Source: Bittarella massiliensis (ex Durand et al. 2017)
Lineage (GTDB): Bacteria > Bacillota > Clostridia > Oscillospirales > Ruminococcaceae
Direction of reading: 5' to 3'
Assembly (NCBI RefSeq): GCF_001486165.1
Contig: NZ_LN908977.1
Coordinates: 996,177 to 1,060,176, forward strand
DNA length: 64,000 nt
Made by a program: the position numbers and the translations under genes. Under the pieces are notes generated by a model. That model was not told the origin of the DNA, did no database searches, and worked only from the letters and a program-made list of their open reading frames with translations. This document shows, one piece after another, positions 1 through 64,000 of the stretch (its first letter is position 1; each line of letters begins with the position of its first letter).

Positions 1-70
1 CACCTCCCCCCCTCACTGGAAAGGGCAGCGCGCCACCTCTGGGCGTACCCCATCAAAGCCATTGCAAGGG
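1..70. repeat. Partial copy of the 164-bp intergenic repeat
   Basis: These bases are nearly identical to the start of the repeat units at 6093 and 6256 (shared CTCACTGGAAAGGGCAGCGC and CATCAAAGCCATTGCA). The copy stops exactly where the adapter-like sequence at 71 begins, so its position here is probably an assembly join and not a genomic location. Confidence 0.8.
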
Positions 71-107
71 CTGTCTCTTATACACAGCGAGAGTGGATAA
101 GGGACAG
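71..107. other. Nextera mate-pair junction adapter relic
   Basis: The left half begins with 16 bases identical to the reverse complement of the Tn5 mosaic end (CTGTCTCTTATACACA). The right half, 90-107, matches the forward mosaic end with one deletion and two mismatches. Two mosaic ends head to head form the junction adapter of Nextera mate-pair libraries. The flanks are unrelated: a repeat copy on the left and a primase gene cut mid-domain on the right. A natural Tn5-like element is very unlikely because no transposase or element body is present. Confidence 0.85.
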
Positions 108-366
108 CGTCCAGCCGCACCAGGGCCTGGGGGTAGGCCAGGCTGAACAGCCCCATCACCAGGTCGATCACCGAGCCCCCCGCCCCGCAGACAAAGCAGT
201 GAAACCGCCGCTGGTCGTAGGCGAAGTTGGGCCCCTCCCCCCCGTGGATGGGGCAGGCGATCCGCCCCCGGGGGGAGGTGGGCAGCCCGTAGCGCCGCAG
301 CGCCTCCGGCAGGCTTACCCGGACCTTGACCTCCTCCGCCGCGCCCCTCCCCGCCAAACCGCTCAT
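108..366 (-). CDS. CHC2 zinc-finger primase-like protein, 3'-truncated
   Basis: N-terminal part of a DnaG-type zinc-binding domain found in primases and in short phage or mobile-element replication proteins, where it helps recognise template DNA. The start at 366 has AAAAGGGGAG about 8 bases upstream. An in-frame start at 402 is less well supported. The protein shows CPIH and, about 15 residues later, CFVC followed by GAGG, which is the CHC2 zinc ribbon, and then a helix ending in VRLDA. At that point, where the family continues with a few conserved residues, the frame runs into the adapter-like sequence at 71-107. The reading frame stays open to 13, but that tail is chimeric. Full length and mobile-element versus chromosomal origin cannot be decided here. 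Confidence 0.75.
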
Positions 367-778
367 TTCATAAACTCCCCTTTTGACACATTTCTTCCCC
401 ACCTTTCCCGGGCGGGAAGCAGGGTGCCTTCCCCGCCCCCCTGCCGCGGACGCCGGATTTTCCCATGCAGCGCCGAAACGCCCCGCCCTATGACCACTCT
501 ACCACGCAAAACCGGTGCTCTCCGTCCGAGTCAAAATGCCCGCGTTCCGACCTCCGCCAGCGCCCGCCGAGCGGCAGCGACCCCCAAGCAGGGCCTCCCC
601 CGCCCCCACCGCAAACCAGCCGCCCCTCCCCGCAGAGGGCGGCCCGCCAATGCCACACAAAAAAAGCCGGGGCAAGCGATCGAACGCCTGTCCCGGCCCG
701 GGAAGGATGCGTCACTCCCTGAAAAAAGGAAGCCGCCCGGCAGCTTATAAGGGCAAATCCCAGCAAAAGAAATTCGCC
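367..778. other. Gene-free GC-rich spacer
   Basis: Nothing convincing is coded here. Open frames exist on both strands only because the sequence is C-rich on plus and poor in stop codons. It holds the upstream region of the primase fragment and then unstructured C/A-rich sequence leading into the tandem repeat at 779. Confidence 0.6.
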
Positions 779-1228
779 CGAAAGGAATCCCCCTCGGCGA
801 GAGTTCCCCCGCCCAAAAGAAACCCCTCCCCCCTTTCCAACCCGCAAAAAAACTGCTCCCCCAAGGGCCCCACACTCAAAAAAAGGGCGGCCCGCAGGCC
901 GCCGAAACTGCCAGAAAGAAACCCGCCTGTCCGAAAGGAGCCCCCCTCGGCGAGCGTTCCCCCGCCCAAAAGAAGCCCCTCTCCCCTTTCCAACCCGCAA
1001 AAAACTGCTCCCCCAAAGGCCCGCACCAAAGAAAAAAAGGGCGGCCCGCAAGCCGCCGAAACTGCCAGAAAGAAACCCGCCTGCCCAAAGGGCGAACCTT
1101 CTGTCGAGAGCTCCCCCACCCAAAAGAAGCCCCCCCTTTCCAACCCGCAAAAAACTGCTCCCCCAAGGGCCCCTCACCAAAGAAAAAAGGGCGGCCCGCA
1201 AGCCGCCGGAACTGCCAAAAAGACGCCA
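779..1228. repeat. Three tandem ~154-bp repeats carrying a terminator-like hairpin
   Basis: Units start near 779, 933 and 1087 and share the stretches CCAACCCGCAAAAAACTGCT and GGGCGGCCCGCAAGCCGCCG. Each unit contains the inverted repeat GGCGGC...GCCGCC preceded on plus by a run of A. On the minus strand this reads as a hairpin followed by CCTTTTTT, the form of an intrinsic terminator. Three terminator-like hairpins therefore sit in series with no gene between them. No coding is supported. Repeats end before 1229, and 1229-1422 has nothing I recognise. Confidence 0.75.
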
Positions 1229-1422
1229 TTTTCATTTCTCGGATGCGAGCGCAAAAAGAGCGCTGAACGCAATCGAAATCGGGTCCAGCGCCGCGCTGTA
1301 GGGGTGTGCCCATCCTGAGCGCCATTGCATTTTTAAGAGGAACGCGGGGAAATCGGACCCGCACGGCGAACGAGACCATACATCGAACTGCCGGGCATCC
1401 CGCCGAATGGGGCGTCGTCCCT

Positions 1423-1899
1423 CTAACACAGATGACGGAGCATGATATACTCTTCATCCTTTTCGTCTACGATTTCAAATCCAAGCTTTTTGTACATGTT
1501 CAGTGCGCCATTCGCCTTCTGCACCGCCAAGGAAGCTTGCCGGTAGCCCTTTTCTTTCAATTCATCGAGCATCGCCTTCATCAATGCCGTGCCCATGCCT
1601 TGACTCCGGTATCCCCTGTAAAGCGAAATCGCAAAAGAGGGTGTTTCATCGTCGATATGCCCATAATCGTCCATCACGCGGACCCATACAGCCCCAACGA
1701 CCCTGCCGTTCACCTCTGTAACATAGCAAATATCGCTGTCCCTCTCCCCAAAAGCAGATGTGTAGACCTGAAGTTCCGGCCGGTCGATGATTTCCCTTGG
1801 CGGCGGTGCGACCCCTTTCGGAACAAATATTGCTTCATATAGAAAATCAGATAACAGCGGTATTTCTGACTGCTTTATCTTTCTGATCGTATGGTCCAT
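1423..1899 (-). CDS. GNAT family N-acetyltransferase
   Basis: Predicted acyl-CoA-dependent N-acetyltransferase of 158 residues, substrate unknown. The acetyl-CoA binding motif is visible as a YRGYRSQGMGTALM segment near residue 100, followed by a helix and the family's terminal NMYKKLGFEIVDE. I start at 1899 (MDHTIRK) because GAGG lies 5 bases upstream and the fold begins there. A start at 1938 would add 13 residues. Base composition is close to 50% GC, clearly lower than neighbours near 68%, which suggests transfer or a different history. It stands alone, with tRNA-Leu and its terminator upstream and repeats downstream. Confidence 0.85.
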   Translation of the reverse strand: MDHTIRKIKQSEIPLLSDFLYEAIFVPKGVAPPPREIIDRPELQVYTSAFGERDSDICYVTEVNGRVVGAVWVRVMDDYGHIDDETPSFAISLYRGYRSQGMGTALMKAMLDELKEKGYRQASLAVQKANGALNMYKKLGFEIVDEKDEEYIMLRHLC

Positions 1900-1975
1900 A
1901 GCCGCCTCGCCCACTTCCAATTTATCAAAATACGGCATGTTGCCGTCCCCCCATACAGCGCGATTGAAAACACAG

Positions 1976-2013
1976 AAAAAGACCTATCGTCCCCCAGGGG
2001 AAGATAGGTCTTT
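1976..2013 (-). terminator. Terminator after tRNA-Leu
   Basis: Eight-base stem GACCTATC/GATAGGTC around a CCCC/GGGG-rich loop, with A-run on one side and TTTT on the other, so it can work on both strands. It starts one base past the tRNA CCA end. Confidence 0.85.
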
Positions 2014-2100
2014 TGGTGCCGCTGACGAGACTTGAACTCGTACGGAGTCTCCCCCGAGGGATTTTAAGTCCCTTGTGTCTGCCGGTTCCACCACAGCGGC
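2014..2100 (-). tRNA. tRNA-Leu (anticodon TAA)
   Basis: An 87-base class II tRNA with encoded CCA. The acceptor stem GCCGCTG pairs with CAGCGGC. The anticodon arm GGGACTTAAAATCCC places TAA in the loop. The long variable arm is typical of leucine, and the T arm contains GTTCAAGTC. It reads UUA/UUG codons, which are rare in this GC-rich genome. Confidence 0.95.
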
Positions 2101-2147
2101 ATGCCTCTCTGGCAGCTTTTTCAGTATATCCGCCGGGGCTGCGTTTG

Positions 2148-2735
2148 TCAAGGCCGCTCCAGCTCCTCCACCAGGGCCGCCAACTCCTCCCGGGTGCAGA
2201 GGTCGTTGACCGCCCCCAAAAGCCCCTTGGGGGAGAGGTTTTCCGGCAGGTCCAGCCGCGCAAGCAGCGCCCCCCGCCGCGCCGCGCTGTCAGCTCCCCC
2301 CACCAGCCCCCAGTTGTAGAGGTCCAGCCGGGTGATCTCCCGGGGGCGGGGCGCCCCGTCCGCCAGGGCGCCGGCGGTCTGCAGCGCCCGCAGCAGCACC
2401 TCCCCCGGCACCCCCTCGACCCCCAGCTTCCCCTCTTTGGAGGGGCGGGCCTTCCGCCGCTCCTTGCCGTAGATGTCGGGGATGTAGGCGTCCACCACGT
2501 CGCAGTCGGCCAGGTAGTTTTTCAGGTAGCTGCGGATCTGAAACCCCGCCACGTCGCTGTCGGTGAGGATCACCGCCCCCTTCTGCCGCGCCAGGGTGCG
2601 GATCTCCCGCTTCTTCCCCTCGTTGTGAAAGAGGGAGAACCCCCCGCAGGGGATGATGGTCCCCTCCACCAGGTTGGACAGCTTGATCTTGTCGTAGCGG
2701 CCCTCCACCACGATCACCCGCTCACAGCGAACCAT
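2148..2735 (-). CDS. rnmV: Ribonuclease M5
   Basis: Toprim-domain endonuclease that matures the ends of 5S rRNA in Gram-positive bacteria, working with ribosomal protein L18 in the cytoplasm. At 195 residues it has the usual length. The N-terminus shows the Toprim catalytic glutamate in VIVVEGRYDKIKL, and the acidic DSD motif follows near residue 60 (AVILTDSDVAGFQIR). It begins 13 bases after holA ends, so both are probably in one transcript. A 34-base piece of this gene (2435-2468) reappears with one mismatch at 6717-6750, next to the second adapter relic; that copy is not a functional gene. Confidence 0.93.
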   Translation of the reverse strand: MVRCERVIVVEGRYDKIKLSNLVEGTIIPCGGFSLFHNEGKKREIRTLARQKGAVILTDSDVAGFQIRSYLKNYLADCDVVDAYIPDIYGKERRKARPSKEGKLGVEGVPGEVLLRALQTAGALADGAPRPREITRLDLYNWGLVGGADSAARRGALLARLDLPENLSPKGLLGAVNDLCTREELAALVEELERP

Positions 2736-2748
2736 CCTGCTCCCCCCT

Positions 2749-3780
2749 CTAGCGCGCCCGCAGCAGCAGGCTGATCTGCACCAGCAGCCGCTGCAAGATC
2801 ACGGTGGCGTCGGCGCCGGAGGACTTGAGGGCCAGGTCGGCCTCCAGCAGCTCCTCCAATATCTTCACCACCTGCCCGTACTTCAGGCTGCGGCTGTTCT
2901 GCACCGCCTGCTTGACCCGAAAATCCCCCGGCCGGTAGCCAAAGGTCTTTTCGATCTGCGAGGTGGCCAGCCGGTCGGCCTGGCCGCACTTGACCTTGTA
3001 CATGTCGCAGAAGTTGGTGGCCAGGGCCGCCACAATGGTGATGGGCTCCTCCCGGGCGCCCAGCAGGTCCCCCAGCAGGTGGAGCGCCCGGCGCACATCG
3101 CCCCGGATCAAAGCCCGCGCCATTTCAAAGGAGGTGCGCTCCACCGTGGGGGCGGTGAAGCGGTCGATGTCCTCCCGCCGCACCGTCTCCCCCAGCCGGT
3201 AGCTGCCCAGCTTCTTCAGCTCGTTTTGCACCTTCAGCAGGTCGCCGCCGCAGTGCTCCACCAGGTAGGCCACGTCCCGCTCGGCGATCGCAATGCCCTC
3301 CTCCCGGGCGAGGGCCGCCGCCAGCTTGGCGCAGGAGGCCGCGTCCGGCTTGTTGACATCCACCAGCGCCCCCTTGGCGTCGGCCAGCTTGCGCAGCTTC
3401 TGGGCCTTGGCCCGCTTGACCTTGTAGCTCTCCTTGACAAACTTCTCCTGGGCGATGAGCACCGTCTCCAGGGAGAGGTAGTCGGCCATCTCCCCCAGCC
3501 GCTTGATCTGGGCCTCGCTCATCCCCTCGGGGGAGAGCCCGCTGATCACTAGCACCTTGGGCGGGGTAAAGGAGACGGTCACCACCTCGTCGCCCAGGGC
3601 GTCGAAGTCCAGCTCGTCCCCGTCCAGGCGGACGACCTGTTCCTCCCCCGCGCCCAGCGCCTCCAGCAGTTGTGCGGTGAAGCGCTCCATCAGGTAGCGC
3701 TGGTCGCCGAAAAAGTAGATGAGCCCCCCCAGGGGCCCGCCCTTTACCGCCTTGGCAAAGTTGGTGGCCGTGTACTTCAA
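2749..3780 (-). CDS. holA: DNA polymerase III subunit delta
   Basis: Clamp-loader subunit that opens the sliding clamp at the replication fork. The 343-residue length is normal for the family. The N-terminal P-loop-like fold is degenerate, as usual for delta. The segment FFGDQRYLMERF near residue 23 is the family signature region, followed by FTPPKVLVISGL and, in the last third, the collar domain (AIDNFCDM-like ATNFCDMYKVKCGQ). It is first in a two-gene unit with rnmV. A TATAAT-like box on the minus strand lies at 3834-3839, about 55 bases before the start. Confidence 0.92.
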   Translation of the reverse strand: MKYTATNFAKAVKGGPLGGLIYFFGDQRYLMERFTAQLLEALGAGEEQVVRLDGDELDFDALGDEVVTVSFTPPKVLVISGLSPEGMSEAQIKRLGEMADYLSLETVLIAQEKFVKESYKVKRAKAQKLRKLADAKGALVDVNKPDAASCAKLAAALAREEGIAIAERDVAYLVEHCGGDLLKVQNELKKLGSYRLGETVRREDIDRFTAPTVERTSFEMARALIRGDVRRALHLLGDLLGAREEPITIVAALATNFCDMYKVKCGQADRLATSQIEKTFGYRPGDFRVKQAVQNSRSLKYGQVVKILEELLEADLALKSSGADATVILQRLLVQISLLLRAR

Positions 3781-3833
3781 GCTCGCCTCTCCCCTCTCGC
3801 CGGGCCGCCCCGCGGCCGCCCGTATCTCTAGTT

Positions 3834-3862
3834 ATTATAGCAAACCGCCGCCCCTTTTTCCA
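3834..3862 (-). promoter_or_regulatory. Possible holA promoter
   Basis: TATAAT on the minus strand at 3834-3839, with a weak TGGAAA 17 bases upstream at 3857-3862. The -10 match is perfect and the -35 poor. Confidence 0.45.
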
Positions 3863-4649
3863 TAGGCAATCCGCCGCCCGCCCCACCAGAGGGCAGTTGG
3901 GGCCAAGCGCCCTCCCCCCGGCCGCCACCGACGCCGCCCCCCCGCCGCCGAGCTCCCCGCCGTGGCCGCGCCGGAGCGGCGCTCTCCCCATCCATCCCCG
4001 ACAGACCTTTTCCCCGTGCCGACACAGCGCCCGGCCCCCGCGCACAGCCGGCCAAGAGCTCGCCCGGCAGCCCCTTTCCTTCACCCAAACGCTCTCCCAT
4101 CGGACAAAAGGGCAGCGCCCCGGCCGCCGCCCGGGCAGAGCATCCTGCCAGAGAGAGGGCCAAGCTCCCCCATCATACCGCCGGCCAAAAGGGCGTTCGC
4201 ACCCCTCTCCCCCCGCCGAGTGAAATGCCCCCTCGAAAGGAGCGCAAAAATCCCCGGGAAACCCGACGGAGAACCCGGCCGCCGAAATAGCCGTTTTCTT
4301 CCACCCCCCTCCGTGCAGCGGCGAAGGAGCGGCCGAAAGAGGGGCCCGCACAAGCCCAGACAGCCCCCCGGCACGGACCGAGACGGCCCCACCAGAGCAC
4401 CGCCTGCAAAGAGAGCGGCCCGCCGCGCCCTCCTTCCGCCCGGTGCAGCGGCAGAAGGGGTCCACTCCGCCAGACGCCCCAACCGGCCGCAAAAGCAAAA
4501 AGGACATGAGGCCGAGGGACTTCCCTACTCGCCCCCGCCAGACATCCCCCCTCGTCCCCAGCCCATTCCCCGCCACCCCAGTACAGCAGCGGGCCACACC
4601 CCTCCGTCCCCGCCACAAGCCCCCCTCGCCCCTCCGAGCGCAAAGGGGC
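3863..4649. other. Gene-free C-rich spacer
   Basis: About 790 bases between the holA promoter and the terminator of the iron-ADH-like gene. Long open frames in several phases give only proline/arginine-rich low-complexity products, none with a ribosome site or recognisable domain. C clearly exceeds G on plus, as in other spacers of this window. I see no RNA gene or repeat here. Confidence 0.6.
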
Positions 4650-4696
4650 AAAAAAGGGGCGGGGCCAAGGGACTGTTCCTCCCTTTGCCCCACCCC
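4650..4696 (-). terminator. Terminator of the iron-ADH-like gene
   Basis: On minus, GGGGTGGGGC pairs with GCCCCGCCCC, with an inner AAGGGA/TCCCTT stem, followed by TTTTTTG. It lies about 10 bases past the stop codon. Confidence 0.85.
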
Positions 4697-4705
4697 CTGC
4701 GCGCC

Positions 4706-5878
4706 TCACAGGCAGGCCCGGTAAATTTCCAGCACGTCGGCCGCGTCCAGGGGAACGACCCCCTCCTGCAGCGCCGGGTTGGCGGCCCGCTCGGCCAGCT
4801 CCCCCAACTGTCCCCCGGTGACGCCCAGCTCCCCCAGCCGCTCGGGCAGCCCCAGCACCTGGGTGAAAAAGCGCTGGGTCTCGTCGATGGCCCGGCGGGC
4901 CAATTCCTCCTTCGGCAGCTCCCTGTTCAGCCGCCAGACCTGCACGCCGTACTCGGCAAACTTCTCCAGGGTGGTCGCCCGCAGCACATAGCCCATCCAG
5001 GCCGGGGCCAAAACCGACAGCACCGCCCCCCAGGGGGCGTCGAACCGGTCGCAGAGCTGCCGTCCCATGCCGTGCACCTCCCAGGGGAGCTTGCGGCCCC
5101 AGCCGGGCAGCTCGCTGACGGCCAGCCCCAGGGCCCAGAGCAGGTCGCCGCAGTCCCCCTCTTCCCCCCGCAGGGCGCCGCCCGCGCAGTGGATGCAGGT
5201 CTTGAGGATGCCCTCGGCCAACCGCCGCTGCAGATAGGCCCCCTCCCCCGGGGCAAGGTAGAGTTCCAGCCCCCGGCAGAAGAGACCGGCGATCTCCTCC
5301 GCCACCTGCCCCCGGTCGCCGGTGTAGGCAAAGACCGGGTCCAGGGCGAGGAGCCGGGGCAGCGGTCCGGGCGATCCCACCGGGGCGAAACCCGGCAGTG
5401 CCCCCTCCCTGCCGGAGGAGGCCAGTGTAAAGACGGCGAAGAGGGGGAGGGCCGGCTCCCCGCCCTCTCCCCGCCTGCCGAAGCGGCCCGCCGCCGCAAT
5501 GGCCTGGGCGCACTGCAGGGTGCGGGCCCCGCCCACGGCGAGGATGCCGTCGAGCCGGTATCTCTGGTAGATGTCGATCCCCCGGGCCACCACCCGACTG
5601 CCACCGGACGGGTCCTCCCCGCCCGCCAGGGACGACGGCCCCAGCGCGTCCCGCGCAAACGGCGGCCCCTCTCCCTCGGCCAGATCCATCTCGGTCCAGT
5701 GAAAGCCGTGGGCCCAGAGGGTCTCGTAGACCAGGTCGTGCAGCCGCCCGCCGATCACCCGCCCGTCGTAGAGCACCATCAGCTTGTCCAGGTGCCCGCG
5801 CACCGCCCCGATGGCCCGGTCAAAGACCTGGGGACCGCTGATGAACTCGGTGTCGACCCGGCCGCAAAACTGTGTCAT
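4706..5878 (-). CDS. Iron-alcohol-dehydrogenase-like protein lacking metal ligands
   Basis: The 390-residue protein follows the group III iron-dependent alcohol dehydrogenase plan (LMVLYDGR near 33, LDGILAVGGA near 109, DPVFAYT near 180, the C-terminal APAWMGYVLR and KFAEYGVQVW). By alignment with the FucO/YqhD/BDH motifs, all four usual iron ligands are replaced: Asp and His of the ADxxxH motif by Gly198 and Arg202, His of HEL by Arg273, and His of THG by Trp283. The nucleotide loop GGGSxxDxAK reads GGARTLQCAQ. It is therefore unlikely to be an active dehydrogenase; a binding or regulatory role is only a guess. The start at 5878 has GGAGG 7 bases upstream, and the open frame upstream of it is shadow. 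The gene stands alone with its own promoter and terminator. Confidence 0.85.
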   Translation of the reverse strand: MTQFCGRVDTEFISGPQVFDRAIGAVRGHLDKLMVLYDGRVIGGRLHDLVYETLWAHGFHWTEMDLAEGEGPPFARDALGPSSLAGGEDPSGGSRVVARGIDIYQRYRLDGILAVGGARTLQCAQAIAAAGRFGRRGEGGEPALPLFAVFTLASSGREGALPGFAPVGSPGPLPRLLALDPVFAYTGDRGQVAEEIAGLFCRGLELYLAPGEGAYLQRRLAEGILKTCIHCAGGALRGEEGDCGDLLWALGLAVSELPGWGRKLPWEVHGMGRQLCDRFDAPWGAVLSVLAPAWMGYVLRATTLEKFAEYGVQVWRLNRELPKEELARRAIDETQRFFTQVLGLPERLGELGVTGGQLGELAERAANPALQEGVVPLDAADVLEIYRACL

Positions 5879-5935
5879 ATCGTTTCCTCCCCTCGCCGTG
5901 CGGCGCCCCTTTGCCGCCGTCTCTCCCTTTCCCCT

Positions 5936-5964
5936 ATTGTAGCGGCCGGGGAGAGATTTGAAAA
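5936..5964 (-). promoter_or_regulatory. Promoter of the iron-ADH-like gene
   Basis: On minus, TTTTCA (5959-5964), 17-base spacer, TACAAT (5936-5941), about 60 bases before the start codon. Confidence 0.55.
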
Positions 5965-6029
5965 GAGTATGTAAAAAATTCCCACGTCTCTCCCGCCCCC
6001 GCCCAGCTCCACCGGCCCGCTCACATCGC

Positions 6030-6500
6030 TGGAGAAAGGGAACGCCGTCCCCTTGACCGGCCGCGCCACCCCAGCGGGAGGCAGCCCTCCCCATGAAAGC
6101 TTCCCCCCCTCACTGGAAAGGGCAGCGCGCCACCTCTGGGCTGTCCCCCATCAAAGCCATTGCAGGGGCACACCAGCCCAATTACAGCACCGCTCCTGCC
6201 GGAGATACCGTCCCCTTGACCGGCCGCGTCGCCCCAGCGGAAGGCAGCCCTCCCCACGAAAGCCTCTCCCCCTCACTGGAAAGGGCAGCGCGCCACCTCT
6301 GGGCTATAACCCCATCAAAGCCATTGCAAGGGCACACCAGCCCAATTACAGCACCGCTCCCGCCGGAGATGCCGCCCCCCTTGACCGGCCGCGTCGCCCC
6401 AGCGGGAGGCAGCCCTCCCCATGAAAGCTTCTTCCCTCCTCACTGGAAAGGGCAGCGCGCTACCTCCGGGCTGTACCCTATCAAAGCTATGCGCAGTCGG
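6030..6500. repeat. Tandem ~164-bp repeat, two full and two partial units
   Basis: Units begin at 6093, 6256 and 6421 (periods 163 and 165). A partial unit precedes them from about 6035 and the last unit degenerates after 6495. Common blocks include CTCACTGGAAAGGGCAGCGC, CATCAAAGCCATTGCA and CCCTTGACCGGCCGCG. Units are about 90-95% alike. Another partial copy is at 1-70. No coding signal or ribosome site is seen; open frames come from the C-rich composition. The 178 bases after 6500 hold nothing I recognise. Confidence 0.85.
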
Positions 6501-6678
6501 AGATGCCGCCCATCCCCTCAACGGCCTACCCAAGTCGGTCCTCCCCTGCAGCAATAACGGCGCCTCCCCCTCGACCAGACATCCCCGTCTCTCGCCACGC
6601 CTGCCCCCTCTCCCGCACCGCCAAAGCCTGCGCCCGCCGCTCCCCTCCTCACCCCGCCAGCAGCCACCCCCCCAGCGC

Positions 6679-6716
6679 CTGTCCCTTATCCCCATCTAGA
6701 TGTGTCTACGAGACAG
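6679..6716. other. Second mate-pair junction adapter relic
   Basis: Exactly 38 bases, the length of a Nextera mate-pair junction. The left 19 match the reverse mosaic end with three mismatches, and the right 19 (AGATGTGTCTACGAGACAG) match the forward end with two. The right flank is a copied fragment of rnmV, confirming a join of unrelated DNA. Confidence 0.85.
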
Positions 6717-6750
6717 CTTTGGAGGGGCGGGCCGTCCGCCGCTCCTTGCC
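6717..6750. repeat. Misplaced 34-base copy of rnmV
   Basis: Identical to 2435-2468 within rnmV except for one base (T to G at 6734). It lies directly against the adapter relic, so it is best read as the far side of a mate-pair chimera. Confidence 0.8.
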
Positions 6751-6899
6751 CGCCGCCGCGCCAGCAGCAAAAGCAGCAGCCCGGCCGCCGCCGACCCCGC
6801 CGCCAACACCCCCTTGGCCAGCGGGGAGAGGGGCAAAAAATAAGCGGCCTCCAGGGACAAAAACCAGCCAAAGCCGATCGTCCCCAGAGGCCGCTTCAC
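6751..6899 (-). CDS. N-terminal fragment of a membrane protein (ComEC-like?)
   Basis: A GTG at 6899 with GAGGTGG upstream opens a frame with two hydrophobic stretches (FLSLEAAYFL and a later run of alanine, glycine and leucine ending in LLLLLLARRR), typical of a membrane protein N-terminus. The frame then runs into the misplaced rnmV piece and adapter at 6750-6679, so the remainder is lost. The shape resembles the first two helices of ComEC competence proteins in related bacteria, but this is a weak resemblance without a conserved motif. It could also be an unrelated small membrane protein. Confidence 0.3.
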
Positions 6900-6949
6900 C
6901 AACTGCCCCACCTCATCAGTGGGCGGGCCGCAGCCCGCCGCAGTCTGTC

Positions 6950-7489
6950 CTATTTTTCAAAAACGGGAAGTTTGTCCAAAAAGATGATGTCGTCGCGGTT
7001 GGCGGCATCGCCCTCGGCCAGCACGGTGGCCTTGCCGACGATGTTGCCGCCGGCCTCGTTGACCAGCACTTCCATGGCGCGCAGGGAGTCGCCGCCGCTG
7101 ATGACGTCGTCCACGATCAGGATGCGCTTGCCCTTGAGCACGTCGGCGTCGGCCTTGTCCAGGTAGAGGTCCTGCACCTTGGCGGTGGTGATGGACTTGA
7201 CGCTCACGTGGATGGGGTCGGTCATGTAGAGCTTGGTCATCTTGCGGGCCGGGTAGTAATTCTTGCCGCTCTGGCGGGACATCTCGTACGCCAGGGGGAT
7301 GCCCTTGGCCTCGGCGGTGACGATGTAGTCGAATTCCGGCACGATCTTCAGCAGCTCTCTGGCGCAGGCGATGGTGATCTCCACGTCGGAAAACATGACG
7401 AAGGCCGCAATGGACAGGTGGTCGTCCACCTTGCAGATGGGCAGCTGCCGCTTGCACCCGGCGATCTCGATCGGATAGAACTTTTCCAT
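6950..7489 (-). CDS. Purine phosphoribosyltransferase-family protein (apt-like)
   Basis: Type I phosphoribosyltransferase of 179 residues, expected to join a purine base to PRPP in nucleotide salvage. The PRPP-binding loop is clear as ILIVDDVISGGDSL near residue 123, with YIVTAEAKGIPLAYEMS near 55 as the usual second loop. It is closer to adenine phosphoribosyltransferase-like proteins of Clostridia than to XPRT, but the loop reads VISGGDS where APRT normally has LLATGGT, so the base specificity is not certain. AAAGGGAG lies 5 bases before the start. A TATAAT on minus is at 7659-7664, giving a leader of about 160 bases with a strong hairpin. Confidence 0.8.
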   Translation of the reverse strand: MEKFYPIEIAGCKRQLPICKVDDHLSIAAFVMFSDVEITIACARELLKIVPEFDYIVTAEAKGIPLAYEMSRQSGKNYYPARKMTKLYMTDPIHVSVKSITTAKVQDLYLDKADADVLKGKRILIVDDVISGGDSLRAMEVLVNEAGGNIVGKATVLAEGDAANRDDIIFLDKLPVFEK

Positions 7490-7510
7490 GCTAAACTCCC
7501 TTTACACCGC

Positions 7511-7548
7511 TTCGGCGGCCCGCCCCCGCAGGGGCCGCGCCCGCCGAA
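7511..7548. other. GC-rich hairpin in the apt-like leader
   Basis: TTCGGCGG pairs with CCGCCGAA around a C/G-rich centre, 20 bases before the start codon on minus. On plus it is followed by TTTTTTT, so it has terminator form only in the antisense direction. On the coding side it would be a stable structure next to the ribosome site. Confidence 0.5.
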
Positions 7549-7658
7549 ACTTTTTTTGGGCCGGGCCTCTCCCGGTCCCCCGTTTTGCCCCCCTCACGCC
7601 CCTGCGAAGGGGGAAAAGGGAACGCCGGCCGCCCCCGGGGGGACAGCCGTCCTCGGCT

Positions 7659-7664
7659 ATTATA
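7659..7664 (-). promoter_or_regulatory. -10 box for the apt-like gene
   Basis: Perfect TATAAT on minus; the -35 region (TTTATT at 17 bases) is poor. Confidence 0.4.
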
Positions 7665-7697
7665 GCACAACTTCCCCCGCAATAAAGGGGAAACGCC

Positions 7698-7724
7698 AAA
7701 AAAGGGGCGAAAAATTTTGCCCCG
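7698..7724 (-). terminator. Terminator of the peptidase C26 gene
   Basis: On minus, GGGGC/GCCCC with an A/T-rich inner stem, followed by TTTTTT, directly after the stop at 7726. Confidence 0.7.
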
Positions 7725-7725
7725 C

Positions 7726-8472
7726 CTACTCCTGTTCCCCGCCGCCGCAGGTCTCGACCAGCAGCCGGAAGACAGCCAACATGTCCCCCCGGGTGGCGGA
7801 GAGCATCTCCGGGTGAAACTGCAGCCCCAGGGCAAAGGAGCCGCCCTGGCGCTCGATGGCCTCCACCACCCCGTCCTTGGCGGTGGCGGCGGTGAGAAAG
7901 CCCTCGGCCACCCGGTCGATGGCCTGGTGGTGCAGCGAGTTGACCTGCGCCGTCTCCCCCAAAATGGGGGCCAGCACCGACTGGCTGTCCACGCTCACCG
8001 TGTGGCTGGCCTGGGTGGGGTGGCTAGGCTGCAGGTGCTGCACGAAGGAGGAGGAGAGGCTGGGCAGGTCCTGGTGGAGGGTGCCGCCGCAGACCACGTT
8101 GAGGATCTGGCAGCCCCGGCAGATGCCCAGGATGGGCAGTTCCGCCTGCAGCGCCAGCTTGCAGACATACATGTCAAAGCGGTCGCGCCGGTCGGAGACG
8201 GCGGTGAGGTTTTGGTGGGGTTCCTGCCCGTAGAGCAGGGGGTTCACGTCGTGCCCGCCGGTGAGCACCACCCCGTCGCAGAGCTCCAGCTGGGCCTGCA
8301 CCACCGCCCGGTCGCCGGTGATGGGAAGCAGGATCGGCACACCTCCCGCCCGCTGGACGGCGGCGATGTACTCCTCGTGCACATAGTCGCTGCTGCAGCC
8401 GAAGAACACCGGGTCGTCGTGCACGGTGGTGCCCGCGGTGATGCCGATCACTGGTTTTTTCATACGAATCAC
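7726..8472 (-). CDS. Gamma-glutamyl-gamma-aminobutyrate hydrolase family (peptidase C26)
   Basis: Class I glutamine-amidotransferase fold hydrolase of 248 residues that cleaves gamma-glutamyl amides such as gamma-glutamyl-GABA (PuuD family). The nucleophile elbow is GICRGCQ near residue 117, with Cys as catalytic residue, and the partner His and Glu are in LQFHPEM near residue 217. GITAG at the N-terminus and GVVLTGGHDVNP near 70 are family features. It is monocistronic, with its own terminator. Upstream AT-rich sequence at 8473-8600 contains several TATACT/TACAAT-like boxes. Physiological substrate unknown, since no other putrescine genes are nearby. Confidence 0.88.
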   Translation of the reverse strand: MIRMKKPVIGITAGTTVHDDPVFFGCSSDYVHEEYIAAVQRAGGVPILLPITGDRAVVQAQLELCDGVVLTGGHDVNPLLYGQEPHQNLTAVSDRRDRFDMYVCKLALQAELPILGICRGCQILNVVCGGTLHQDLPSLSSSFVQHLQPSHPTQASHTVSVDSQSVLAPILGETAQVNSLHHQAIDRVAEGFLTAATAKDGVVEAIERQGGSFALGLQFHPEMLSATRGDMLAVFRLLVETCGGGEQE

Positions 8473-8729
8473 TACCTTTTACATATTGGCGCTTTGCCTG
8501 CAATCAGTATACCAAAAAACACAAAAAACAGCCAGTGCCCAGGCTCATTTTCTACCATTGTATCAGTTTTTTCCCCTGTTCAGGTGCAGATTGCCGGACG
8601 ACCCCTCCCCAGCCTGTATAAAGCTACTTGCCTTTACAGTGCTTGCCGTCCATTCCGCAGCCGTCCCCCAGGGAAAAATCCCCCCCTCCTCCCTCCAAAA
8701 GGCCCTGCCGCTCCCGACCCGGCCGCCTT

Positions 8730-9045
8730 CCCCGCCCAGGCAGGCCGTGTCCGGAAGGCAGCGCTAACGCTGCTCCCGTCCCGACTGTCTCCCCGCCCAG
8801 GTGGGCCGTGTCCGGAAGGACAACGCCGCCATCTGCTTCCATCCCGACCGTCTCTCCTGCCCAGACGGGCCGCCCGGAAGGGCAGCGCCTTCATCCACTC
8901 CCATCCTAGCCGTCTCCCCGCCCAGGCAAGCCGTGTCCGAAAGAACAGCACCGCCACCCGCTCCCACCCCAGCCGTCTCCCCGCCCAGATGGGCCGTGTC
9001 CGAAAGGGCAGCACCGCCACCCGCTCCCCGCGTCTCCCCCCTTGC
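8730..9045. repeat. Five tandem ~63-bp repeats
   Basis: Units start at about 8730, 8791, 8854, 8916 and 8979 with the shared core CCCCGCCCAGGNNGGCCGTGTCCG and a variable second half. The fifth unit decays into 9030-9045. They fill the gap between the YibE/F terminator and the upstream region of the C26 gene. No ribosome site or conserved frame is seen. Confidence 0.8.
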
Positions 9046-9057
9046 CGGCAGCCCCCT

Positions 9058-9113
9058 GAAAAAGAAGGAGGGGCGGCGGTCCCGGTGCCCTCCGCACCAG
9101 AGCTGCCGCCCCT
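9058..9113 (-). terminator. Terminator of yibE/F-like gene
   Basis: On minus, AGGGGCGGC pairs with GCCGCCCCT around an inner GGTGC/GCACC hairpin and is followed by CCTTCTTTTT. It is about 85 bases after the stop codon. Confidence 0.7.
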
Positions 9114-9196
9114 TGGCCGCTTCTCCCGTTTGGTCCCACCCGCGCCGCGGCAGCCTGTCCGCCGGGGCGCGTCGAAACGTGTAAAGTCCATCCCCT

Positions 9197-10414
9197 TTAT
9201 AGGTTGGGCAGGTCCTCCCAACTGGGCTTCCGGGGCGCCTCCTCGGCTTTATGGGAGCCGTCCTCCCCCTCTCCTCCCCGGTGGCCGTAGAGCAGCCCGC
9301 AGATCAGGGAGGTGGCGGGGATGGTCAGGAGGATGCCGAAGCTGCCCACCAGCGCCTGCAGGATCTCCACCACGATCATCTCCCGGTTGAGGATGTAGAG
9401 CAGGGAGTCGTTGTAGGCAAAGAGGAGGAGCACCACCGACAGGGAGCTGCCGATGTAGGCCAGCACCAGGGTGTTGGCCATGGTGCCCAGGATGTCCCGC
9501 CCGATGGTGTAGCCCGAGCGCACCAGGCTGTGAAAACTCGAGTTGGGCAGCTTCCGCTTGATTTCGTAGAGGGAGGCGGCGATGTCCACCGCCACGTCCA
9601 TGATGGCCCCCACCGCGCCGATGATGATGGCCCCAAAGATGATGGCCTTCAGATCCAGCGGCTTCTCCCCGTTGAGGTACATCAAAAACATCGAGTTCTC
9701 GTCCACCATCCCCGTCAGGCGGATGATCTTGTCCATCCCAAAGGTCAGCAGCCCGGTGATCAGCACCCCCGCCGCGCAGCCCAGCCCGGCGGCCAGGCTC
9801 TTACGGCCCGGCCCGTTGACGATGAGCAGGGTCATCACCACGATGAAGGCGCAGACCAAAATGGCCCAGAGGTAGACGTTTTGGCCCGAGAGGATGGCGG
9901 GCACAAAGACCGCGAAGATGGCGGCGATGGTAAAGCCCAGGGAGAGGATGGTGTTGACCCCCTTGGCCCGCCCAAAGGCAAAGAGCACCAGGCAGAACGC
10001 CACTCCCAGCCAAATCAGGGCGTCGCTGCGCACCCGCTCGGCCCAGATCCAGTCGGTGTCGGCCTGCTCGTCGGGGTTGTGGGTCAGCAGCACCTTGTCC
10101 CCCGCCTGCACCTGGTCGGGCTGCCCACCCATGAGGGGGTCGAGCTGCTGCTTGGCAAAGAGCACCTGCCCCTTGCGCGCCCCGGCGAGCACCTCCCCTT
10201 TAAAGTAGGTGCTGTCCTGGGTGGTCTGGGTGATCCCGTCGATGACCACCTGGCTGGGCACCCGGGCGGTGATTTCCACCACCCGCACCTTCACCGTCTC
10301 GGCGGCGGTCCCATCGCCCTGCAGCGCCAGGCCCTCGGTGGCGATCTTGTTGCCGCCCCAGAGCAGCAGCACCGAGCAGAGCACCGTCAACAGGTAGATC
10401 AGTTTCTGCTTCAC
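9197..10414 (-). CDS. YibE/F family membrane protein
   Basis: A 405-residue integral membrane protein. An N-terminal signal-like helix (KLIYLLTVLCSVLLLWGG) is followed by an extracytoplasmic beta-rich segment of about 100 residues (MGGQPDQVQAGDKVLL) and then about seven hydrophobic helices. The conserved central block IIFGAIIIGAVGAIMDVAVD with downstream SGYTIGRDILGTMANTLVLAY identifies the YibE/F family (PF07907). The family's role is not established; some members are proposed transporters. The gene is alone between a good promoter and a terminator. The charged C-terminus is poorly conserved. Confidence 0.88.
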   Translation of the reverse strand: MKQKLIYLLTVLCSVLLLWGGNKIATEGLALQGDGTAAETVKVRVVEITARVPSQVVIDGITQTTQDSTYFKGEVLAGARKGQVLFAKQQLDPLMGGQPDQVQAGDKVLLTHNPDEQADTDWIWAERVRSDALIWLGVAFCLVLFAFGRAKGVNTILSLGFTIAAIFAVFVPAILSGQNVYLWAILVCAFIVVMTLLIVNGPGRKSLAAGLGCAAGVLITGLLTFGMDKIIRLTGMVDENSMFLMYLNGEKPLDLKAIIFGAIIIGAVGAIMDVAVDIAASLYEIKRKLPNSSFHSLVRSGYTIGRDILGTMANTLVLAYIGSSLSVVLLLFAYNDSLLYILNREMIVVEILQALVGSFGILLTIPATSLICGLLYGHRGGEGEDGSHKAEEAPRKPSWEDLPNL

Positions 10415-10466
10415 GCGTCCGTCCTCCCTCTCTTCCGTCCGCCCCTGTGGCGGGCAATATTGTACC

Positions 10467-10496
10467 AGTATACCGTCCCGCCGCCGCCCTCGTCAA
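10467..10496 (-). promoter_or_regulatory. Promoter of the YibE/F gene
   Basis: On minus, TTGACG (10491-10496), 18-base spacer, TATACT (10467-10472), about 50 bases before the start codon. Confidence 0.6.
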
Positions 10497-10531
10497 CCGC
10501 CGGGCAATGTCAAATTTCCCCGCCGGGCAGC

Positions 10532-10555
10532 AAAAAAGGGGGCCATTTCGCCCCC
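10532..10555 (-). terminator. Terminator far downstream of the DUF3825 gene
   Basis: On minus, GGGGGC/GCCCCC with loop GAAATG followed by TTTTTTG. The nearest upstream minus-strand gene ends about 660 bases away at 11212, and no hairpin with a T run lies between. Confidence 0.7.
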
Positions 10556-11211
10556 TCTCCCGCCGCCATCTAGGGGGCGGGCCGCCGTCCCGCCCACACA
10601 CACGACTGCCGCAAGCGGGTGTCCCCCTATTCCCCGTCCAGGCAGCTCTCCCCCTCGCTGAAACGCCGGAACGGCGACCTCCACCGCCCGTTTCCAAATG
10701 GCAAAGGACCAGCAGTGCGCGCGGCCCCCACTGTGAGGGCGGGCCCTCTGTGGGAAAACGTCAAAGCAACCCGGGAGAGGGGCCTCAAAAGGGCGCTCTC
10801 CCCCTTCCCGTCCCCCCTCATTCCTCCGGCAGTAGGAGGGGGAAGACCGGCAAAGCGATGCGCCCATCTCCCAGGCAAAAGGCCCTCTGCGGGGAATATC
10901 TCCCCCGCAGAGGGCGTCCGCAGAGGCGCAGAGAGGGTCCGGCCGCCGGACCCGACCGGGCTTTCTTTCAGAGGAGCCGCTCCAAGGCACAGCCGCTCCG
11001 CTCTCCTCGGATACTACTGCAAGCGCCTCCCTCAACAGCGCGCCGCCGTACCCGGCGACAAACAGCAGCCCGCGCCAGACAAAGCGCCCCCTCCGCGAGA
11101 ACGCCCCGCAGAAGGGCCGGGGCACCGCCCCCCAAAAGCCCTCTTTGCCTTCCCCCGCAGCCAGCCAGCCACCCCGGCGGGCCATCCGCCCGCGCCGGCC
11201 TCTCTGCCGGC
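10556..11211. other. Gene-free spacer, possible long 3' leader-out of the DUF3825 transcript
   Basis: C-rich on plus, with no gene or tandem repeat that I can support. A short inverted repeat GATATTCCCCGC... is surrounded by duplicated CCTCTGCGGG motifs near 10890-10925. If the terminator at 10532 is the functional one, this stretch is transcribed as an untranslated tail. Confidence 0.5.
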
Positions 11212-13095
11212 CTAGTCCTCCTCCCCTGCGGCCGCGGCGGCGCTGGTGTCCAGCCAGTCGCTGTCGGGCCGGCAGAGGAGCCGGGCGTCGATATAGGCCT
11301 CCCGCAGGGGGAGGATGGTCTGTCCCTGGTAGTTGCCCGACTGGGTCAACTCCACCACCAGCGCCACGTCCACCCGGTCGTCGCGCAGCAGGGCCAGGGG
11401 GAGCATCAAACTCATCACATTGCGGGTGGGGAAGAAGCAGGGCAGGGCGGTCTTGAAGTTCCACCGCACCCGCTTCTTGGCCAGTTCCACCGCCTCGTCC
11501 ACCCGGCTGCAGATGCGGCGAAAGTGCTTGTCGCCGCTGTCCAAAAAGGCCCGCAGCCGGTCGTAAAGGGCCTTTTGCTCCCCGGGGCGGCCCTCCCGCA
11601 GTTCGCAAAGCACCGGGCGCATCTCCCCGCTGTCGTAGAGCACCTCCTCCAAAAAGTCCAGGGGGAGGCGGTTGACGTTGTCCACAATGATGTGGTGGCG
11701 GTCGAGGATCAGCTCCCGCTCCAGGTCGTAGAGCAGGTCCTCCTTGCGGCGGAAGTAGCTGGCCGCCTGGGGCAGGGGGTTGAAGCTGTCCACCAGCCGC
11801 TTGCCCGCCCCCCGCGAACCGGCGGTACAGAAGCAGTCAAAGGCCCAGGGGGTCTTTTCCGGCTGGGCGTTGGGGAGGAAACAGGCGTAGATCTCCTCGT
11901 AGGTGTGGTCCACCAGCCCGGTGTTGAAGGCCGCGAACTCCCGCCGCCCCTCCCGCTCGAGGATGCAGACCTTCCCCTCCTGCTTGAGGCGGTAGAAGGT
12001 GTACTTGATGTAGCGCACCAAAATGGAGTAGTCGTCGGCGTTGTCCCGCGAAAAGCTCCAGCGCTCGGGCAGGGCCATCTGGGCCAGGGTGCGCAGGAAC
12101 TCGGTCATGTTCCCCAGGTAGGCGAACTTGCCCAGCTCGTCCCCGGGGCGGCTGTTGTCCCGGTCGTAGCCCACCCAGTTGACATACCAGCCGTAGCTGC
12201 CGCCGGGGCTGGCCTCTTTGAAGGAGGCGACCACCCCTTCGCCGGTGGTGCCGGTGAGGGTGGTGTCGAAAAACCAGGCGTCCCCCCGGCGCTCGATCCG
12301 GTCGTCCCGGTAGGCCGCCCGGTACCCCTCCATCAGCTGGGCGGTCTGCTGGTGGCTCAAATAGCCGCCCCGCAGGCCGGTGAGCAGGTAGTTGGCGTTC
12401 TGCACCGCCGCCTTGGTGAGGAAGATGTTCCCCTCCATCCCCTCGGGAATGGGGCGCTCTCTCCCGCCGCCCGGGGGTGTCTCCTCGGGGGCGGGCGCAG
12501 GCTCCTTCGGCCCGGCAGGGGCCGCCGGCGCGCCCTGCGCCCCCTCCCCCTCGTACCGGGGACAGGGGCGCAGCACCACCTCTACCACCGGCGGGTCGAA
12601 CTCCTCCCGGGTCAGCAGCTGGGCAAACTCCTCCAACTGCTCAAAGGCGGTCTTCATCTTGTACACCCCTAAGCTGACCTTGGTGTACCCGGCGGCAATC
12701 AAATCGCTGCTGGCCTGGGCCAGGGGGATGGGCTCCCCAAAGGGGTGCAGCCCCGTCAGCAGCCGGTAGATCTCCCCCCGCACCTCCTCCGAGAGGGCGG
12801 CCGCCTCGGGCCGCAGCTCCCCGCCGATGCGGTATTTCAGGTAACAGGGCCGGTCCCGGGCCGGGTTGCTGTTTTTCACCAGCAAGATCTCCACCCCGCC
12901 GTCCAGGGAAAAGCCGAGGCCCTCCCCCTCCCGCCGCAGGGTACCGTCCGCCCGGGCGCCCTCGTAGGCTGCACAGAGCCGCTCGAAGAGGGTCCCCTCC
13001 TCTACCTGTAACCGCTTTGCCAGGGAGTGGACCACCCCCCGGTCGATCAGTTCTTCCAGTGGGCAGTCCTCCCACCGCATCTCCTCGCCGTCCAT
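11212..13095 (-). CDS. DUF3825 domain-containing protein
   Basis: A 627-residue cytoplasmic protein. Residues about 125-190 (PIPLAQASSDLIAAGYTK...MKTAFEQLEEFAQLL) resemble an OST-HTH/LOTUS-type winged helix, a putative RNA-binding module. A proline/alanine-rich linker follows, and the C-terminal half carries DUF3825 with the signature REFAAFNTGLVDHTYEEIYACF. The family has no proven function; its combination with LOTUS-like domains suggests RNA-linked regulation, which is inference. The start at 13095 has AAGGAG 7 bases upstream; an upstream in-frame start at 13143 is less likely. It is a single-gene unit with a good promoter and a distant terminator. Confidence 0.8.
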   Translation of the reverse strand: MDGEEMRWEDCPLEELIDRGVVHSLAKRLQVEEGTLFERLCAAYEGARADGTLRREGEGLGFSLDGGVEILLVKNSNPARDRPCYLKYRIGGELRPEAAALSEEVRGEIYRLLTGLHPFGEPIPLAQASSDLIAAGYTKVSLGVYKMKTAFEQLEEFAQLLTREEFDPPVVEVVLRPCPRYEGEGAQGAPAAPAGPKEPAPAPEETPPGGGRERPIPEGMEGNIFLTKAAVQNANYLLTGLRGGYLSHQQTAQLMEGYRAAYRDDRIERRGDAWFFDTTLTGTTGEGVVASFKEASPGGSYGWYVNWVGYDRDNSRPGDELGKFAYLGNMTEFLRTLAQMALPERWSFSRDNADDYSILVRYIKYTFYRLKQEGKVCILEREGRREFAAFNTGLVDHTYEEIYACFLPNAQPEKTPWAFDCFCTAGSRGAGKRLVDSFNPLPQAASYFRRKEDLLYDLERELILDRHHIIVDNVNRLPLDFLEEVLYDSGEMRPVLCELREGRPGEQKALYDRLRAFLDSGDKHFRRICSRVDEAVELAKKRVRWNFKTALPCFFPTRNVMSLMLPLALLRDDRVDVALVVELTQSGNYQGQTILPLREAYIDARLLCRPDSDWLDTSAAAAAGEED

Positions 13096-13152
13096 CCATC
13101 TGCTCCTTTGCCGCAAAATCGGCCGCCCGCCGGCGGCGCTCAAACTGGTCTT

Positions 13153-13181
13153 ATTGTACCATCATCCGCCGGCAGTGACAA
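13153..13181 (-). promoter_or_regulatory. Promoter of the DUF3825 gene
   Basis: On minus, TTGTCA (13176-13181), 17-base spacer, TACAAT (13153-13158), about 55 bases before the start codon. Confidence 0.65.
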
Positions 13182-13549
13182 GGCACAGCCCGTCCCGGCG
13201 GGGGGCGGGATAGAACCCCTTTTCCCGGCAAGCCGTTCCCCACCGCGCAGAGGGGCCGCCCCCTCTGCGGCCGGGCAAAAGGCCCCCTTTTTCCCAAAAG
13301 GGTCGTCCTTTCCCCCGCAGACCCGCACCCGCCGCCCCATTCGGTGGCCTCTCCCCCCAAAACGCCCCCTCCGCCCCAGGGCGTTGGAAGAAGGCCCCCC
13401 GCGCCGCAACCGCCCCTCGTCCAGCCCCCGCGCCAGTCTCCGCGCGCCCCCGCGCGCCCCGCAAAAATTGCCTGCCCCCTCCCCGCGCAGACACCCACGC
13501 CGCCGCTCTCCCCACCCACTGCCGGACTGCCCCTTCCCCCAAACCGAGC
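13182..13549. other. Gene-free C-rich spacer
   Basis: No gene, RNA or repeat recognised. C and A exceed G and T on plus; open frames are arginine/proline low-complexity only. Confidence 0.55.
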
Positions 13550-13586
13550 AAAAAAAGAGAGACGCGCCGCCCGCAGGCAGTGCGTC
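13550..13586 (-). terminator. Terminator of pdxST
   Basis: On minus, GACGC...GCGTC with inner GCC/GGC stem, then TCTCTTTTTTT, about 20 bases past the pdxT stop. Confidence 0.8.
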
Positions 13587-13604
13587 CCCCTTCCCGTTTC
13601 CCCC

Positions 13605-14180
13605 TCACAGCGAGAGGAAATAGCGATAAAAATCCAGGTCTCCAGTTAGTTCCGGGTGAAAGGCGGTGGCCAGCAGCCGCCCCTGGCGGGCCGCCGCGAT
13701 CTGTCCCCGCACCCGGCAGAGCACCTGGGCCCGCGGCCCCACCCGCTCGATCCAGGGGGCGCGGATGAAGACCAGCGCCCGCTCCTCGGGCCCCACCTCG
13801 GCAATCGCCTGGCGGGCGGTAAAGCTGTCCAACTGGCTGCCAAAGGCGTTTCGCCGCACGGCGATGTCCATCGCCCCCAGGTGGGGGTCCTCCCCCACCA
13901 CCTCGCCAGCCAGGAGGATGGCCCCGGCGCAGGTGCCCCAGGCGGGCATCCCCTCCGCCAACCGGCCCTTCAGCGGCTCCCAGAGACCGGCGCGCCGCAG
14001 CAGCCGGCTCTGGGCGGTGCTCTCCCCGCCGGGCAGGATCAGCGCCTCGGCCCGCGCCAGGTCGGCCGGGGTCTTGACCGGCAGGGGCCGCACCCCCTCC
14101 AGCCGCCCCAGGCAGGCCAGGTGCTCGGCAAAGGAGCCCTGCAGGGCCAGCACCCCGACGGTCCTCTCTCCTCCCGCCAT
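13605..14180 (-). CDS. pdxT: Pyridoxal 5'-phosphate synthase glutaminase subunit
   Basis: Glutaminase partner of PdxS. It releases ammonia from glutamine and channels it to PdxS for DXP-independent synthesis of vitamin B6 cofactor. The 191-residue protein begins with the family GVLALQGSFAEH, has the oxyanion motif ILPGGEST near residue 48, the nucleophile Cys in WGTCAGAILLA near 82, and the His/Glu pair in TAFHPELTGD near 172. It starts 1 base after the pdxS stop, so the two are translationally linked. GGGSTA... loop and length are normal. Confidence 0.95.
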   Translation of the reverse strand: MAGGERTVGVLALQGSFAEHLACLGRLEGVRPLPVKTPADLARAEALILPGGESTAQSRLLRRAGLWEPLKGRLAEGMPAWGTCAGAILLAGEVVGEDPHLGAMDIAVRRNAFGSQLDSFTARQAIAEVGPEERALVFIRAPWIERVGPRAQVLCRVRGQIAAARQGRLLATAFHPELTGDLDFYRYFLSL

Positions 14181-14181
14181 C

Positions 14182-15060
14182 CTACCAGCCCCGGTTCTCC
14201 ATCCGCTGGCTCTCGGGGATCTGGGAGATCTCCACGCCGCGGATGGCCTCCCCCAGATCGCGGGACACCTCGGCGATGATCTTGGGGTCGTTATAGTAGG
14301 TGGTGGCGGTGACGATGGCCTTGGCCCGCCGCTCCGGGTTCTCCGAGCGGAAGATGCCCGAGCCCACGAACACCCCTTCGCTGCCCAGCACCATCATCAG
14401 GGCCGCGTCGGCCGGGGTGGCCACCCCGCCGGCGGCAAAGTTGACCACCGGCAGCCGCCCCTCTTCGGCCACCTGGCAGACCAGCTCGTAGGGCGCGCCG
14501 ATCTCCTTGGCAAAGCTCATCCGCTCCTCTTTCGGCAGGGAGCACAGCCGGGCGATCTCCTCGCTCATGCAGCGCTGGTGGCGCACCGCCTCGACGATGT
14601 TGCCGGTGCCCGCCTCCCCCTTGGTGCGGATCATGGCCGCCCCCTCGCCGATGCGGCGCAGGGCCTCCCCCAGGTTGCGGGCGCCGCAGACAAAGGGCAC
14701 CGCAAAGGCCCGCTTGTCCAGGTGAAAGCGGTCGTCCGCCGGGGTGAGCACCTCGCTCTCGTCGATGAAGTCGATCTTCATGGCCTCCAGCACCCGGGCC
14801 TCCACAATGTGGCCGATGCGGGCCTTGGCCATCACCGGGATGGAGACGGCCGCCTGGATCTCGGCGATCATCTTGGGGTCGCTCATCCGGGCCACGCCCC
14901 CCTCCCGGCGGATGTCCGAGGGCACCCGCTCCAGGGCCATCACCGCCACCGCACCCGCCTCCTGGGCGATCTCCGCCTCCCGGGGGTTGGTCACGTCCAT
15001 GATCACCCCGCCCTTGAGCATCTGGGCCAGGTTCCGGTTCATCTGTTCGCGCTCTGTCAT
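14182..15060 (-). CDS. pdxS: Pyridoxal 5'-phosphate synthase subunit
   Basis: Synthase that assembles PLP from ribose 5-phosphate, glyceraldehyde 3-phosphate and ammonia as a dodecamer with PdxT. The 292-residue protein is highly conserved: [43 protein letters not shown] with the first catalytic lysine, and [16 protein letters not shown] in the phosphate-binding region. I start at 15060 (MTEREQM) because GAGAGGAG precedes it; an earlier in-frame start at 15123 lies in the promoter region. First gene of pdxST, divergent from the MocR-type regulator at 15181. Confidence 0.96.
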
Positions 15061-15099
15061 CTCACGCTCTCCTCTCGTCGCCCCCCAAGCGGGGGTTGC

Positions 15100-15178
15100 A
15101 TTTGGTATGGGGCCATTGTACAATCATACTGTTCCCTTGAAAATATACAATTTTATTATTTTTAGTAAGGACAGTTTG
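15100..15178. promoter_or_regulatory. Divergent pdxS / pdxR control region
   Basis: An AT-rich stretch of 120 bases separates the two genes. It holds the palindrome ATTGTACAAT (15115-15124) and a related ATATACAAT about 24 bases further on, plausible paired sites for the MocR regulator. For pdxS on minus, TTGTAT with TATGAT at 16 bases, or TTTTCA with TACAAT at 17 bases, are possible promoters. Assignment by pattern only. Confidence 0.55.
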
Positions 15179-15180
15179 CA

Positions 15181-16548
15181 ATGGAGAGTTTTGTTTTCGC
15201 AGTGGACCGCGCCAAGCCGGAGCCCCTCTACGCCCAGCTCACCGGGGCGGTGCGGCGGGCGGTGGCGGCCGGGCAGCTCCCCTCCGGGGCGCAGCTCCCC
15301 TCGATCCGCGCCCTCAGCGCCAGCTTGGAGGTCAGCAAGACCACGGTGGAGAGCGCCTACGCCCAGCTCCTGGCCGAGGGCTATATCGCCAGCCGCCCGG
15401 GCAGCGGCTACACCGTCTCCCCCCTGGGGGTGGTGCCCCCCCTCCACCCGTCCGGGGCCGCCGGGCCCGCCGCCGTCCCCGCCTCCCCCGTGCGCTACGA
15501 CTTTGCCGCCAGCGCGGTGGACGCCTCCCTCTTTGACCGCCGCCTCTGGAAGCGCTACCTGGGCCGGGCGCTGGAGACCCAGGCCGCCATGACCAGCTAC
15601 GGCGACAGCCAGGGGGAACCCGCCCTCCGCCGGGCCCTCTGCGAGTACACCCGCCGCTCCCGTGGGGCCGTCTGCACCCCCGAAAGCCTGGTGGTGGGGG
15701 CCGGGGTGCAGAGCCTGCTGCAGATTTTTTGCACCCTGCTGGGGCGGGACGGGCGGCCCATCGGGGTGGAGCACCCGGGCTTTTTGCAGGCCGAACAGGT
15801 CTTTTTCGACCACGGCTTCCCCGCCGAGCCCTTCTCCCTGGAAAAGCTCCTCGCCCGCCGGGAGAGCCCCTACCCCGCCATCTACCTGAACCCCTCCTCC
15901 CCCTACCGGGGCCGCCCCCTCGCCGCCGGGGAGAAGCTCCGCCTCCTGGCCTGGTGCCAGCAGACCGGCACCTACCTGTTGGAGGACGACTACAACGGCG
16001 AGTTCCGCTACGCCAAACAGCCGGTGCCCGCCCTGCAGGGGCTGGCCGAGAACGACCGGGTGGTCTACCTGGGCTCCTTCTCCCGGCTGCTGCTCCCCTC
16101 CATCCGCATCAGCTACATGGCCCTGCCCCAGCCCCTGCTGGCGCGCTACCTCCCCCTCAAGGGCCGCTACAACCCCAGTTGCTCCACTCTGGAGCAGTTG
16201 GCCCTGGCGGGGCTGATCGCCGACGGCCACCTGGCCCGCCAGATCGGGCGGATGCGCCGCCTCTACGCCGAGAAGAGCCGGCTGCTGCGCCAGTGCCTCG
16301 CCGCCTCCTTCGGCCCCCTCTGCCGCCCCGGCAGCTTTGCCAGCGCCCTCCAGCTCACCGCCCGGCTGGAGCTGGAGGAGAGCGCCGCCTCCCTCTGCCG
16401 CCGGGCCCTGGCCGCCGGGGTCAAGCTGCGCCCGGTGCCCCCCCTGACCCCAGGGGAGCGCCCCCAGGTGCTCTTCTCCATCTCCGCCATCCCCCGGGAG
16501 GAGATCGCCCCAGCGGTGGAGACCCTGCGGGCCTGTTGGCTGCCCTGA
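15181..16548 (+). CDS. pdxR: MocR/PdxR-type transcription regulator
   Basis: A 455-residue GntR-family regulator with N-terminal winged helix (PLYAQLTGAVRRAVAAGQLP, then LPSIRALSASLEVSKTTVESAYAQLLAEGYI) and a C-terminal fold-type I aminotransferase domain. The PLP-lysine region reads YLGSFSRLLLPSIRISYM, where the lysine of the usual GTFSKxLxPxLRxGY motif is Arg or Leu, so covalent PLP binding needs checking. EHPGFLQAEQVFFDHG and LLEDDYNGEFRY are family motifs. Divergence from pdxST fits a PLP-responsive activator. It uses the start at 15181; the -35/-10 sequence overlaps the putative operators. Confidence 0.85.
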   Translation: MESFVFAVDRAKPEPLYAQLTGAVRRAVAAGQLPSGAQLPSIRALSASLEVSKTTVESAYAQLLAEGYIASRPGSGYTVSPLGVVPPLHPSGAAGPAAVPASPVRYDFAASAVDASLFDRRLWKRYLGRALETQAAMTSYGDSQGEPALRRALCEYTRRSRGAVCTPESLVVGAGVQSLLQIFCTLLGRDGRPIGVEHPGFLQAEQVFFDHGFPAEPFSLEKLLARRESPYPAIYLNPSSPYRGRPLAAGEKLRLLAWCQQTGTYLLEDDYNGEFRYAKQPVPALQGLAENDRVVYLGSFSRLLLPSIRISYMALPQPLLARYLPLKGRYNPSCSTLEQLALAGLIADGHLARQIGRMRRLYAEKSRLLRQCLAASFGPLCRPGSFASALQLTARLELEESAASLCRRALAAGVKLRPVPPLTPGERPQVLFSISAIPREEIAPAVETLRACWLP

Positions 16549-16612
16549 ACGGTCCCCTTTTTCCCCCTCTCTCATAGGATGGGGGCAGCCATAGGAGAGA
16601 GGAGGCGTATAC

Positions 16613-16942
16613 ATGCCGCAACAAGAATTGTTTCAGGACATCACCCCCCAGGCGGCCCGGGCCCTGATGCAGGCCCACCCCGAGGCGGTGATCCTCGACG
16701 TGCGGGGCCCGCAGGAGTACCGCTCCCGGCACATCCCCGGGGCCCTCAATCTGCCCCTGGAAAAACTGGTGGAGCGGGCCCCCGCCCTGCTGCCCAACAA
16801 GGACGCCCTGCTGTTGGTCTACTGCCAGATCGGGGTGCGCAGCCTGCGGGCCAGCGCCCTGCTGGCCGGTCTGGGCTACCGCCGGGTATGCCACTTCGGC
16901 GGGATCGAGAGCTGGCCCTACGACACGGTGTCCGGCAGTTAG
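16613..16942 (+). CDS. Rhodanese-like domain protein
   Basis: Single rhodanese domain of 109 residues, probably a cytoplasmic sulfurtransferase that carries sulfane sulfur on a cysteine. The active-site loop is VYCQIGVRS near residue 74 with Cys as persulfide acceptor, preceded by the CH2A motif VILDVRGPQEYRSRHIPGALNLPL. No signal peptide. GGAGG lies about 7 bases upstream of the start. It is 65 bases after pdxR on the same strand and could be cotranscribed; a role in PLP metabolism is not implied. Confidence 0.9.
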   Translation: MPQQELFQDITPQAARALMQAHPEAVILDVRGPQEYRSRHIPGALNLPLEKLVERAPALLPNKDALLLVYCQIGVRSLRASALLAGLGYRRVCHFGGIESWPYDTVSGS

Positions 16943-16973
16943 GGCCCGCCGTCACCCCCCCTCTGCACAGGAA

Positions 16974-17020
16974 ACGCCCCCGGATAGACGACCGCTTGCC
17001 GCCTGTCCGGGGGCGTCTCT
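16974..17020 (+). terminator. Hairpin after the rhodanese gene
   Basis: ACGCCCCCGGA pairs with TCCGGGGGCGT and is followed by CTCTCTCC. Stable stem but weak T tract. Confidence 0.55.
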
Positions 17021-17247
17021 CTCCGCCCGGTGCGCGCCCGGGCAGCATACTCCCCGCGCCCCTTGCCCCTCGCGCCTCCCGTGAAGGCCCTGGCACAGCG
17101 GGCAAGTCCCCTTTCAAGACCTAGCCCCCGCATCAGAAAAACATCCGCTTTCCCCACAACCCGACCGGCAGAGAAAAAGGGGGTCCCAACCGCCGTCTGT
17201 TCCCCATACTTCTCTGCGGCAAAGGGATAAAAAAGGCCGCCCGACCA

Positions 17248-17266
17248 CCGGGCATCCCCTTTCCCG
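17248..17266. repeat. Dispersed 19-mer, copy 1
   Basis: CCGGGCATCCCCTTTCCCG, identical to copies at 17933-17951 and 26388-26406. Here the downstream flank differs from the other two. Confidence 0.7.
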
Positions 17267-17350
17267 AAAAACCTCCTGCCCGCTCGGGTCCTGTGGACAA
17301 ATATCCCCCATTGGCAGCGACTGGACTCCTCTTCCAACCTTCACCGTCCG

Positions 17351-17830
17351 CAACAAACCGGCCGAAAGGGACCTCCCGGCGACAAAACAGCTTCCCTTAC
17401 GCCAAACTACATCCCCGTCCGGACTCTGTGACCAAGTGCCCGCCCAACCCGGCGGCGGTGGCTCCTTTTCCCACCAGCACCACTTCCCCGCGCCTGCGGC
17501 AAAGCGGCTGCGATGCGACCACCCGAAAACAGGGCAGCCCTTCCCTCATAAAGTCGCCCATACCCAATCGGCGAAAAGCCTCTCCCCATTGGCGCCGGCT
17601 CCCCGCGTCTGCGACAAACCGGCCAAAAGGGGCCTCCCGGCGGCAAAACAGCTTCCCCTACGCCAAACCACATCCCTGTCCGTGTTCTGTGACCAAGTGC
17701 CCGCCCAACCCGGCGGCAGTGGCTCCTTTCCCCACCAGCACCAACTCCCCACGCCTGTGTCAAATCAACTGCAAGCGACCACCTGACCGCAGAACAGCCT
17801 CTCCTGCGCAAAGCCGCTCACCCGCCGGGA
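17351..17830. repeat. Two diverged ~261-bp tandem repeats
   Basis: The unit starting at 17351 recurs at 17612. Shared blocks include ACAAACCGGCC, GGCAAAACAGCTTCCC, TGACCAAGTGCCCGCCCAAC and CACCAGCACCA. The last 70 bases diverge. Open frames through the repeat differ between units and have no ribosome site, so I do not call a gene. The rest of 17021-18078 is C-rich spacer with nothing recognised apart from the dispersed 19-mer. Confidence 0.8.
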
Positions 17831-17932
17831 CACACTGCTAAGCCCCCGTCCAACCGACAGCAGAAGAACCTCTCTCCGCCCAGCGCCGGTCCCTCACAGC
17901 CCATCCGCGGCCACCTGGCAAAGGCTCGACCA

Positions 17933-17951
17933 CCGGGCATCCCCTTTCCCG
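17933..17951. repeat. Dispersed 19-mer, copy 2
   Basis: Identical core to copies at 17248 and 26388. Similarity to the 26388 copy continues for about 8 more bases (CACCCCC). Confidence 0.7.
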
Positions 17952-18078
17952 CACCCCCACTCCACCCAAACCGCCCGGCTGCTTTTCCTCCCCCTCCCCC
18001 GGCAGATCCCCCCCGCCGCAGGGGGCCAGAGACCCGTCCCTTCCCTTCCCGGCCGACGCCCCCTCCTCCCCAACCCAA

Positions 18079-18115
18079 CAAAGAGAGCCAGCCCCCGCAG
18101 GGACTGGCTCTCTTT
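18079..18115 (-). terminator. Terminator of putP
   Basis: GAGAGCCAG pairs with CTGGCTCTC; on minus it is followed by TTTGTTGG and preceded by AAAGA. It is 20 bases after the stop. Confidence 0.8.
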
Positions 18116-18133
18116 CATTTTGATTCCGATTCC

Positions 18134-19627
18134 CTACCGCGCCTTGGCGGCCCGCTCAAAGAGGTCGGTCACCTCTCTGCCCGGCGCCTTGTCGCAGAGG
18201 GAGACGACCAATACCAGCGCCAGGGCCAGGAAGAACCCGGGGATCAGCGAGTAGAGGCCGGTGGCCTTGCAGACCGGCAGGTTCTCCCACAGCAGCACCA
18301 CGGCGCCGCCCGAGACCATCCCGGCGATGGCGCCCTTGAGGGTCATCCGCTTCCAGAAGAGGGAGAGCAGGATCACCGGCCCAAAGGCCGCGCCAAACCC
18401 GGCCCAGGCGTAGGAGACCAGCCCCATCACCGAGCTGGTGGGGTCCAGCGCCAGCAGGTAGGCCAGCACCGACACGGCGATGACCGCCCCCCGGCTGACC
18501 CACATCAGCTCCTTGTCGCTGGCCTGGGGGCGCAGCAGGGGCTTGTAAAAGTCGTTGGAGACCGCCGAGGCGGTGACCAGCAGCTGGCTGTCGGCGGTGC
18601 TCATCACCGCCGCGAGGATGGCCGAGAGCAGCACCCCCGCCAGCAGTCCCGGGGCCAGCCGGCCCACCATCTGCATGAAGATGACCTCGGCCGCCGCGCT
18701 GTCGGCGTAGACGATCCCCTCCTGGGTCAGGTAGACATACCCCACCATGCCGATGACCACCGCCGCCGTCAGGGAGATGACCACCCAGATCATGGCGATG
18801 AGGCGGGAGCGCTTGATGAGGGAGCGGCTCTTGATGGCCATGAAGCGGGTGAGGATGTGGGGCATCCCGAAGTAGCCCAGCCCCCAGGCCAGGCTGGAGA
18901 TGATGGCCGTGAAGGAGAGGGCCCCCTGGGGGCTGTTGAAGAAGCTGGTGAAACTCCCCCCGGCGATGGATGTCAGGGTGGAGAGGGAGAAGTCGGGCAC
19001 GTTCATCACCGCCAGCACCGGCACCAGCACAATGGCGCAGAACATGAGGATGCCCTGGATCAGGTCGGTCCAGCAGACGGCCAAAAAGCCTCCCAAGAAG
19101 GTGTAGGCGATGATGATGAGCGCGCCGATGGTGAGGGCGGCCACATAGCTGTCCATCCCCAGCACGTACATGAAGAGTTTGGCCCCGGCGTTAAAGGCCG
19201 ACGCGGTGTAGACCAGGAAGAAGACGAAGATGATGACCGCGCAGCACAGCCGCAGCACCTTGGACTTGCTCATAAAGCGGTTTTCCAGGTACTCGGGGAT
19301 GGTGATGGCGTCGCCCGACAGCTCGGTAAAGCTGCGCAGCCGCCCGGCCACCACCTTCCAGTTGAGGTAGGTGCCCAGCCCCAGGCCGATGGCGATCCAG
19401 GAGGCCGAGAGCCCCGAGATGTAGGCCGCCGCGGGCAGCCCCATGAGCAGCCACCCGCTCATGTCCGAGGCCTGGGCGCTGATGGCGGTGACCCAGCTCC
19501 CCAGGCCCCGTCCGCCCAAAAAGTAGTCGGACAGGTTGTTTGATTTGTTGAAAAAGAACACCCCGATCCCCACCATCAACAGCAGGTAGAGAACGAAGGT
19601 GATCAGTGTGGTGACACTGACTTCCAC
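18134..19627 (-). CDS. putP: Sodium/proline symporter
   Basis: SSS-family secondary transporter of 497 residues that takes up proline with Na+ across the plasma membrane. About 13 hydrophobic helices are visible. Early motifs are SDYFLGGRGLGSWVTAISAQASDMSGW, the sodium/proline region in PutP, and GLPAAAYISG; later come YFGMPHILTRFMAI and AAVMSTADSQLLVTASA, both characteristic of PutP over other SSS members. Length is normal. It is monocistronic with a strong terminator and diverges from a GNAT gene across a 165-base region with back-to-back promoters. Confidence 0.92.
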   Translation of the reverse strand: MEVSVTTLITFVLYLLLMVGIGVFFFNKSNNLSDYFLGGRGLGSWVTAISAQASDMSGWLLMGLPAAAYISGLSASWIAIGLGLGTYLNWKVVAGRLRSFTELSGDAITIPEYLENRFMSKSKVLRLCCAVIIFVFFLVYTASAFNAGAKLFMYVLGMDSYVAALTIGALIIIAYTFLGGFLAVCWTDLIQGILMFCAIVLVPVLAVMNVPDFSLSTLTSIAGGSFTSFFNSPQGALSFTAIISSLAWGLGYFGMPHILTRFMAIKSRSLIKRSRLIAMIWVVISLTAAVVIGMVGYVYLTQEGIVYADSAAAEVIFMQMVGRLAPGLLAGVLLSAILAAVMSTADSQLLVTASAVSNDFYKPLLRPQASDKELMWVSRGAVIAVSVLAYLLALDPTSSVMGLVSYAWAGFGAAFGPVILLSLFWKRMTLKGAIAGMVSGGAVVLLWENLPVCKATGLYSLIPGFFLALALVLVVSLCDKAPGREVTDLFERAAKAR

Positions 19628-19695
19628 AGAAAAATCCCCCTCTTTTCAGATCGTTGCCGCGCCCGGGCCCGAGGGCCCGACGCAGAGATATTTGT

Positions 19696-19761
19696 ATTAT
19701 ACCTTTTTTTGGACCCAACCGCAATGTTCGATTTGGAATATTGTAAAACCTGTGGTATAAT
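19696..19761. promoter_or_regulatory. Back-to-back promoters for putP and the GNAT gene
   Basis: Plus strand: TTGGAA (19733-19738), 17 bases, TATAAT (19756-19761), serving the GNAT gene. Minus strand: TTGCGG (19719-19724), 17 bases, TATAAT (19696-19701), serving putP. The two -35 boxes lie only 8 bases apart, so one bound protein could affect both. Confidence 0.7.
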
Positions 19762-19792
19762 AGCGGTCGAATGCCGAAAAGGAGGGCAAAAA

Positions 19793-20233
19793 ATGAATAT
19801 ACGAGACTTCGCCCATGCAGATCGAGACACATTTCTCACCCTCTCGCGGGCCTTCTACCACACCGACGCCACCGATCACGACATCCCCGACGCCTACCGG
19901 GAGAAGACCTTTGCGCTGGCGGTGGAGAAAAGCCCCTATGTGCGGGGTCTGCTGCTGGAGGAGGGGGGCGCCCCCGCGGGCTACGCCCTGCTCTCCCTCT
20001 CCCACACCTGCGAGTTCGGCGGCCTGTTGGTGCTGCTGGAAGAGCTCTACGTCGACCCGGCCTTTCAGGGCAGGGGGCTCGGCCGGGCCTTCTTCGACTG
20101 GCTCTTCACCGAGTACCGCGAGGCGGCGGCCTTCCGGCTGGATGTGACCGCCGAGAACGAGGGGGCCATCCGCCTCTACGGGCGGCAGGGCTTTCAGTTC
20201 CTCCCCTACCGCTGCATGGTCAAACCCAACTGA
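19793..20233 (+). CDS. GNAT family N-acetyltransferase
   Basis: 146-residue acetyltransferase, substrate unknown. The acetyl-CoA loop is LYVDPAFQGRGLGRAFFDWL near residue 86, and the terminal motif ENEGAIRLYGRQGFQFLPY is normal for the family. The start at 19793 has AGGAGG 7 bases upstream and lies 32 bases after the -10 box; the open frame further upstream covers the promoter and is not translated. GC content matches neighbouring genes. It has no close downstream partner. Confidence 0.9.
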   Translation: MNIRDFAHADRDTFLTLSRAFYHTDATDHDIPDAYREKTFALAVEKSPYVRGLLLEEGGAPAGYALLSLSHTCEFGGLLVLLEELYVDPAFQGRGLGRAFFDWLFTEYREAAAFRLDVTAENEGAIRLYGRQGFQFLPYRCMVKPN

Positions 20234-20930
20234 CTTTCCCTTTCCAAAGCGCCAAAAGCGGCGGTCAGCCCACCCGGGCCGGTCGCCTCTTTCTCTATCT
20301 GTCCACCCCAGCGGCGGCAGGCCTTTTGGAGGCGCAAAACGCCGCGGGCCGTCGCCGCCCCAGCGGCCGACAGGGCACCGCCCCTCCCTCTCCGCCAGCC
20401 TGCAGGTGGAAAAAGTCTGCCCACGCCCGCACTCCCAAATGCAGTCCCCTCGGCGTCGCCCCCGGCAGCGCCCAAGGGGCTTCTTCTCCCCCCGACCCAA
20501 TCAAAGCCACCGGCCAACCCCCGGTGTGCGCCACCCCTAAAAGGAGACCATGCGGGCCTTGCCCCCGAGGGCATCGATCGCATCCCGCCCGCCGCCACCG
20601 GCCAACCGGGCCGCCCTCTCTTGCGCCTTTCGCGCCCTTCCTCTCACCCCGCCACCGGCAGAGCCGGAGGACAGGGCGCCAACGGGACCGCTGCGACCAC
20701 CCACACATCCGCTCGCCCGCTCCGGCCGCGTAAGGGCCCGGCGACGGCAGGCAGGCGAAGACCCGCCGAAATTTCGCTTCCCCTGCACTTGCACTGCCTG
20801 CCCTATGGCCAAGGAAGCGTTCTTGTGACATCCTCTTCGGGTCGTCCCTCCGCCGCTGGCAGTCCGCTCAATGCCGCAGCAAACGCCCCCTTTGGGACAT
20901 CTCCCCCGGCGGCTCCCGCCGACAAAATAA
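20234..20930. other. Gene-free C-rich spacer
   Basis: About 700 bases between convergent genes. Plus strand is C-rich with many open frames but no ribosome site, motif or tandem repeat that I can support. Confidence 0.55.
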
Positions 20931-20977
20931 AAAAGAGGGCCCGGCGCACCCCGCGCCGGGCCCTCCCTCTATTTTTT
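20931..20977. terminator. Bidirectional terminator
   Basis: Fourteen-base stem GAGGGCCCGGCGC/GCGCCGGGCCCTC, with AAAATAAAAAA on the left and CTATTTTTT on the right, so it works on both strands. It mainly ends the mutS2-HAAS transcript, 13 bases past the stop. Confidence 0.9.
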
Positions 20978-20989
20978 GCTCCCCTCGGC

Positions 20990-21547
20990 CTACTGCCGGC
21001 TCTCCCCCTCTTTGCGCCGACCGGCCAGGCGGTGGAGCCATTCCAGCACCGCCGAAGGGCTCGCCTGGCCGCCCAGCTTCTGCTGGCAGTGGTCGGCCAG
21101 CAGGGAGAGGAGGGCGAAGATGGCCGCCGAGAAGAAAAACCCCAGGGCCAGCCCCTCCATCACCTGCATCAGGGGGGCCATCCGCAGGGTGGCCTCCTGC
21201 AGGACGGTGTCGCTGAAGGCCACCTGCACCGTCCCCCGGCTGGCAAAGAAGCGCAGCAGGTAGCAGACGGCCGCCAACAGGGTGAAGACGGCGGTGGCCA
21301 GCCGCAGGCTCACCGTCCAGCGCTGCAGGCGGCGGATCTCCTTTTGCACCGGGTCGCCGTAGAGGGTGTAGCAGTAGGCCGCCAGGCAGACCGGCTGCCC
21401 CATCTTCCGGCGGATGCGCCAGTCCCGCATCCCGGCGGCCCGCTTCTCCTCGATCTCGCGGCGCAGGTCCGCCTCGATGAGGGCCTTGTCCCCCTCGGGC
21501 AGATCGATTTTCTTGAGGGTCTTTTGCAGATAGGTGTCCATCTTCAC
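20990..21547 (-). CDS. Membrane protein with HAAS-like N-terminus
   Basis: A 185-residue protein. Residues 1-60 (YLQKTLKKIDLPEGDKALIEADLRREIEEKR, MGQPVCLAAYCYTLYGD) resemble the HAAS helical signalling domain found in DUF1700-type proteins. Two hydrophobic segments follow near residues 80-100 and 128-150, then a basic tail. HAAS proteins often sit with PadR regulators, but none is here. It follows mutS2 by about 30 bases and shares its terminator, so it is probably cotranscribed. Function unknown. Confidence 0.65.
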   Translation of the reverse strand: MKMDTYLQKTLKKIDLPEGDKALIEADLRREIEEKRAAGMRDWRIRRKMGQPVCLAAYCYTLYGDPVQKEIRRLQRWTVSLRLATAVFTLLAAVCYLLRFFASRGTVQVAFSDTVLQEATLRMAPLMQVMEGLALGFFFSAAIFALLSLLADHCQQKLGGQASPSAVLEWLHRLAGRRKEGESRQ

Positions 21548-21574
21548 CGGCGATTCCTCCCTTTTTTGAGCCCT

Positions 21575-23929
21575 TTATTTGAGGGTGGCGATGGTGACCC
21601 CCGCCTCCCCCTCGCCAAAGGTGCCCAGCCGAAACCCGGCCACGTTCTTGTGCCGCTTGAGGTAGCTGTGGATGCCGGCGCGCAGGGCCCCGGTCCCCTT
21701 GCCGTGGATGATGGAGATCTGCTCCATCCCCGAGAGGACGGCCCGGTCGATGAAGCCGTCCAGCTCCATCACCGCCTCGTCCACGCTCTGGCCCCGCAGG
21801 TCGATCTCCAGGGCCGCGCGGCGGGTCTTCTGGCTGCTGCCCGCCACCCGGCGGGCGCTGCGCTCGCCGCTCTTGGGCATCTTCTTGCCCGAGAGGCGAA
21901 CGTCCTTCATCTTCACCCGGGTCTTGATGGCCCCGGTCTGGATGGTCACGTCCTCGCCCTTGATCTCCACCACCTCGGCGGGGGTGTTCATCTCCCGCAG
22001 GGTGACCACGTCCCCCACCTTCAGGGGGCGGGGCAGGGTGTAGTGGTCGTCCACCTGGGGCTGGCTGCCGGCCACGTCGTAGAGTTTGTCCACCCGGTTG
22101 CGCACCGCGCCGGGGGTGAGGGCGGCGTCCTTCTTGCGGTTTCGCTCCTTGATTTCAGCGATGACCGCCTCCGCCTCCCGCTTGGTCTGTTCAATGACCC
22201 GCTGGGCGGCGATGTGGGCCTCCTCCGCCTCCTGCTTGGCCGCTTTGAGCTGGCGGTAGAGCTCCTTCTCGGCGTACTCCTGCTGGCGCTTTTGCTTGGC
22301 GGCGTACTGCTCGGCCCGCTCCAACTGGCGGGTGAGCTCGCTGCGCTTCTGCTCCAGGCTCTCGATGACGTCCTCGAACTTGATGTCGTCCTTTTGAATG
22401 TAGCCCCGCGCCGCGTCCAGCACCATCCTGCTCATCCCCAGCTTGCCGGCGATAGCAAAGGCGTTGGAGCGCCCCGGCACCCCCACGATGAGGCGGTAGG
22501 TGGGGCGCAGGCTCTCCACGTCGAACTCGCAGCTGGCGTTCTCCACCCGCGGCTCCTTCAGGGCGTACATCTTCAGCTCTGCGTAGTGGGTGGAGGCGGC
22601 GGTGCGGCAGCGGGCCGCGCGCAGGTGTTCCAGCACGGCGATGGCCAGGGCCGCCCCCTCGGTGGGGTCGGTCCCCGCCCCCAGCTCGTCCAGCAGCACC
22701 AGGGAGCCCCGGCCCGCCTCCTTGAGCAGCCCGATGATGTTGACCATGTGGGAGGAGAAGGTGGACAGGCTCTGCTCGATGGACTGCTCGTCGCCGATGT
22801 CGGCGTAGACGTGGGCGAAGTAGTCCACCCGGCTCCCCTTCTTGGCGGGGATGAGCAGCCCGCTCTTGGCCATGAGGGCAAAGAGCCCCAGGGTCTTGAG
22901 ACAGACGGTCTTGCCGCCGGTGTTGGGCCCGGTGATGACCAGGGTGTCGAAGTCCCGCCCCAGGGAGATGTCGATGGGCACCACATCCCCGGCGGCGATC
23001 AGGGGGTGGCGGGCCCCCCGCAGGTCGATCTGCTGCTCGTCCCCCATCTCGGGGGCGGTGCAGTCCAGGGCCTTGGCCAGCTTGGCCTTGGCCAGCAGCA
23101 GGTCGATGGCGGCCAGCAGGTCGTAGTCGGCCAGCAGGTCGGCCTTGCAGGAGACCACCAGCTCGGTGAGCTCCTGAAGGATGCGCTCGATCTCCTCCTG
23201 CTCCTTGCCCCGCAGCATCCGCACCTCGTTGTTCAGGTCCACCACCGCCATCGGCTCCACAAAGAGGGTGGCCCCGCTCTGGGAGGCGTCGTGCACCAGC
23301 CCGGGCACCTGGGTGCGGAACTCGCTCTTGACCGGCAGCACAAACCGCCCGTCCCGCATGGTGACCAGGGCCTCCTGGAGATATTTCTGCTGGGAGGAGG
23401 AGCGGAGGATGTCCTCCAGCTTCTCCCGCGCCCGGTTCTGGGCCCGCAGGATCCCCCGGCGGATGGAGTGCAGCTCCGGGCTGGCCGAGTCGGCCAGCTC
23501 CTCCTCGTTCAAGATGGCGTCCCCCAGGCGGCGGTAGATGCCGTCGTGAAAGGTCAGGTAGGCAAAGTAGGGGTCCAGCAGCCCGCTGCCCACCTGGCGG
23601 CTGTTCTGGTACCAGTCCTGCACAGTGCGGCAGGCGCCCAGCAACCCCCGCACCCCCAAAAGCTCTTTGATGGAGAGCACCCCGCCCTTGTCCGCCCGGG
23701 TCAGGGGCCGGGAGAGGTCGCTCACCCGCCCCACCCCGGGGTCGCCGTAGCGCAGCAGCAGGGTGTACATCTCGTCGGTGCGCGCCAGCGCCTCCCTGGC
23801 CTCGTCGGTCGAGGGGCAGAGCAGGTCCTCAAAGGAGAGGGTCTCGTTTTTCTCGCAAAAGGTCTTTTTTTGCAGCTGGAGCAAAATCTTGTCGAACTCC
23901 AGCGTCTTGTAGTGTTTTTCCGCGTTCAA
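21575..23929 (-). CDS. mutS2: Endonuclease MutS2
   Basis: MutS-family ATPase with C-terminal Smr nuclease, which suppresses recombination and, in Firmicutes, can act on collided ribosomes. The protein of about 784 residues is full length. Walker A is TGPNTGGKTVCLKT near residue 330, Walker B and signature follow in VLLDELGAGTDPTEGAALA, and the Smr domain ends the protein with DLRGQSVDEA and IIHGKGTGALR. I choose TTG at 23929 because the conserved N-terminus KTLEFDKIL follows shortly and GAGG is at a suitable distance. An upstream GTG at 23980 adds an arginine-rich leader unlike the family. Downstream of recO by 80 bases. Confidence 0.93.
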   Translation of the reverse strand: MNAEKHYKTLEFDKILLQLQKKTFCEKNETLSFEDLLCPSTDEAREALARTDEMYTLLLRYGDPGVGRVSDLSRPLTRADKGGVLSIKELLGVRGLLGACRTVQDWYQNSRQVGSGLLDPYFAYLTFHDGIYRRLGDAILNEEELADSASPELHSIRRGILRAQNRAREKLEDILRSSSQQKYLQEALVTMRDGRFVLPVKSEFRTQVPGLVHDASQSGATLFVEPMAVVDLNNEVRMLRGKEQEEIERILQELTELVVSCKADLLADYDLLAAIDLLLAKAKLAKALDCTAPEMGDEQQIDLRGARHPLIAAGDVVPIDISLGRDFDTLVITGPNTGGKTVCLKTLGLFALMAKSGLLIPAKKGSRVDYFAHVYADIGDEQSIEQSLSTFSSHMVNIIGLLKEAGRGSLVLLDELGAGTDPTEGAALAIAVLEHLRAARCRTAASTHYAELKMYALKEPRVENASCEFDVESLRPTYRLIVGVPGRSNAFAIAGKLGMSRMVLDAARGYIQKDDIKFEDVIESLEQKRSELTRQLERAEQYAAKQKRQQEYAEKELYRQLKAAKQEAEEAHIAAQRVIEQTKREAEAVIAEIKERNRKKDAALTPGAVRNRVDKLYDVAGSQPQVDDHYTLPRPLKVGDVVTLREMNTPAEVVEIKGEDVTIQTGAIKTRVKMKDVRLSGKKMPKSGERSARRVAGSSQKTRRAALEIDLRGQSVDEAVMELDGFIDRAVLSGMEQISIIHGKGTGALRAGIHSYLKRHKNVAGFRLGTFGEGEAGVTIATLK

Positions 23930-24008
23930 TGGTCGTATCCTCACTGTGGCGCGGCGGCGGGCAGCGCTCTGCCCTGCCACCGGTGGGTGGTCCTCGCAGG
24001 CGGCCCCC

Positions 24009-24758
24009 TCACAGGGACTTCAAAAAGTCCAGCGCCTGAAAGCCCCCCTCGGTCTGGCAGAGCAGGTACTGCTCGGCCAGCCGGGCCAGGGCCGCCCCGG
24101 TCTCGGGCTCGACGCGAAAGTTGAAGAGGGCCGAAAAATCGCTGTAGATGATGTGGCGCATGGCCGCCAGCAGCCCCGGGGAGAGGGGTACATACCGCCC
24201 CCCGTCGCCGGGCTGGGCGCAGTCGCGGCAGAGGAGGTTGCCGTTTTGGGGGGAGAAGAGCATCCCCCCGGCGCACTCGTACCCGCCGCAGCGGCAGCAG
24301 CCCACCAAATCGGGCATGTAGCCGCTCATGGCCAGCAGCCGCAGCTCAAACAGGGCCTTGAGCAGCAGCCGGTCGCGCTTTTTGGCGTCCAAAAAGTGCA
24401 GGGTGTTCAAAAGCAGCCGCAGGTGGCCCGAGAGGTCGGGCTCGTCGGGGCTCAGGCGGCGGATCAGTTCCAAAAAGTAGACGGCGGTGGAGAGGTCCAC
24501 CACGTCCTTTCGCAGGTTCCAAAACTGGTTGAGGACCTTGGCGTCCTCGATTATGTACATCGCCTTTCCCTCGTAGAGGGAAAAGCTGGAATAGGTCAGC
24601 AGTCCGGTGGCGCTGACGAGCTTGCTCTTGACCCGCATGGCCCCCTTGGCCGAGGCCGAGACGATGCCCGCCCGGTCGGTGAGCAGGTGGACGATCTTGT
24701 CCGCCTCACCGACCTGCACTTCGCGGATCACGATCCCGCACATCTGTGTATAGGCCAT
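24009..24758 (-). CDS. recO: DNA repair protein RecO
   Basis: Loads RecA onto SSB-coated single-stranded DNA in the RecFOR pathway. At 249 residues it has normal length: N-terminal OB fold (GIVIREVQVGEADKIVHLLTDRAG), helical middle and a zinc ribbon with four cysteines (CCRCGGYEC then LCRDC) near residues 150-180. GGGAGG lies 6 bases before the ATG. Its start overlaps the yqzL frame by about 50 bases, which suggests translational coupling. Part of era-yqzL-recO, as in Bacillus. Confidence 0.93.
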   Translation of the reverse strand: MAYTQMCGIVIREVQVGEADKIVHLLTDRAGIVSASAKGAMRVKSKLVSATGLLTYSSFSLYEGKAMYIIEDAKVLNQFWNLRKDVVDLSTAVYFLELIRRLSPDEPDLSGHLRLLLNTLHFLDAKKRDRLLLKALFELRLLAMSGYMPDLVGCCRCGGYECAGGMLFSPQNGNLLCRDCAQPGDGGRYVPLSPGLLAAMRHIIYSDFSALFNFRVEPETGAALARLAEQYLLCQTEGGFQALDFLKSL

Positions 24759-24867
24759 TTTCGACCTCCCCGGTGCGCTCCTTGGCCTGCCGGTAGCGCA
24801 GGTAGTCCCCCACGCTGCCGGTCATCTCAAACTGGGCCCAGAGCTGCTGGCTCTCGTCGGTATACAC
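24706..24867 (-). CDS. YqzL-like small protein
   Basis: Short protein of 53 residues between era and recO, the position of yqzL in Bacillus. The core LWAQFEMTGSVGDYLRYRQAKE matches the YqzL pattern (W...F..TG....YL.Y/F...E). I start at a GTG at 24867 with GGGGGAG 6 bases upstream. The 3' end overlaps recO in another frame. Function unknown, though the synteny is strong. The downstream end could in reality be shorter if recO uses a later start. Confidence 0.6.
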   Translation of the reverse strand: MYTDESQQLWAQFEMTGSVGDYLRYRQAKERTGEVENGLYTDVRDRDPRSAGR

Positions 24868-25027
24868 GGCGACTCCCCCTTTTTTTGACCTCTGCAAAAC
24901 TAGCATCGGCCCCTGGGGGGGAGATTAGTCCTGTCAAAAACAGGTTCGCCGTTTTGGCGGAAAACCGGCGGCCGCCGGGGGTGATTTTTGGCGGCCCCCG
25001 GCCGCTGCCCTGCGCCCAAAAGGGCTT

Positions 25028-25939
25028 TTATTCGACCTTGAGGCCGAAGTTTTGGATCAGCCGGTCCTTGTTTCGCCAGTCCTCTTTCACCTTGACCCAG
25101 CACTGCAAGTTGACCTGGCAGCCCAAAAAGGCCTCGATGTCCTGGCGGGACTGGGTGAGGATCTTTTTGAGCATCGAGCCGCCCTTGCCGATGAGCATCC
25201 CCTTGTGGTTGGGCCGCTCGCAGTAGAGGGTGCAGTCGATGTCCACCAGATCCTTTTTGCCCTCCCGCTCGGCAAACTTCTCCACCACCACCGCGGTGCC
25301 GTGGGGGATCTCCTGGGCGGTGTTGCGCAGGATCTTCTCCCGCACGATCTCGGCCACGATCACCCGCTCGGGCTGGTCGGTAAAGGCGTCGTCGGGGAAG
25401 AAGTGGGGGCTCTCGGAGGCGTATCCCTCCAGGGCGCGCACCAGCTCCTCCACCCCGTCGTTTTGAAGGGCGGAGGTGTAAAACACCTCGGCAAAGGGGT
25501 ATTTCTCGGTGAACTGGGCGGTGCGCAGCAGCAGGGACTCCTTGTTTGACACCGTGTCCACCTTGTTGACGCAGAGGATCGCCGGCGCCCCCGACTGGCG
25601 GATGCTGGCCAGCAAGCTCTCCTCGGCGGCGCCGATGGGGCCCTCGGGCTCCACCACCAGCACCTGCACGTCCACGTCGCCGATGGACTGGGTCACCGCC
25701 CGGTTCATCTGCTCGCTGAGCTTGGTCTTGCCCTTGTGCAGCCCCGGGGTGTCGATGAAGACCAGCTGGGTCGCCCCCCGGGTGAGCACCCCGGTGATGC
25801 GGGTGCGGGTGGTCTGGGGCTTGTCCGAGACGATGGCCACCTTCTCCCCCACCACGGCGTTGAGAAGGGAGGACTTGCCCACGTTGGGCCTGCCCACCAG
25901 GCTGACAAAGACCGATTTGCTGATTGGTTGTTCCGTCAT
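25028..25939 (-). CDS. era: GTPase Era
   Basis: Essential GTPase that binds the 3' end of 16S rRNA and assists 30S assembly. The 303 residues are full length: G1 GRPNVGKSSLLN near 13, G3 DTPGLHKGKTK, G4 NKVD near 125, and a C-terminal KH domain with HKGMLIGKGGSMLKKI. AAGGAG lies 7 bases before the ATG. It follows dgkA by 9 bases, in the conserved order phoH-ybeY-dgkA-era. Confidence 0.96.
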   Translation of the reverse strand: MTEQPISKSVFVSLVGRPNVGKSSLLNAVVGEKVAIVSDKPQTTRTRITGVLTRGATQLVFIDTPGLHKGKTKLSEQMNRAVTQSIGDVDVQVLVVEPEGPIGAAEESLLASIRQSGAPAILCVNKVDTVSNKESLLLRTAQFTEKYPFAEVFYTSALQNDGVEELVRALEGYASESPHFFPDDAFTDQPERVIVAEIVREKILRNTAQEIPHGTAVVVEKFAEREGKKDLVDIDCTLYCERPNHKGMLIGKGGSMLKKILTQSRQDIEAFLGCQVNLQCWVKVKEDWRNKDRLIQNFGLKVE

Positions 25940-25948
25940 ATTTTCTCC

Positions 25949-26395
25949 TTAAAAATGGGTTTTATCGTCTTTTCTTTTCCCGCCGCAGAGGACAAAGAGC
26001 CCCAGCGCGGCGAGGAGGGCCAGGGCCGCCCCGGCCCCCAGCGGGGTCCTGATCGCCGCCCCGAGGGCGCGAAGCCCCGCCGGGTCGGCAAAGAGGCAGA
26101 CCCCCGCGCCCGCGGCAAAAACCGCGCAGGCCAGCACCCCGCCCGCCGCCGCGTCCTTGACCCAGCCGATGGCGCGGTCCCTGTCCGGGCAGACCCGGTC
26201 GCAGAGCCGCTCGACGGCGGTGTTGAGGAGCTCGGCCCCCCAGACCAGCCCGCAGGCCAGAAAGAGGAGGGCCCAGTCCCCCCGGTCAAAGGGGTAGAAG
26301 GGGGCCAGGGAGAAGACCAGCGCGGTGGCCGCCAGGTGGATGCGCAGGTTGCGCTCGGCCCGCAGGGCCTGCCAGAGCCCCACCCCGCCGGGCAT
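25949..26395 (-). CDS. dgkA: Diacylglycerol/undecaprenol kinase
   Basis: Small trimeric membrane kinase that in Firmicutes phosphorylates undecaprenol to recycle the cell-wall carrier lipid. Motifs are LRAERNLRIHL near residue 12, ELLNTAVERLCDRV with the catalytic glutamate, and GWVKDAAAGGVL. Three to four hydrophobic helices, 148 residues. The N-terminus is short: the usual aromatic SFxxAxxG segment before LWQALRAERN is missing, and the bases coding MPGG and their upstream flank are one copy of the dispersed 19-mer at 26388-26406. The ATG at 26395 has only a poorly spaced GGGAAAGGGG; GTG codons nearby are alternatives. The 5' end may have been replaced. Confidence 0.85.
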   Translation of the reverse strand: MPGGVGLWQALRAERNLRIHLAATALVFSLAPFYPFDRGDWALLFLACGLVWGAELLNTAVERLCDRVCPDRDRAIGWVKDAAAGGVLACAVFAAGAGVCLFADPAGLRALGAAIRTPLGAGAALALLAALGLFVLCGGKRKDDKTHF

Positions 26396-26406
26396 CCCCT
26401 TTCCCG
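26388..26406. repeat. Dispersed 19-mer, copy 3, at the dgkA start
   Basis: CCGGGCATCCCCTTTCCCG identical to the intergenic copies at 17248 and 17933, here overlapping the first codons and ribosome site of dgkA. Similarity to copy 2 extends into CACCCCC. Confidence 0.7.
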
Positions 26407-26470
26407 CACCCCCGCGCCGCCCACGCCGCACCCGCCCGGCCCAGGGCCGCCGGGCGGTGGGGGCGCAAGA

Positions 26471-26971
26471 TCACTCCTCGCTGACGTAGCTGGCGTCCCG
26501 GGGCAGGCCCAGCTGCAGCATGATGGCCTCTTCCTTCTCCCGCATCCGCACCTGCTCCATCCCCCCGGCCACGTGGTCGTAGCCCAGGATGTGCAGCATC
26601 GAGTGGACGGTGAGGAAGGCGATCTCCCTCTGCAGGGAGTGGCCGTAGATCTCGGCTTGCAGCACCGCCTTCTCAGCCGAGATCACCACGTCGCCCAGCA
26701 CGTAGGCGCCGGTCTCCCGGTTCTTGTCGAACTTGCCGTTTTCCCCCAGGGGAAAGGAGAGGACGTCGGTGGAGATGTCCTTGCCCCGGTACTCGGCGTT
26801 GAGCTCCTGGATCTGCTCGTTGTCCACAAAGGTGACGCTCACCTCGGCGGGCCCCGCAAATTTCTCGGCGGTCAAAACGGCGTTGCAGGCCCGGCGGACC
26901 AGCAGCCGCAGCCCGGAGGGCAGTTTGACCTTCTTCTGGCGGTTGGTGATGGATACCTTTACGAGAGCCAT
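26471..26971 (-). CDS. ybeY: Endoribonuclease YbeY (rRNA maturation)
   Basis: Zinc-dependent endoribonuclease needed for 16S rRNA 3' end maturation. The metal site HxxxHxxxxxH is exact in TVHSMLHILGYDH near residue 125, preceded by the beta strand motif DVLSFPLG. Length 166. I start at 26971 because AAGGAG lies 8 bases upstream; the ATG two codons earlier is too close to the ribosome site. Between phoH and dgkA in the conserved cluster. Confidence 0.95.
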   Translation of the reverse strand: MALVKVSITNRQKKVKLPSGLRLLVRRACNAVLTAEKFAGPAEVSVTFVDNEQIQELNAEYRGKDISTDVLSFPLGENGKFDKNRETGAYVLGDVVISAEKAVLQAEIYGHSLQREIAFLTVHSMLHILGYDHVAGGMEQVRMREKEEAIMLQLGLPRDASYVSEE

Positions 26972-27043
26972 GTTCATTCTCCTTCGCTTATTTTGTCGTC
27001 CTGTCACAGAACCTCTCGCCGGGGAGGGCCCGGCCGGGAGGGA

Positions 27044-28018
27044 CTACTCCTCTTTTCCCTCGGGGGTGCGGCGGTAATACGCCTCGTAGGCGCGGATGAT
27101 CTCCATCACCAGGCGGTGGCGGACCACGTCCTTCTCGGTGAAGTAGATCTGCTCGATCCCCTTGATGCCCTTGACGATGTCGGCCGAGACCACCAGGCCG
27201 CTCTTTTTCTTCTCCGGCAGGTCGATCTGGGTGACGTCGCCGGTGACCACCGCCTTGGAGCCCGCCCCCAGCCGGGTGAGGAACATCTTCATCTGCTCGG
27301 GGGTGGTGTTCTGCGCCTCGTCGAGGATGATGAAGGAGTCGTTGAGGGTGCGCCCCCGCATATAGGCCAGGGGCGCCACCTCGATGCTCCCCCGCTCCTG
27401 ATACTTGTAAAAGCTCTCGGCGCCCAGCATTTCAAAGAGGGCGTCGTAGAGGGGCCGCAGGTAGGGGTCGACCTTGGTCTGCAGGTCGCCGGGGAGGAAG
27501 CCCAGCTTCTCCCCCGCCTCCACCGCCGGGCGGGTGAGGATGATCTTGCTCACGTCGCCGGCCTTGAAGGCCTTTACGGCCATGGCCACCGCTAAGTAGG
27601 TCTTGCCGGTGCCCGCCGGGCCGATGCCGAAGACGATGCTGTTTTTGGCAATGGCCTCGACGTATTTCTTCTGGCCGAAGGTCTTGGCCTTCACCGGCTT
27701 GCCCTTGGCCGTCAGGCAGACCACCCCCGGCTGGGCCTGGGGGGGCGCCTCGTCCAGGCCGCCGCCCACCATCTCCAGGGTGTAGCCCACGTTCTGTTCG
27801 TCCAGCGGGGTGCCGCTTTTCAGGATGAGCAGCAGGTTTTCCACCGCCTTTTGGGCCAGGTGGGCCTGCTCTCTCTCCCCGGTGATGTGCAGGGCCCCGT
27901 CCCGGGCGGTGAGTTTGACCAAAAAGCGCCCCTCGATGCGGCGGGCGTTCTCGTCCAGGTTGCCGAAGAGGGCCGCCAGCTGGACCGGGTCGAGGTTTTC
28001 CAGTACGATGTCTTCCAT
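27044..28018 (-). CDS. PhoH family ATPase (YbeZ-like)
   Basis: PhoH-like P-loop ATPase of 324 residues that accompanies YbeY and is linked to RNA metabolism. Walker A is [16 protein letters not shown] near residue 138, Walker B is [21 protein letters not shown] near 235, and GDVTQIDLP follows. The N-terminal 100 residues form the family's KH-like region. AAAGGAAG lies 8 bases before the ATG. It is first in the phoH-ybeY-dgkA-era-yqzL-recO run, with an AT-rich promoter region upstream. Confidence 0.93.
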
Positions 28019-28224
28019 TCAAAACTTCCTTTTTTTCAACGCTGTCTGCGGCGAGGGGAATGGGCGCGCCGCCGCCCCGGGCCCAAAAGAGAGGCGCCCG
28101 ACACAAGGGAGATTGGGCTCCTTTGCCGCCAAATAGCCCTCTCACGGGCGGATTTTAGAAAATATGGCATAAAAACTGAACGTTTTGTTTGAAATTCTAA
28201 TAATTGTTCACATATTCCTAGCAC

Positions 28225-28248
28225 ATTATATCACACAATTGGGGGTTA
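28225..28248 (-). promoter_or_regulatory. Possible promoter of the phoH operon
   Basis: Perfect TATAAT on minus at 28225-28230 in an AT-rich gap, with a weak TGTTAT 17 bases upstream. The leader to phoH would be about 200 bases. Confidence 0.5.
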
Positions 28249-28255
28249 TAACAGG

Positions 28256-28280
28256 TTTTTTCTGAAATTTTCAGAAAAAA
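28256..28280. other. AT-rich inverted repeat after yqfD
   Basis: TTTTTTCTGAAA and TTTCAGAAAAAA form a near-perfect palindrome 20 bases after the yqfD stop. There is no T run outside the stem, so it is not a standard terminator although it may end the transcript weakly. Confidence 0.5.
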
Positions 28281-28299
28281 TTCCAAATTTCGTCCCCCG

Positions 28300-29475
28300 C
28301 TACCGCTGTACCGCCTGTTCCTGGGCGATGTCCTGCTCGCAGGTGAGGGTGAAGGTGGCGCGAAAGGCGCCGTCCCCCATCTCGCCGCCGGTCTGGCGGA
28401 TCTGCACCTCCTTGCCCTGGTAGTGGCTGTCGGCGTACTCCTGGGCGCGGGCCTGGGCCTGCCCGAGGGCCTCCTCCTCGCCCAGTTCCCGGCTGCCCAC
28501 CTCCACCGGGGTGATGCGCTGGGTGTGCCAGGTGATGGGCAGGGTCAGCCCGAAGAGGGAGAGCTCCTGCCGCTCCACCTCCGAGAGGTAGTCCCCCTCC
28601 AACTTGCTGGGGAAAAACAGGGGCACCTTGAAGCCCAAGATCTCCAGCACATGGCGGTTTTTGACCTTCCCCACCGGGATCTTGACCAGCTCGGTGAGGG
28701 GGATCTCAAAGGTGATCTCCTCCTCGGTCTCGGCAAAGACCTGGCCCTGGCTGTGCTTGAAGAGGGCCTTGCCCCAGCGGTCCTCGTAGACCCCGGTGAC
28801 CAGCAGCTGCCCCTCGGTGACGTACTCCCCCACCTTGACGGTGGCGTTCCCCTCCAGCGCCAGCACCCGGGTGATGCGGCCCCTCTTGGCGGCCACCAGG
28901 TTGCAGGGCTGCGAGGCGTCCACCACCGGCAGCTTCTCCCTGACCTCCTTGACCTCTACCACCACGGTGGTGCCCATGTTGCTGATGGAGATGCTCGAGA
29001 GGCCGGGCAGCAGCACCATGGTGCGCTCCTCGGCCGACTTGAGGTCGATCTTTTTGATGTTGGCCCCCCGCTTGATCCCCGACTCGGCCACCGCCTGCAC
29101 GATCTGCTCGCTGCTCACCGCCTCGTTGCCCACCACCTCGATGGTCCAGCACAGCCGGGACATCCACCCCAGAAAGAGGCAGAAGAGGAGGATGCCCAGC
29201 ACCACCCCCACCCGCTTGCGGTAGCGGTGCAGCCAGAAGGGGGCGCCCCGCTTCTCCTGCACCCGGATGCGCACCCCGGTGGCCCGGGCCAGCCGGTGCA
29301 TCCGCTTGTAGTCCCCCGCCACGGTGTAGCAGTCAAAGCCGTCCTCCCGCTTCTGGGTGCCCCAGAGGCGCAGGCCGTTTTTGTAGACCAAATTGATGAA
29401 CCGCTCGCTGAAGATCCCCCGCAGGGTGAACCGGACCGTCCCCAGCAGCCAGCGGATAAATCGAACCAGATACAA
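28300..29475 (-). CDS. yqfD: Sporulation protein YqfD
   Basis: Membrane-anchored protein of 391 residues of the YqfD family, made in the mother cell during sporulation in Bacillus. The N-terminal basic region (GTQKREDGFDCYTVAGDYKRMHRLAR) precedes one transmembrane helix near residue 90 (VGVVLGILLFCLFLGWMS). A large outer part contains the family segments EVVGNEAVSSEQIVQ and EVKEVREKLPVV. Start is TTG with GGGGAGAGAGAAGG upstream. It is 21 bases after yqfC. Confidence 0.92.
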   Translation of the reverse strand: MYLVRFIRWLLGTVRFTLRGIFSERFINLVYKNGLRLWGTQKREDGFDCYTVAGDYKRMHRLARATGVRIRVQEKRGAPFWLHRYRKRVGVVLGILLFCLFLGWMSRLCWTIEVVGNEAVSSEQIVQAVAESGIKRGANIKKIDLKSAEERTMVLLPGLSSISISNMGTTVVVEVKEVREKLPVVDASQPCNLVAAKRGRITRVLALEGNATVKVGEYVTEGQLLVTGVYEDRWGKALFKHSQGQVFAETEEEITFEIPLTELVKIPVGKVKNRHVLEILGFKVPLFFPSKLEGDYLSEVERQELSLFGLTLPITWHTQRITPVEVGSRELGEEEALGQAQARAQEYADSHYQGKEVQIRQTGGEMGDGAFRATFTLTCEQDIAQEQAVQR

Positions 29476-29496
29476 CCTTCTCTCTCCCCTCTCTTC

Positions 29497-29796
29497 TCAC
29501 CGCAGGTACTCGATGCTGACAAACACCCCCTCCACCACCGCGTCGGAGTCGTTCATGCACTTGAGGCTCAGGTCCTCCCCCTCAAATTTCACCGACATCT
29601 TCCCCAGGTTGAGGACGATGACGTTCTCGTCGTATTCCAGCACCCCTTTGCAGCCCTCCACCACCGCCTCGGTGTTGCCCAGTATCTCGATGCGGCTGTC
29701 GGTCAGGTGGGCGCTCTGGGCCAGTTTCTGTGTATCCACAAGCAGGCGAAAGGGCTTTTTCTCGGCCTTTTTGCCCGCGGGTCTGCGTCTGTTCAT
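29497..29796 (-). CDS. yqfC: Sporulation protein YqfC (YabP family)
   Basis: Small YabP/YqfC-family protein of 99 residues, usually expressed under sigma-E with yqfD. The core pattern LTDSRIEILGNTEAVVEG, GVLEYDENVIVLNLG and SVEIEYLR-like C-terminus (VFVSIEYLR) is present. GAGGGGGAGG lies about 9 bases before the ATG. It diverges from ylbJ. No convincing sigma-E promoter could be read by eye. Confidence 0.92.
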   Translation of the reverse strand: MNRRRPAGKKAEKKPFRLLVDTQKLAQSAHLTDSRIEILGNTEAVVEGCKGVLEYDENVIVLNLGKMSVKFEGEDLSLKCMNDSDAVVEGVFVSIEYLR

Positions 29797-30013
29797 GTCG
29801 ATCCCCTCCCCCTCATATATATTGACAGGCTGCGGCTTTTATTATTGCCCTCCGCCGCCCCCCGCAAAGAGGGGGAGGCGGGGGCGGCCGCAGGGGCGAA
29901 AGGAGGGCGGCATCCCCCCTCCCCTTCGCCCCGCCAAAAAAGGCCCTTCCCCGCCCCCTGGGGCGGCGGGGGCAGACACACGAAAAACGAAAAAAGATAA
30001 AGGAGCGGATCGA

Positions 30014-31111
30014 ATGGAGCGGATCAAAGCGGGGACGAGGGACCTCTGGCAGGGCAGCCTCTGTATCCTCCTGCTGTGGGGCATCCTCTTTCGGGGCAGC
30101 TACGCCAAGGACGGCATCCTGCGGGGGCTCACCTCCTGCTATCAGGTCATCATCCCCGCCCTCTTCCCCTTTCTGGTGGTCTCCCACCTCATCATGGGCT
30201 CCCGCCTCTCCCTGGCGCTGGAGGCCCTCTTCTCCCCCGTCAGCCGCTTCCTCTTTCGCAGCGGGCGGCAGGGCGGGGCCATCTTCTCCATGGCCATGAT
30301 CGGCGGCTTTCCGGTGGGGCCCAAGCTGCTGCGGGGGGCGGTGGACCGGGGGGAACTGGACTGGGAGGAGGCCCGGCGGCTGGCCCTCTTCTGCGTGGCC
30401 CCGGCCCCGGCCTTCGTCATCACCGGGGTCGGGGGCGGGATGTTTCACAGCATGCAGTTGGGGGCGGTCCTCTACCTCTGCTCGGTGCTGGGGGCCGTCC
30501 TCACCGGGACCCTCCTCTCCCGCCAGGGGCCCAAAAGGGGGAAGAAGGGGCGCGCCCCCGCCCCCGCCCATCAACCCCGCCGGTTCGAGCCCTTTTCGGC
30601 GGTCTTCGTGCAGGCGGTGAGCAGCTCGGTGCAGTCGCTGCTCTCCATCTGCGGCTATGTCATCCTCTTTTCGGCCCTGCTGCAACTGCTGGGCGGCTGC
30701 CTCCCCCTGCCCGACGGGGGAAAGGCCCTCCTCTCCGGGCTCCTCGAAATCACCAGCGGCTGCCTCACCGCCGCCGCCCTGCCGGGGCGGCTGGGGCCCT
30801 ATCTGGCGGCCTTCTTCTTGGGGTTTTGCGGTCTCTCGGCGGTCTGCCAGATGCAGTTTTGCCTGGGCGACCTCGCCTCCATCGGCAAGCTGCTGGGGGC
30901 GCGGCTGCTCTGTGGGGGGCTGGTGCTGGGGCTCTTCTCCCTCTTCTTTGAGCTCCTCCCCTCCCCGGCGGCGGACGTCTTTTTCTCCTCCACCCCGCCC
31001 CGGCTGGACGGGGCGGTCAACGCCCCCCTCACCTCGGTTTTGCTGCTGCTGTTCTGCCTGGCGGCCCTCTTCACCCTCTCCCGCAAGAGCCGGGTGCTGC
31101 TGGACAAATAG
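30014..31111 (+). CDS. ylbJ: Sporulation integral membrane protein YlbJ
   Basis: Multi-pass membrane protein of 365 residues, a sigma-E regulon member in Bacillus with nucleoside-recognition (Gate) features. Hydrophobic helices with motifs VIIPALFPFLVVSHLIMG, MAMIGGFPVGPKLL and GFCGLSAVCQMQFCL are characteristic. AAAGGAG lies 9 bases before the ATG at 30014; open frame further upstream is shadow of yqfC and the gap. Divergent from yqfC across 215 bases and followed by a small cysteine-rich gene. Confidence 0.92.
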   Translation: MERIKAGTRDLWQGSLCILLLWGILFRGSYAKDGILRGLTSCYQVIIPALFPFLVVSHLIMGSRLSLALEALFSPVSRFLFRSGRQGGAIFSMAMIGGFPVGPKLLRGAVDRGELDWEEARRLALFCVAPAPAFVITGVGGGMFHSMQLGAVLYLCSVLGAVLTGTLLSRQGPKRGKKGRAPAPAHQPRRFEPFSAVFVQAVSSSVQSLLSICGYVILFSALLQLLGGCLPLPDGGKALLSGLLEITSGCLTAAALPGRLGPYLAAFFLGFCGLSAVCQMQFCLGDLASIGKLLGARLLCGGLVLGLFSLFFELLPSPAADVFFSSTPPRLDGAVNAPLTSVLLLLFCLAALFTLSRKSRVLLDK

Positions 31112-31157
31112 GCCCCCCCTTGTTACAATAGGTAAAAAGACGAGAGGGGGGAACGCC

Positions 31158-31376
31158 GTGTTTCGGCCCAAACTGTTCGGAAAGAAGATCGAGCCCAACT
31201 GCATCTACTGCCAGCACGGCAAGGCCGCGCCGGGGGAACAGATGATCCTCTGCATCAAAAAAGGGGTGGTCTCCCCCTACTACTCCTGCAAAAAGTTCCT
31301 CTACGATCCCCTCAAAAGGGAGCCGCGGCCCCGGCCGCCCAAGCCCCGCTTCTCGCCCGAGGACTTCTCCCTCTAG
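31158..31376 (+). CDS. Small zinc-ribbon-like protein
   Basis: A 72-residue protein begun by GTG with GAGAGGGGGG upstream, 46 bases after ylbJ. Four cysteines (CIYC at residue 14, then LC and SC about 17 and 28 residues later) suggest a metal-binding ribbon, followed by a basic, proline-rich tail (REPRPRPPKPRF). I recognise this only as a conserved type of small hypothetical protein near ylbJ in Clostridia. A terminator follows, so it is probably the last gene of a ylbJ unit. Confidence 0.75.
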   Translation: MFRPKLFGKKIEPNCIYCQHGKAAPGEQMILCIKKGVVSPYYSCKKFLYDPLKREPRPRPPKPRFSPEDFSL

Positions 31377-31400
31377 GTCCGCCCCCGACCCATCACGCCG

Positions 31401-31436
31401 ACGGCTCCGCCCCCACCGGGCGCGGGCCGTTTTTTG
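31401..31436 (+). terminator. Terminator of the ylbJ unit
   Basis: ACGGC/GCCGT with inner GCCC/GGGC stem, followed by TTTTTT, 25 bases past the stop. Confidence 0.75.
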
Positions 31437-32233
31437 TCCCACCGCCGCAGACACGGCCGGGAAGCGGCGCTCCTACCCTCCCTTTTCGCCCTCCCCCCAA
31501 ATCCCTCCCCCCTGAAAGAGATTGCTCCCCAGGTCTGCCGGTGGGCCCGCTTGGAAAATTGCCGCAAAACCGCCCTCAAAAGGGCGCGGACCGCCGCCGA
31601 GTGCCGGGAGCAAAAGCCCGCAGACCACCCCGCAAACAGTAGGCGCCTTTCCCCGCCCGCCGCGCTCCGGGCAGAAAGGGCAGAGAGAAGCAGGGGCAAA
31701 TCCCCCACCCCAAAACGACGGGGCGGGAGACAGCGAGAGGCGCAGGACAGCCCCCACTCAAAGGGATGTCTCCCCACCGCCCCGCCCTTTGGATCGCGGG
31801 CAGAATGGCTTCCAAAAGAGCAGTCGGGGCAAGACAGAGGGGACCGCTTCCGCCGCTTGCCGCCCACCAGTAAGAAGCAGCCAGCCGGGCCGCTTTTCCC
31901 CTCTGCTCACCAAAAGGGCCACAGCGCAAAAAAGCAGCGGCGAATGGGCCGTCCCCCTGGGGCAAAAAGGTGCACCCCTCTCCCCCTTTCCCTCCCCAGA
32001 ACAATCGCGCAGCCGGAAGAACACCGTCGGATAGCCCTCCTCCGCGCCAGAGAGGGCGCTTTCGCCTCCGCCTGCACCCCTTTTCTCAAGGCAAAAGGTC
32101 GCGCAGGCAGCCGCCGATGGGCAGGCACATCCCTCTTCCTCAAAAGAGCACTCCTCCTCTGTCCGCTCCCCCTTCCCCCAGGCAATAGAGCCACCAGGGA
32201 AAACCGAGCGCCGCCCTCCCTCTCTCCCACGCG
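31437..32233. other. Gene-free C-rich spacer
   Basis: About 800 bases between two terminators of convergent genes. Several frames are open over 200-280 codons but give arginine/proline-rich low complexity without ribosome sites. Plus strand again C- and A-rich. No repeat recognised. Confidence 0.6.
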
Positions 32234-32266
32234 CAAAAAGCCCCCGGCCACAGGAGGGCCGGGGGC
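32234..32266 (-). terminator. Terminator of the small membrane protein gene
   Basis: On minus, GCCCCCGGCC/GGCCGGGGGC followed by TTTTTGCG, about 25 bases past the stop. Confidence 0.85.
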
Positions 32267-32289
32267 AAATTTTTAGAGCGGTTGGCGCG

Positions 32290-32643
32290 CTAGAGGGAGA
32301 TGGTGTCCAAAATCAAAATCAGCGCCAGGATCACCGAAAAGCCGATGCCCAGGATCAGGTGGGCGTTGCGGGTGCGCTTGGAGAGGATGGCTTGGGACAG
32401 CAGGGCGATCAGCCCGCAGGCCAGCGCCAGGGCCACCACCATCAAAATCAAATACCACTGCATCGGCCGCAGTGCCCCCACCAGGCGGGACAGGCGGGTG
32501 GAGAACGCCATCCCCAACAGGTGGGCGGCGGGGACGATGACGATGGGGATCACCGGCAGGGCGTAGTTGTTGCGGCCGGTGCGCACCTCGATCACGCAGA
32601 TGGCACAGACGATAATGATGATGGACCAACATTCAAAGGTCAT
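32290..32643 (-). CDS. Small membrane protein, unknown
   Basis: 117 residues with three to four hydrophobic helices (SIIIIVCAICVIEV, YALPVIPIVIVPAAHLLG, YLILMVVALALACGLIAL, LGIGFSVILALILILDT). GAGAGGGGAA lies 7 bases before the ATG. I do not recognise a family. It lies 40 bases downstream of the SGNH-like gene and is probably cotranscribed with it, ending in a strong terminator. Confidence 0.7.
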   Translation of the reverse strand: MTFECWSIIIIVCAICVIEVRTGRNNYALPVIPIVIVPAAHLLGMAFSTRLSRLVGALRPMQWYLILMVVALALACGLIALLSQAILSKRTRNAHLILGIGFSVILALILILDTISL

Positions 32644-32682
32644 GGCGATTCCCCTCTCAAACAGGTGTTTCGGTCTGCCGGC

Positions 32683-33516
32683 TCATCCGGCTGTGTGGGT
32701 GAAGATGTAGTCGGCCCAGGCGTCGGCCGCCCCGTCGGCCAGGGTGAGGGAACCGTCCCGCAGCCCCACGGCATAGGCCCCTGAAAGCACCTGGGCGCTG
32801 TCCAGCAGATAGACCTCTTTTTCGGCGCAGAGGGCGCTCAGTTGGCGGTTGTACTCCTCCACCTTGGTGTTTTGGTAGTTGGGGTGATCCCCCTGGGTGG
32901 CGGCGTCAAAATAGGGCAGGGTCGAGAGGACGATGGTCGCCTTGGGGTGCTGCTGGCGCAGCCGGTCGACAAAGTCGCCCAGGGATTTGACCATGTCCTC
33001 GGCCGAGAGCCAGGAGACCCCGTTGGCCCCCACCAGCAGGTATATCTTGCCCGGATCGGCCGCCTTGATGGCCGCCAGGGCGGTGGCGTCCTCCGTCCCC
33101 CCGGAAGAAAAGAGCCGCCCCGACTGGAGCAGGGTGGGGTTGAGCCGCTCGGAGGAGAGGAAGGTGCCGTTCCCCCCAAAGGCCCCCGCCCCGGCCAGCT
33201 GGGCGGTGAGCCCGTCGCCCACAAAGACTGCATCTTTAAAGTAGCGGGCCCGCTGGGCGTCCCGCAGGGGGAGCAGGGGGGCAAACCCCTCCTCTCCCCC
33301 CACGGCGGTGGAAGCGCTGGAGCTGCCGTCCTGCCGGTAGGCGTTGGCCTCGCCCTGTTTGGGGTTTTTCTGCCCCTCCCCCCGGGGCCAGAGAAGGGCG
33401 GCCAGGCAGACACAGAGAAACGCCCCCAAAGAGAGGACCAGCGCGCGCCGGGCGCGCCCACCCTTGGGGACGATATGCACTTGAGGGGTCGAAAAGAGCT
33501 TGGATCGTCTGCGCAT
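32683..33516 (-). CDS. Membrane-anchored SGNH/GDSL-like protein without catalytic serine
   Basis: 277 residues with a basic N-terminus, one transmembrane helix near 25-43 (LVLSLGAFLCVCLAALLW), and a low-complexity linker. The rest follows the SGNH hydrolase plan of Clostridia: DAVFVGDGL near residue 96, IYLLVGANGVSW near 152, TIVLSTLPYF, and a C-terminal LTLADGAADAWADYI. In block I the family has GDS, but here it is GDG (Gly102), and the expected Asp-x-x-His near the end is also unclear. It may be non-catalytic. GGAGGG lies 6 bases before the ATG. Confidence 0.75.
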   Translation of the reverse strand: MRRRSKLFSTPQVHIVPKGGRARRALVLSLGAFLCVCLAALLWPRGEGQKNPKQGEANAYRQDGSSSASTAVGGEEGFAPLLPLRDAQRARYFKDAVFVGDGLTAQLAGAGAFGGNGTFLSSERLNPTLLQSGRLFSSGGTEDATALAAIKAADPGKIYLLVGANGVSWLSAEDMVKSLGDFVDRLRQQHPKATIVLSTLPYFDAATQGDHPNYQNTKVEEYNRQLSALCAEKEVYLLDSAQVLSGAYAVGLRDGSLTLADGAADAWADYIFTHTAG

Positions 33517-33656
33517 GGGGCCCTCCGCTCAACTGGAAATGGTTGGTCTGACATGCTTATTATATACGATTGCTCTCCATTTTTAAACCCCTGCCCCTTG
33601 ACGAAAGCAAAAAAATACGCGATAATAGAAAGCACCGACTTCGGCCGGCAAACGAC

Positions 33657-33732
33657 GCTACTGTGGCTCAGTTGGTAGAGCAGCGCACTCGTAATGCGCA
33701 GGCCGCCGGTTCGAGTCCGGCCAGTAGCTCCA
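33657..33732 (+). tRNA. tRNA-Thr (anticodon CGT)
   Basis: 76-base tRNA with encoded CCA. Acceptor GCTACTG/CAGTAGC, D arm GGCTCAGTTGGTAGAGC, anticodon stem GCGCA/TGCGC with CGT in the loop, and T arm GGTTCGAGTCC. It reads ACG. The AT-rich foreign gene begins just downstream. Confidence 0.95.
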
Positions 33733-33735
33733 TAG

Positions 33736-33781
33736 AAAACACGGTATACTTTCTGATTAGGGATTGTATACCGTGTTTTTT
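33736..33781 (+). terminator. Terminator after tRNA-Thr
   Basis: Fourteen-base stem AAAACACGGTATAC/GTATACCGTGTTTT followed by TT, 4 bases past the CCA. AT-rich, like the gene that follows. Confidence 0.8.
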
Positions 33782-33846
33782 GGTAAAAAGGAGGAGTAAA
33801 AAGCCCACTTTTAAGTAATAAAAACTATATTAAAAAGGATGATACC

Positions 33847-35124
33847 ATGCCTGATCAATTAGAACTACTCTCAATTCATACGGAACAAAAAGATATTACT
33901 CTTGCACAACTAAAGGAAGATGTTGATGCAAACGATATCATTACTAATCCTGATTATCAAAGAAAATATGTATATGATGATATCCGTGCTTCTAGACTAA
34001 TCGAGTCAATTCTTCTCGGCATTCCAATTCCGGTAATCTATCTTTGCGAAGAGGAGGACGGTACCCTATCCGTAATTGACGGTCAACAGCGAATCGTTTC
34101 TTTCGTGCGCTATTTGAAAAATGAATTTTCTCTAAATAAGCTGACAAAATTGACAGATATAAATGGCCTTTATTATAGAGATCTTGAAAAAAGAATCCAG
34201 CGATTGCTAAAAAGTAAAACACTAAAGGCAATCACAATAAACAAAGATTCTAAAGAATTGAAGTATGAAATTTTTTCGCGTTTAAATCTAGGTGCTATCA
34301 TGCTAAAAGACCAAGAAGTTCGAAATTGTATCTATCGTGGCAACTTTAACAACATGCTAAAAGATATTGCTCAAACCAATAAAAATTTACACGTTCTTTT
34401 TCATGATGAGAATAAACGCAGTGCTTATGAAGAGCGCATCCTTCGCTTTTTTGCATTGCGCAATTATCTTGAACTCCGTGGAACTTTTAAATGGGTTATG
34501 AGTTCTTATATGGAGCAACATCAAAATGATGATGAAATTTTAATTTCAAAACTTAAAAGTCAATACAACACCTTAATTGACGTCATTCAGCAAATTCTCG
34601 GTGAAAACGCATTTTTTTCGCTGTGTAAAGACAAACGGAAAAAATTTAACGGCGCAGTTTATGATTCGATAATTATCCCATTCTCCTATTTTCCTAGCAG
34701 AGTCTTAATATCTCACGCTGATGAGCTACGTATACAGATTAACTGTTTGAAAGAAACCAATAGTGAGTACCAAAACAACACCTATGTAGGAACAAATGCT
34801 GGTCCGAGAGTACGTGGTCGAATCGAGCAGGTGATGAAAATTATTAGTGACATAGTTTCAGCAGAAGTCCAGCCTGATAGATACCGCTACTTTCATAAAT
34901 CTATTAAGGAGCATCTCTTTTATCCTGGATACAAATGCAGTTATTGTGGAAATATCATTCTTTCCCTTGATGACTGCGAAATGGATCACATTATTCCCTA
35001 CGCAAAAGGGGGATCTACAACTCTTGAAAATGTTCAACTTTTACATAGAAGCTGTAATAGAAACAAAAAAGACAGAATTGTACTAGGAGGAGTTAATGAG
35101 CAAGATGATAACAGCGAATATTGA
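33847..35124 (+). CDS. DUF262-HNH endonuclease-like protein, foreign
   Basis: 425-residue cytoplasmic protein. Residues about 15-150 form a DUF262 (ParB/GmrS-like) domain with PDYQRKYVYDD at 35-45 and the nucleotide-type motif VIDGQQRIVSF at 77-87. A helical middle follows, and residues 364-410 form an HNH nuclease finger: C364/C367, the catalytic pair D380-H381 in EMDHIIPYAKGG, then HRSCN at 400-404. The two-domain plan is like GmrSD type IV restriction and other DUF262 nucleases, but with a classical HNH instead of DUF1524. Base composition is near 36% GC against about 68% around it, so it is recently acquired. It stands alone between tRNA-Thr and a bidirectional terminator. AAAGGATG lies 7 bases before the ATG. 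Defence is inference. Confidence 0.85.
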   Translation: MPDQLELLSIHTEQKDITLAQLKEDVDANDIITNPDYQRKYVYDDIRASRLIESILLGIPIPVIYLCEEEDGTLSVIDGQQRIVSFVRYLKNEFSLNKLTKLTDINGLYYRDLEKRIQRLLKSKTLKAITINKDSKELKYEIFSRLNLGAIMLKDQEVRNCIYRGNFNNMLKDIAQTNKNLHVLFHDENKRSAYEERILRFFALRNYLELRGTFKWVMSSYMEQHQNDDEILISKLKSQYNTLIDVIQQILGENAFFSLCKDKRKKFNGAVYDSIIIPFSYFPSRVLISHADELRIQINCLKETNSEYQNNTYVGTNAGPRVRGRIEQVMKIISDIVSAEVQPDRYRYFHKSIKEHLFYPGYKCSYCGNIILSLDDCEMDHIIPYAKGGSTTLENVQLLHRSCNRNKKDRIVLGGVNEQDDNSEY

Positions 35125-35169
35125 GTAGGTTTCAGACGGAACAATTATCAACCTTATAAAATTTGTTGC

Positions 35170-35215
35170 AAAAGGAGTGGGGGGAGAGCGTTTGCGCTCT
35201 CCCCCCACTCCTTTT
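35170..35215. terminator. Bidirectional terminator, 21-bp perfect stem
   Basis: AAAAGGAGTGGGGGGAGAGC and its complement ending in CTTTT pair around the loop TTTG. It ends the plus-strand DUF262-HNH gene and the minus-strand gene at 35233, and marks the right edge of AT-rich DNA. Confidence 0.9.
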
Positions 35216-35232
35216 ATCTCTCCCGCTCTCTC

Positions 35233-35718
35233 TCAGCGCCCTTCCACCAGTTCGATGGCTTCCTTCCCGCTCAGCCGCTCGATGCGCAGTTCCACCACGC
35301 AGACCTGGTCGAAGAGCCGCTCGATCTCCCGCCGGCGGCCCTCCGGCTGCTGGGGGGAGTACTTGGCCGCCAGCCGTTCCAGGGCGGCCCGCTTCTCCCC
35401 CTCCTCCCGCAGCACCCGCGCCCTGCCAAAGGCGATGGCGCTGCGAAAATAGGTGGTGTACTCCTGGGGCACCACCCGGTCCTGGTCGACGACGCAGAAG
35501 GAGACCCGCTCCTCCCTGGCAATGGCGTCCAGCTTCTGCCCGACCGGGGCGCAGTGAAAGTAGATCCGTTCCCCGTCAAAGACATAGCTCAGGGGCACGG
35601 CATAGGGGTAGCCGTCCTCCCCCACCACCGCCAGCACCCCGGAGGTCCCCCGGCGCAAAACGGCCTCGCAGCCCTCTCTGGAAAGGGCCTGCCGCTGTCG
35701 GCGCATCTCTCGGGCCAC
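35233..35718 (-). CDS. Pyridoxamine 5'-phosphate oxidase family protein (Nim-like)
   Basis: 161-residue split-barrel flavoprotein. The pattern GVLAVVGEDGYPYAVPLSYVFDGERIYFHCAPVG and VSFCVVDQDRVVP is that of the PNPOx/NimA-type family that binds FMN and in some cases reduces nitroimidazoles. Activity here is unknown. It starts with GTG at 35718, with GGGGAG 9 bases upstream inside the end of the upstream gene, so translation is probably coupled. Second gene of a two-gene unit, ended by the 21-bp terminator. Confidence 0.85.
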   Translation of the reverse strand: MAREMRRQRQALSREGCEAVLRRGTSGVLAVVGEDGYPYAVPLSYVFDGERIYFHCAPVGQKLDAIAREERVSFCVVDQDRVVPQEYTTYFRSAIAFGRARVLREEGEKRAALERLAAKYSPQQPEGRRREIERLFDQVCVVELRIERLSGKEAIELVEGR

Positions 35719-35724
35719 CGCGCT

Positions 35725-36837
35725 CTACTCCCCTCTCTTCAGCCGCTCGGTGTCCTCTTCCACCTTCAGGATGGCGTCTTTAAAGCCGCCCACCACCACC
35801 GTCATGTTGGAGGCGATGATGGAGGCCAGGGGCTGGCCGCAGTTCTCCACCCGGTAGCCCTCGATGTCCCGGTAGATGCCGTCCTCCCCCAGGTTGCAGG
35901 GCACCTTCTCTATGAGCTCCCGCCCGTCCGAGAGGAAGCAGTAGCAGCGGTAGCCCAGGCCAAAGCTCATCCCGCTCTCGAAGACGGTGCCGCTGTCGGG
36001 CTCGTGGCCGTGATAGGGGTTGAGGTTGGCGATGACCATGTTGCTGTTGCGGATGTGCAGTTGGTCGCGGTCAAAGTAGAAGGCCGAGCGGGTGTAGACG
36101 TCGCTCATGTCCTCGGGCTCCTTAAGGCCGGGGGCCTCGTCGGGGGGGAAGATGCCCTCCACCCCGTGGTCCAGGGCAAAGGCCTTCATCCGGTCGCCCA
36201 CCTCCCTGGCGTTTAAGAGGAAGCACTCGAACCCGGCCAGGTAGGCCCGGGGCAGCTCCCCCAGGGGCCAGGTGGACTTGGCGCGCAAGTCCTGCCGGGG
36301 GACGATGCGCTGGCCGCGGTCCTTGGCCTCTTCGATCAAGTCCATGACAATGGTCTTGAGGCAGGCCTCAAAATCGCCCTCCACGATCTTTGAGGGGACC
36401 ATGTACATCAGGTTGCCGGCGGTGTGGGCGGTGGCATAGCCCATCCCGTGCTCGTCGAGGATCTTCCCGTCGGGGCAGAGCTGGCCCACCGGGTAGCGGT
36501 GGATCACGTCCCGCCGGTCGCGGGTGAAGCTGTATAGTTTTTTGCCCCGGGCAAAGCCGACCCCCAGCTCAAAGATGGTGCCGCTCTCCGGCTCGCCGCC
36601 GCGAAAGAAGTTCACGTCTCCCACCACGATGTCGCAGTCGTCCAGGTAGTCGGGGGTGAGCTTGCGCAGGGGCTGCTTGCCGGTGGCCGGGTCGCAGTCG
36701 TCAAAGCCCATCTTCTCCTTGATGTTGGTGACCTCAAAGCCGTATTCCTCGGCCAGGTATTTCATGGTGAGCAGCTGGTGCTCGCCCCCGGGGTAAAAGC
36801 ACTGGGGGCCGGTGATGTACAGGCGGGGTCTTCTCAT
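35725..36837 (-). CDS. Tandem nucleoside 2-deoxyribosyltransferase-like protein
   Basis: 370 residues with two copies of the nucleoside 2-deoxyribosyltransferase fold. Copy 1: YITGPQCFYP at 7-16, then DVNFFRGGEPESGTIFELGVGF at 74-95. Copy 2: YLAGFECFLLNA at 199-210, then NPYHGHEPDSGTVFESGMSF at 273-292. In both, the PxSGTxFExG motif with its glutamate (E90, E287), the likely nucleophile, is kept. Single-domain family members have about 150-170 residues, so this is an internal duplication and fusion. Expected role is base exchange or hydrolysis of deoxynucleosides. GGGAGG lies 9 bases before the ATG. Cotranscribed with the flavoprotein gene. Confidence 0.85.
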   Translation of the reverse strand: MRRPRLYITGPQCFYPGGEHQLLTMKYLAEEYGFEVTNIKEKMGFDDCDPATGKQPLRKLTPDYLDDCDIVVGDVNFFRGGEPESGTIFELGVGFARGKKLYSFTRDRRDVIHRYPVGQLCPDGKILDEHGMGYATAHTAGNLMYMVPSKIVEGDFEACLKTIVMDLIEEAKDRGQRIVPRQDLRAKSTWPLGELPRAYLAGFECFLLNAREVGDRMKAFALDHGVEGIFPPDEAPGLKEPEDMSDVYTRSAFYFDRDQLHIRNSNMVIANLNPYHGHEPDSGTVFESGMSFGLGYRCYCFLSDGRELIEKVPCNLGEDGIYRDIEGYRVENCGQPLASIIASNMTVVVGGFKDAILKVEEDTERLKRGE

Positions 36838-37001
36838 AAAAAATGCCTCCCTTGTTTTCGTCCGCCCGCCGCGGCGGGCCGTCTCGTCGTCCAGTCCCAG
36901 AGTAACAGCCCGGCTGTCCTCCTGTCAATTGACGGCCCCGCCAATATCAAAACGGTTTTTTCGACAGAGTGCCGAAATGGGGCCCCATTTTTTGTCATCC
37001 C

Positions 37002-37547
37002 CTATAAAAGAGCCGCCTCTCCCCGCCGCTCGTACACCAGGTCGACGATCCCGTTGTACCGTTTGGCCGACACCAGGCGCAGCGGGCGCTCGACCCCCAG
37101 CCCGCCAAAGAGGGAAAGTCCCTCCCCCAGCATGCTCGGCAGCACCGAGAGGTGGTAGCGGTCGATGCCGTCCGCCACCGCCAACCGGCGGGCCAGCTCC
37201 GCCCCGCCGCAGACCCAGATGTCCCCCTTCCTCCTCCGCCGCTCGATCAGCCGCTCCGGGAGGCCGTCGACAGAGGTCGCCTCCCCCCGCTCTGCCGGCG
37301 GCCGGCGGGTGAGCACGAAGCGCTCCTTCTCCGGGTAGGGCCACCGCCCGGGGGAGAGCTCCTCCGCGATTTGGTGGCAGGTGTGGCCCCCCATCACCAC
37401 AGCGCCCACCCCTCTGTAAAAATCGGGGTCGCTGCCCTCGCACCCGGGCTGCGACCCGTCCCCCGCCATCCAGCCCGCCCCTCCGGCCCGGTCGGCGATA
37501 GACCCGTCCAAACGCATGCCGGTGTAGAGGACCGCCCGTCTTTCCAT
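37002..37547 (-). CDS. Dihydrofolate reductase-like (RibD C-terminal) protein
   Basis: 181-residue protein of the DHFR/RibD-C reductase family (YwjB/YyaP type), expected to bind NADPH; the substrate is unknown. Features are LYTGMRLDGSIADRAGGAGWM at the N-terminus, AVVMGGHTCHQIAEE near 60, DIWVCGGAELARRL near 115, and LSLFGG near the end. GGGGGAG lies 6 bases before the ATG. Monocistronic, with no clear terminator within 60 bases of the stop. True folate DHFR function is not implied. Confidence 0.85.
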   Translation of the reverse strand: MERRAVLYTGMRLDGSIADRAGGAGWMAGDGSQPGCEGSDPDFYRGVGAVVMGGHTCHQIAEELSPGRWPYPEKERFVLTRRPPAERGEATSVDGLPERLIERRRRKGDIWVCGGAELARRLAVADGIDRYHLSVLPSMLGEGLSLFGGLGVERPLRLVSAKRYNGIVDLVYERRGEAALL

Positions 37548-37649
37548 GTCGTCTCCCCCTTTTTGGGCCCCTGTGGGCCCTCGTTACATGGGTTTTAGCC
37601 ATCCAAACAAAAAATCACCGCCTTTTTCCCCTTTTTTCACAAAAGGGGT

Positions 37650-37678
37650 TTGACCTTTTTGCCCCGCTGTATTACAAT
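37650..37678 (+). promoter_or_regulatory. Promoter of the ileS T-box transcript
   Basis: TTGACC (37650-37655), 17-base spacer, TACAAT (37673-37678). Confidence 0.75.
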
Positions 37679-37687
37679 GTAGGAGAA

Positions 37688-37940
37688 ATAGCCAAAGACG
37701 ATGATAGAGACAGTACGTTTGAAACAAACGCCACAGCGAGCCGGGGGGAGTGGGAGCCCGGCGCCAGTCGTTTCTCTCGGAACATCCCTCTAGAGTTGCA
37801 AGCTGAAAGGGCGACCGAGTAGGCTTCGCCGGTTTTCCGCCGTTATCGGGAACGCATATGTTGGTATGTTGCAATAGGTGGTACAGCGAAGCGCATTCGG
37901 CCTTCGTCCTGTTTTGCAGGGCGGGGGCTTTTTTGTCGGT
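37688..37940 (+). ncRNA. T-box riboswitch (isoleucine), ileS leader
   Basis: A leader RNA that senses uncharged tRNA-Ile. It contains the GCGAGCCGGGG...GGAGTGGGAGCCCGG stem region, the specifier ATC (37784-37786) in GGAACATCCCTCTAGAG, the T-box AATAGGTGGTACAGCGA at 37873-37889 that pairs with the tRNA acceptor end, and the 12-bp terminator 37900-37934. It is placed directly before ileS, whose amino acid matches the specifier. Confidence 0.92.
37900..37934 (+). terminator. T-box-controlled terminator
   Basis: GCCTTCGTCCTG pairs (with GU pairs) with CAGGGCGGGGGC, followed by TTTTTT. Overlaps the antiterminator sequence, so it forms when tRNA-Ile is charged. Confidence 0.85.
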
Positions 37941-38004
37941 TTGCGCGTTTCCATAGATTCACCTTTCGCAGCGCACGAAAGAAAGCATTGGAGGTTTTGG
38001 AAAG

Positions 38005-41000
38005 ATGTACAACAAGGTGCCCACAGATCTCAACTTTGTGGAGCGGGAGAAGGACGTCGAGCAGTTCTGGGAAAGAGAACACATCTTTGAAAAGAGCATC
38101 GACAGCCGCAAGGAGGGCGAGACCTACACCTTCTACGACGGCCCCCCCACCGCCAACGGCAAGCCCCACATCGGCCACGTGCTGACCCGGGTCATCAAGG
38201 ACATGATCCCCCGCTACCGCACCATGAAGGGCTACATGGTCCCCCGCAAGGCCGGCTGGGACACCCACGGCCTGCCGGTGGAGCTGGAGGTGGAAAAGGA
38301 GCTGGGCCTGGACGGCAAGGAGCAGATCGAGGAGTACGGCCTCGAGCCCTTCCTCAAGCGCTGCAAGGAGAGCGTCTGGAAGTACAAGGGGATGTGGGAG
38401 GACTTCTCCGCCACCGTCGGCTTCTGGGCCGACATGGAGCACCCCTACGTCACCTACGACAACAACTTCATCGAGTCCGAGTGGTGGGCCCTCAAGCAGA
38501 TTTGGGAGAAGGGGCTGCTCTACAAGGGCTTCAAGATCGTCCCCTACTGCCCCCGCTGCGGCACCCCCCTCTCCTCCCACGAGGTGGCCCAGGGCTACAA
38601 AGACGTGAAGGAGCGCTCGGCCATCGCCAAGTTCAAGGCCAAGGGGGAGGACGCCTATATCCTGGCCTGGACCACCACCCCCTGGACCCTCCCCTCCAAC
38701 GTGGCCCTCTGCGTCCACCCCGACGAGGACTACGTCAAGGTGGAGAGCGGGGGGGAGCGCTACTACCTGGCCGCCGCCCTCTGCGAGAGCGTGCTGGGCG
38801 AGCAGGGCTACACCGTGCTCGAGCACTTCACCGGCCGGGAGCTGGAGTACAAGGAGTACGAGCCCCTCTTTGATTTTGTGCAGCCCAAAGAGAAGTGCTG
38901 GTACGTCACCTGTGACGGCTACGTCACCCTCACCGACGGCACCGGCATCGTCCACATCGCCCCCGCCTTCGGCGAGGACGACGCCAACGTGGGCCGCAAG
39001 TACGGCCTGCCCTTTGTGCAGTTGGTGGACGGCAAGGGCCAGATGACCAAAGAGACCCTCTGGGCGGGGATGTTCTGCAAGGACGCCGACAAAGAGGTCC
39101 TCAAAAACCTGGAGGAGCGGGGCCTTCTCTTCTCCGCCCCCACCTTTGAGCACAGCTATCCCCACTGCTGGCGCTGCGACACCCCCCTCATCTACTACGC
39201 CCGCGACTCCTGGTTCATCAAGATGACCGCCGTCAAGGACGACTTGATCCGCAACAACGACACCATCAACTGGATCCCCGAGTCCATCGGCAAGGGCCGC
39301 TTCGGCGACTGGCTGGAAAACGTGCAGGACTGGGGCATCAGCCGCAACCGCTACTGGGGCACCCCCCTCAACATCTGGGAGTGCGAGTGCGGCCACCGGC
39401 ACGCCGTCGGCAGCATCGAGGAGCTGCGGAGTCTCTCCCCCAACTGCCCGGAGGACATCGAGCTGCACCGCCCCTATATCGACGCGGTCACCATCACCTG
39501 CCCCCACTGCGGCAAGCAGATGAAGCGGGTGCCCGAGGTCATCGACTGCTGGTTCGACTCCGGCTCCATGCCCTTTGCCCAGCACCACTACCCGTTTGAG
39601 AACAAGGAGCTGTTCGAGCAGCAGTTCCCCGCCGACTTCATCTCCGAGGCGGTGGACCAGACCCGCGGGTGGTTCTACTCCCTGCTGGCCATCTCCACCC
39701 TGGTGTTCAACAAGGCCCCCTACAAAAACGTCATCGTCCTGGGCCATGTGCAGGATGAAAACGGCCAGAAGATGTCCAAGTCCAAGGGCAACGCGGTGGA
39801 CCCCTTCGACGCGCTGGAGACCTACGGGGCCGACGCCATCCGCTGGTACTTCTACGCAAACTCCGCCCCCTGGCTGCCCAACCGCTTCCACGGCAAGGCC
39901 GTGCGGGAGGGACAGCGCAAGTTCATGGGCACCCTCTGGAACACCTACGCCTTCTTCGTCCTCTACGCCGACATCGACCAGTTCGACCCCACCCAGCACG
40001 AGCTGGAGCCCGAAAAGCTCTCGGTGATGGACCGCTGGCTGCTCTCCAAACTCAACACCATGATCCGCACCGTGGACGAGAGCCTGCAAAACTACCGCAT
40101 CCCCGAGGCCGCCCGCGCCCTGCAGGAGTTTGTGGACGACATGAGCAACTGGTATGTCCGCCGCAGCAGGGAGCGCTTCTGGGCCGTGGGGATGGGGCAG
40201 GACAAGGTGAACGCCTACATGACCCTCTACACCGCCCTGGTGAACTGCTGCAAGGCAGCCGCCCCCATGGTCCCCTTTATCACCGAGGAGATCTACCAAA
40301 ACCTGGTGCGCACCGTGGACCGCTCGGCCCCCGAAAGCATCCACCTCTGCGACTTCCCGGCGGTGGACAATTCCCTCATCGACAGCGAGTTGGAGCGCAA
40401 CATGGACCTGGTGCTGCAGATCGTGGTGCTGGGCCGCTCGGCCCGCAACGGCGCCGCCATCAAAAACCGGCAGCCCCTGCAAAACATGTTCGTGCAGGCC
40501 CCGGCCGCGCTGGAGGAGTACTACCGCCAGATCGTGGAGGAGGAGCTCAACTTGAAGGCCGTCACCTTTGTGGAGGACGCCAGCCGTTTCACCTCCTACA
40601 CCTTCAAGCCCCAGCTCAAGACCCTGGGCCCCAAATACGGCAAGAAGCTGGGCGAGATCCGCACCGCCCTGGCCGGGCTGGACGGCTCCGCCGCCAAGGC
40701 CGAGCTGGACGCCAATGGCGAACTGAAGCTGGCCCTGGCCGATGGGGAGGTCGCCCTCACCGCCGATGACCTGCTCATCGAGACCAAGCAGACCGAGGGC
40801 TTTTATACCGTGCAGGACGGCGGCATCACCGTGGCCATCGACACCGCCCTCACCCCCGCACTCATCGAGGAAGGGTATGTCAGGGAGCTGGTGAGCAAGC
40901 TGCAGACCATGCGCAAAGAGGCCGACTTCAACGTGATGGACCACATCACCGTCACCCTGAAGGGCAGCGAGAAGTTGGCCGACATCGCCCGCAAAAACTG

Positions 41001-41118
41001 GGACGAGATCGCCTCCGACGTGCTGGCCGACGGCTTTGCCTGCGGCGAGCCCGAGGGGTACGCCAAGTCCTGGGACATCAACGGCGAGGCGGTGGAACTG
41101 GGCGTGAAGCGGGTCTAG
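38005..41118 (+). CDS. ileS: Isoleucyl-tRNA synthetase
   Basis: Class I aminoacyl-tRNA synthetase of 1037 residues that charges tRNA-Ile and edits misactivated valine. HIGH signature PHIGH at 54-58, the editing-domain motif WTTTPWTLPSN near 220, and KMSKS at 590-594 (GQKMSKSKGNAVDPFDALE). The anticodon-binding helical domain follows with IKNRQPLQNM. The length and the long C-terminus match the eukaryote-like IleS2 type common in some Clostridia, including mupirocin-resistant forms; assignment to IleS2 is inference. The ATG at 38005 has GGAGG about 12 bases upstream. Controlled by the T-box leader. Confidence 0.96.
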   Translation: MYNKVPTDLNFVEREKDVEQFWEREHIFEKSIDSRKEGETYTFYDGPPTANGKPHIGHVLTRVIKDMIPRYRTMKGYMVPRKAGWDTHGLPVELEVEKELGLDGKEQIEEYGLEPFLKRCKESVWKYKGMWEDFSATVGFWADMEHPYVTYDNNFIESEWWALKQIWEKGLLYKGFKIVPYCPRCGTPLSSHEVAQGYKDVKERSAIAKFKAKGEDAYILAWTTTPWTLPSNVALCVHPDEDYVKVESGGERYYLAAALCESVLGEQGYTVLEHFTGRELEYKEYEPLFDFVQPKEKCWYVTCDGYVTLTDGTGIVHIAPAFGEDDANVGRKYGLPFVQLVDGKGQMTKETLWAGMFCKDADKEVLKNLEERGLLFSAPTFEHSYPHCWRCDTPLIYYARDSWFIKMTAVKDDLIRNNDTINWIPESIGKGRFGDWLENVQDWGISRNRYWGTPLNIWECECGHRHAVGSIEELRSLSPNCPEDIELHRPYIDAVTITCPHCGKQMKRVPEVIDCWFDSGSMPFAQHHYPFENKELFEQQFPADFISEAVDQTRGWFYSLLAISTLVFNKAPYKNVIVLGHVQDENGQKMSKSKGNAVDPFDALETYGADAIRWYFYANSAPWLPNRFHGKAVREGQRKFMGTLWNTYAFFVLYADIDQFDPTQHELEPEKLSVMDRWLLSKLNTMIRTVDESLQNYRIPEAARALQEFVDDMSNWYVRRSRERFWAVGMGQDKVNAYMTLYTALVNCCKAAAPMVPFITEEIYQNLVRTVDRSAPESIHLCDFPAVDNSLIDSELERNMDLVLQIVVLGRSARNGAAIKNRQPLQNMFVQAPAALEEYYRQIVEEELNLKAVTFVEDASRFTSYTFKPQLKTLGPKYGKKLGEIRTALAGLDGSAAKAELDANGELKLALADGEVALTADDLLIETKQTEGFYTVQDGGITVAIDTALTPALIEEGYVRELVSKLQTMRKEADFNVMDHITVTLKGSEKLADIARKNWDEIASDVLADGFACGEPEGYAKSWDINGEAVELGVKRV

Positions 41119-41149
41119 TCCTCTTCCCCCACCCACCCTGCCACCGAGA

Positions 41150-41185
41150 GAGGGGCGCTGCCTGCGGGCGGCGCCCCTCTTCCCG
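41150..41185 (+). terminator. Hairpin after ileS
   Basis: GAGGGGCGC pairs with GCGCCCCTC followed by TTCCC. Stem is strong, T tract weak. Confidence 0.55.
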
Positions 41186-41690
41186 TCTCAGCCCTCGCCC
41201 ACCCGGACAATGTGGGAGAGGGGGCCTTCGCCGCCATGCGTCTCGCCCGCCTTCCCCTCCGCCCGCTCCAAAGGACTTCGGGCGGCCGCTTCGCCCGCGC
41301 GAGAGGGTCTCCCATTTCTTTGTCTCCGCCCATCCCCCCTTGCCCATCGCCTTCTATCCTCACTCTTTCCCCTGCCTCTGCCCTGGCAGCCGCCTTCCCC
41401 GGCCACCGCCGACGCGCGGAGGAACACGGGATATTCGGCAGCGGTCGAGCCGTCTCGGGGATGGTCCCCCCTCCCCTCGCTCACAGCGCCTTCAAAAGGT
41501 CAGCCGGAGGCCCCCGGCGGCCTGGCCAGCAGCAATTTATCACCGGGCAGGTCCCCGGGCACCTTCGGCGCCATTGCGGCGGGGAGATGACCGGCGCCCC
41601 CTCTTCCTGCCCGGGCGTTCCGCATCCCGGGGGGCAAACCGCCCTTCTGGCAGATGGCCCCACCGCCCGGCCCTCACATCGGCACCAACC
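41186..41690. other. Gene-free C-rich spacer
   Basis: About 500 bases between convergent ileS and coaX. Open frames on both strands lack ribosome sites and known motifs. No tandem repeat found by eye. Confidence 0.55.
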
Positions 41691-41729
41691 AAAAAAGGCG
41701 CTGCGGACAAATCTCCGCAGCGCCTTTTT
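41691..41729 (-). terminator. Terminator of coaX
   Basis: GGCGCTGCGGA/TCCGCAGCGCC with A6 on the left and T5 on the right, so it functions on both strands; 20 bases past the coaX stop. Confidence 0.9.
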
Positions 41730-41748
41730 GCTCGGCAGGCAGGGCCTT

Positions 41749-42522
41749 CTACGCCCCCGCCTTCCGGCGGTCGTAGAGGACCTTGATGCCGTCGAGGATC
41801 AGGGTCTTGTCGATGGCGGTGAACCCCCGGTAGGCCTGGCTCACCGTTTTGGCCAGCCCGCCGGTGGCCACCACCCGGGCCTTCTGCCCCAGCTGTTCCT
41901 CCAGCTTTTGAACGATGTTGTCCACCGCGCCGGCATAGCCGTAGATGATGCCGCTCTGCATGCTGGCGACGGTGGAGGTGCCGATGGCCTGCTCGGGGGG
42001 GACGATCTCCACCCGGGGCAGCTTGGCCGCCCGCTCCACCAGGGCGTCCATCGAGACCTTGAGCCCGGGGAAGATGGCCCCCCCCAGGTAGGCCCCGTCG
42101 GAAGTGACCACGTCGAAGGTGGTGGCAGTGCCGAAATCCACCACGATGAGGGGGCCGCCGTATTTGTGGTAGGCGGCCACCGCAGTCACCAGCCGGTCGG
42201 CCCCCACCTCGCCGGGGTTGCCGTAGCGGTTGTCGATCTCCACCGGCAGGTTCTCCCCCACCAGCAGGGGGGGCTTGTCGAAGTACTTTTTGATGGAGTT
42301 GATGACGGTGTAGTTGAGCTGGGGGACCACCGAGCTGATGACGATGTCCTCCACCCGGTGCCGGTCGAGCCCCCGCAGGAAGAAAAACTGGGTCACAAAG
42401 AGGCCCAGCTCGTCGGAGGTGACGGCCTTGTTGGTGGAGAGGCGGAAGGTGTGCGCCAACTTCTCCCCCTCGAAGATGCCAAACTCCATGTTGGTGTTGC
42501 CGATGTCCACGACCAAGAGCAT
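41749..42522 (-). CDS. coaX: Type III pantothenate kinase
   Basis: First enzyme of coenzyme A synthesis, phosphorylating pantothenate. ASKHA-fold protein of 257 residues: LLVVDIGNTNMEFGIFEG at the N-terminus (phosphate 1 loop with DxGNTN), VGADRLVTAVAAYHKYG near 105, VVDFGTATTFDVV near 125, GGAIFPGLKVSMDAL, and GYAGAVDNIV near 195. All catalytic motifs are intact. GGGGGAA lies 7 bases before the ATG. Monocistronic, no BirA partner here. Confidence 0.95.
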   Translation of the reverse strand: MLLVVDIGNTNMEFGIFEGEKLAHTFRLSTNKAVTSDELGLFVTQFFFLRGLDRHRVEDIVISSVVPQLNYTVINSIKKYFDKPPLLVGENLPVEIDNRYGNPGEVGADRLVTAVAAYHKYGGPLIVVDFGTATTFDVVTSDGAYLGGAIFPGLKVSMDALVERAAKLPRVEIVPPEQAIGTSTVASMQSGIIYGYAGAVDNIVQKLEEQLGQKARVVATGGLAKTVSQAYRGFTAIDKTLILDGIKVLYDRRKAGA

Positions 42523-42772
42523 ACGTCAATTCCCCCTGCTGTTTCGGTGTTGAAAGCCCCTTTAGTGTACGGCAAAACCGGCTGTCCGTCAAGAAAAAAG
42601 AGGGGGCTGGGCCGTTCCCTTCCCCGCCGCGTCCGTCGTCCTGTACAGATTGTAACTGGATTGTATCCATTTTTTAACCACTTGTTACCTTTTGCCCCCT
42701 TTTTGTGGTGCTATAATGAAGATAAAGGAAGGGCTCGGCCTTTTGGCCCCCTTTGCGAGAGGAGTGATGGAG

Positions 42773-43447
42773 GTGACGCGCAGACACCAAACCGTTTGGA
42801 GGAACGGGCTGGCCGCCGCCCTGGCGGCCTGGATGGCCCTGGCCCTGACCGGCTGCGGCCAGAAGGAGGTCACCGGCAAACTGGACGAGACCGCCAAGGA
42901 CGCCGGCAGCGCCCAGGTGCGCATCGACGGGGCGGAGATCGCCTTCAAGAGCACCATCCTGCTGGAGGTGCAGGAGCAGGGGTACGACCTCTCCACCTCC
43001 CCCGACTTTGCCGCCCTCCTGGAGCCCGGCGACCGGGTGGACGCAGGGGCCCCGGTGCCCGACGTCTACATGGGCAAGGGGGGCAAGGTGGTGGCCAAGC
43101 TCCCCTGTCTCACCGACAGCAGCGGCGAGATCCCCCTGCTCGAGGCGCGGGTGGTCTCGGCCGCGGTCTTCTACGGCCCCCACCACAGCGAAGAGGTGCC
43201 CGAGAACGTCCAGCCCCATGTGGAAATCGGCGGGGTCGACTTCACCGGTCTGACCCTGGACGGGGTGGACGCCGTCATGGCCGACAAGGCCAATGAGGAC
43301 AGTGGGGACGTCGTCATCGGCGGGGACACCGATCTGCTCACCGGCAAGGTCCTCAGCAACGGCTACCCCGTCGGCCGCTGCCGCTACTTTTTCCGTTACG
43401 ACCGCGACACCGGCCTGCTCTCGATCGTGGAAGTGGGCGCTGTCTGA
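42773..43447 (+). CDS. Putative lipoprotein A (paralogue pair)
   Basis: 224-residue secreted lipoprotein. The N-terminus is basic, then hydrophobic (GLAAALAAWMALALTGC) with a lipobox LTGC, so it should be lipid-anchored outside the membrane. The mature part contains ILLEVQEQGYDLSTSPDF, GDRVDAGAPVPDVYMGKGGKVVAKL, and IGGVDFTGLTLDGV. I choose GTG at 42773 because AGGAG lies 8 bases upstream; ATG at 42767 is too close. It is 32 bases before a paralogue with the same layout. No family recognised. A TATAAT-like box lies at 42712-42717. Confidence 0.75.
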   Translation: MTRRHQTVWRNGLAAALAAWMALALTGCGQKEVTGKLDETAKDAGSAQVRIDGAEIAFKSTILLEVQEQGYDLSTSPDFAALLEPGDRVDAGAPVPDVYMGKGGKVVAKLPCLTDSSGEIPLLEARVVSAAVFYGPHHSEEVPENVQPHVEIGGVDFTGLTLDGVDAVMADKANEDSGDVVIGGDTDLLTGKVLSNGYPVGRCRYFFRYDRDTGLLSIVEVGAV

Positions 43448-43479
43448 ACCAAACCCAACCAAAAAGGAGGGACGACAGG

Positions 43480-44127
43480 ATGAAAAAGCGGTTTGCACAC
43501 CCTCTCTCCCGGCGGGCGGTGGCCCTGCTCGCCGCGGGGTGCCTTGTCCTTGCCATGGCCCTGACCGGCTGCGGCAAGGAGGCCACCGGCTACCTGGACG
43601 AGGGGGTGAAGGAAACCAAGACCCCCCTGGTGCGGGTGGAGGAGGCGAACTTCTACCTGGGCCGCACCATCCTCTTGGAGGTGCGGGAGCAGGGGTATGA
43701 CCTCTCCCTCTCCCCCGACTTCACCCAGCCCCTGAGCGAAGAGGACCGGATAGATGCCGGCGGCGCCCTGCTGCCGGTCTACCTGGGCAGGGACGGCCAG
43801 GTGGTGGCCCGGCTGGGCTGCGCCAACACCGGCAACGGCGTGCTGCCCACCCTGGAGGCGCGGGTCAAAAGCTTCGAGATCTTTTTCGGCCCCTGCCCCG
43901 CCGATGTGGAGGCGCCGGAAAACGCCAAGCCCCGGGTGGCGATCGGCGGGGTCGACTTCACCGGGCAGGATGCCGAGGAGGTGGCGTCCCTGCTGGAAGA
44001 GAAGGCCGGCTCCGTGACCAGCGGAGAGGGACCATCCCCCAGCCAGTACACCGTCGGCGGGTGTATGTACACCTTCTCCTTTGCCGCCGGCGGGACGGTC
44101 AACCGGGTCTGGGTGCAGGGTCTCTAG
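43480..44127 (+). CDS. Putative lipoprotein B (paralogue pair)
   Basis: 215-residue lipoprotein closely related to the preceding gene. Signal peptide with lipobox AMALTGC near residue 31, then the shared segments GYLDEGVKETKTPLVRVEEANF, ILLEVREQGYDLSLSPDF, RIDAGGALLPVYLGRDGQVVARLGC and IGGVDFTGQDAEEVASLLEEKA. AAAGGAGG lies 8 bases before the ATG. Cotranscribed with A and ended by a good terminator. Function unknown; tandem duplication is clear from the shared layout. Confidence 0.8.
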   Translation: MKKRFAHPLSRRAVALLAAGCLVLAMALTGCGKEATGYLDEGVKETKTPLVRVEEANFYLGRTILLEVREQGYDLSLSPDFTQPLSEEDRIDAGGALLPVYLGRDGQVVARLGCANTGNGVLPTLEARVKSFEIFFGPCPADVEAPENAKPRVAIGGVDFTGQDAEEVASLLEEKAGSVTSGEGPSPSQYTVGGCMYTFSFAAGGTVNRVWVQGL

Positions 44128-44143
44128 TCTTTCCGCCGCACGG

Positions 44144-44180
44144 GCGGGCGCTCCAAGCGAGAGCGCCCGCTCTCTTTTTC
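44144..44180 (+). terminator. Terminator of the lipoprotein pair
   Basis: GCGGGCGCTC/GAGCGCCCGC ten-base stem, loop CAAGCGA, then TCTCTTTTT, 17 bases past the stop. Confidence 0.85.
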
Positions 44181-44445
44181 CCCCTTCCCCCTTGCCTTTG
44201 TCCTCTCCCTTGCCTTTGTCCTCTCCCTTGCCTTCGCCCTTGTCCTTTCTTTTGTCCCTGTTTTGCCCCTGCCCTCATCCTTGCCCTTGCCCTCGCCCTT
44301 TCTTTTGTCCCTGCTTTGCCTCTGTCCTCGTCCTCGCCCTTGCCCTCGTCCTCGCCCTTGCCCTTGTCCTTGTCCTTTCTTTTGCCCCTGTTTTGTCCCT
44401 GCCCTCGCCCTTACCCTTGCCCTCGCCCTCTTTTCTACAAAAAAA
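44181..44445. repeat. Pyrimidine-rich hexamer-type low-complexity repeat
   Basis: About 265 bases of CCTTGC/CCTCGC-type hexamers (TTGCCCTCGCCC, TTGTCCTTTC) in imperfect tandem order, with almost no purine on plus. Variable in spacing and likely to vary between strains. Open frames here have no start signals. The 90 bases after it hold the sigma gene's upstream region. Confidence 0.85.
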
Positions 44446-44538
44446 TACAGCTCCGCCGTAACGATCCCCCTCTCCCGGCGGTACTATTGGGTGAAAAGGC
44501 CTTTTTAAAACAAAAAAACAGAAGGAGGGCCCTGCGAG

Positions 44539-45063
44539 ATGGATACCAGTCAAGCCCTGTGCGAGCAGGCCCAGCAGCACCAGCGCTTTTTCCGGCAGTA
44601 CCAGCGCCTGGCCTACACGGTGGCCCTGCGCATCCTAAAGGACGCCAGGGACGCCGAAGAGGTGGCCAGCGACGCCATGGCCCGGGTCCTGCGCGCGCCC
44701 GAAAAGTACGACAGCAGCCGGGGCAGCATGAAGAGCTATGTGGCCCTCATCGCCCGCAGCCAAGCGCTGGGCCGCCTTGCCGCCCGCAGGGACGAGGTGC
44801 CGGTGGCCGCACCGGAGGGGCCATCCGCCCCCGACTGGGCCGCCTCGCTGGAACTGCGCGAGCGGCTGAACGGGGCGGTGCTGGCCCTGAGCGAGCCGGA
44901 GAAGCAGCTCTTTGCCATGCGCTTTGTCTACGGCTACTCCACCCGGGAGATGGCCCGTTTCTTCGGCATCAGCCAGAACGCCGTCACCACCCGGGTATCG
45001 CGGCTGCGGGACAAATTGAAACCACTGTTGGAGGAACGAGAGGGGGAGCACACCCATGAATGA
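44539..45063 (+). CDS. ECF-type RNA polymerase sigma factor
   Basis: 174-residue sigma-70 family protein with only regions 2 and 4. Region 2 is near residues 18-75 (RFFRQYQRLAYTVALRILKDARDAEEVASDAMARVL), region 4 near 108-165 (LALSEPEKQLFAMRFVYGYSTREMARFFGISQNAVTTRVSRLR) with a clear helix-turn-helix. It should redirect RNA polymerase in response to a signal. GAAGGAGGG lies 10 bases before the ATG. Its stop overlaps the start of the next gene by 8 bases, the usual arrangement with an anti-sigma factor. Confidence 0.9.
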   Translation: MDTSQALCEQAQQHQRFFRQYQRLAYTVALRILKDARDAEEVASDAMARVLRAPEKYDSSRGSMKSYVALIARSQALGRLAARRDEVPVAAPEGPSAPDWAASLELRERLNGAVLALSEPEKQLFAMRFVYGYSTREMARFFGISQNAVTTRVSRLRDKLKPLLEEREGEHTHE

Positions 45064-46441
45064 AGAGAGATTTGACAGACGGCTGGCCGACCTGCTGGAC
45101 GAGGAGACCCTCCTCGCCGTCAGCGGCAGCCTGTTTGACGCAAAGCCGCCCCGGCGGCGGGTCTGGCGCCGGGCCGCGGCCGTTGCCGCTGCCTTTGTGC
45201 TGCTGTTGGGGGCCGTCAACTACCAGAGCGTGGTGGCCTTTGCGCAGCGGGCCTACCGCTACTTTGTCTCCGGCGAGAGCTGGGTGATGGAGACCCCGCC
45301 GGCCAGCTACCGCCTCTGCGTCGACCCGGTGGAGGCGCCCGACGGCAGCGGTGGCACCTACCGGCTGCTCCAGGCGGTGCAGAAGGAGGACGGCACCCTC
45401 TGGCTCTCCCTGGAACACCTGCCGTCCAGAGAGGTAAAAGCCGAACTCAGCGAGGGGGCGGAGGAGGTCTGGAACCAGTACCTGACCACCCTCAAGGCCA
45501 CCCTGCAAGTCGGGGAAACAACTTACCCCCTCACCTACCTGCCGGAACACCTGGGGGCCTCCAGTCCCCACCGGTCCGGGGAGGAGGACGCGCTGGCAAA
45601 CTTCACCGTCTCCTTTGCCTTCTCCTGCAAGGTGGAGGGAGAGGCGGACGAGATCGCCCTGCAAATCGGGGACAGCCGGTTGCGCACCGCCCTGCAGCCC
45701 GCCGTCGCCGTGAGCGCCGAGGAGATCTCCTACGAGGGGAGCGACAACCTCTCCTTCCAACTGATGCAGTTGACCGAAAAGGGGGACGCCATTGCCCTGA
45801 TCCCGACTGTCAAGGGGCTGTCAGCGGAAACCTGCTCGGTAAACTTTGGCATCACCTGGTTCTCGGTGGAGGACAGCGAGGGCAACCGGGTGGACAGCAC
45901 AGCCTACGCCCGCCCCCTGATCGGGGACGACGGCGCCTTCCTCTACCGGCCCGAAGAGCCGCTGGCCGAGGGGGCGCGCGTCCACACATTCTCCTTCAAC
46001 GCCCTCGACCTGTACGTCGGCCGGGAAATGCCGTCCCGCTCCCCCGAGGAGCTGCCCACCAAAGAGGACTGCCTGGAGATCGCGATCCCCGCCGAGGGAA
46101 AGGCGGCCACGGTGAACAAGACCTTTGACCTCTGTGGCGTGCCGGTGACGGTAGAGCAGATCCAGCAGAACAACACGGGCCGTATCCAGGTGACCCTCTC
46201 CACCGACACCCCCTACGGCGACATCCGCAGCCTCTGCGCCTTTGACCTGGGGGAGGAGGGCAAGTTGCCAGAAGACGGGTCCCCCTACTACGCCTGCTTC
46301 TTCGATGACAGCCAATCCCATCTGGGCAAGGGGCACATCGACCTCACTTTCAACGCAAACGAGTGCGGCGACAGCCTCTTCCTCTATCTAAACAGCGCCG
46401 TCATCCGCAGCCCCGGCGGCGGGACCTACACCCCCCAGTGA
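45056..46441 (+). CDS. Putative membrane-bound anti-sigma factor
   Basis: 461-residue protein with a short cytoplasmic N-terminus (about 40 residues), one transmembrane helix near 41-57 (AAAVAAAFVLLLGAVNY) and a large outer part of about 400 residues. This is the layout of anti-sigma factors of the DUF4179 type; the N-terminal part is expected to hold the sigma factor. No zinc anti-sigma HxxxCxxC motif is seen. The outer part would be the sensor; ligand unknown. GAGGGGGAG precedes the ATG. The 8-base overlap with the sigma gene supports pairing. Confidence 0.8.
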   Translation: MNEERFDRRLADLLDEETLLAVSGSLFDAKPPRRRVWRRAAAVAAAFVLLLGAVNYQSVVAFAQRAYRYFVSGESWVMETPPASYRLCVDPVEAPDGSGGTYRLLQAVQKEDGTLWLSLEHLPSREVKAELSEGAEEVWNQYLTTLKATLQVGETTYPLTYLPEHLGASSPHRSGEEDALANFTVSFAFSCKVEGEADEIALQIGDSRLRTALQPAVAVSAEEISYEGSDNLSFQLMQLTEKGDAIALIPTVKGLSAETCSVNFGITWFSVEDSEGNRVDSTAYARPLIGDDGAFLYRPEEPLAEGARVHTFSFNALDLYVGREMPSRSPEELPTKEDCLEIAIPAEGKAATVNKTFDLCGVPVTVEQIQQNNTGRIQVTLSTDTPYGDIRSLCAFDLGEEGKLPEDGSPYYACFFDDSQSHLGKGHIDLTFNANECGDSLFLYLNSAVIRSPGGGTYTPQ

Positions 46442-46456
46442 CCCCTGTCCGCACAC

Positions 46457-46500
46457 AAGAGAGGGCCCCCGGCCAAATTGGCCGGGGGCCCTCTTTTCTC
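46457..46500. terminator. Terminator shared by convergent genes
   Basis: GAGGGCCCCCGGCC/GGCCGGGGGCCCTC, loop AAATT, then TTTT on plus. Ends the sigma/anti-sigma unit and, with A-rich left side, may end the minus gene too. Confidence 0.85.
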
Positions 46501-46503
46501 TCT

Positions 46504-47424
46504 CTAGTCGTCGTCCCGGTGGGCGGAGACCCGCTTTTCAATGTCCTCCTTGAGGCGCTGGGCCCCCTCTTCGGTGCGCTGCTGCAGCCCTTCCAGCCAG
46601 CTCTCCCAGGTCGAGCGGTGGGCGCGCAGGCTCTCCTTGATCTGCTGCAGGTGGCTCTCATAGCGGGTGGAGCGCATGTTGGGGAAGGCCTTGGTCAGCC
46701 GCCGCTGAAAGAGGCGGTGGCGCTGGGACTCCTCCCTGTACTTTTGCAGCAGCTCCCTCACCCGCAGGCGGGCGTCGTCGGCCTTGGCGGAGTGGGCCTC
46801 CTCCAGCAGCCGGTCGAGGCGGGCCTTGATCCCCTCGCCGTTGTACCAGCCGGCGGCGTCCAGCCGGGCCTTCATCTCCTCGGCCAGGGCGTTGAGGGCC
46901 TGCAACTGCCGGTTGATGCCCAGGGCGGCGCGGACCGACACGATCAGGTCGGCGGCAAAGACCGCCAGCAGCACCAGGGTGACCGTCAGCTTGGCCCAGG
47001 GGGGGATGCGGTCAAACAGCCGCTCCACCGCCGGGTGCAGCAGGTAGAGCATGGCCACCGCCATCACCCCGAAGAGGAGGGAGTTGCGCAGACAGACCCG
47101 GCCGTTCAGGTTGAATCGGCGCGCCGAGTAGTCCCACCACTTGGCGGAGAAGAGCTTCTCCATCGCGTAGCTGGTCAGGTATTCCAGGGCGCTGGTGAGC
47201 ACCATCCCCAGCACAAAGACCGCCGCCGGGCTCTGCTGCACCGGCCGCAACAGCAGCACGACGCCTAGGGCCCCAAAGCCGTAGATGGGGCAGACCGGCC
47301 CGTTGAGAAAGCCCCTGTCCGCCAGCTTGCGCTGGCCGATGGAGCAGTAGACCGTCTCGCAGAGCCAGCCCACAAAGCTGTAAAAAACCAGGTACAAAAA
47401 CCAGGTGCAAAGGGTGGTGACCAT
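46504..47424 (-). CDS. PF06541-type putative ABC-transporter membrane protein
   Basis: 306-residue membrane protein. The N-terminal half (WFLYLVFYSFVGWLCETVYCS, DRGFLNGPVCPIYGFGALGV, LTSALEYLTSYAMEKLFSAKWWDYS) is the family named 'putative ABC-transporter type IV' (PF06541). After about five helices comes a charged, helical C-terminal tail (EEAHSAKADDARLRVRELLQKYREESQRHRL) that looks coiled-coil. Transport has not been shown for the family. The ATG at 47424 has GGCGAG 6 bases upstream. Confidence 0.8.
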   Translation of the reverse strand: MVTTLCTWFLYLVFYSFVGWLCETVYCSIGQRKLADRGFLNGPVCPIYGFGALGVVLLLRPVQQSPAAVFVLGMVLTSALEYLTSYAMEKLFSAKWWDYSARRFNLNGRVCLRNSLLFGVMAVAMLYLLHPAVERLFDRIPPWAKLTVTLVLLAVFAADLIVSVRAALGINRQLQALNALAEEMKARLDAAGWYNGEGIKARLDRLLEEAHSAKADDARLRVRELLQKYREESQRHRLFQRRLTKAFPNMRSTRYESHLQQIKESLRAHRSTWESWLEGLQQRTEEGAQRLKEDIEKRVSAHRDDD

Positions 47425-47461
47425 CTTCACTCGCCGCCTTTTTTATTGGATTGGGTCCCTG

Positions 47462-48781
47462 CTAAAGGGTGACTGTCTCCCGCTGGGTCTCCCCCTCCGG
47501 CGCGGCCGGGGCCTTCTCCCCCTCGGACGAGAGGCCGAACTCCTCGGCCAGCCGGGCGTTGGAGAGCATCAGCTTGAGGCGGTTTTCCTGGTTGACCGAG
47601 GTGGCGCTGGGGTCGTAGTCCACCGCCACGATGTTGGCCTGGGGGTAGCGGTCCTTGATTTTGCGCATCATCCCCTTGGCGACGATGTGGTTGGGCAGGC
47701 AGAACAGGGGCTGGGTGCAGACGATGTTGTCCACCCCGCTGTGGATGTGCTCCACCATCTCGCTGGTGAGCAGCCACCCCTCCCCCATCTTGGCGCCGGT
47801 GCCGATGACCCCGTCCACCAGGTGTTTGAGTTCGCTGAAGCTGGTGGGGACCCGGAACTCGCCGTGTTTGGCGATGGCCCGGATCATCTTGTTCTGCCAG
47901 CGCTGGAAGTAGCGCAGCAAAAAGGCGTTGACCGCCCGGTGCTTGAAGGCCTTGCCGTAGAGGTCGTTGTCGATGATGTTGTTTTGGATGCAGTACATGC
48001 AGAAGTCCAGCAGCCCGGAGAGGACCGGCTCGGCCCCCTCGTCGATGAGAAACTGCTCCAGGTTGTTGTTGCCCAGGGGGGCGTACTTCATATAAATTTC
48101 GCCGACGATCCCCACCTTGATCTTCTTCTCCCGGTGGCGCTGGATGGCAGAGAAGTCCTCCAGGATGGCCCGGTAGTTTTTCTGCACCTGCAAAAAGGCC
48201 TTTGACTCAAACTGCTCGCAGAGGGCGTCGGTCCAGCGCTCCACCACCGCGTCGGTGCTGCCCTTGATGATCTCGTAGGGCTTGCACTGGTTTTTCAGCC
48301 ACATGAGCATGTCGCCGTAGATGATGGCGTACATGGCCTGCACCAGCATGCCGGGGGTGAAGGTGAAACCGGGCTGCTTTTCCAGGTTGGAGAAGTTCAG
48401 CGAGATCACCGGCACATAGCCGTAACCCGACTGGCGCAGGGCCTTGCGCAGCAGCGAGAGGTAGTTGGACGCCCGGCACCCGCCCCCGGTCTGGGTGATG
48501 AGGAGGGCGGTCTTGTGGGGGTCGTACGCGCCGCTCTTGAGGGCGGAAATCAACTGGCCGATGACCAGCAGCGCGGGGTAACAGGTGTCGTTGTGAACGT
48601 TTTTGAGCCCCTCATCCACGATTTGGCGGCCGATGGTGGTGAGGATCTTCACCTTGTAGCCGTTTCTGATGAGGATCTTTTCGAGCATCCGAAAGTGGAT
48701 GGGCAGCATGCCGGGGATGAGGATGGTGTAGTTTTCGCGCATCTCCGGCGTAAAGACGGGGGGTTTTTCAATTGGCGGCAT
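47462..48781 (-). CDS. 2-hydroxyacyl-CoA dehydratase-like subunit (C-terminal half of split activase)
   Basis: 439-residue protein matching the C-terminal part of large acyl-CoA dehydratase activase proteins (about 1400 residues) that contain a dehydratase-like HgdB/FldB fold. Features are YTILIPGMLPIHFRMLEKIL at the start, NDTCYPALLVIGQLISALKSG, ITQTGGGCRASNYLSLLRKAL near 95 and KVGIVGEIYMKYAPLGNNNL near 220. The first 14 bases overlap the upstream gene in another frame. Its role, probably in an Fe-S radical or reductive acyl-CoA reaction, is unproven. AGGGAG is about 10 bases before the ATG. Confidence 0.8.
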   Translation of the reverse strand: MPPIEKPPVFTPEMRENYTILIPGMLPIHFRMLEKILIRNGYKVKILTTIGRQIVDEGLKNVHNDTCYPALLVIGQLISALKSGAYDPHKTALLITQTGGGCRASNYLSLLRKALRQSGYGYVPVISLNFSNLEKQPGFTFTPGMLVQAMYAIIYGDMLMWLKNQCKPYEIIKGSTDAVVERWTDALCEQFESKAFLQVQKNYRAILEDFSAIQRHREKKIKVGIVGEIYMKYAPLGNNNLEQFLIDEGAEPVLSGLLDFCMYCIQNNIIDNDLYGKAFKHRAVNAFLLRYFQRWQNKMIRAIAKHGEFRVPTSFSELKHLVDGVIGTGAKMGEGWLLTSEMVEHIHSGVDNIVCTQPLFCLPNHIVAKGMMRKIKDRYPQANIVAVDYDPSATSVNQENRLKLMLSNARLAEEFGLSSEGEKAPAAPEGETQRETVTL

Positions 48782-51719
48782 GTTGCTGTCTCTCCCTTTC
48801 CTCCATGGCCGCCAACAGGCTGCGAATGCGAATTTTGATGGCGCCCAGGTTGTCTACTTCGTCGATTTTGATTTGGGTGTATATCTTGCCGCACCCGCGG
48901 AGGATGTCGCGCATCTCGTCGGTGGTGATGGCGTCGAGGCCGCAGCCGAAACTCACCAACTGGATGAGCTCGGTGTTCTCGGCCTGCCCCGCATAGCGGG
49001 CGGCGTTGTACATTCTGGCGTGGTAGGTCCACTGGTTGAGGACGGTGCGCTTTTCATACCCTGTCATCCAGGAGACCCCGTCCTCGGTGACCACCACAAA
49101 CCCCAGCGAGCGCAGCAGCTTGTTGATGCCGTGGCCTATTTCGGGGTCGATGTGGTAGGGCCGCCCGGCCAGGATCACCGTCTTGCAGCCGTGCTCCTTG
49201 GCGTAGGCCAGGGCGCGCGCCCCCTCCTCCTTCACCTCGCGGCGGTAGTCGGCGTAGGCCTGGTAGGCCCGCTCGGCGGCGCGGGACACCTCGCCCCGGC
49301 GCAGGGCAAAGCCGTACTCGTTTAAGTAGCTGGTGATCTTCTTCTCAAAGACCTTGCGGTCGTTGAGGCTGATGTAGGGGTAGATGAACTGGCAGCCCCC
49401 CAGGTCCATGTTGCCCTTGACCACCTCGGGGTAGTAGGCCACCACCGGGCAGTTGTAGCAGTTGTCGGAGATCTCCTCGTTGAAGTTGTAGCTCAAACAG
49501 GGGTAGAAGATGGTCTGCACCCCCTGCTCCAGCAGCAGCTTGATGTGTCCGTGCACCAGCTTGGCCGGGTAGCAGACGGTGTCGGAGGGGATGGTGTTCT
49601 GCCCCTTGAGGTAGACGGATTTGCTGGAGCGGCCCGACACCACCACCCGGAAGCCCAGTTCGGTGAAGAAGGCGTGCCAGAAGGGCAGGTTTTCGTACAT
49701 GTTCAGGGCCAAGGGCAGGCCGATGTCCCCCCGGGGGCCCGGCTCGCTGGGCAGGTGGGTGAGCTTTTCGTACTTCCACTCCACCATGTCGGGCAGCTCG
49801 CCGCCCCCGGCCTTGCCGGTCACCGGGCGCTCGCAGCGGTTGCCGGCGATGTGGCGGGAGCCGTCGCCAAAGGTGTTGACCGTCAGGTTGCAGTGGTTGG
49901 TGCAGAGCCCGCAGTTGACCGCCTTGGACTGGTGGGTGAAGGCCGCCAGTTCGGCGGCGGTGAGGACCCGGCTCTCCCCCTCCGGCTGGAGGGAGCGGGC
50001 GTAGAGGGCCGCGCCAAAGGCGCCCATCAGCCCGGCGATGGCCGGGCGCACCACCGGGCGGCCCAGCTCCATCTCAAAGCTGCGCAGCACCGAGTCGTTG
50101 AGGAAGGTGCCGCCCTGCACCACCACGTTCTTGCCGATATCGTCGGCACTGCGGGCGCGAATGACCTTGTAGAGGGCGTTTTTCACCACGCTGACGGCCA
50201 GCCCGGCGGAGATGTCCCCCACCGTGGCCCCGTTTTTCTGGGCCTGCTTGACCGAGGAGTTCATGAACACGGTGCAGCGGGTGCCCAGGTCCACCGGGTG
50301 CTCGGCCAGGAGGCCCAGCTTGGCGAACTCGTCGATGGGGTAGCCCAGGGACTTGGCAAAGGTCTCGATGAAGGAGCCGCAGCCCGAGGAGCAGGCCTCG
50401 TTGAGGACGATGTTGTCGATGGCGTTGTCCTTGATTTGAAAGCACTTCATGTCCTGCCCGCCGATGTCGATGATGAAGTCCACCTGGGGCTGAAAGTGCT
50501 TGGCCGCGGTGAAGTGGGCCATGGTCTCCACCAGGCCGAAGTCCAGGTGGAAGGCGCTTTTGATCAGGTCCTCCCCGTAGCCGGTGACAGCGCTGCCGAC
50601 GATCTTCACCCGCTCGCCCGACTGGGCCCTGATCTGCTCCAACTGCTCCTTGACGGCGGAGATGGGGTTGCCCAGGTTGTTGACGTAGTGGCTGTACAGG
50701 ATGTTGCACGCCCCGTCGATGAGCACCATCTTGGTGGTGGTGCTGCCGGCGTCGACCCCCAGCCAGGCCGGGCCGCTGTAATCCGCCAGCGGGCGCTGGG
50801 GGACGTCGTTCTGGGCGTGGCGGGCGCAAAACTGGTCGTACTCCGCCCGGTCGCGAAAGAGGGGGGCAAGCCCCTGGGGGGCGTGGGGGATCTCGAGGAC
50901 GTGGCGGAAGGTGCCGAGCAGCTCCTCATAGTCGTGCTCCTCGTTGAGGCCGCCGGCGTAACAGGCGGCCCCCAGGGCCACGAAGTAGGGGGCCAGGGGG
51001 TGGAAGTTGGCCGAGCGCTCGTCCAGCTCCAACGTCTCGATGAAGCGGGCCTGCAGCCCCTTGAGGAAGGAGAGGGGCCCGCCCAAAAAGAGGACATTTC
51101 CCTCGATGGCGCGGCCCTGGGCCAGCCCGGCGATGGTCTGGTCCACCACCGCCTGAAAGATGCTGGCGGCGATGTTTTCCTTGTCGGCCCCCTGGTTGAT
51201 GAGGGGCTGGATGTCGGTCTTGGCAAACACCCCGCAGCGGGAGGCGATGGGGTAGATCTTTTTGTGGCGCAGGCTCAGCTCGTCGAGGGTGGCCAGGTCC
51301 ACATCCAGGAGGGTGGCCATCTGGTCGATGAAGGCGCCGGTGCCCCCGGCACAGGTGGAGTTCATCCGCTCCTCCAAAGCGCCCTTCAAAAAGATGATCT
51401 TCGCGTCCTCCCCGCCCAGCTCGATGACCACATCGGTCTGGGGGACAAAGCGCTTGACCGCGCCGGCGGTGGCGTACACCTCCTGCACGAAGTCGAGGCC
51501 GCTCTCCTTGGCGACCCCCAGGCCGGCCGAACCGGTGACCGCCACCTTGACCCGGTGGCCCCGCAGCAGTTCGCCCAGCTCCTCTATCTTTTGCAGCGCC
51601 AGTTCCCGCACCCGGGAGAGGTGGCGCTCATAGCTCTTGTATACGATTTCGTCTCGGTCGTCCAGGACCACCGCCTTGATGGTGGTGGAGCCCACGTCCA
51701 GTCCCAGTTGATAGCTCAT
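48768..51719 (-). CDS. Acyl-CoA dehydratase activase (two ASKHA domains + DUF2229)
   Basis: 983-residue Fe-S ATPase. Two BadF/HgdC domains are seen: the first with LGLDVGSTTIKAVVLDD at the N-terminus, IELGGEDAKI and MNSTCAGGTGAF; the second near 315 with GVDAGSTTTKMVLIDG, IDIGGQDMKCF and EACSSGCGSF. The cysteines between the motifs bind a [4Fe-4S] cluster in HgdC. A third part near 620-900 is DUF2229 with the cysteine motif CGLCTNHCNLTV. It delivers ATP-driven electrons to a dehydratase. Starts at 51719 with AGGAG 7 bases upstream. The following gene starts 14 bases before this stop. Confidence 0.88.
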   Translation of the reverse strand: MSYQLGLDVGSTTIKAVVLDDRDEIVYKSYERHLSRVRELALQKIEELGELLRGHRVKVAVTGSAGLGVAKESGLDFVQEVYATAGAVKRFVPQTDVVIELGGEDAKIIFLKGALEERMNSTCAGGTGAFIDQMATLLDVDLATLDELSLRHKKIYPIASRCGVFAKTDIQPLINQGADKENIAASIFQAVVDQTIAGLAQGRAIEGNVLFLGGPLSFLKGLQARFIETLELDERSANFHPLAPYFVALGAACYAGGLNEEHDYEELLGTFRHVLEIPHAPQGLAPLFRDRAEYDQFCARHAQNDVPQRPLADYSGPAWLGVDAGSTTTKMVLIDGACNILYSHYVNNLGNPISAVKEQLEQIRAQSGERVKIVGSAVTGYGEDLIKSAFHLDFGLVETMAHFTAAKHFQPQVDFIIDIGGQDMKCFQIKDNAIDNIVLNEACSSGCGSFIETFAKSLGYPIDEFAKLGLLAEHPVDLGTRCTVFMNSSVKQAQKNGATVGDISAGLAVSVVKNALYKVIRARSADDIGKNVVVQGGTFLNDSVLRSFEMELGRPVVRPAIAGLMGAFGAALYARSLQPEGESRVLTAAELAAFTHQSKAVNCGLCTNHCNLTVNTFGDGSRHIAGNRCERPVTGKAGGGELPDMVEWKYEKLTHLPSEPGPRGDIGLPLALNMYENLPFWHAFFTELGFRVVVSGRSSKSVYLKGQNTIPSDTVCYPAKLVHGHIKLLLEQGVQTIFYPCLSYNFNEEISDNCYNCPVVAYYPEVVKGNMDLGGCQFIYPYISLNDRKVFEKKITSYLNEYGFALRRGEVSRAAERAYQAYADYRREVKEEGARALAYAKEHGCKTVILAGRPYHIDPEIGHGINKLLRSLGFVVVTEDGVSWMTGYEKRTVLNQWTYHARMYNAARYAGQAENTELIQLVSFGCGLDAITTDEMRDILRGCGKIYTQIKIDEVDNLGAIKIRIRSLLAAMEERERQQHAAN

Positions 51720-51786
51720 CCCGTTCTCCTTTTTTCTGCCTTTCCCCAATTTTCTCGGTTCGGCCCCATCGGGGCGCAAAATCCCA

Positions 51787-52344
51787 CTATCTGTATATGC
51801 CAGCCACCGTCTGCAAAAGAAGGGGTTTGATGACCTCGATGGAGGCCGGCTGCCCCTCGATGATGGAGCGGTAACAGGCGGTGATCAAAAAGTCCAGCAT
51901 CACCGTGAGCCGGTTGCGCGACTGTTCCTCGCTCTCCCCCGGCAGGGACAAAAGCCCCTCCAGCGGGGCCAGCAGCTCCCCGTGGAGCAGACAGGTCCCC
52001 TGCCCGCCCCTGGCAATAAAGCGGAGGACCGGCGGATTTTCGGCGTAAAAGTCGATGAGGCACTCGCAGAAGCGGGCGGCCGCGGCGGGGCGGTCGGCAC
52101 AGCCGGCGCGGCGGGTGCGCTCGATGGCCCGGCAGAGGGTCTCGCCCCCCTTTTCGGCCACCACCTTGTCCACCAGGGCCTGCTTGTCCTTGAAGTAGAG
52201 GTAAAAGGTGCCCTTGGCCACACAGGCGGCCCGGGCGATCTCGCCGACGCTGGTCTGGGCCACCCCCTTTTGCAGAAAAAGGGCGGTGGCCGCCTCCTCG
52301 ATGCGGGCGCGCTTTTGGTCCCGCGGGACCTCTGCCACAGTCAT
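51787..52344 (-). CDS. TetR family repressor
   Basis: 185-residue regulator. The N-terminal helix-turn-helix spans residues about 12-55 (RIEEAATALFLQKGVAQTSVGEIARAACVAKGTFYLYFKDK). The C-terminal ligand domain is helical and of unknown specificity. I start at 52344 because GGGAGG lies 7 bases upstream; an ATG at 52350 is too close. It is first in a unit with the dehydratase activase genes, 67 bases apart, and its promoter carries a TetR-type palindrome, so it probably represses itself and the operon. Confidence 0.9.
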   Translation of the reverse strand: MTVAEVPRDQKRARIEEAATALFLQKGVAQTSVGEIARAACVAKGTFYLYFKDKQALVDKVVAEKGGETLCRAIERTRRAGCADRPAAAARFCECLIDFYAENPPVLRFIARGGQGTCLLHGELLAPLEGLLSLPGESEEQSRNRLTVMLDFLITACYRSIIEGQPASIEVIKPLLLQTVAGIYR

Positions 52345-52419
52345 CGCCATCCCTCCCCCCGTCCGAAAATTTTGTATAGATGACCCAATTTACAGAGTTT
52401 GCTTTGTATAACACCATCA

Positions 52420-52448
52420 ATCATAGACCTTTGCTGACCGGCGGTCAA
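52420..52448 (-). promoter_or_regulatory. Promoter with overlapping TetR operator
   Basis: On minus, TTGACC (52443-52448), 17-base spacer, TATGAT (52420-52425). The perfect palindrome TGACCGGCGGTCA at 52435-52447 overlaps the -35 box and spacer, an ideal repressor position. About 75 bases before the tetR start. Confidence 0.75.
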
Positions 52449-52565
52449 CCGTTCTTGTCGAAACGGGCGGAAGTTTGACAGTACCCCCCAATTTCTCACC
52501 CCACAGCGACGCGGAATTTGGCGAGTTTTCAAGGCCGATTTCAGAAAGATGTAAGAATTGCCACG

Positions 52566-52593
52566 CCCCCCTTTCCAGATGTTGAAAGGGGGG
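52566..52593. other. C-rich/G-rich hairpin
   Basis: CCCCCCTTTC pairs with GAAAGGGGGG around CAGATGTT. It sits just beyond the PHP gene terminator and looks like an extra insulating structure; no T tract. Confidence 0.5.
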
Positions 52594-52617
52594 GAAATCC
52601 CTCCCAGACAGGGGCCG

Positions 52618-52666
52618 AAAAAGAAAGCCGGCCGGTCCCGCAGCAAGGGCTGCAGGGCCGGCCGGC
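52618..52666 (-). terminator. Terminator of the PHP/ABC operon
   Basis: On minus, GCCGGCCGG.. pairs with CCGGCCGGC over about 13 bases and is followed by TTTCTTTTTC, about 100 bases after the stop. Confidence 0.85.
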
Positions 52667-52762
52667 TCCCCAGGAAAGAGGAGGCTGCCATGCGGGGGTC
52701 CCCCGCTCCCGGGCGGGGCGGCGGCCCTGTGGCGATGGGGCCGCCTGAAAAAGGGGAAGGGC

Positions 52763-55000
52763 TTACTGGACGTCCACCCAGATGGGGGAACTCCAGGCCT
52801 GGTGCTGGTCTTTCTGGGTGACGCGCAGGTAGTAGAAGTGGGCGCCGGCGGTCAGGTCCTCGTCGGCCCAGGTGAAGCGGCAGCGGTTGCCCGAGACGGC
52901 GGGGGTGTAGATCTCCCCGTTGTCCTTGACCACCTCGACCCGCTCCAACTCCCCGGTGCCCAGCACGTCCACCTCGAGGGTGGCCTTGCCGCCGGGCAGG
53001 GCGGTGATCTCGCTGCCCATGCGGGCGCCGTTCACCTTGCAGGAGAGGAGGATGCCCGCGCCGGTGGTGGCGTAGGTGAAGCGGTTGTAGATGGCGTCAA
53101 AGAGGGTCTCGCGGGTGAGGCCGGGGACGAAGGCGGCCACGATGCCCCCCTCCACCCCGTGCTCGAGCTGGTGGGAGTCGCTGCCGGCGGTGAAGCCCAG
53201 CCGGTAGCCGCGGGCCAGGGCGTCCTGCACGTACTTGCCCTTCTGGCGGGGGTTGTTCTTGGTGTAGATGGACTCGGTGCCGTCCTTTTCAAAGGGGGCG
53301 TGGCGGGAAAAGATCTCCACCGCCCGCTGCACCTCGGGGTCGTGGAAGGCCCAGTCGGTGGCGGCGCTGACGGCCGACCAGATGGCGGCCGGGTGGTGGG
53401 GGATGCAGAGGGCCCCGTACTTTTTGATGCTGGCAAAGAGCCGGTCGGGGGTCATCCCCTCGGGGTCACAGGCGCGGAAGAGCTCCCCCTCGCCGGTGCG
53501 GTAGTAGACGTTTTTGTGGCCGAAGTCGTAGTGCAGTTCGTTGGAGGTCCACTCGTAGGCCAGCAGGGTGGTGAGCTCGCCGTCCTTGTTGAACTCGTTG
53601 GCCGAGGTGCGCATGTACTCCCACTCCGACTCGGTGATGACGTCGGGGAACATATCGTGGTCGGTGAGGGCGGTGAAGTCCAGCTTGGGCACAGCCTTGG
53701 CGTAGTTGTAGTACTGGTCGATCTGGCCCGAGGCGTCGGACATCCCGCTCTGGCCGTGGATGTCGCCGAACTTCAGGTCCAGCCCCAGGTAGCCGTTCTC
53801 GTCCAGCCAGCGGCGCTTCTCGCCCTCGTCGATGCGGTCGAGGGCCTTGTCGCCGGGGATGGGTTTGGTGAAGTTGTCGATCACCTTTTCGATGTCGCTG
53901 TCGTCGTGGCCCTGCAGCTCCGCCAGGGTGGTGGAGAGGAACTTGATGGAGGAGTAGCGCTCCTGGTGGCCGTTGCCCGCCGAGTGCTGGTAGAGGATGA
54001 AGATGTTGTCCTCCTCGTCCACGCAGGCGCGGGGGCGGATCGGGCAGTTGGAGGCCTCGTCCCGCACCATGGCCACCGGCACCGACCAGCTGCCGTCCTC
54101 CTGCCGCCAGCGCATGAGGAAGCAGCGCATGCTCAGGGCCTGGGCCAGCAGCTGGGTGCCCTTGCGGTTGCGGCAGAGGGAGGCGGAGGCAAACCAGACC
54201 CGCATGTGGGAGAGCTGCCGGCAGTCGGCGGCGATCCTGCCGCCCGCCAGGGTCAGGTCACAGGTGTAGTAGTTGGTCTCCCCCTTGGGGCCGACCCCGT
54301 GCCAGACCACGGTGGCCCCGCTGTCGGTGGACACGGCGGTGGCGTCGGAGGCCCAGTCGGGGGCGTTGGAGATCACCGCCTCCTCCCCCCAGGCGCCGCC
54401 GGCATAGGCGCGGGCGACCTGCAGGTACTGGCTGCCGTCAAAGACGTCGTAGGCCAGGTAGAGCACCCCGTCGCCGCCAAAGGCCACGGCCGGGCGGTAG
54501 GCCTGCTCGCTGGAGGAGACCCGCCAGGTCTCGACGGCGGCGCTGCCGTCAAAGCGCAGGCAGCAGATGTGGCTGTCGCCGTGCTGCTGCTCGCACCAGG
54601 CCACGTAGAGGTTTTGGCCGTCGTCGGTGACCGAGGGGTAGAAGGCGCCGCTGGACTGGGAGAGGAGGATGGGCTCCCCCAGCTCCTCGCCAAAGGCGCG
54701 GGCCAGCAGCTTCCAGTTGCCGGCGGCGGACTCGGACCAGATGATCCAGACCGTCCCGTTGAGGACGTAGAGCCGGGGGCGGAAGGCCTGCCCCTCCCCC
54801 GAGACCACCGCCTGGGAGAGGATCGCCCCCTTGCGGGAGAGGAAGGCGGCCACGATGTCGTCGTGCTTGTTGTGGTAGCGCTGCCAGCAGGCGGCCAGGC
54901 GGCCGTCGGGGAGGACGGCCAGGTCGGGGTACTGGCAGCTGGTGGTTTCGATGTCGGTCAGTTCGGTGATCCGCTCCATAAAATCGGTGAGATAGGCCAT
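52763..55000 (-). CDS. PHP-domain phosphoesterase-like protein with N-terminal beta-propeller
   Basis: 745 residues, no signal peptide. The first about 350 residues contain repeated beta-sheet units with SxDxGxxxVVW-type patterns (QYPDLAVLPDGRLAACWQ, FYPSVTDDGQNLYVAWCE, YRPAVAFGGDGVLYLAYD), that is, a propeller. From about 405 follows a PHP/DUF3604 metal domain: GDIHGQSGMSDASG, FTALTDHDMFP, IPHHPA and TAGSDSH, which supply metal-binding His and Asp. The last about 110 residues look like a beta domain. It is last in the ABC transporter operon, so it may hydrolyse a phosphoester or related compound that the transporter brings in. Cytoplasmic location is inferred. Confidence 0.8.
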   Translation of the reverse strand: MAYLTDFMERITELTDIETTSCQYPDLAVLPDGRLAACWQRYHNKHDDIVAAFLSRKGAILSQAVVSGEGQAFRPRLYVLNGTVWIIWSESAAGNWKLLARAFGEELGEPILLSQSSGAFYPSVTDDGQNLYVAWCEQQHGDSHICCLRFDGSAAVETWRVSSSEQAYRPAVAFGGDGVLYLAYDVFDGSQYLQVARAYAGGAWGEEAVISNAPDWASDATAVSTDSGATVVWHGVGPKGETNYYTCDLTLAGGRIAADCRQLSHMRVWFASASLCRNRKGTQLLAQALSMRCFLMRWRQEDGSWSVPVAMVRDEASNCPIRPRACVDEEDNIFILYQHSAGNGHQERYSSIKFLSTTLAELQGHDDSDIEKVIDNFTKPIPGDKALDRIDEGEKRRWLDENGYLGLDLKFGDIHGQSGMSDASGQIDQYYNYAKAVPKLDFTALTDHDMFPDVITESEWEYMRTSANEFNKDGELTTLLAYEWTSNELHYDFGHKNVYYRTGEGELFRACDPEGMTPDRLFASIKKYGALCIPHHPAAIWSAVSAATDWAFHDPEVQRAVEIFSRHAPFEKDGTESIYTKNNPRQKGKYVQDALARGYRLGFTAGSDSHQLEHGVEGGIVAAFVPGLTRETLFDAIYNRFTYATTGAGILLSCKVNGARMGSEITALPGGKATLEVDVLGTGELERVEVVKDNGEIYTPAVSGNRCRFTWADEDLTAGAHFYYLRVTQKDQHQAWSSPIWVDVQ

Positions 55001-55040
55001 TGTAAAACACGCTCCTTTGCAAATGTGGGGTGGATGTTCT

Positions 55041-55958
55041 CTATTCTTCAGGCAGTTTGCCGGTGCCGGCAGGGCCCTTGACGTGCTTGATGCCGAAGGT
55101 CAGCACCAGGATGGTGACGATATAGGGCATCATCTGTACCAGTTGGGAGGGGACGTCGAAGGCCTGCTGCAGGTTGATCTGCAGCGCGTCGGCAAAGCCG
55201 AAGAGGAGGGCGGCGAGGACGGTGCCCACCGGGGTGTACTTGCCCAGGGCCATCATCACCAGGACGATGAAGCCCCGCCCGGCGGTCATCTCCTGAACGA
55301 ACATGTTCAGCTGGTCCAGCGAGAGGTAGGCCCCCGCCAGCCCAGCGCAGCCGCCGCAGATGAGCATGGCGGTGTACTTGTACCCCCGCACCGGGATGCC
55401 CAGGGTGTTGGCGGCGGTGGGGTTTTCGCCCACCATCCGCAGCCGCAGGCCGAAGGGGGTGTGAAAGACCACATACTGGGTGATGACCAGCAGCACCAGG
55501 GCGATGTAGAAGTTGATGGAGAGGGAGGAGAAGATGGTCCCCACCACCGGGATGTCCGCCAGGAGGGGCACCCGCACCGCCTGGGTGAGGCTGGCCACCT
55601 GGGGGGAGTTGCCGCTGGATTTCCAGACCACCTCCATCAGCACGGTGGTGATGGCCCCCATGAAGAGGTTGAGCCCCACCCCGGCGATGACCTGGTTGAG
55701 CCGGAAGCGGACGGTGAGCAGCCCGAAGAGGAGTCCCACGGCCGCGCCGCAGACCATGCCGGTGAGAAAGCCCAGCAGCACATTGCCGGTGAAGTAGGAG
55801 GTAAAGACGCCGCCGAAGGCGCCGAAGAGCATCATGCTCTCCACCCCCATGGCCATCATCCCGCTGCGGGAGGCGTAGACCGCGCCCATCCCGGCGATGA
55901 GCAGGGGGATGGACATCCGCAGGGTGGAGACGATGAGAGAGACTACACTAAATCCCAT
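55041..55958 (-). CDS. BMP-type ABC transporter permease 2
   Basis: 305-residue permease of the BPD_transp_2 family (NupQ/YufQ type), eight or nine helices. Motifs are SGMMAMGVESMMLFGAFGGV, GLLFGLLTVRFRLNQVIAGVGLNLF and GENPTAANTLGIPVRGYKYTAMLICGGCAGLAGAYLSL. The ATG at 55958 has AGGAGG 8 bases upstream. It follows the other permease with almost no gap, and would pair with it and the ATPase for uptake. Confidence 0.9.
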   Translation of the reverse strand: MGFSVVSLIVSTLRMSIPLLIAGMGAVYASRSGMMAMGVESMMLFGAFGGVFTSYFTGNVLLGFLTGMVCGAAVGLLFGLLTVRFRLNQVIAGVGLNLFMGAITTVLMEVVWKSSGNSPQVASLTQAVRVPLLADIPVVGTIFSSLSINFYIALVLLVITQYVVFHTPFGLRLRMVGENPTAANTLGIPVRGYKYTAMLICGGCAGLAGAYLSLDQLNMFVQEMTAGRGFIVLVMMALGKYTPVGTVLAALLFGFADALQINLQQAFDVPSQLVQMMPYIVTILVLTFGIKHVKGPAGTGKLPEE

Positions 55959-55960
55959 GG

Positions 55961-57061
55961 TCAATTCGCCTCCTTTTTCTCTGCCGTCTTGGCGGGCTCG
56001 GTTTCCGGTTTCTTGGCGCGGGTCTTAACGACCTGGAAGAGGGCGGGCATGGCCACGAAGATGACCACCAGCGCCTGGATCATGTCCGCGAATTCGGGGC
56101 GGATGCGCTGGGTCATGTTCAGCACCATGGCCCCGGCGCGCAGGGCGCCGAAGATGAGGGCCGAGACCCCCACCATCAGGGGGTTGCCGGAGGCCAGGGA
56201 GGAGACGGCGATGCCGTTGAAGCCGTATCCGGGGGAGAAGCCCTCGATGTAGCGGCCGTTGACCCCCAGCACCATGCTGACCCCGGCCATGGCCGCCAGG
56301 CCGCCGCTGATGAACATGGTGAGCATGGTGGTGCGGGCGATGTTGATCCCCGCCGTCTCGGAGGCCAGCCGCCCCCGGCCCACCGCCCGGATCTCATAGC
56401 CGGGCTTGGTGCGGTCGAGGAAGAAGTGCACCAGCACCGAGAGGGTGACGGCGATGAAGAGGGCCGCCGTCAGGCCCCGGTTTTTCACCAGCTTGGTGAA
56501 CTGGGCGGTCTCCAGCACCGGGGCGGTGGCCACATTGATCTCGCCCTCGGGCCGCAGGGGGCCGTTTGCAAGGTAGCTCATGAGGAGGGTGGCCACGTAG
56601 TTGAGCATCAGGGTGACGATGTACTCGTTGGCCCCGAACTTGGCCTTCAGCAGCCCGGCGATCAGGCCGTAGAGCCCGCCGGCGAGCACCCCCACCAGGA
56701 TGGCCAGGGGGAGGTGGACGAACTTGGGCAGCCCCAGGTCCCAGGCGCCGGCCACCGCCGCGCCCATGGCCCCACAGAGCATCTGCCCCTCCATCCCCAG
56801 GTTGACCAACCCCGCCTTTGCCGCAAAGAGGTAGGAGAGGCCGGTGAACATCAGGGGGGTGGTCTGGATCAGGGTGTTGATAAAGGCCGACATACTCCCC
56901 ACCGAGCCCTTGAGGATGGCCCCGTAGGCCCCCAGGGGGTTGGCGCCGGTGAGCAGCAGGATGACCGCCCCCAAAATCAGGGCGATGAGCAGGGCCCCCA
57001 CCGACTGGATGGCCGTGTTGGCCGAGTGGGCCAACTTTGACTTGTTAAGCGGTTTTCCCAT
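55961..57061 (-). CDS. BMP-type ABC transporter permease 1
   Basis: 366-residue permease (NupP/YufP type) with about nine helices. Motifs are AGLVNLGMEGQMLCGAMGAAVAG, ANEYIVTLMLNYVATLL and AVGRGRLASETAGINIARTTMLTMFISGGLAAMAGVSMVLGVNGRY. Its start overlaps the ATPase gene by 17 bases and its stop abuts the next permease, so the three are translationally coupled. The C-terminus is charged (KKPETEPAKTAEKKEAN). Confidence 0.92.
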   Translation of the reverse strand: MGKPLNKSKLAHSANTAIQSVGALLIALILGAVILLLTGANPLGAYGAILKGSVGSMSAFINTLIQTTPLMFTGLSYLFAAKAGLVNLGMEGQMLCGAMGAAVAGAWDLGLPKFVHLPLAILVGVLAGGLYGLIAGLLKAKFGANEYIVTLMLNYVATLLMSYLANGPLRPEGEINVATAPVLETAQFTKLVKNRGLTAALFIAVTLSVLVHFFLDRTKPGYEIRAVGRGRLASETAGINIARTTMLTMFISGGLAAMAGVSMVLGVNGRYIEGFSPGYGFNGIAVSSLASGNPLMVGVSALIFGALRAGAMVLNMTQRIRPEFADMIQALVVIFVAMPALFQVVKTRAKKPETEPAKTAEKKEAN

Positions 57062-58589
57062 CTGCCAGCACCTCCTCTCCGTCCATTTTGCCGCTGAGCA
57101 TGTACATGCCGATCTCCTGTTCGCTGAGGGTGTCCGCCGGGGTCTCGGTGACGATCTCCCCCTCGTAGAGGACGGCCAGGGTGTCCGACAGGCGGCGCAC
57201 CTCGTCCAGATCCGCCGAGATGAGGAGGATGGCCGCCCCCGCGTCCCGCAGGTTTAAAAGCACCTCGTGGATGTACTCCATGGCGCCGATGTCCACCCCG
57301 CGGGTGGGCTGGGCGACGATGATGACCTGGGGGTTTTCCTCAAACACCCGGCCGATGATGACCTTTTGCTGGTTGCCGCCGGAGAGGGCGCTGATGAGGG
57401 CCTTCTCGCTGGGGGCCTTGATGCGGTAGTCTTTGATGACCTTGCGGGAGAACTCGGTGATGTCGTTCATCTTGAGGAAGAAGCGCCCGGCGAAGCGGTC
57501 GCTCCACTGGTAGCCCAAAATCAGGTTCTCGCGGATGTTCAGGTCCTTGATGAGGCCCCGGGCCAGCCGGTCCTCGGGGACGTGGCCCACTCCCTTTTGC
57601 AGAAAGTGCAGGGGGCCGCCGGTCAGGGGTTCGCCCCGCAGCAGCACCTGGCCGCTCTCGGGGGTGCGCAGGCCGGTGAGGGCCTCGATGAGCTCGGTCT
57701 GGCCGTTGCCCTCGACCCCGGCGATGCCCAAAATCTCGCCGGCGCGGATGCGCAGGTCGATGTTCTTGAGCACCGGGCCGTGCCGGTCGGAACAGCAGAG
57801 GTCTTTGACCTCCAGCACCGTCTCGCCGAACTGCTGGGCGCGGCGGGTGCTGTCCAGTTCGATGTCCCGCCCCACCATCCACTTGGCCAGCAGGTCGGTG
57901 GAGCACTCGACAATGGGGACGTCGGCCTTGACCATCTTCCCGTCGCGCATCACCGACGCGGCGTCGGAGATGGCGATGGCCTCTTTGAGCTTGTGGGTGA
58001 TGATGATGACCGTCTTGCCCAGCGAGCGCATCCGGTCGATGACCTTGAAGAGCTCGTCCACCTCCTGCGGGGTGAGGACGGCGGTGGGCTCGTCGAGGAT
58101 GAGGATCTGCGCCCCCCGGTAGAGGGCCTTGATGATCTCCACCCGCTGCTGCTCCCCCACCGAAAGGTCCCCCACCCGCTTTCCGGCGTCGATCTTGAAG
58201 CCGTATTCACGGATGATCTCGTTGACCGCGGCGATGGCCTTTTTGCGGTTGAAGTTCCACCAGGACTGGCGCTCCTCCCCCACCACCACGTTTTCGGCCA
58301 CCGTGAGCACCGGGGTCAGCTGAAAGTGCTGGTGGACCATGCCGATGCCGGCGGCGATGGCGTCGCCCGGCTTTTTGAAGTTGACCGGCTTGCCGCCGAT
58401 GGCGATCTCCCCCCCGTTTTTGGAGGTCATGCCGTAAAGGATCTTCATCAGGGTGGTCTTGCCCGCCCCGTTTTCTCCCACCAGGGCGTGGACCTCGCCC
58501 CGGCGGACCCGGAAGCTCACGTCGTCGACGGCGAGCACCAGGGGGTACTGTTTGGTGATGTGGGTCATTTCAATGTCGTACTGGCACAA
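57045..58589 (-). CDS. BMP-type ABC transporter ATPase (two domains)
   Basis: 514-residue fused double ATPase (NupO/YufO type). Domain 1: GENGAGKTTLMKILYG near 37 and ILDEPTAVLTPQEVDELF. Domain 2: GVEGNGQTELIEALTG near 292 (atypical Walker A, normal for this family), LSGGNQQKVIIGRVF and IVAQPTRGVDIGAMEYI. It powers import through the two permeases. A GTG at 58589 has GAGCGAGG upstream; a later ATG at 58568 (MTHITKQYP) is possible. Downstream of the substrate-binding gene by 90 bases. Confidence 0.92.
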   Translation of the reverse strand: MCQYDIEMTHITKQYPLVLAVDDVSFRVRRGEVHALVGENGAGKTTLMKILYGMTSKNGGEIAIGGKPVNFKKPGDAIAAGIGMVHQHFQLTPVLTVAENVVVGEERQSWWNFNRKKAIAAVNEIIREYGFKIDAGKRVGDLSVGEQQRVEIIKALYRGAQILILDEPTAVLTPQEVDELFKVIDRMRSLGKTVIIITHKLKEAIAISDAASVMRDGKMVKADVPIVECSTDLLAKWMVGRDIELDSTRRAQQFGETVLEVKDLCCSDRHGPVLKNIDLRIRAGEILGIAGVEGNGQTELIEALTGLRTPESGQVLLRGEPLTGGPLHFLQKGVGHVPEDRLARGLIKDLNIRENLILGYQWSDRFAGRFFLKMNDITEFSRKVIKDYRIKAPSEKALISALSGGNQQKVIIGRVFEENPQVIIVAQPTRGVDIGAMEYIHEVLLNLRDAGAAILLISADLDEVRRLSDTLAVLYEGEIVTETPADTLSEQEIGMYMLSGKMDGEEVLADGKTA

Positions 58590-58679
58590 CCCTCGCTCAC
58601 TCCCTCTCTCTCACACAGATCGGGGCCGCGCGGTACTCGCGCCGCCGCAGCCCCGTCTGCTCAATCAGGTGTCAAATTC

Positions 58680-59780
58680 TCACTTGGCGGGCTGATAGAC
58701 GTTCTGCTTCAGCCAGTTTTCCAGCTCGGACTTCTGGCCCGGAGGGACCAGTTTCCCCTCTTCCATCTGCTTTTTGATGGCGTCGACCTGGTCGATGATC
58801 TCCTGGGGGACCTTGACGTTGGAGCCCTCGGTGGTGTAGCCGGTGCCGCCGCCGATGATGCCGATCTCGTGGATGCCCGGCTCCCAGGTGCCGTCGATGA
58901 GCTTTTTCACTTCGTTGTAGGAGATGTTGCGCACGTCCTTGAGGGAGGTGGCGACGATGTGGTCGGGCTCGACATCATTTTGGTTGGAGCCCACGCCGAA
59001 GGCGTAGCGGTTGGCCTCGACCGCGGCGTTGAAGACGCCCAGGCCGGAGCCGCCGGCGATGTGCTGGATGAAGTCGGCGCCCTTGTCGTACATGGTCAGG
59101 GCCATCTCCTTGGCCTTGCCGGGGTCGGTGAAGGAGCCGATGGTGGCCTGCAGGACGGTGGCGTTGGGGTTGGTGTAGCGGACCCCCGCCTCAAAGCCCA
59201 CGGTGCCCTCTACCAGGGCGGGCTGCTCGGAGCCCAGCAGGCAGCCGACCACGCTCTTGTCCTTGTTGGCCAGGGGCATGTCGCTGTTGGTGGCAAGCCC
59301 CGCCAGGCAGCCGCAGAGGAAGGTCTGCTGGGGCCAGATGGTGGCGATGGAGTTGACGTTGGGCAACTCCACATTGCCGTCGAGCCATCTGAACTTCTGG
59401 TCGGGGAACTCGGCCGCGACCTTGGTGATGCCGTCTTTCTGGTCGACACCGGCCAGGAAGATCAGGTCGTACTCGCCGCTCTCGGCGTACATCCGCTGCA
59501 CCTGGTCGTAGTCGCTCTTGGAGGCGGGGGAGGCGTAGTCCAGGGTGATCCCCAGCTCCTCCTGGGCCTTGACCAGCCCTTCATAGGACATGTCGTTCAT
59601 GTTCTTGTCGCCCAGGCCGTTGGGGCCGATGACCAGCCCGACCTTGATGTTCTTGCCGGGCTTGTCGCTGCCGCTGCTGCTGTCTCCCTTGTCATCTCCC
59701 CCGCCGCAGGCGGTGAGGGAGAGGGTCATGGCGCCGGCCAGCAGGAGGGCCAACAGCCGCTTTTTGCCTTCTCGTTTCAT
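58680..59780 (-). CDS. BMP-family substrate-binding lipoprotein
   Basis: 366-residue lipoprotein of the PnrA/TmpC family, which binds purine nucleosides or related compounds. Signal peptide RLLALLLAGAMTLSLTACGGGDD with lipobox LTAC. Mature part has IKVGLVIGPNGLGDKNMNDMSYEGL, LIFLAGVDQKDGITKVAAEFPDQKF and FIQHIAGGSGLGVFNAAVE. Starts at 59780 with AAAGGAG upstream; the long open frame before it runs through the promoter and is not translated. First gene of the transporter operon. Nucleoside specificity is likely but inferred. Confidence 0.9.
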   Translation of the reverse strand: MKREGKKRLLALLLAGAMTLSLTACGGGDDKGDSSSGSDKPGKNIKVGLVIGPNGLGDKNMNDMSYEGLVKAQEELGITLDYASPASKSDYDQVQRMYAESGEYDLIFLAGVDQKDGITKVAAEFPDQKFRWLDGNVELPNVNSIATIWPQQTFLCGCLAGLATNSDMPLANKDKSVVGCLLGSEQPALVEGTVGFEAGVRYTNPNATVLQATIGSFTDPGKAKEMALTMYDKGADFIQHIAGGSGLGVFNAAVEANRYAFGVGSNQNDVEPDHIVATSLKDVRNISYNEVKKLIDGTWEPGIHEIGIIGGGTGYTTEGSNVKVPQEIIDQVDAIKKQMEEGKLVPPGQKSELENWLKQNVYQPAK

Positions 59781-59846
59781 TCCTTCTCGCTCCTTTTGTT
59801 TGGTTTTTGGGGGTGCTCTGTCCCCCGCCGTTTTTTGCCTGTCTCT

Positions 59847-59876
59847 ATTGTAGGATTTTGTCGCTTCCCCTGTCGA
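59847..59876 (-). promoter_or_regulatory. Promoter of the BMP transporter operon
   Basis: On minus, TCGACA (59871-59876), 18-base spacer, TACAAT (59847-59852), about 65 bases before the start codon. Confidence 0.6.
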
Positions 59877-59900
59877 TGGAGGATTTTGCCACCAAAGCAT

Positions 59901-59938
59901 AAAAAATTGACAGATTCTCAAAGGGAAGAATCTGTCAG
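59901..59938 (-). terminator. Terminator of the two-component genes
   Basis: On minus, TGACAGATTC/GAATCTGTCA, loop of about 8, followed by ATTTTTTATG, 25 bases after the regulator stop. Separates the sensor system from the transporter operon. Confidence 0.85.
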
Positions 59939-59962
59939 CTTGTACGATTTTGACATTCTGTT

Positions 59963-61390
59963 TTAATTTTGACCTGCCGGCGGGGCGGCCCGCCGCTCCT
60001 GCTCCGGGGAGAGGCCCATGTGCTTTTTGTAGAGGCGGGAGAAGTAGCTGGCGTTTTCATACCCCACCTGCCGGGCCACCTCGGCCATCTTCAAGTCGGT
60101 GGTGCAGATGAGTTCCCTGGCCCGGGTGAGGCGGTAGGTGGTGAGATAGGTGCCGTAACTGACCCCCGTCTTTTGCTTGAAGAGGCGGCAGAAGTACTCG
60201 GGCGAGAGGTGGACGCTGCCGGCCAGCTTGGTCAGGGAGAGGGCGCTGTCGCCGTAGTGGCGCTCGATGTAGCGCACGGCGGTGTCGATGGCGGGGGCGT
60301 CCCGCTCCCCCTGCCGCTCCTCCACGGCGGCGAGCATCTCCTCCATCTGGGCGCGAAAGTCCTCCAGCGAGCGCACCGGCTTGCCCACCCGGCGGGCGTC
60401 AGGCTCGATCTCCCGCAGCTCCTGCAGGTAGCGGTCCTCCATCTGCGCCAGCAGCCGGTGGCAGTTTTTGCGCACCCAGTCCACCCGGGTGGGACCGGCC
60501 TGGGCGCAGCGGGTGAGGAACTGGGACAGGTCGCCCCGGACGGTGGGGACGCCCCCGTAGGCGATCTCGGTGGAGAGGCGCTTGCGCAGGGCGTGCAGGG
60601 CGCTGTCCAATTGGGGCGGCTCCTGGGCGTCGCCGAAGCGGTAGAGGCCGGGGCGGCCGCTGAGAAAGGCCGTCTCCAGGGCCAGGACGGCCTCCTGCAG
60701 GGCGGCCTGCAATCCCTCCGCCCCGGCGTGGGGGGCCGAGAGCCCGACGGCAAAGGGGGGCTCCCACCCGGGAAACCCGGCCGCCCCCGCGGGGAGGAGG
60801 GCCTCCCAGCAGTCGCCCCAGAGGACGGGGGTCAGGGGGGTGTCGGGGAGTTGCCGCTGCAGCACCGCCCCCCGGTCCGCCCCCCGCACCGCCACCGCCC
60901 GGTAGCGCCCGGGCCCGTCCGCCCCCAGGCGGCGTGCCAGGGCGGGCCAATCCACCCCCTCCGGCTCCTCGATGCGCTCGACCTCCCCCGCCCCGGCGGG
61001 CTGGGGGGCGGCGGTGAAGAACCCCTTCTGGATGTCCGCCAGGGTCTGGGCCACCTTCTCGGCGGTGATCTCACTCTTGAGCAGGTAGTCGTAGACCCCC
61101 AGCCCCACCGCCCGCTGGGCGAAGGTGAACTCGGCGTGGTTGGTGAGGATGACAAAGACGGTGCGGGGGAACCGCTCCTTGGCCTGCTCGATGAGGCCGA
61201 TGCCGTCGAGTCCGGGCATCTTGATGTCGGCAAAGACCACGTCGGGCGGGTCCTTTTCCATCTTCTCCAGGGCTTCCAGCCCGCCGGCGGCGGTCTCGAC
61301 CTGGGCCTTCAGTCCGGGGATCTTCTGGGTGAGCACGTAGGCAAACCAGTCGCGGATGGGCGCCTCGTCGTCGGCAATCAAAATCTTCAC
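59963..61390 (-). CDS. YesN-type response regulator (AraC output)
   Basis: 475-residue regulator. Receiver domain residues 1-120: acidic cluster IADDEAPIRDW, phosphoacceptor D55 in VVFADIKMPGLDG and switch lysine in YDYLLKSEITAEKV. A variable middle of about 230 residues follows. The AraC DNA-binding domain is at about 370-465: DSALSLTKLAGSVHLSPEYFCRLFKQKTGVSYGTYLTTYRLTRA and MAEVARQVGYENASYFSRLYKKHMGLSPEQ. GTG start overlaps the kinase stop by 4 bases. It lies next to the transporter operon, which it may control. Confidence 0.92.
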   Translation of the reverse strand: MKILIADDEAPIRDWFAYVLTQKIPGLKAQVETAAGGLEALEKMEKDPPDVVFADIKMPGLDGIGLIEQAKERFPRTVFVILTNHAEFTFAQRAVGLGVYDYLLKSEITAEKVAQTLADIQKGFFTAAPQPAGAGEVERIEEPEGVDWPALARRLGADGPGRYRAVAVRGADRGAVLQRQLPDTPLTPVLWGDCWEALLPAGAAGFPGWEPPFAVGLSAPHAGAEGLQAALQEAVLALETAFLSGRPGLYRFGDAQEPPQLDSALHALRKRLSTEIAYGGVPTVRGDLSQFLTRCAQAGPTRVDWVRKNCHRLLAQMEDRYLQELREIEPDARRVGKPVRSLEDFRAQMEEMLAAVEERQGERDAPAIDTAVRYIERHYGDSALSLTKLAGSVHLSPEYFCRLFKQKTGVSYGTYLTTYRLTRARELICTTDLKMAEVARQVGYENASYFSRLYKKHMGLSPEQERRAAPPAGQN

Positions 61391-63210
61391 GCGGGTCCCT
61401 CCCCCTCTTCGATGTGATAGAGCACGCTGGTCCCCAGCCCCTTTTGGGAGCGGACTTTCAAATAGCTGCCGCTGCCGTAGACCAGTTCCAGCCGGCTGTG
61501 GATGTTGGCGATGCCCACGCTGTCGTCCATCTTGATGGAGAAGCTCTTGATGCGCTGCAGCCGCTCCTTGTCGATGCCCTGGCCGTTGTCGGTGACGGTG
61601 ATGCGGAGCACCCCTGCCCGGTAGCGGGCCCGCACCCGGATCTTGCAGGGCGGGCCGCCGGTCTGCAGGTTGTGGTAGACGGCGTTTTCGATGGTGGGCT
61701 GGAGGATAAAGGAGGGGATCTGCCGCGCCCCCGCCGCCGGGTCGATGTCGTAGGCGATGGAGAAGCTGTCCGGATAGCGGTAGCGGAGGATCTCGGCGTA
61801 GTTTTGGATCTGCTCCACCTCCTCCGCCAGGGTGACTTGCTTGTCGGTCTTGTCGGTGATGTAGCGCATCATCTTTACAAAGCGGATGAGCATCTCCTCG
61901 GCCTCGTCGTTTCTGCCCATGGCCACCATAAAGCGGACCGAGGAGAGGGTGTTGTAGATGAAGTGGGGGTTGATCTGGGCCTGCAAAAAGTCCAGTTCGG
62001 CCTTGCGCTTGAGCCGCTCCCCCTCCTTGATGGACCGGATCAGGGACTGGGTCTTGGCGGCCATGTTGTTAAAGGAGGAGGCCAGCCGCCCCAGTTCATC
62101 CCCCCGCTCCACCGGGGTGCGCACCGCCAGCTCTCCCCGGGAGAAGCGATCCATCGCCCCCTCCAGGGCGAGGATGGGGCCGGTCATCCAGTGGGTAAAG
62201 ATAAGATCGGCCAGGGCCACCAGCAGGACGATGGCCCCCAGCAGCAAGATGGCGTAAAAGCGGAGGGCGCGCACCGGCTGCACCAGTTCCGAGAGGGGGG
62301 TCAGCTCGACAAAGGTAAAGTCGGTGCCCTCCACCGGGGTGCGCACCACCATCACCTGCTCTCCCGAGGAGGCGGTGGCCACGCTGTACCCCCCCTCCTT
62401 GGAGAGTTCACTCCGCCAGTCCCCCACCTGCTGGATGGGCTGGCCGATATCGGGCTTGTACCAGCTGGAGAGGACGGCATCACTCTTGTCCACCAGATAG
62501 GCCTGCCGGTGCTGACTGCGGGCCGAGCCCATGGACTCTGCGTACTTGGCCTCGCTGATCTTAAAAAAAGTGATCCCCACCGGCTTGCCGGTGATGTGGT
62601 CCTTGACCAGCCGCGCCTTGATGATGTAGTAGCGAAAGACCCCACTGCCCTGTTCGTCCCGGTAGGTGCTGCTGGTGACAATGGCGCCGTCGGCCTCCAG
62701 CACCTGCCGGTACCAGCTCTGCCCCTTCAGGTCTTGCTGCGAATAGCGGTCGGAGGCGAGGGTGTTCAGGGACATGCCGTTAAAGCCCACCACATAGGCG
62801 TTGATGGCGTAACCGTAGCCCCCCGAGGTATAGGTGAGGGAGGAGTAGGGATCGGCGGCGGCCGTGCCGGTGGACTGGGCGCTCCAGCGGTCCAGCAACT
62901 TGATGCGAGCCTCCCGCTGGCTGGTTTCGTCCACCTGCTCCGCCGGGGTCTCCAGGGCGGCGATGATGGCGCTGTCCTCGGCCAAGCCGTGAAGGAGCCG
63001 GTCGGTGGAGAGGCTGTAACTGGCCACCGCCTGGGCCAGTTGGGAGGAGGCGGCCCGCTGCATCTCAAAGAGGTTTTGCTCCAATGCCTGCTGGGCGTTG
63101 CCAAAAAGGGCCCAGACCGCCAGCGCCACCACCGAGACCGGCAGACAGAACACCAGCAGAAAGACCTTGTACTTGATACTCAGCCCCTGCCTGTTGTACT
63201 TCCTCGCCAA
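61387..63210 (-). CDS. YesM-type sensor histidine kinase
   Basis: 607-residue HPK7-type kinase. A first transmembrane helix near 18-38 (VFLLVFCLPVSVVALAVWALFG) and a second near 270-290 flank an outer sensor region of about 230 residues; HAMP follows (WMTGPILALEGAMDRFSRGELAVRTP). The phosphoacceptor His is in QAQINPHFIYNTLSSVRFM, and the ATPase part has IPSFILQPTIENAVYHNL and VTDNGQGID. I choose TTG at 63210 with GGGGGGTG upstream; the upstream frame covers the promoter. Paired with the regulator through a 4-base overlap. Confidence 0.9.
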   Translation of the reverse strand: MARKYNRQGLSIKYKVFLLVFCLPVSVVALAVWALFGNAQQALEQNLFEMQRAASSQLAQAVASYSLSTDRLLHGLAEDSAIIAALETPAEQVDETSQREARIKLLDRWSAQSTGTAAADPYSSLTYTSGGYGYAINAYVVGFNGMSLNTLASDRYSQQDLKGQSWYRQVLEADGAIVTSSTYRDEQGSGVFRYYIIKARLVKDHITGKPVGITFFKISEAKYAESMGSARSQHRQAYLVDKSDAVLSSWYKPDIGQPIQQVGDWRSELSKEGGYSVATASSGEQVMVVRTPVEGTDFTFVELTPLSELVQPVRALRFYAILLLGAIVLLVALADLIFTHWMTGPILALEGAMDRFSRGELAVRTPVERGDELGRLASSFNNMAAKTQSLIRSIKEGERLKRKAELDFLQAQINPHFIYNTLSSVRFMVAMGRNDEAEEMLIRFVKMMRYITDKTDKQVTLAEEVEQIQNYAEILRYRYPDSFSIAYDIDPAAGARQIPSFILQPTIENAVYHNLQTGGPPCKIRVRARYRAGVLRITVTDNGQGIDKERLQRIKSFSIKMDDSVGIANIHSRLELVYGSGSYLKVRSQKGLGTSVLYHIEEGEGPA

Positions 63211-63243
63211 ACTCGACACCCCCCGACAAAAAACTACAACTTT

Positions 63244-63273
63244 ATCATACTGTCCCGGCGGTGGGGTTGTCAA
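63244..63273 (-). promoter_or_regulatory. Promoter of the two-component operon
   Basis: On minus, TTGACA (63268-63273), 18-base spacer, TATGAT (63244-63249), about 35 bases before the TTG start, which supports that start. Confidence 0.75.
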
Positions 63274-63352
63274 TCGAGCTCTTTGGTCAAAATCCATTTC
63301 TTTTGCGGGGGCAGAGAAAAGACGTCCCCTCCCCCCTGCGCCGGCGGCCGGG

Positions 63353-63398
63353 CAAAAAGAGAGGGCGCCGGGGCGGTCTACCCGCGCCCGGCGCCCTC
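63353..63398 (-). terminator. Terminator of spoIVA
   Basis: On minus, GAGGGCGCCGGG pairs with CCCGGCGCCCTC and is followed by TCTTTTTG, about 33 bases past the stop. Confidence 0.85.
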
Positions 63399-63431
63399 AC
63401 GGCCACCCGTTTTTCACGTCCCTGGGGCCCT

Positions 63432-64000
63432 CTAGATGATGATGCAGATGAGCCCCGAGCAGCCCTCGTTGATGACCCGCTCCACCGTCTCCTGGATTTT
63501 GGTGCGGGCGTCCATGGGCATCCGGTAGAGCTTGTTGTGCAGCCCCTCGTTGACCAGGTCGTGCAGGCTCTTGCCGAAGATGTTCGACTCCCAGATCTTG
63601 CCCGGGCTCTCCTCGAACTCCTTGAGCAGGTACATCACCAGCTCCTCCGACTGCTTCTCGCTGCCGACGATGGGCGAGACCTCGGTGGTGATGTTGGCCT
63701 TCATCATGTGGATGGAGGGGGCCGACGCCTTGAGCCGGACCCCGTAGCGCCCGCCCTGCTTGACGATCTCCGGCTCCTCCAGCGAGAGCTCGTCGATGGT
63801 GGGCATGACGATGCCGTAGCCGGTGGCCTCCACCTCGGCCATGGCGTCCTTGATCTTGTCGTACTCGGCCTTGGCCTTGGCCAGGGAGACGATGCAGGGC
63901 ATCAAATCGGACTCGTCGTTTAGGTCCAGCCCGGTGTTCTCGGCGATGATCTTGTAAAAGAGATCGCTCTCCAGGCCGATATTCAGGCTGGCCGCGCCGG
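63432..64000 (-). CDS. spoIVA: Stage IV sporulation protein A, 3' part
   Basis: C-terminal 188 residues of SpoIVA, the ATPase that polymerises on the forespore surface as the base of the spore coat. The gene runs off the window edge, so the N-terminal ATPase domain is not seen. The C-terminal part shows NIGLESDLFYKIIAENTGLD, SLAKAKAEYDKIKDA, SPIVGSEKQSEELVMYLLKEFEESPGKIWESNIFGKSL, and ends with GLICIII, matching the conserved hydrophobic tail. Frame is open to the edge. A terminator follows. Confidence 0.95.
   Translation of the reverse strand, partial: GAASLNIGLESDLFYKIIAENTGLDLNDESDLMPCIVSLAKAKAEYDKIKDAMAEVEATGYGIVMPTIDELSLEEPEIVKQGGRYGVRLKASAPSIHMMKANITTEVSPIVGSEKQSEELVMYLLKEFEESPGKIWESNIFGKSLHDLVNEGLHNKLYRMPMDARTKIQETVERVINEGCSGLICIII

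Follow-up and report, generated by a model that had tools for sequence, protein, structure and literature searches.

We found that Bittarella massiliensis carries a stand-alone, foreign-looking gene for a 425-aa protein in which a DUF262 domain is fused to an HNH nuclease domain. We consider it reasonably probable that this gene is an acquired, self-contained, GmrSD-like NTP-gated nuclease directed against foreign (probably modified) DNA. The evidence consists of the domains and conserved motifs of the protein, constraint in close relatives, similarity in fold to BrxU, patchy spread across phyla, frequent restriction-modification (RM) neighborhoods in the family, and no recurrent partner. The NTP gating, the DNA target, the dependence on modification and the antiphage function are what we infer.

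The gene lies in a 64-kb stretch of the genome (NZ_LN908977.1 996,177-1,060,176) that was analyzed as a whole and is called the window. Coordinates below are window positions. The features of the locus are as follows:

33657-33732, plus strand: tRNA-Thr (CGT), identified with ARAGORN; the native left-hand landmark of the acquired segment
33733-35169, strand not applicable: AT-rich acquired segment, from the tRNA to the GC-rich hairpin; 34.7% GC
33736-33779, plus strand: terminator-like hairpin 3' of the tRNA, with perfect 14-bp arms (33736-33749/33766-33779) and a T run; identified as an inverted repeat
33847-35124, plus strand: DUF262-HNH gene, 425 aa, ATG start; identified from the ORF, Pfam and relatives
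33871-34845, plus strand: DUF262 (ParB/Srx-like) domain and helical region, residues 9-333, the NsnA-like/phrog_2598-like core; identified from PADLOC, the phrog match and the structure model
34078-34092, plus strand: nucleotide-pocket motif D78-G-Q-Q-R82, present in 58/58 aligned members
34936-35076, plus strand: HNH nuclease domain, residues 364-410; identified from Pfam PF01844, conservation and structural matches to Cas9 and Gme
35170-35215, strand not applicable: GC-rich perfect hairpin with 21-bp arms (35170-35190/35195-35215) and a 4-nt loop; identified as an inverted repeat

The base composition of the gene supports horizontal acquisition. The first-pass annotation of this DNA had described a 425-residue AT-rich gene of foreign origin between tRNA-Thr and a 21-bp perfect hairpin, and both the layout and the foreign origin held up. 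The GC fraction is 0.351 for the gene (35.1%; ORF 33847-35124) and 0.347 for the segment 33733-35169, compared to 0.649 for the whole window, so that the 68% GC given earlier for the surroundings has to be lowered to 64.9%. Among 1-kb bins (n=64), that of the gene (0.356) is a clear outlier and the next lowest is at 0.538; the bin containing the start of the gene is at 0.557. GC fractions at codon positions 1, 2 and 3 of the gene are 0.47, 0.29 and 0.30. The third-position value contrasts with 0.85-0.94 in four adjoining genes. There is no other large ORF within the segment, and no promoter-like site was found between tRNA-Thr and the gene; AAGGA is present just upstream of the ATG. The gene is the sole PF03235 match in the B. 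massiliensis genome. Searching the genome with the DNA of the segment gave no second copy; the sole match was of the palindromic hairpin to itself on the opposite strand. That hairpin (35170-35215) probably terminates the minus-strand gene at 35233-35718 and could serve from either side.

The segment was probably acquired 3' of tRNA-Thr, without marks of tRNA-directed integration. We compared the best-matching tRNA-Thr stretches from 14 relatives of the bacterial family. The protein was matched in none of the 14 (in one of them the stretch reaches just 233 bp past the tRNA). One of the two upstream neighbors in the window was still present in 4/14, and the downstream neighbors were matched in none. 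These stretches point to gain of the segment downstream of the tRNA. The first-pass annotation had seen no second tRNA 3' end downstream, and this was borne out: the window has no second copy at up to 3 mismatches, and the rest of the genome has one other such site (2 mismatches, about 0.5 Mb distant). Nor was an integrase gene found in the AT-rich segment. The segment differs in both respects from a tRNA-site integrative element. Adjacency to a tRNA was not supported as a meaningful trait and is not general in the family: a tRNA is present in the stretches of 7/80 relatives (described below) and within 1 kb of the gene in 5/80. Because just 5/80 have a tRNA that close, tRNA-Thr is probably incidental, judging from the sequences compared. 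We rejected a tRNA-targeted integrative element on these grounds (no tRNA-end repeat, no integrase, relatives not linked to tRNAs). A 14-bp near-repeat at 33875/35131 (13/14) was rejected as an insertion boundary because one end falls inside the gene.

HNH domains are frequent in homing enzymes, and the window gene is a lone insertion. These two points favor a stand-alone homing endonuclease whose own insertion placed it behind tRNA-Thr. This reading is already disfavored and we give it almost no weight, since few relatives are within 1 kb of a tRNA, the DUF262 motifs are invariant, and RM-type genes are more frequent near family members than in control stretches.

The domain assignments of the first-pass annotation, DUF262 fused with HNH rather than with DUF1524, agreed with profile searches. 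Pfam matched GmrSD_N/DUF262 (PF03235) at residues 28-163 (E 5e-25) and HNH (PF01844) at residues 364-410 (E 1e-13), both exceeding the Pfam cut-offs, and there was no match to DUF1524 (PF07510) up to E 0.1. The motif residues were also as described: DGQQR at 78-82, and C364, C367, D380-H381 and C403 in the HNH domain, which also has H400. Candidate catalytic residues are D380-H381, N395 and N404, and candidate metal ligands are C364, C367, H400 and C403.

We aligned the window protein with 57 of the 78 relatives analyzed, picked by length (400-475 aa), to give 58 rows. Q38-R39, DGQQR (78-82) and F143/N147 (FxxxN) were present in 58/58 members; an excerpt of PMC11411939 names QR, DGQQR and FxxxN as the GmrS motifs. 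The fully invariant positions are P35, Q38, R39, D78-R82, F143, N147, E157, R159, N160 and H381. In the HNH domain, H381 was found in 58/58, D380 and N395 each in 57/58, and N404 in 56/58. C367, H400 and C403 were each substituted in 12/58 members. The same number of members (12/58) has S, L and F at 367, 400 and 403, perhaps marking one HNH branch without the structural metal.

Among PADLOC defense profiles, the core of the window protein is far nearer Menshen NsnA than the BrxU-like or SspE models. The best profile was NsnA (PDLC03877), with 232.6 bits over residues 9-337, followed by PD-T4-2_A (132.7 bits) and the type II enzyme profile REase_II (82.5 bits). HEC-05 and SspE gave at most 22.8 bits; HEC-05 is BrxU, as named in a part of PMC11411939. 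The phage family phrog_2598 spans residues 9-333 of the protein (246.6 bits).

The predicted structure resembles BrxU. An AlphaFold model made from the 58-row alignment had a mean pLDDT of 87.7 and a pTM of 0.64. Foldseek against the PDB gave two chains at E <0.001, both BrxU (1.4e-4 and 3.4e-4), and then weaker matches to ParB-family proteins, SspE and the Gme HNH nicking enzyme. The N-terminal part of the model resembled ParB proteins and SspE, and the C-terminal part the HNH domains of Gme and Cas9. With VIA-align, BrxU (7p9k_A) aligned across residues 12-337 with Z 9.4 and an rmsd of 11.5, indicating that the parts are displaced. SspE aligned across residues 6-152 (Z 8.0, rmsd 3.8), ParB gave Z 7-8, and Cas9 HNH domains gave Z 6-7.6 across about 350-419. 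The Z values are moderate and the domains agree with Pfam, and we take the modeled fold to be BrxU/SspE-like.

Like GmrSD, BrxU and the ParB_n-HNH variants, the window protein is a single chain in which DUF262 (with QR, DGQQR and FxxxN) is followed by a helical linker and a C-terminal His-Me finger nuclease, and its best PDB match is BrxU. Unlike GmrSD and BrxU, it has a PF01844 HNH domain instead of DUF1524, and an NsnA-type core. It is also shorter, at 425 aa compared to 557-580 aa in the solved BrxU chains listed. The protein is thus GmrSD-like in the broad sense (DUF262 motifs, a His-Me finger DH-N-N and a BrxU/SspE-like fold), and is not a GmrSD protein in the strict Pfam sense, which includes DUF1524.

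Relatives of the protein are widespread and patchily distributed. Scans with the window protein as lone query gave no match in the genome-contig or viral-contig collections. Searches of whole genomes recovered full-length relatives from the same class but from orders other than that of B. massiliensis (G983, G841 and G870, 58-60% identity; G948, 56%) and distant relatives in G505 and G730. In the same order, 1/393 other genomes had a close match over both domains (55-62%), and this was a broken copy (G373). The alignment of relatives was then used as query on data with one genome per species, in which 277 of 517 candidate stretches encoded relatives. We kept the 80 best of the 277, in each of which the match reaches from DUF262 into the HNH domain. 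Two (L101 and L121) have no complete main ORF, leaving 78 for analysis.

Identity to the window protein is 42-60% for 20 of the 80, mostly from Clostridia and Bacilli and including Treponema (L097) and Bacteroidales (L106); loci L088-L103 are 49-60% identical over both domains. The remaining kept relatives (32-37% identical) span many bacterial phyla and include some archaea; metagenome assemblies are the source of many. The gene was lower in GC than its flanks in 68/78 relatives. Searches with tblastn found relatives in 257 phage records (4 with at least 80% query coverage) and in 191 plasmid records (33 with at least 80% query coverage), all below 60% identity. ORFs at L104 and L105 (about 42% identity) are some 120 residues longer (546-547 aa) and have apparent type I RM genes nearby. 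A 783-aa open frame at G378:C2:162096-163541 has two separate DUF262-like matches.

In a tree of residues 9-333, the window protein is sister to a protein from Christensenellaceae (SH-aLRT 97). This pair nests in a set of 18 rows (support 98) that mixes Bacillota, Spirochaetota and Bacteroidota. The tree has 91 of the 137 rows collected; seven near-copies or very distant rows were excluded and the HNH rows were partly sampled at random. The mixed lineages and the patchy occurrence (1/393 other genomes of the same order, many phyla overall), the latter anticipated by the first-pass annotation, form the pattern expected of a gene that moves between lineages. The window gene belongs to a very widespread family of nucleases that likely function in defense against viruses.

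Selection appears to maintain the family. We tried nine pairs; dN/dS was 0.03-0.17 in seven, and the other two were saturated, one being the window gene and L089. The pairs outside the window gene thus indicate purifying selection on DUF262-HNH genes. Some copies are broken: that in G373 has two frame changes and internal stops, and in L093 the ORF is split in two. Broken copies are as expected for dispensable genes. They also fit a reading in which the window gene is non-functional cargo heading for decay, as does the lack of a promoter-like site between tRNA-Thr and the gene. We consider decay very improbable: the window copy is intact and bears the motifs of the family, and the seven close pairs elsewhere are constrained. 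By inspection, the broken copy in G373 (L050 8517-9630, G373:C4) is close to an apparent integrated element that carries ParB-like, DNA methylase and coupling-protein-like genes.

We compared the neighborhoods of the 78 relatives to those of control stretches (40 sought, 28 obtained, 27 used). An RM-type gene was present within ~6 kb on either side in 31/78 relatives and in 2/27 controls (one-sided Fisher p about 0.001), a comparison that serves as a guide because rows are related, contigs are sometimes short, and the controls are from Bacillota only while the relatives come from many phyla. An RM-type gene on the same strand was within 200 bp in 14/78, and none was found near the gene in 47/78. 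The RM neighbors are of several types (I, IIG/MmeI and III). We found no fixed partner, since the most frequent neighbor family (by BLAST clusters) occurs at no more than 12/78 loci. For the family scans we took the nearest neighbor on each side if it had 150 aa or more and lay no further than 1.5 kb away (127 proteins), and considered the 25 commonest families per scan.

By BLAST clusters and inspection, the order of genes at L106 is hsdM, hsdS, the DUF262-HNH gene and hsdR, and at L103 and L104 hsdR is followed by the DUF262-HNH gene. A passage in PMC4619093 gives type I RM genes as frequent neighbors of GmrSD. L095 (185-7242) has HsdR, a small gene, a 698-aa ATPase (candidate defense family PDC-S06) and the DUF262-HNH gene in series. 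Also by inspection, L099 has an excisionase-like gene and an integrase near the DUF262-HNH gene, and L096 a mobilization-like gene.

The surroundings of the window gene are different and metabolic in character. The six flanking proteins include, by Pfam, a GDSL hydrolase, a PNP-oxidase, a nucleoside deoxyribosyltransferase, a RibD_C protein and IleRS, and one had no match. None of the six was a defense protein, a methyltransferase, or like NsnB or NsnC. A defense island inside the window was therefore rejected for want of Pfam support among these proteins. The nearest relatives (L088-L092) likewise have no RM-type gene nearby. The predicted defense context thus stood for the family (31/78 compared to 2/27) and not for the window gene or L088-L092. 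The patterns that had been named as refuting the defense idea, universal conservation at one locus in the genus or a consistent non-defense context, were seen in part: in one other genus, 3/3 genomes retain the DUF262-HNH gene beside the same 567-589-aa gene, where it could have a settled role.

It is conceivable that the window gene is an orphaned or accessory restriction subunit that requires a methyltransferase or a host RM complex, in the way of DUF262-HNH genes paired with EcoRI-type methyltransferases. In Enterococcus faecium such a gene adjoins an EcoRI-family methyltransferase, in G303 it adjoins a gene that looks like a methyltransferase (by inspection), and an RM-type gene is close by in the 14 relatives described above. 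These type II-like enzymes have the same domain order as the window protein. However, the methyltransferase-paired branch is set apart by a long, fully supported branch, the window gene has no methyltransferase found next to it, and REase_II gives 303 bits with the E. faecium member compared to 82.5 with the window protein. In addition, the RM neighbors are of several types and were not found at 47/78 loci. We therefore doubt strongly that the window protein is such a subunit.

We return to the reading we favor, a self-contained restriction nuclease. We propose that the DUF262 (ParB/Srx-fold) domain would bind NTP and probably hydrolyze it, that DUF262 and the helical middle would together recognize something particular to invading DNA (a modified base or backbone being most likely), and that the HNH domain at the C terminus, once released by this recognition, would nick or cut the DNA concerned. 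This order is modeled on GmrSD, BrxU, SspE and TgvAB, as described in parts of PMC10952713 and PMC11411939. We propose a modified target (the logic of type IV systems) because a methyltransferase that could protect self DNA was not found next to the gene, and self DNA would best be spared if the target were a modification that the host lacks. TgvAB, according to the same portion of PMC11411939, is a DUF262 nuclease system within a type I operon, as in relatives such as L106; unlike TgvAB, which consists of two proteins with DUF1524 in a type I RM operon, the window gene stands alone.

Single-gene systems of this general kind have been described. Sections of PMC12373910 report ParB_n fused to HNH or DUF1524 in 12 enterobacterial groups. 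Of 15 groups tested there, five beyond the first three were apparently active on T-even phages, and the tested single-gene ParB_n-nuclease systems behave as type IV restriction. Single-gene ParB-fold/HNH systems also appear in PMC12704722, and ParB-HNH is listed as a BREX auxiliary in part of PMC12839542. The one-gene ParB-fold/HNH kind is thus already recognized, and the distinguishing mark of the window gene is its Menshen NsnA-like core. If our reading is correct, the gene represents a small, portable restriction nuclease, free of partners and of a methyltransferase, with a range from Clostridia to archaea.

The Nsn names (NsnA, NsnB and NsnC) are those of Menshen. Like Menshen, the window protein has a match to PADLOC NsnA (residues 9-337); unlike Menshen, it has an HNH domain fused to the core and no NsnB- or NsnC-like protein among its six flanking neighbors. 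A locus from Bacillota (L081, 4775-7971) has NsnA, NsnB and NsnC in series, a Menshen-type arrangement, and its NsnA scores 476.9 bits to the profile compared to 232.6 for the window protein. According to part of PMC10952713, Menshen includes a DUF262 protein. Menshen domain variants are the subject of a 2025 paper (PMC12065111). A literature search on NsnA gave no relevant paper among the matches listed.

We compared the HNH-fused family to relatives that lack the HNH domain, defined by motif pattern and found largely on viral contigs (n=47 loci). Among the 47, L210, L211, L213 and L214 are very distant, and in three of these the tblastn match extends to residue 404-405; the four may encode a variant nuclease. 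In 45/47 loci, a gene of at least 100 aa was present within 150 bp downstream, most at 20 bp or less or overlapping. The product matched the Pfam RiboL-PSP HEPN family in 40/45; the other five were two AAA ATPases, two 5-FTHF cyclo-ligases and one other. The string R-[NDHSA]-x3-H, the motif of active HEPN RNases, was present in 39/40 HEPN partners and also in one non-HEPN protein.

A profile of the HEPN partners recovered 39/40 of them in cross-validation. It matched at 0/95 HNH-fused loci, that is, the window, the 80 kept relatives and 14 further loci, among them those of the distant methyltransferase-paired branch, and it matched none of the window ORFs of at least 60 aa. The window gene has a core family in common with the pairs of DUF262 and RiboL-PSP/MAE HEPN genes, but no HEPN partner and an HNH domain in cis. 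Labeling the tree as fused or non-fused required 3 changes, compared to 29.8 after shuffling, which demonstrates clustering only. With HEPN genes downstream at most HNH-less loci and at none of the 95 fused loci, the fused HNH domain seems to substitute for the separate HEPN enzyme, suggesting that the effectors of the DUF262 core are exchangeable; the contrast comes from differently sampled collections, the fused set being mostly genomes and the HNH-less set mostly viral contigs.

These findings bear on the main rival to the restriction reading, a triggered, suicidal nuclease. An NsnA-like infection sensor would normally trigger a separate effector (a HEPN RNase, or NsnB and NsnC), and in the window protein the fused HNH domain would cut both host and phage DNA, leading to abortive infection and not to clean restriction. 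The position of NsnA as top defense profile, well ahead of REase_II, would fit, as would the complementary HEPN and HNH counts, the complete NsnA-NsnB-NsnC locus and the lack of a methyltransferase found beside the window gene to guard self DNA. However, the model most resembles a restriction enzyme, BrxU, the single-gene ParB_n-nuclease systems reported in the cited part of PMC12373910 act as type IV restriction, and the two sets of loci were sampled differently. Abortive infection is a serious alternative that we nevertheless regard as unlikely, and we keep restriction as the preferred reading.

It is possible, and we put this forward tentatively, that the NsnA/DUF262 sensor core is a plug-in module that works with a HEPN RNase in trans, with an ATPase and NsnC in trans (Menshen), or with an HNH DNase in cis. 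The window gene would be the one-gene, DNA-cutting version, elsewhere planted in or beside several types of restriction operon as a back-up nuclease. The complementarity of fused HNH and separate HEPN would then offer a direct route to asking what the shared DUF262 core senses. HEPN genes "in operon with ParB" were already noted in 2013, in a passage of PMC3710099. We also observed that the 3948-bp Escherichia coli plasmid pLR-27_3 (L018, 52-1755) carries a DUF262 gene together with a HEPN gene and so holds the related module in a minimal two-gene form.
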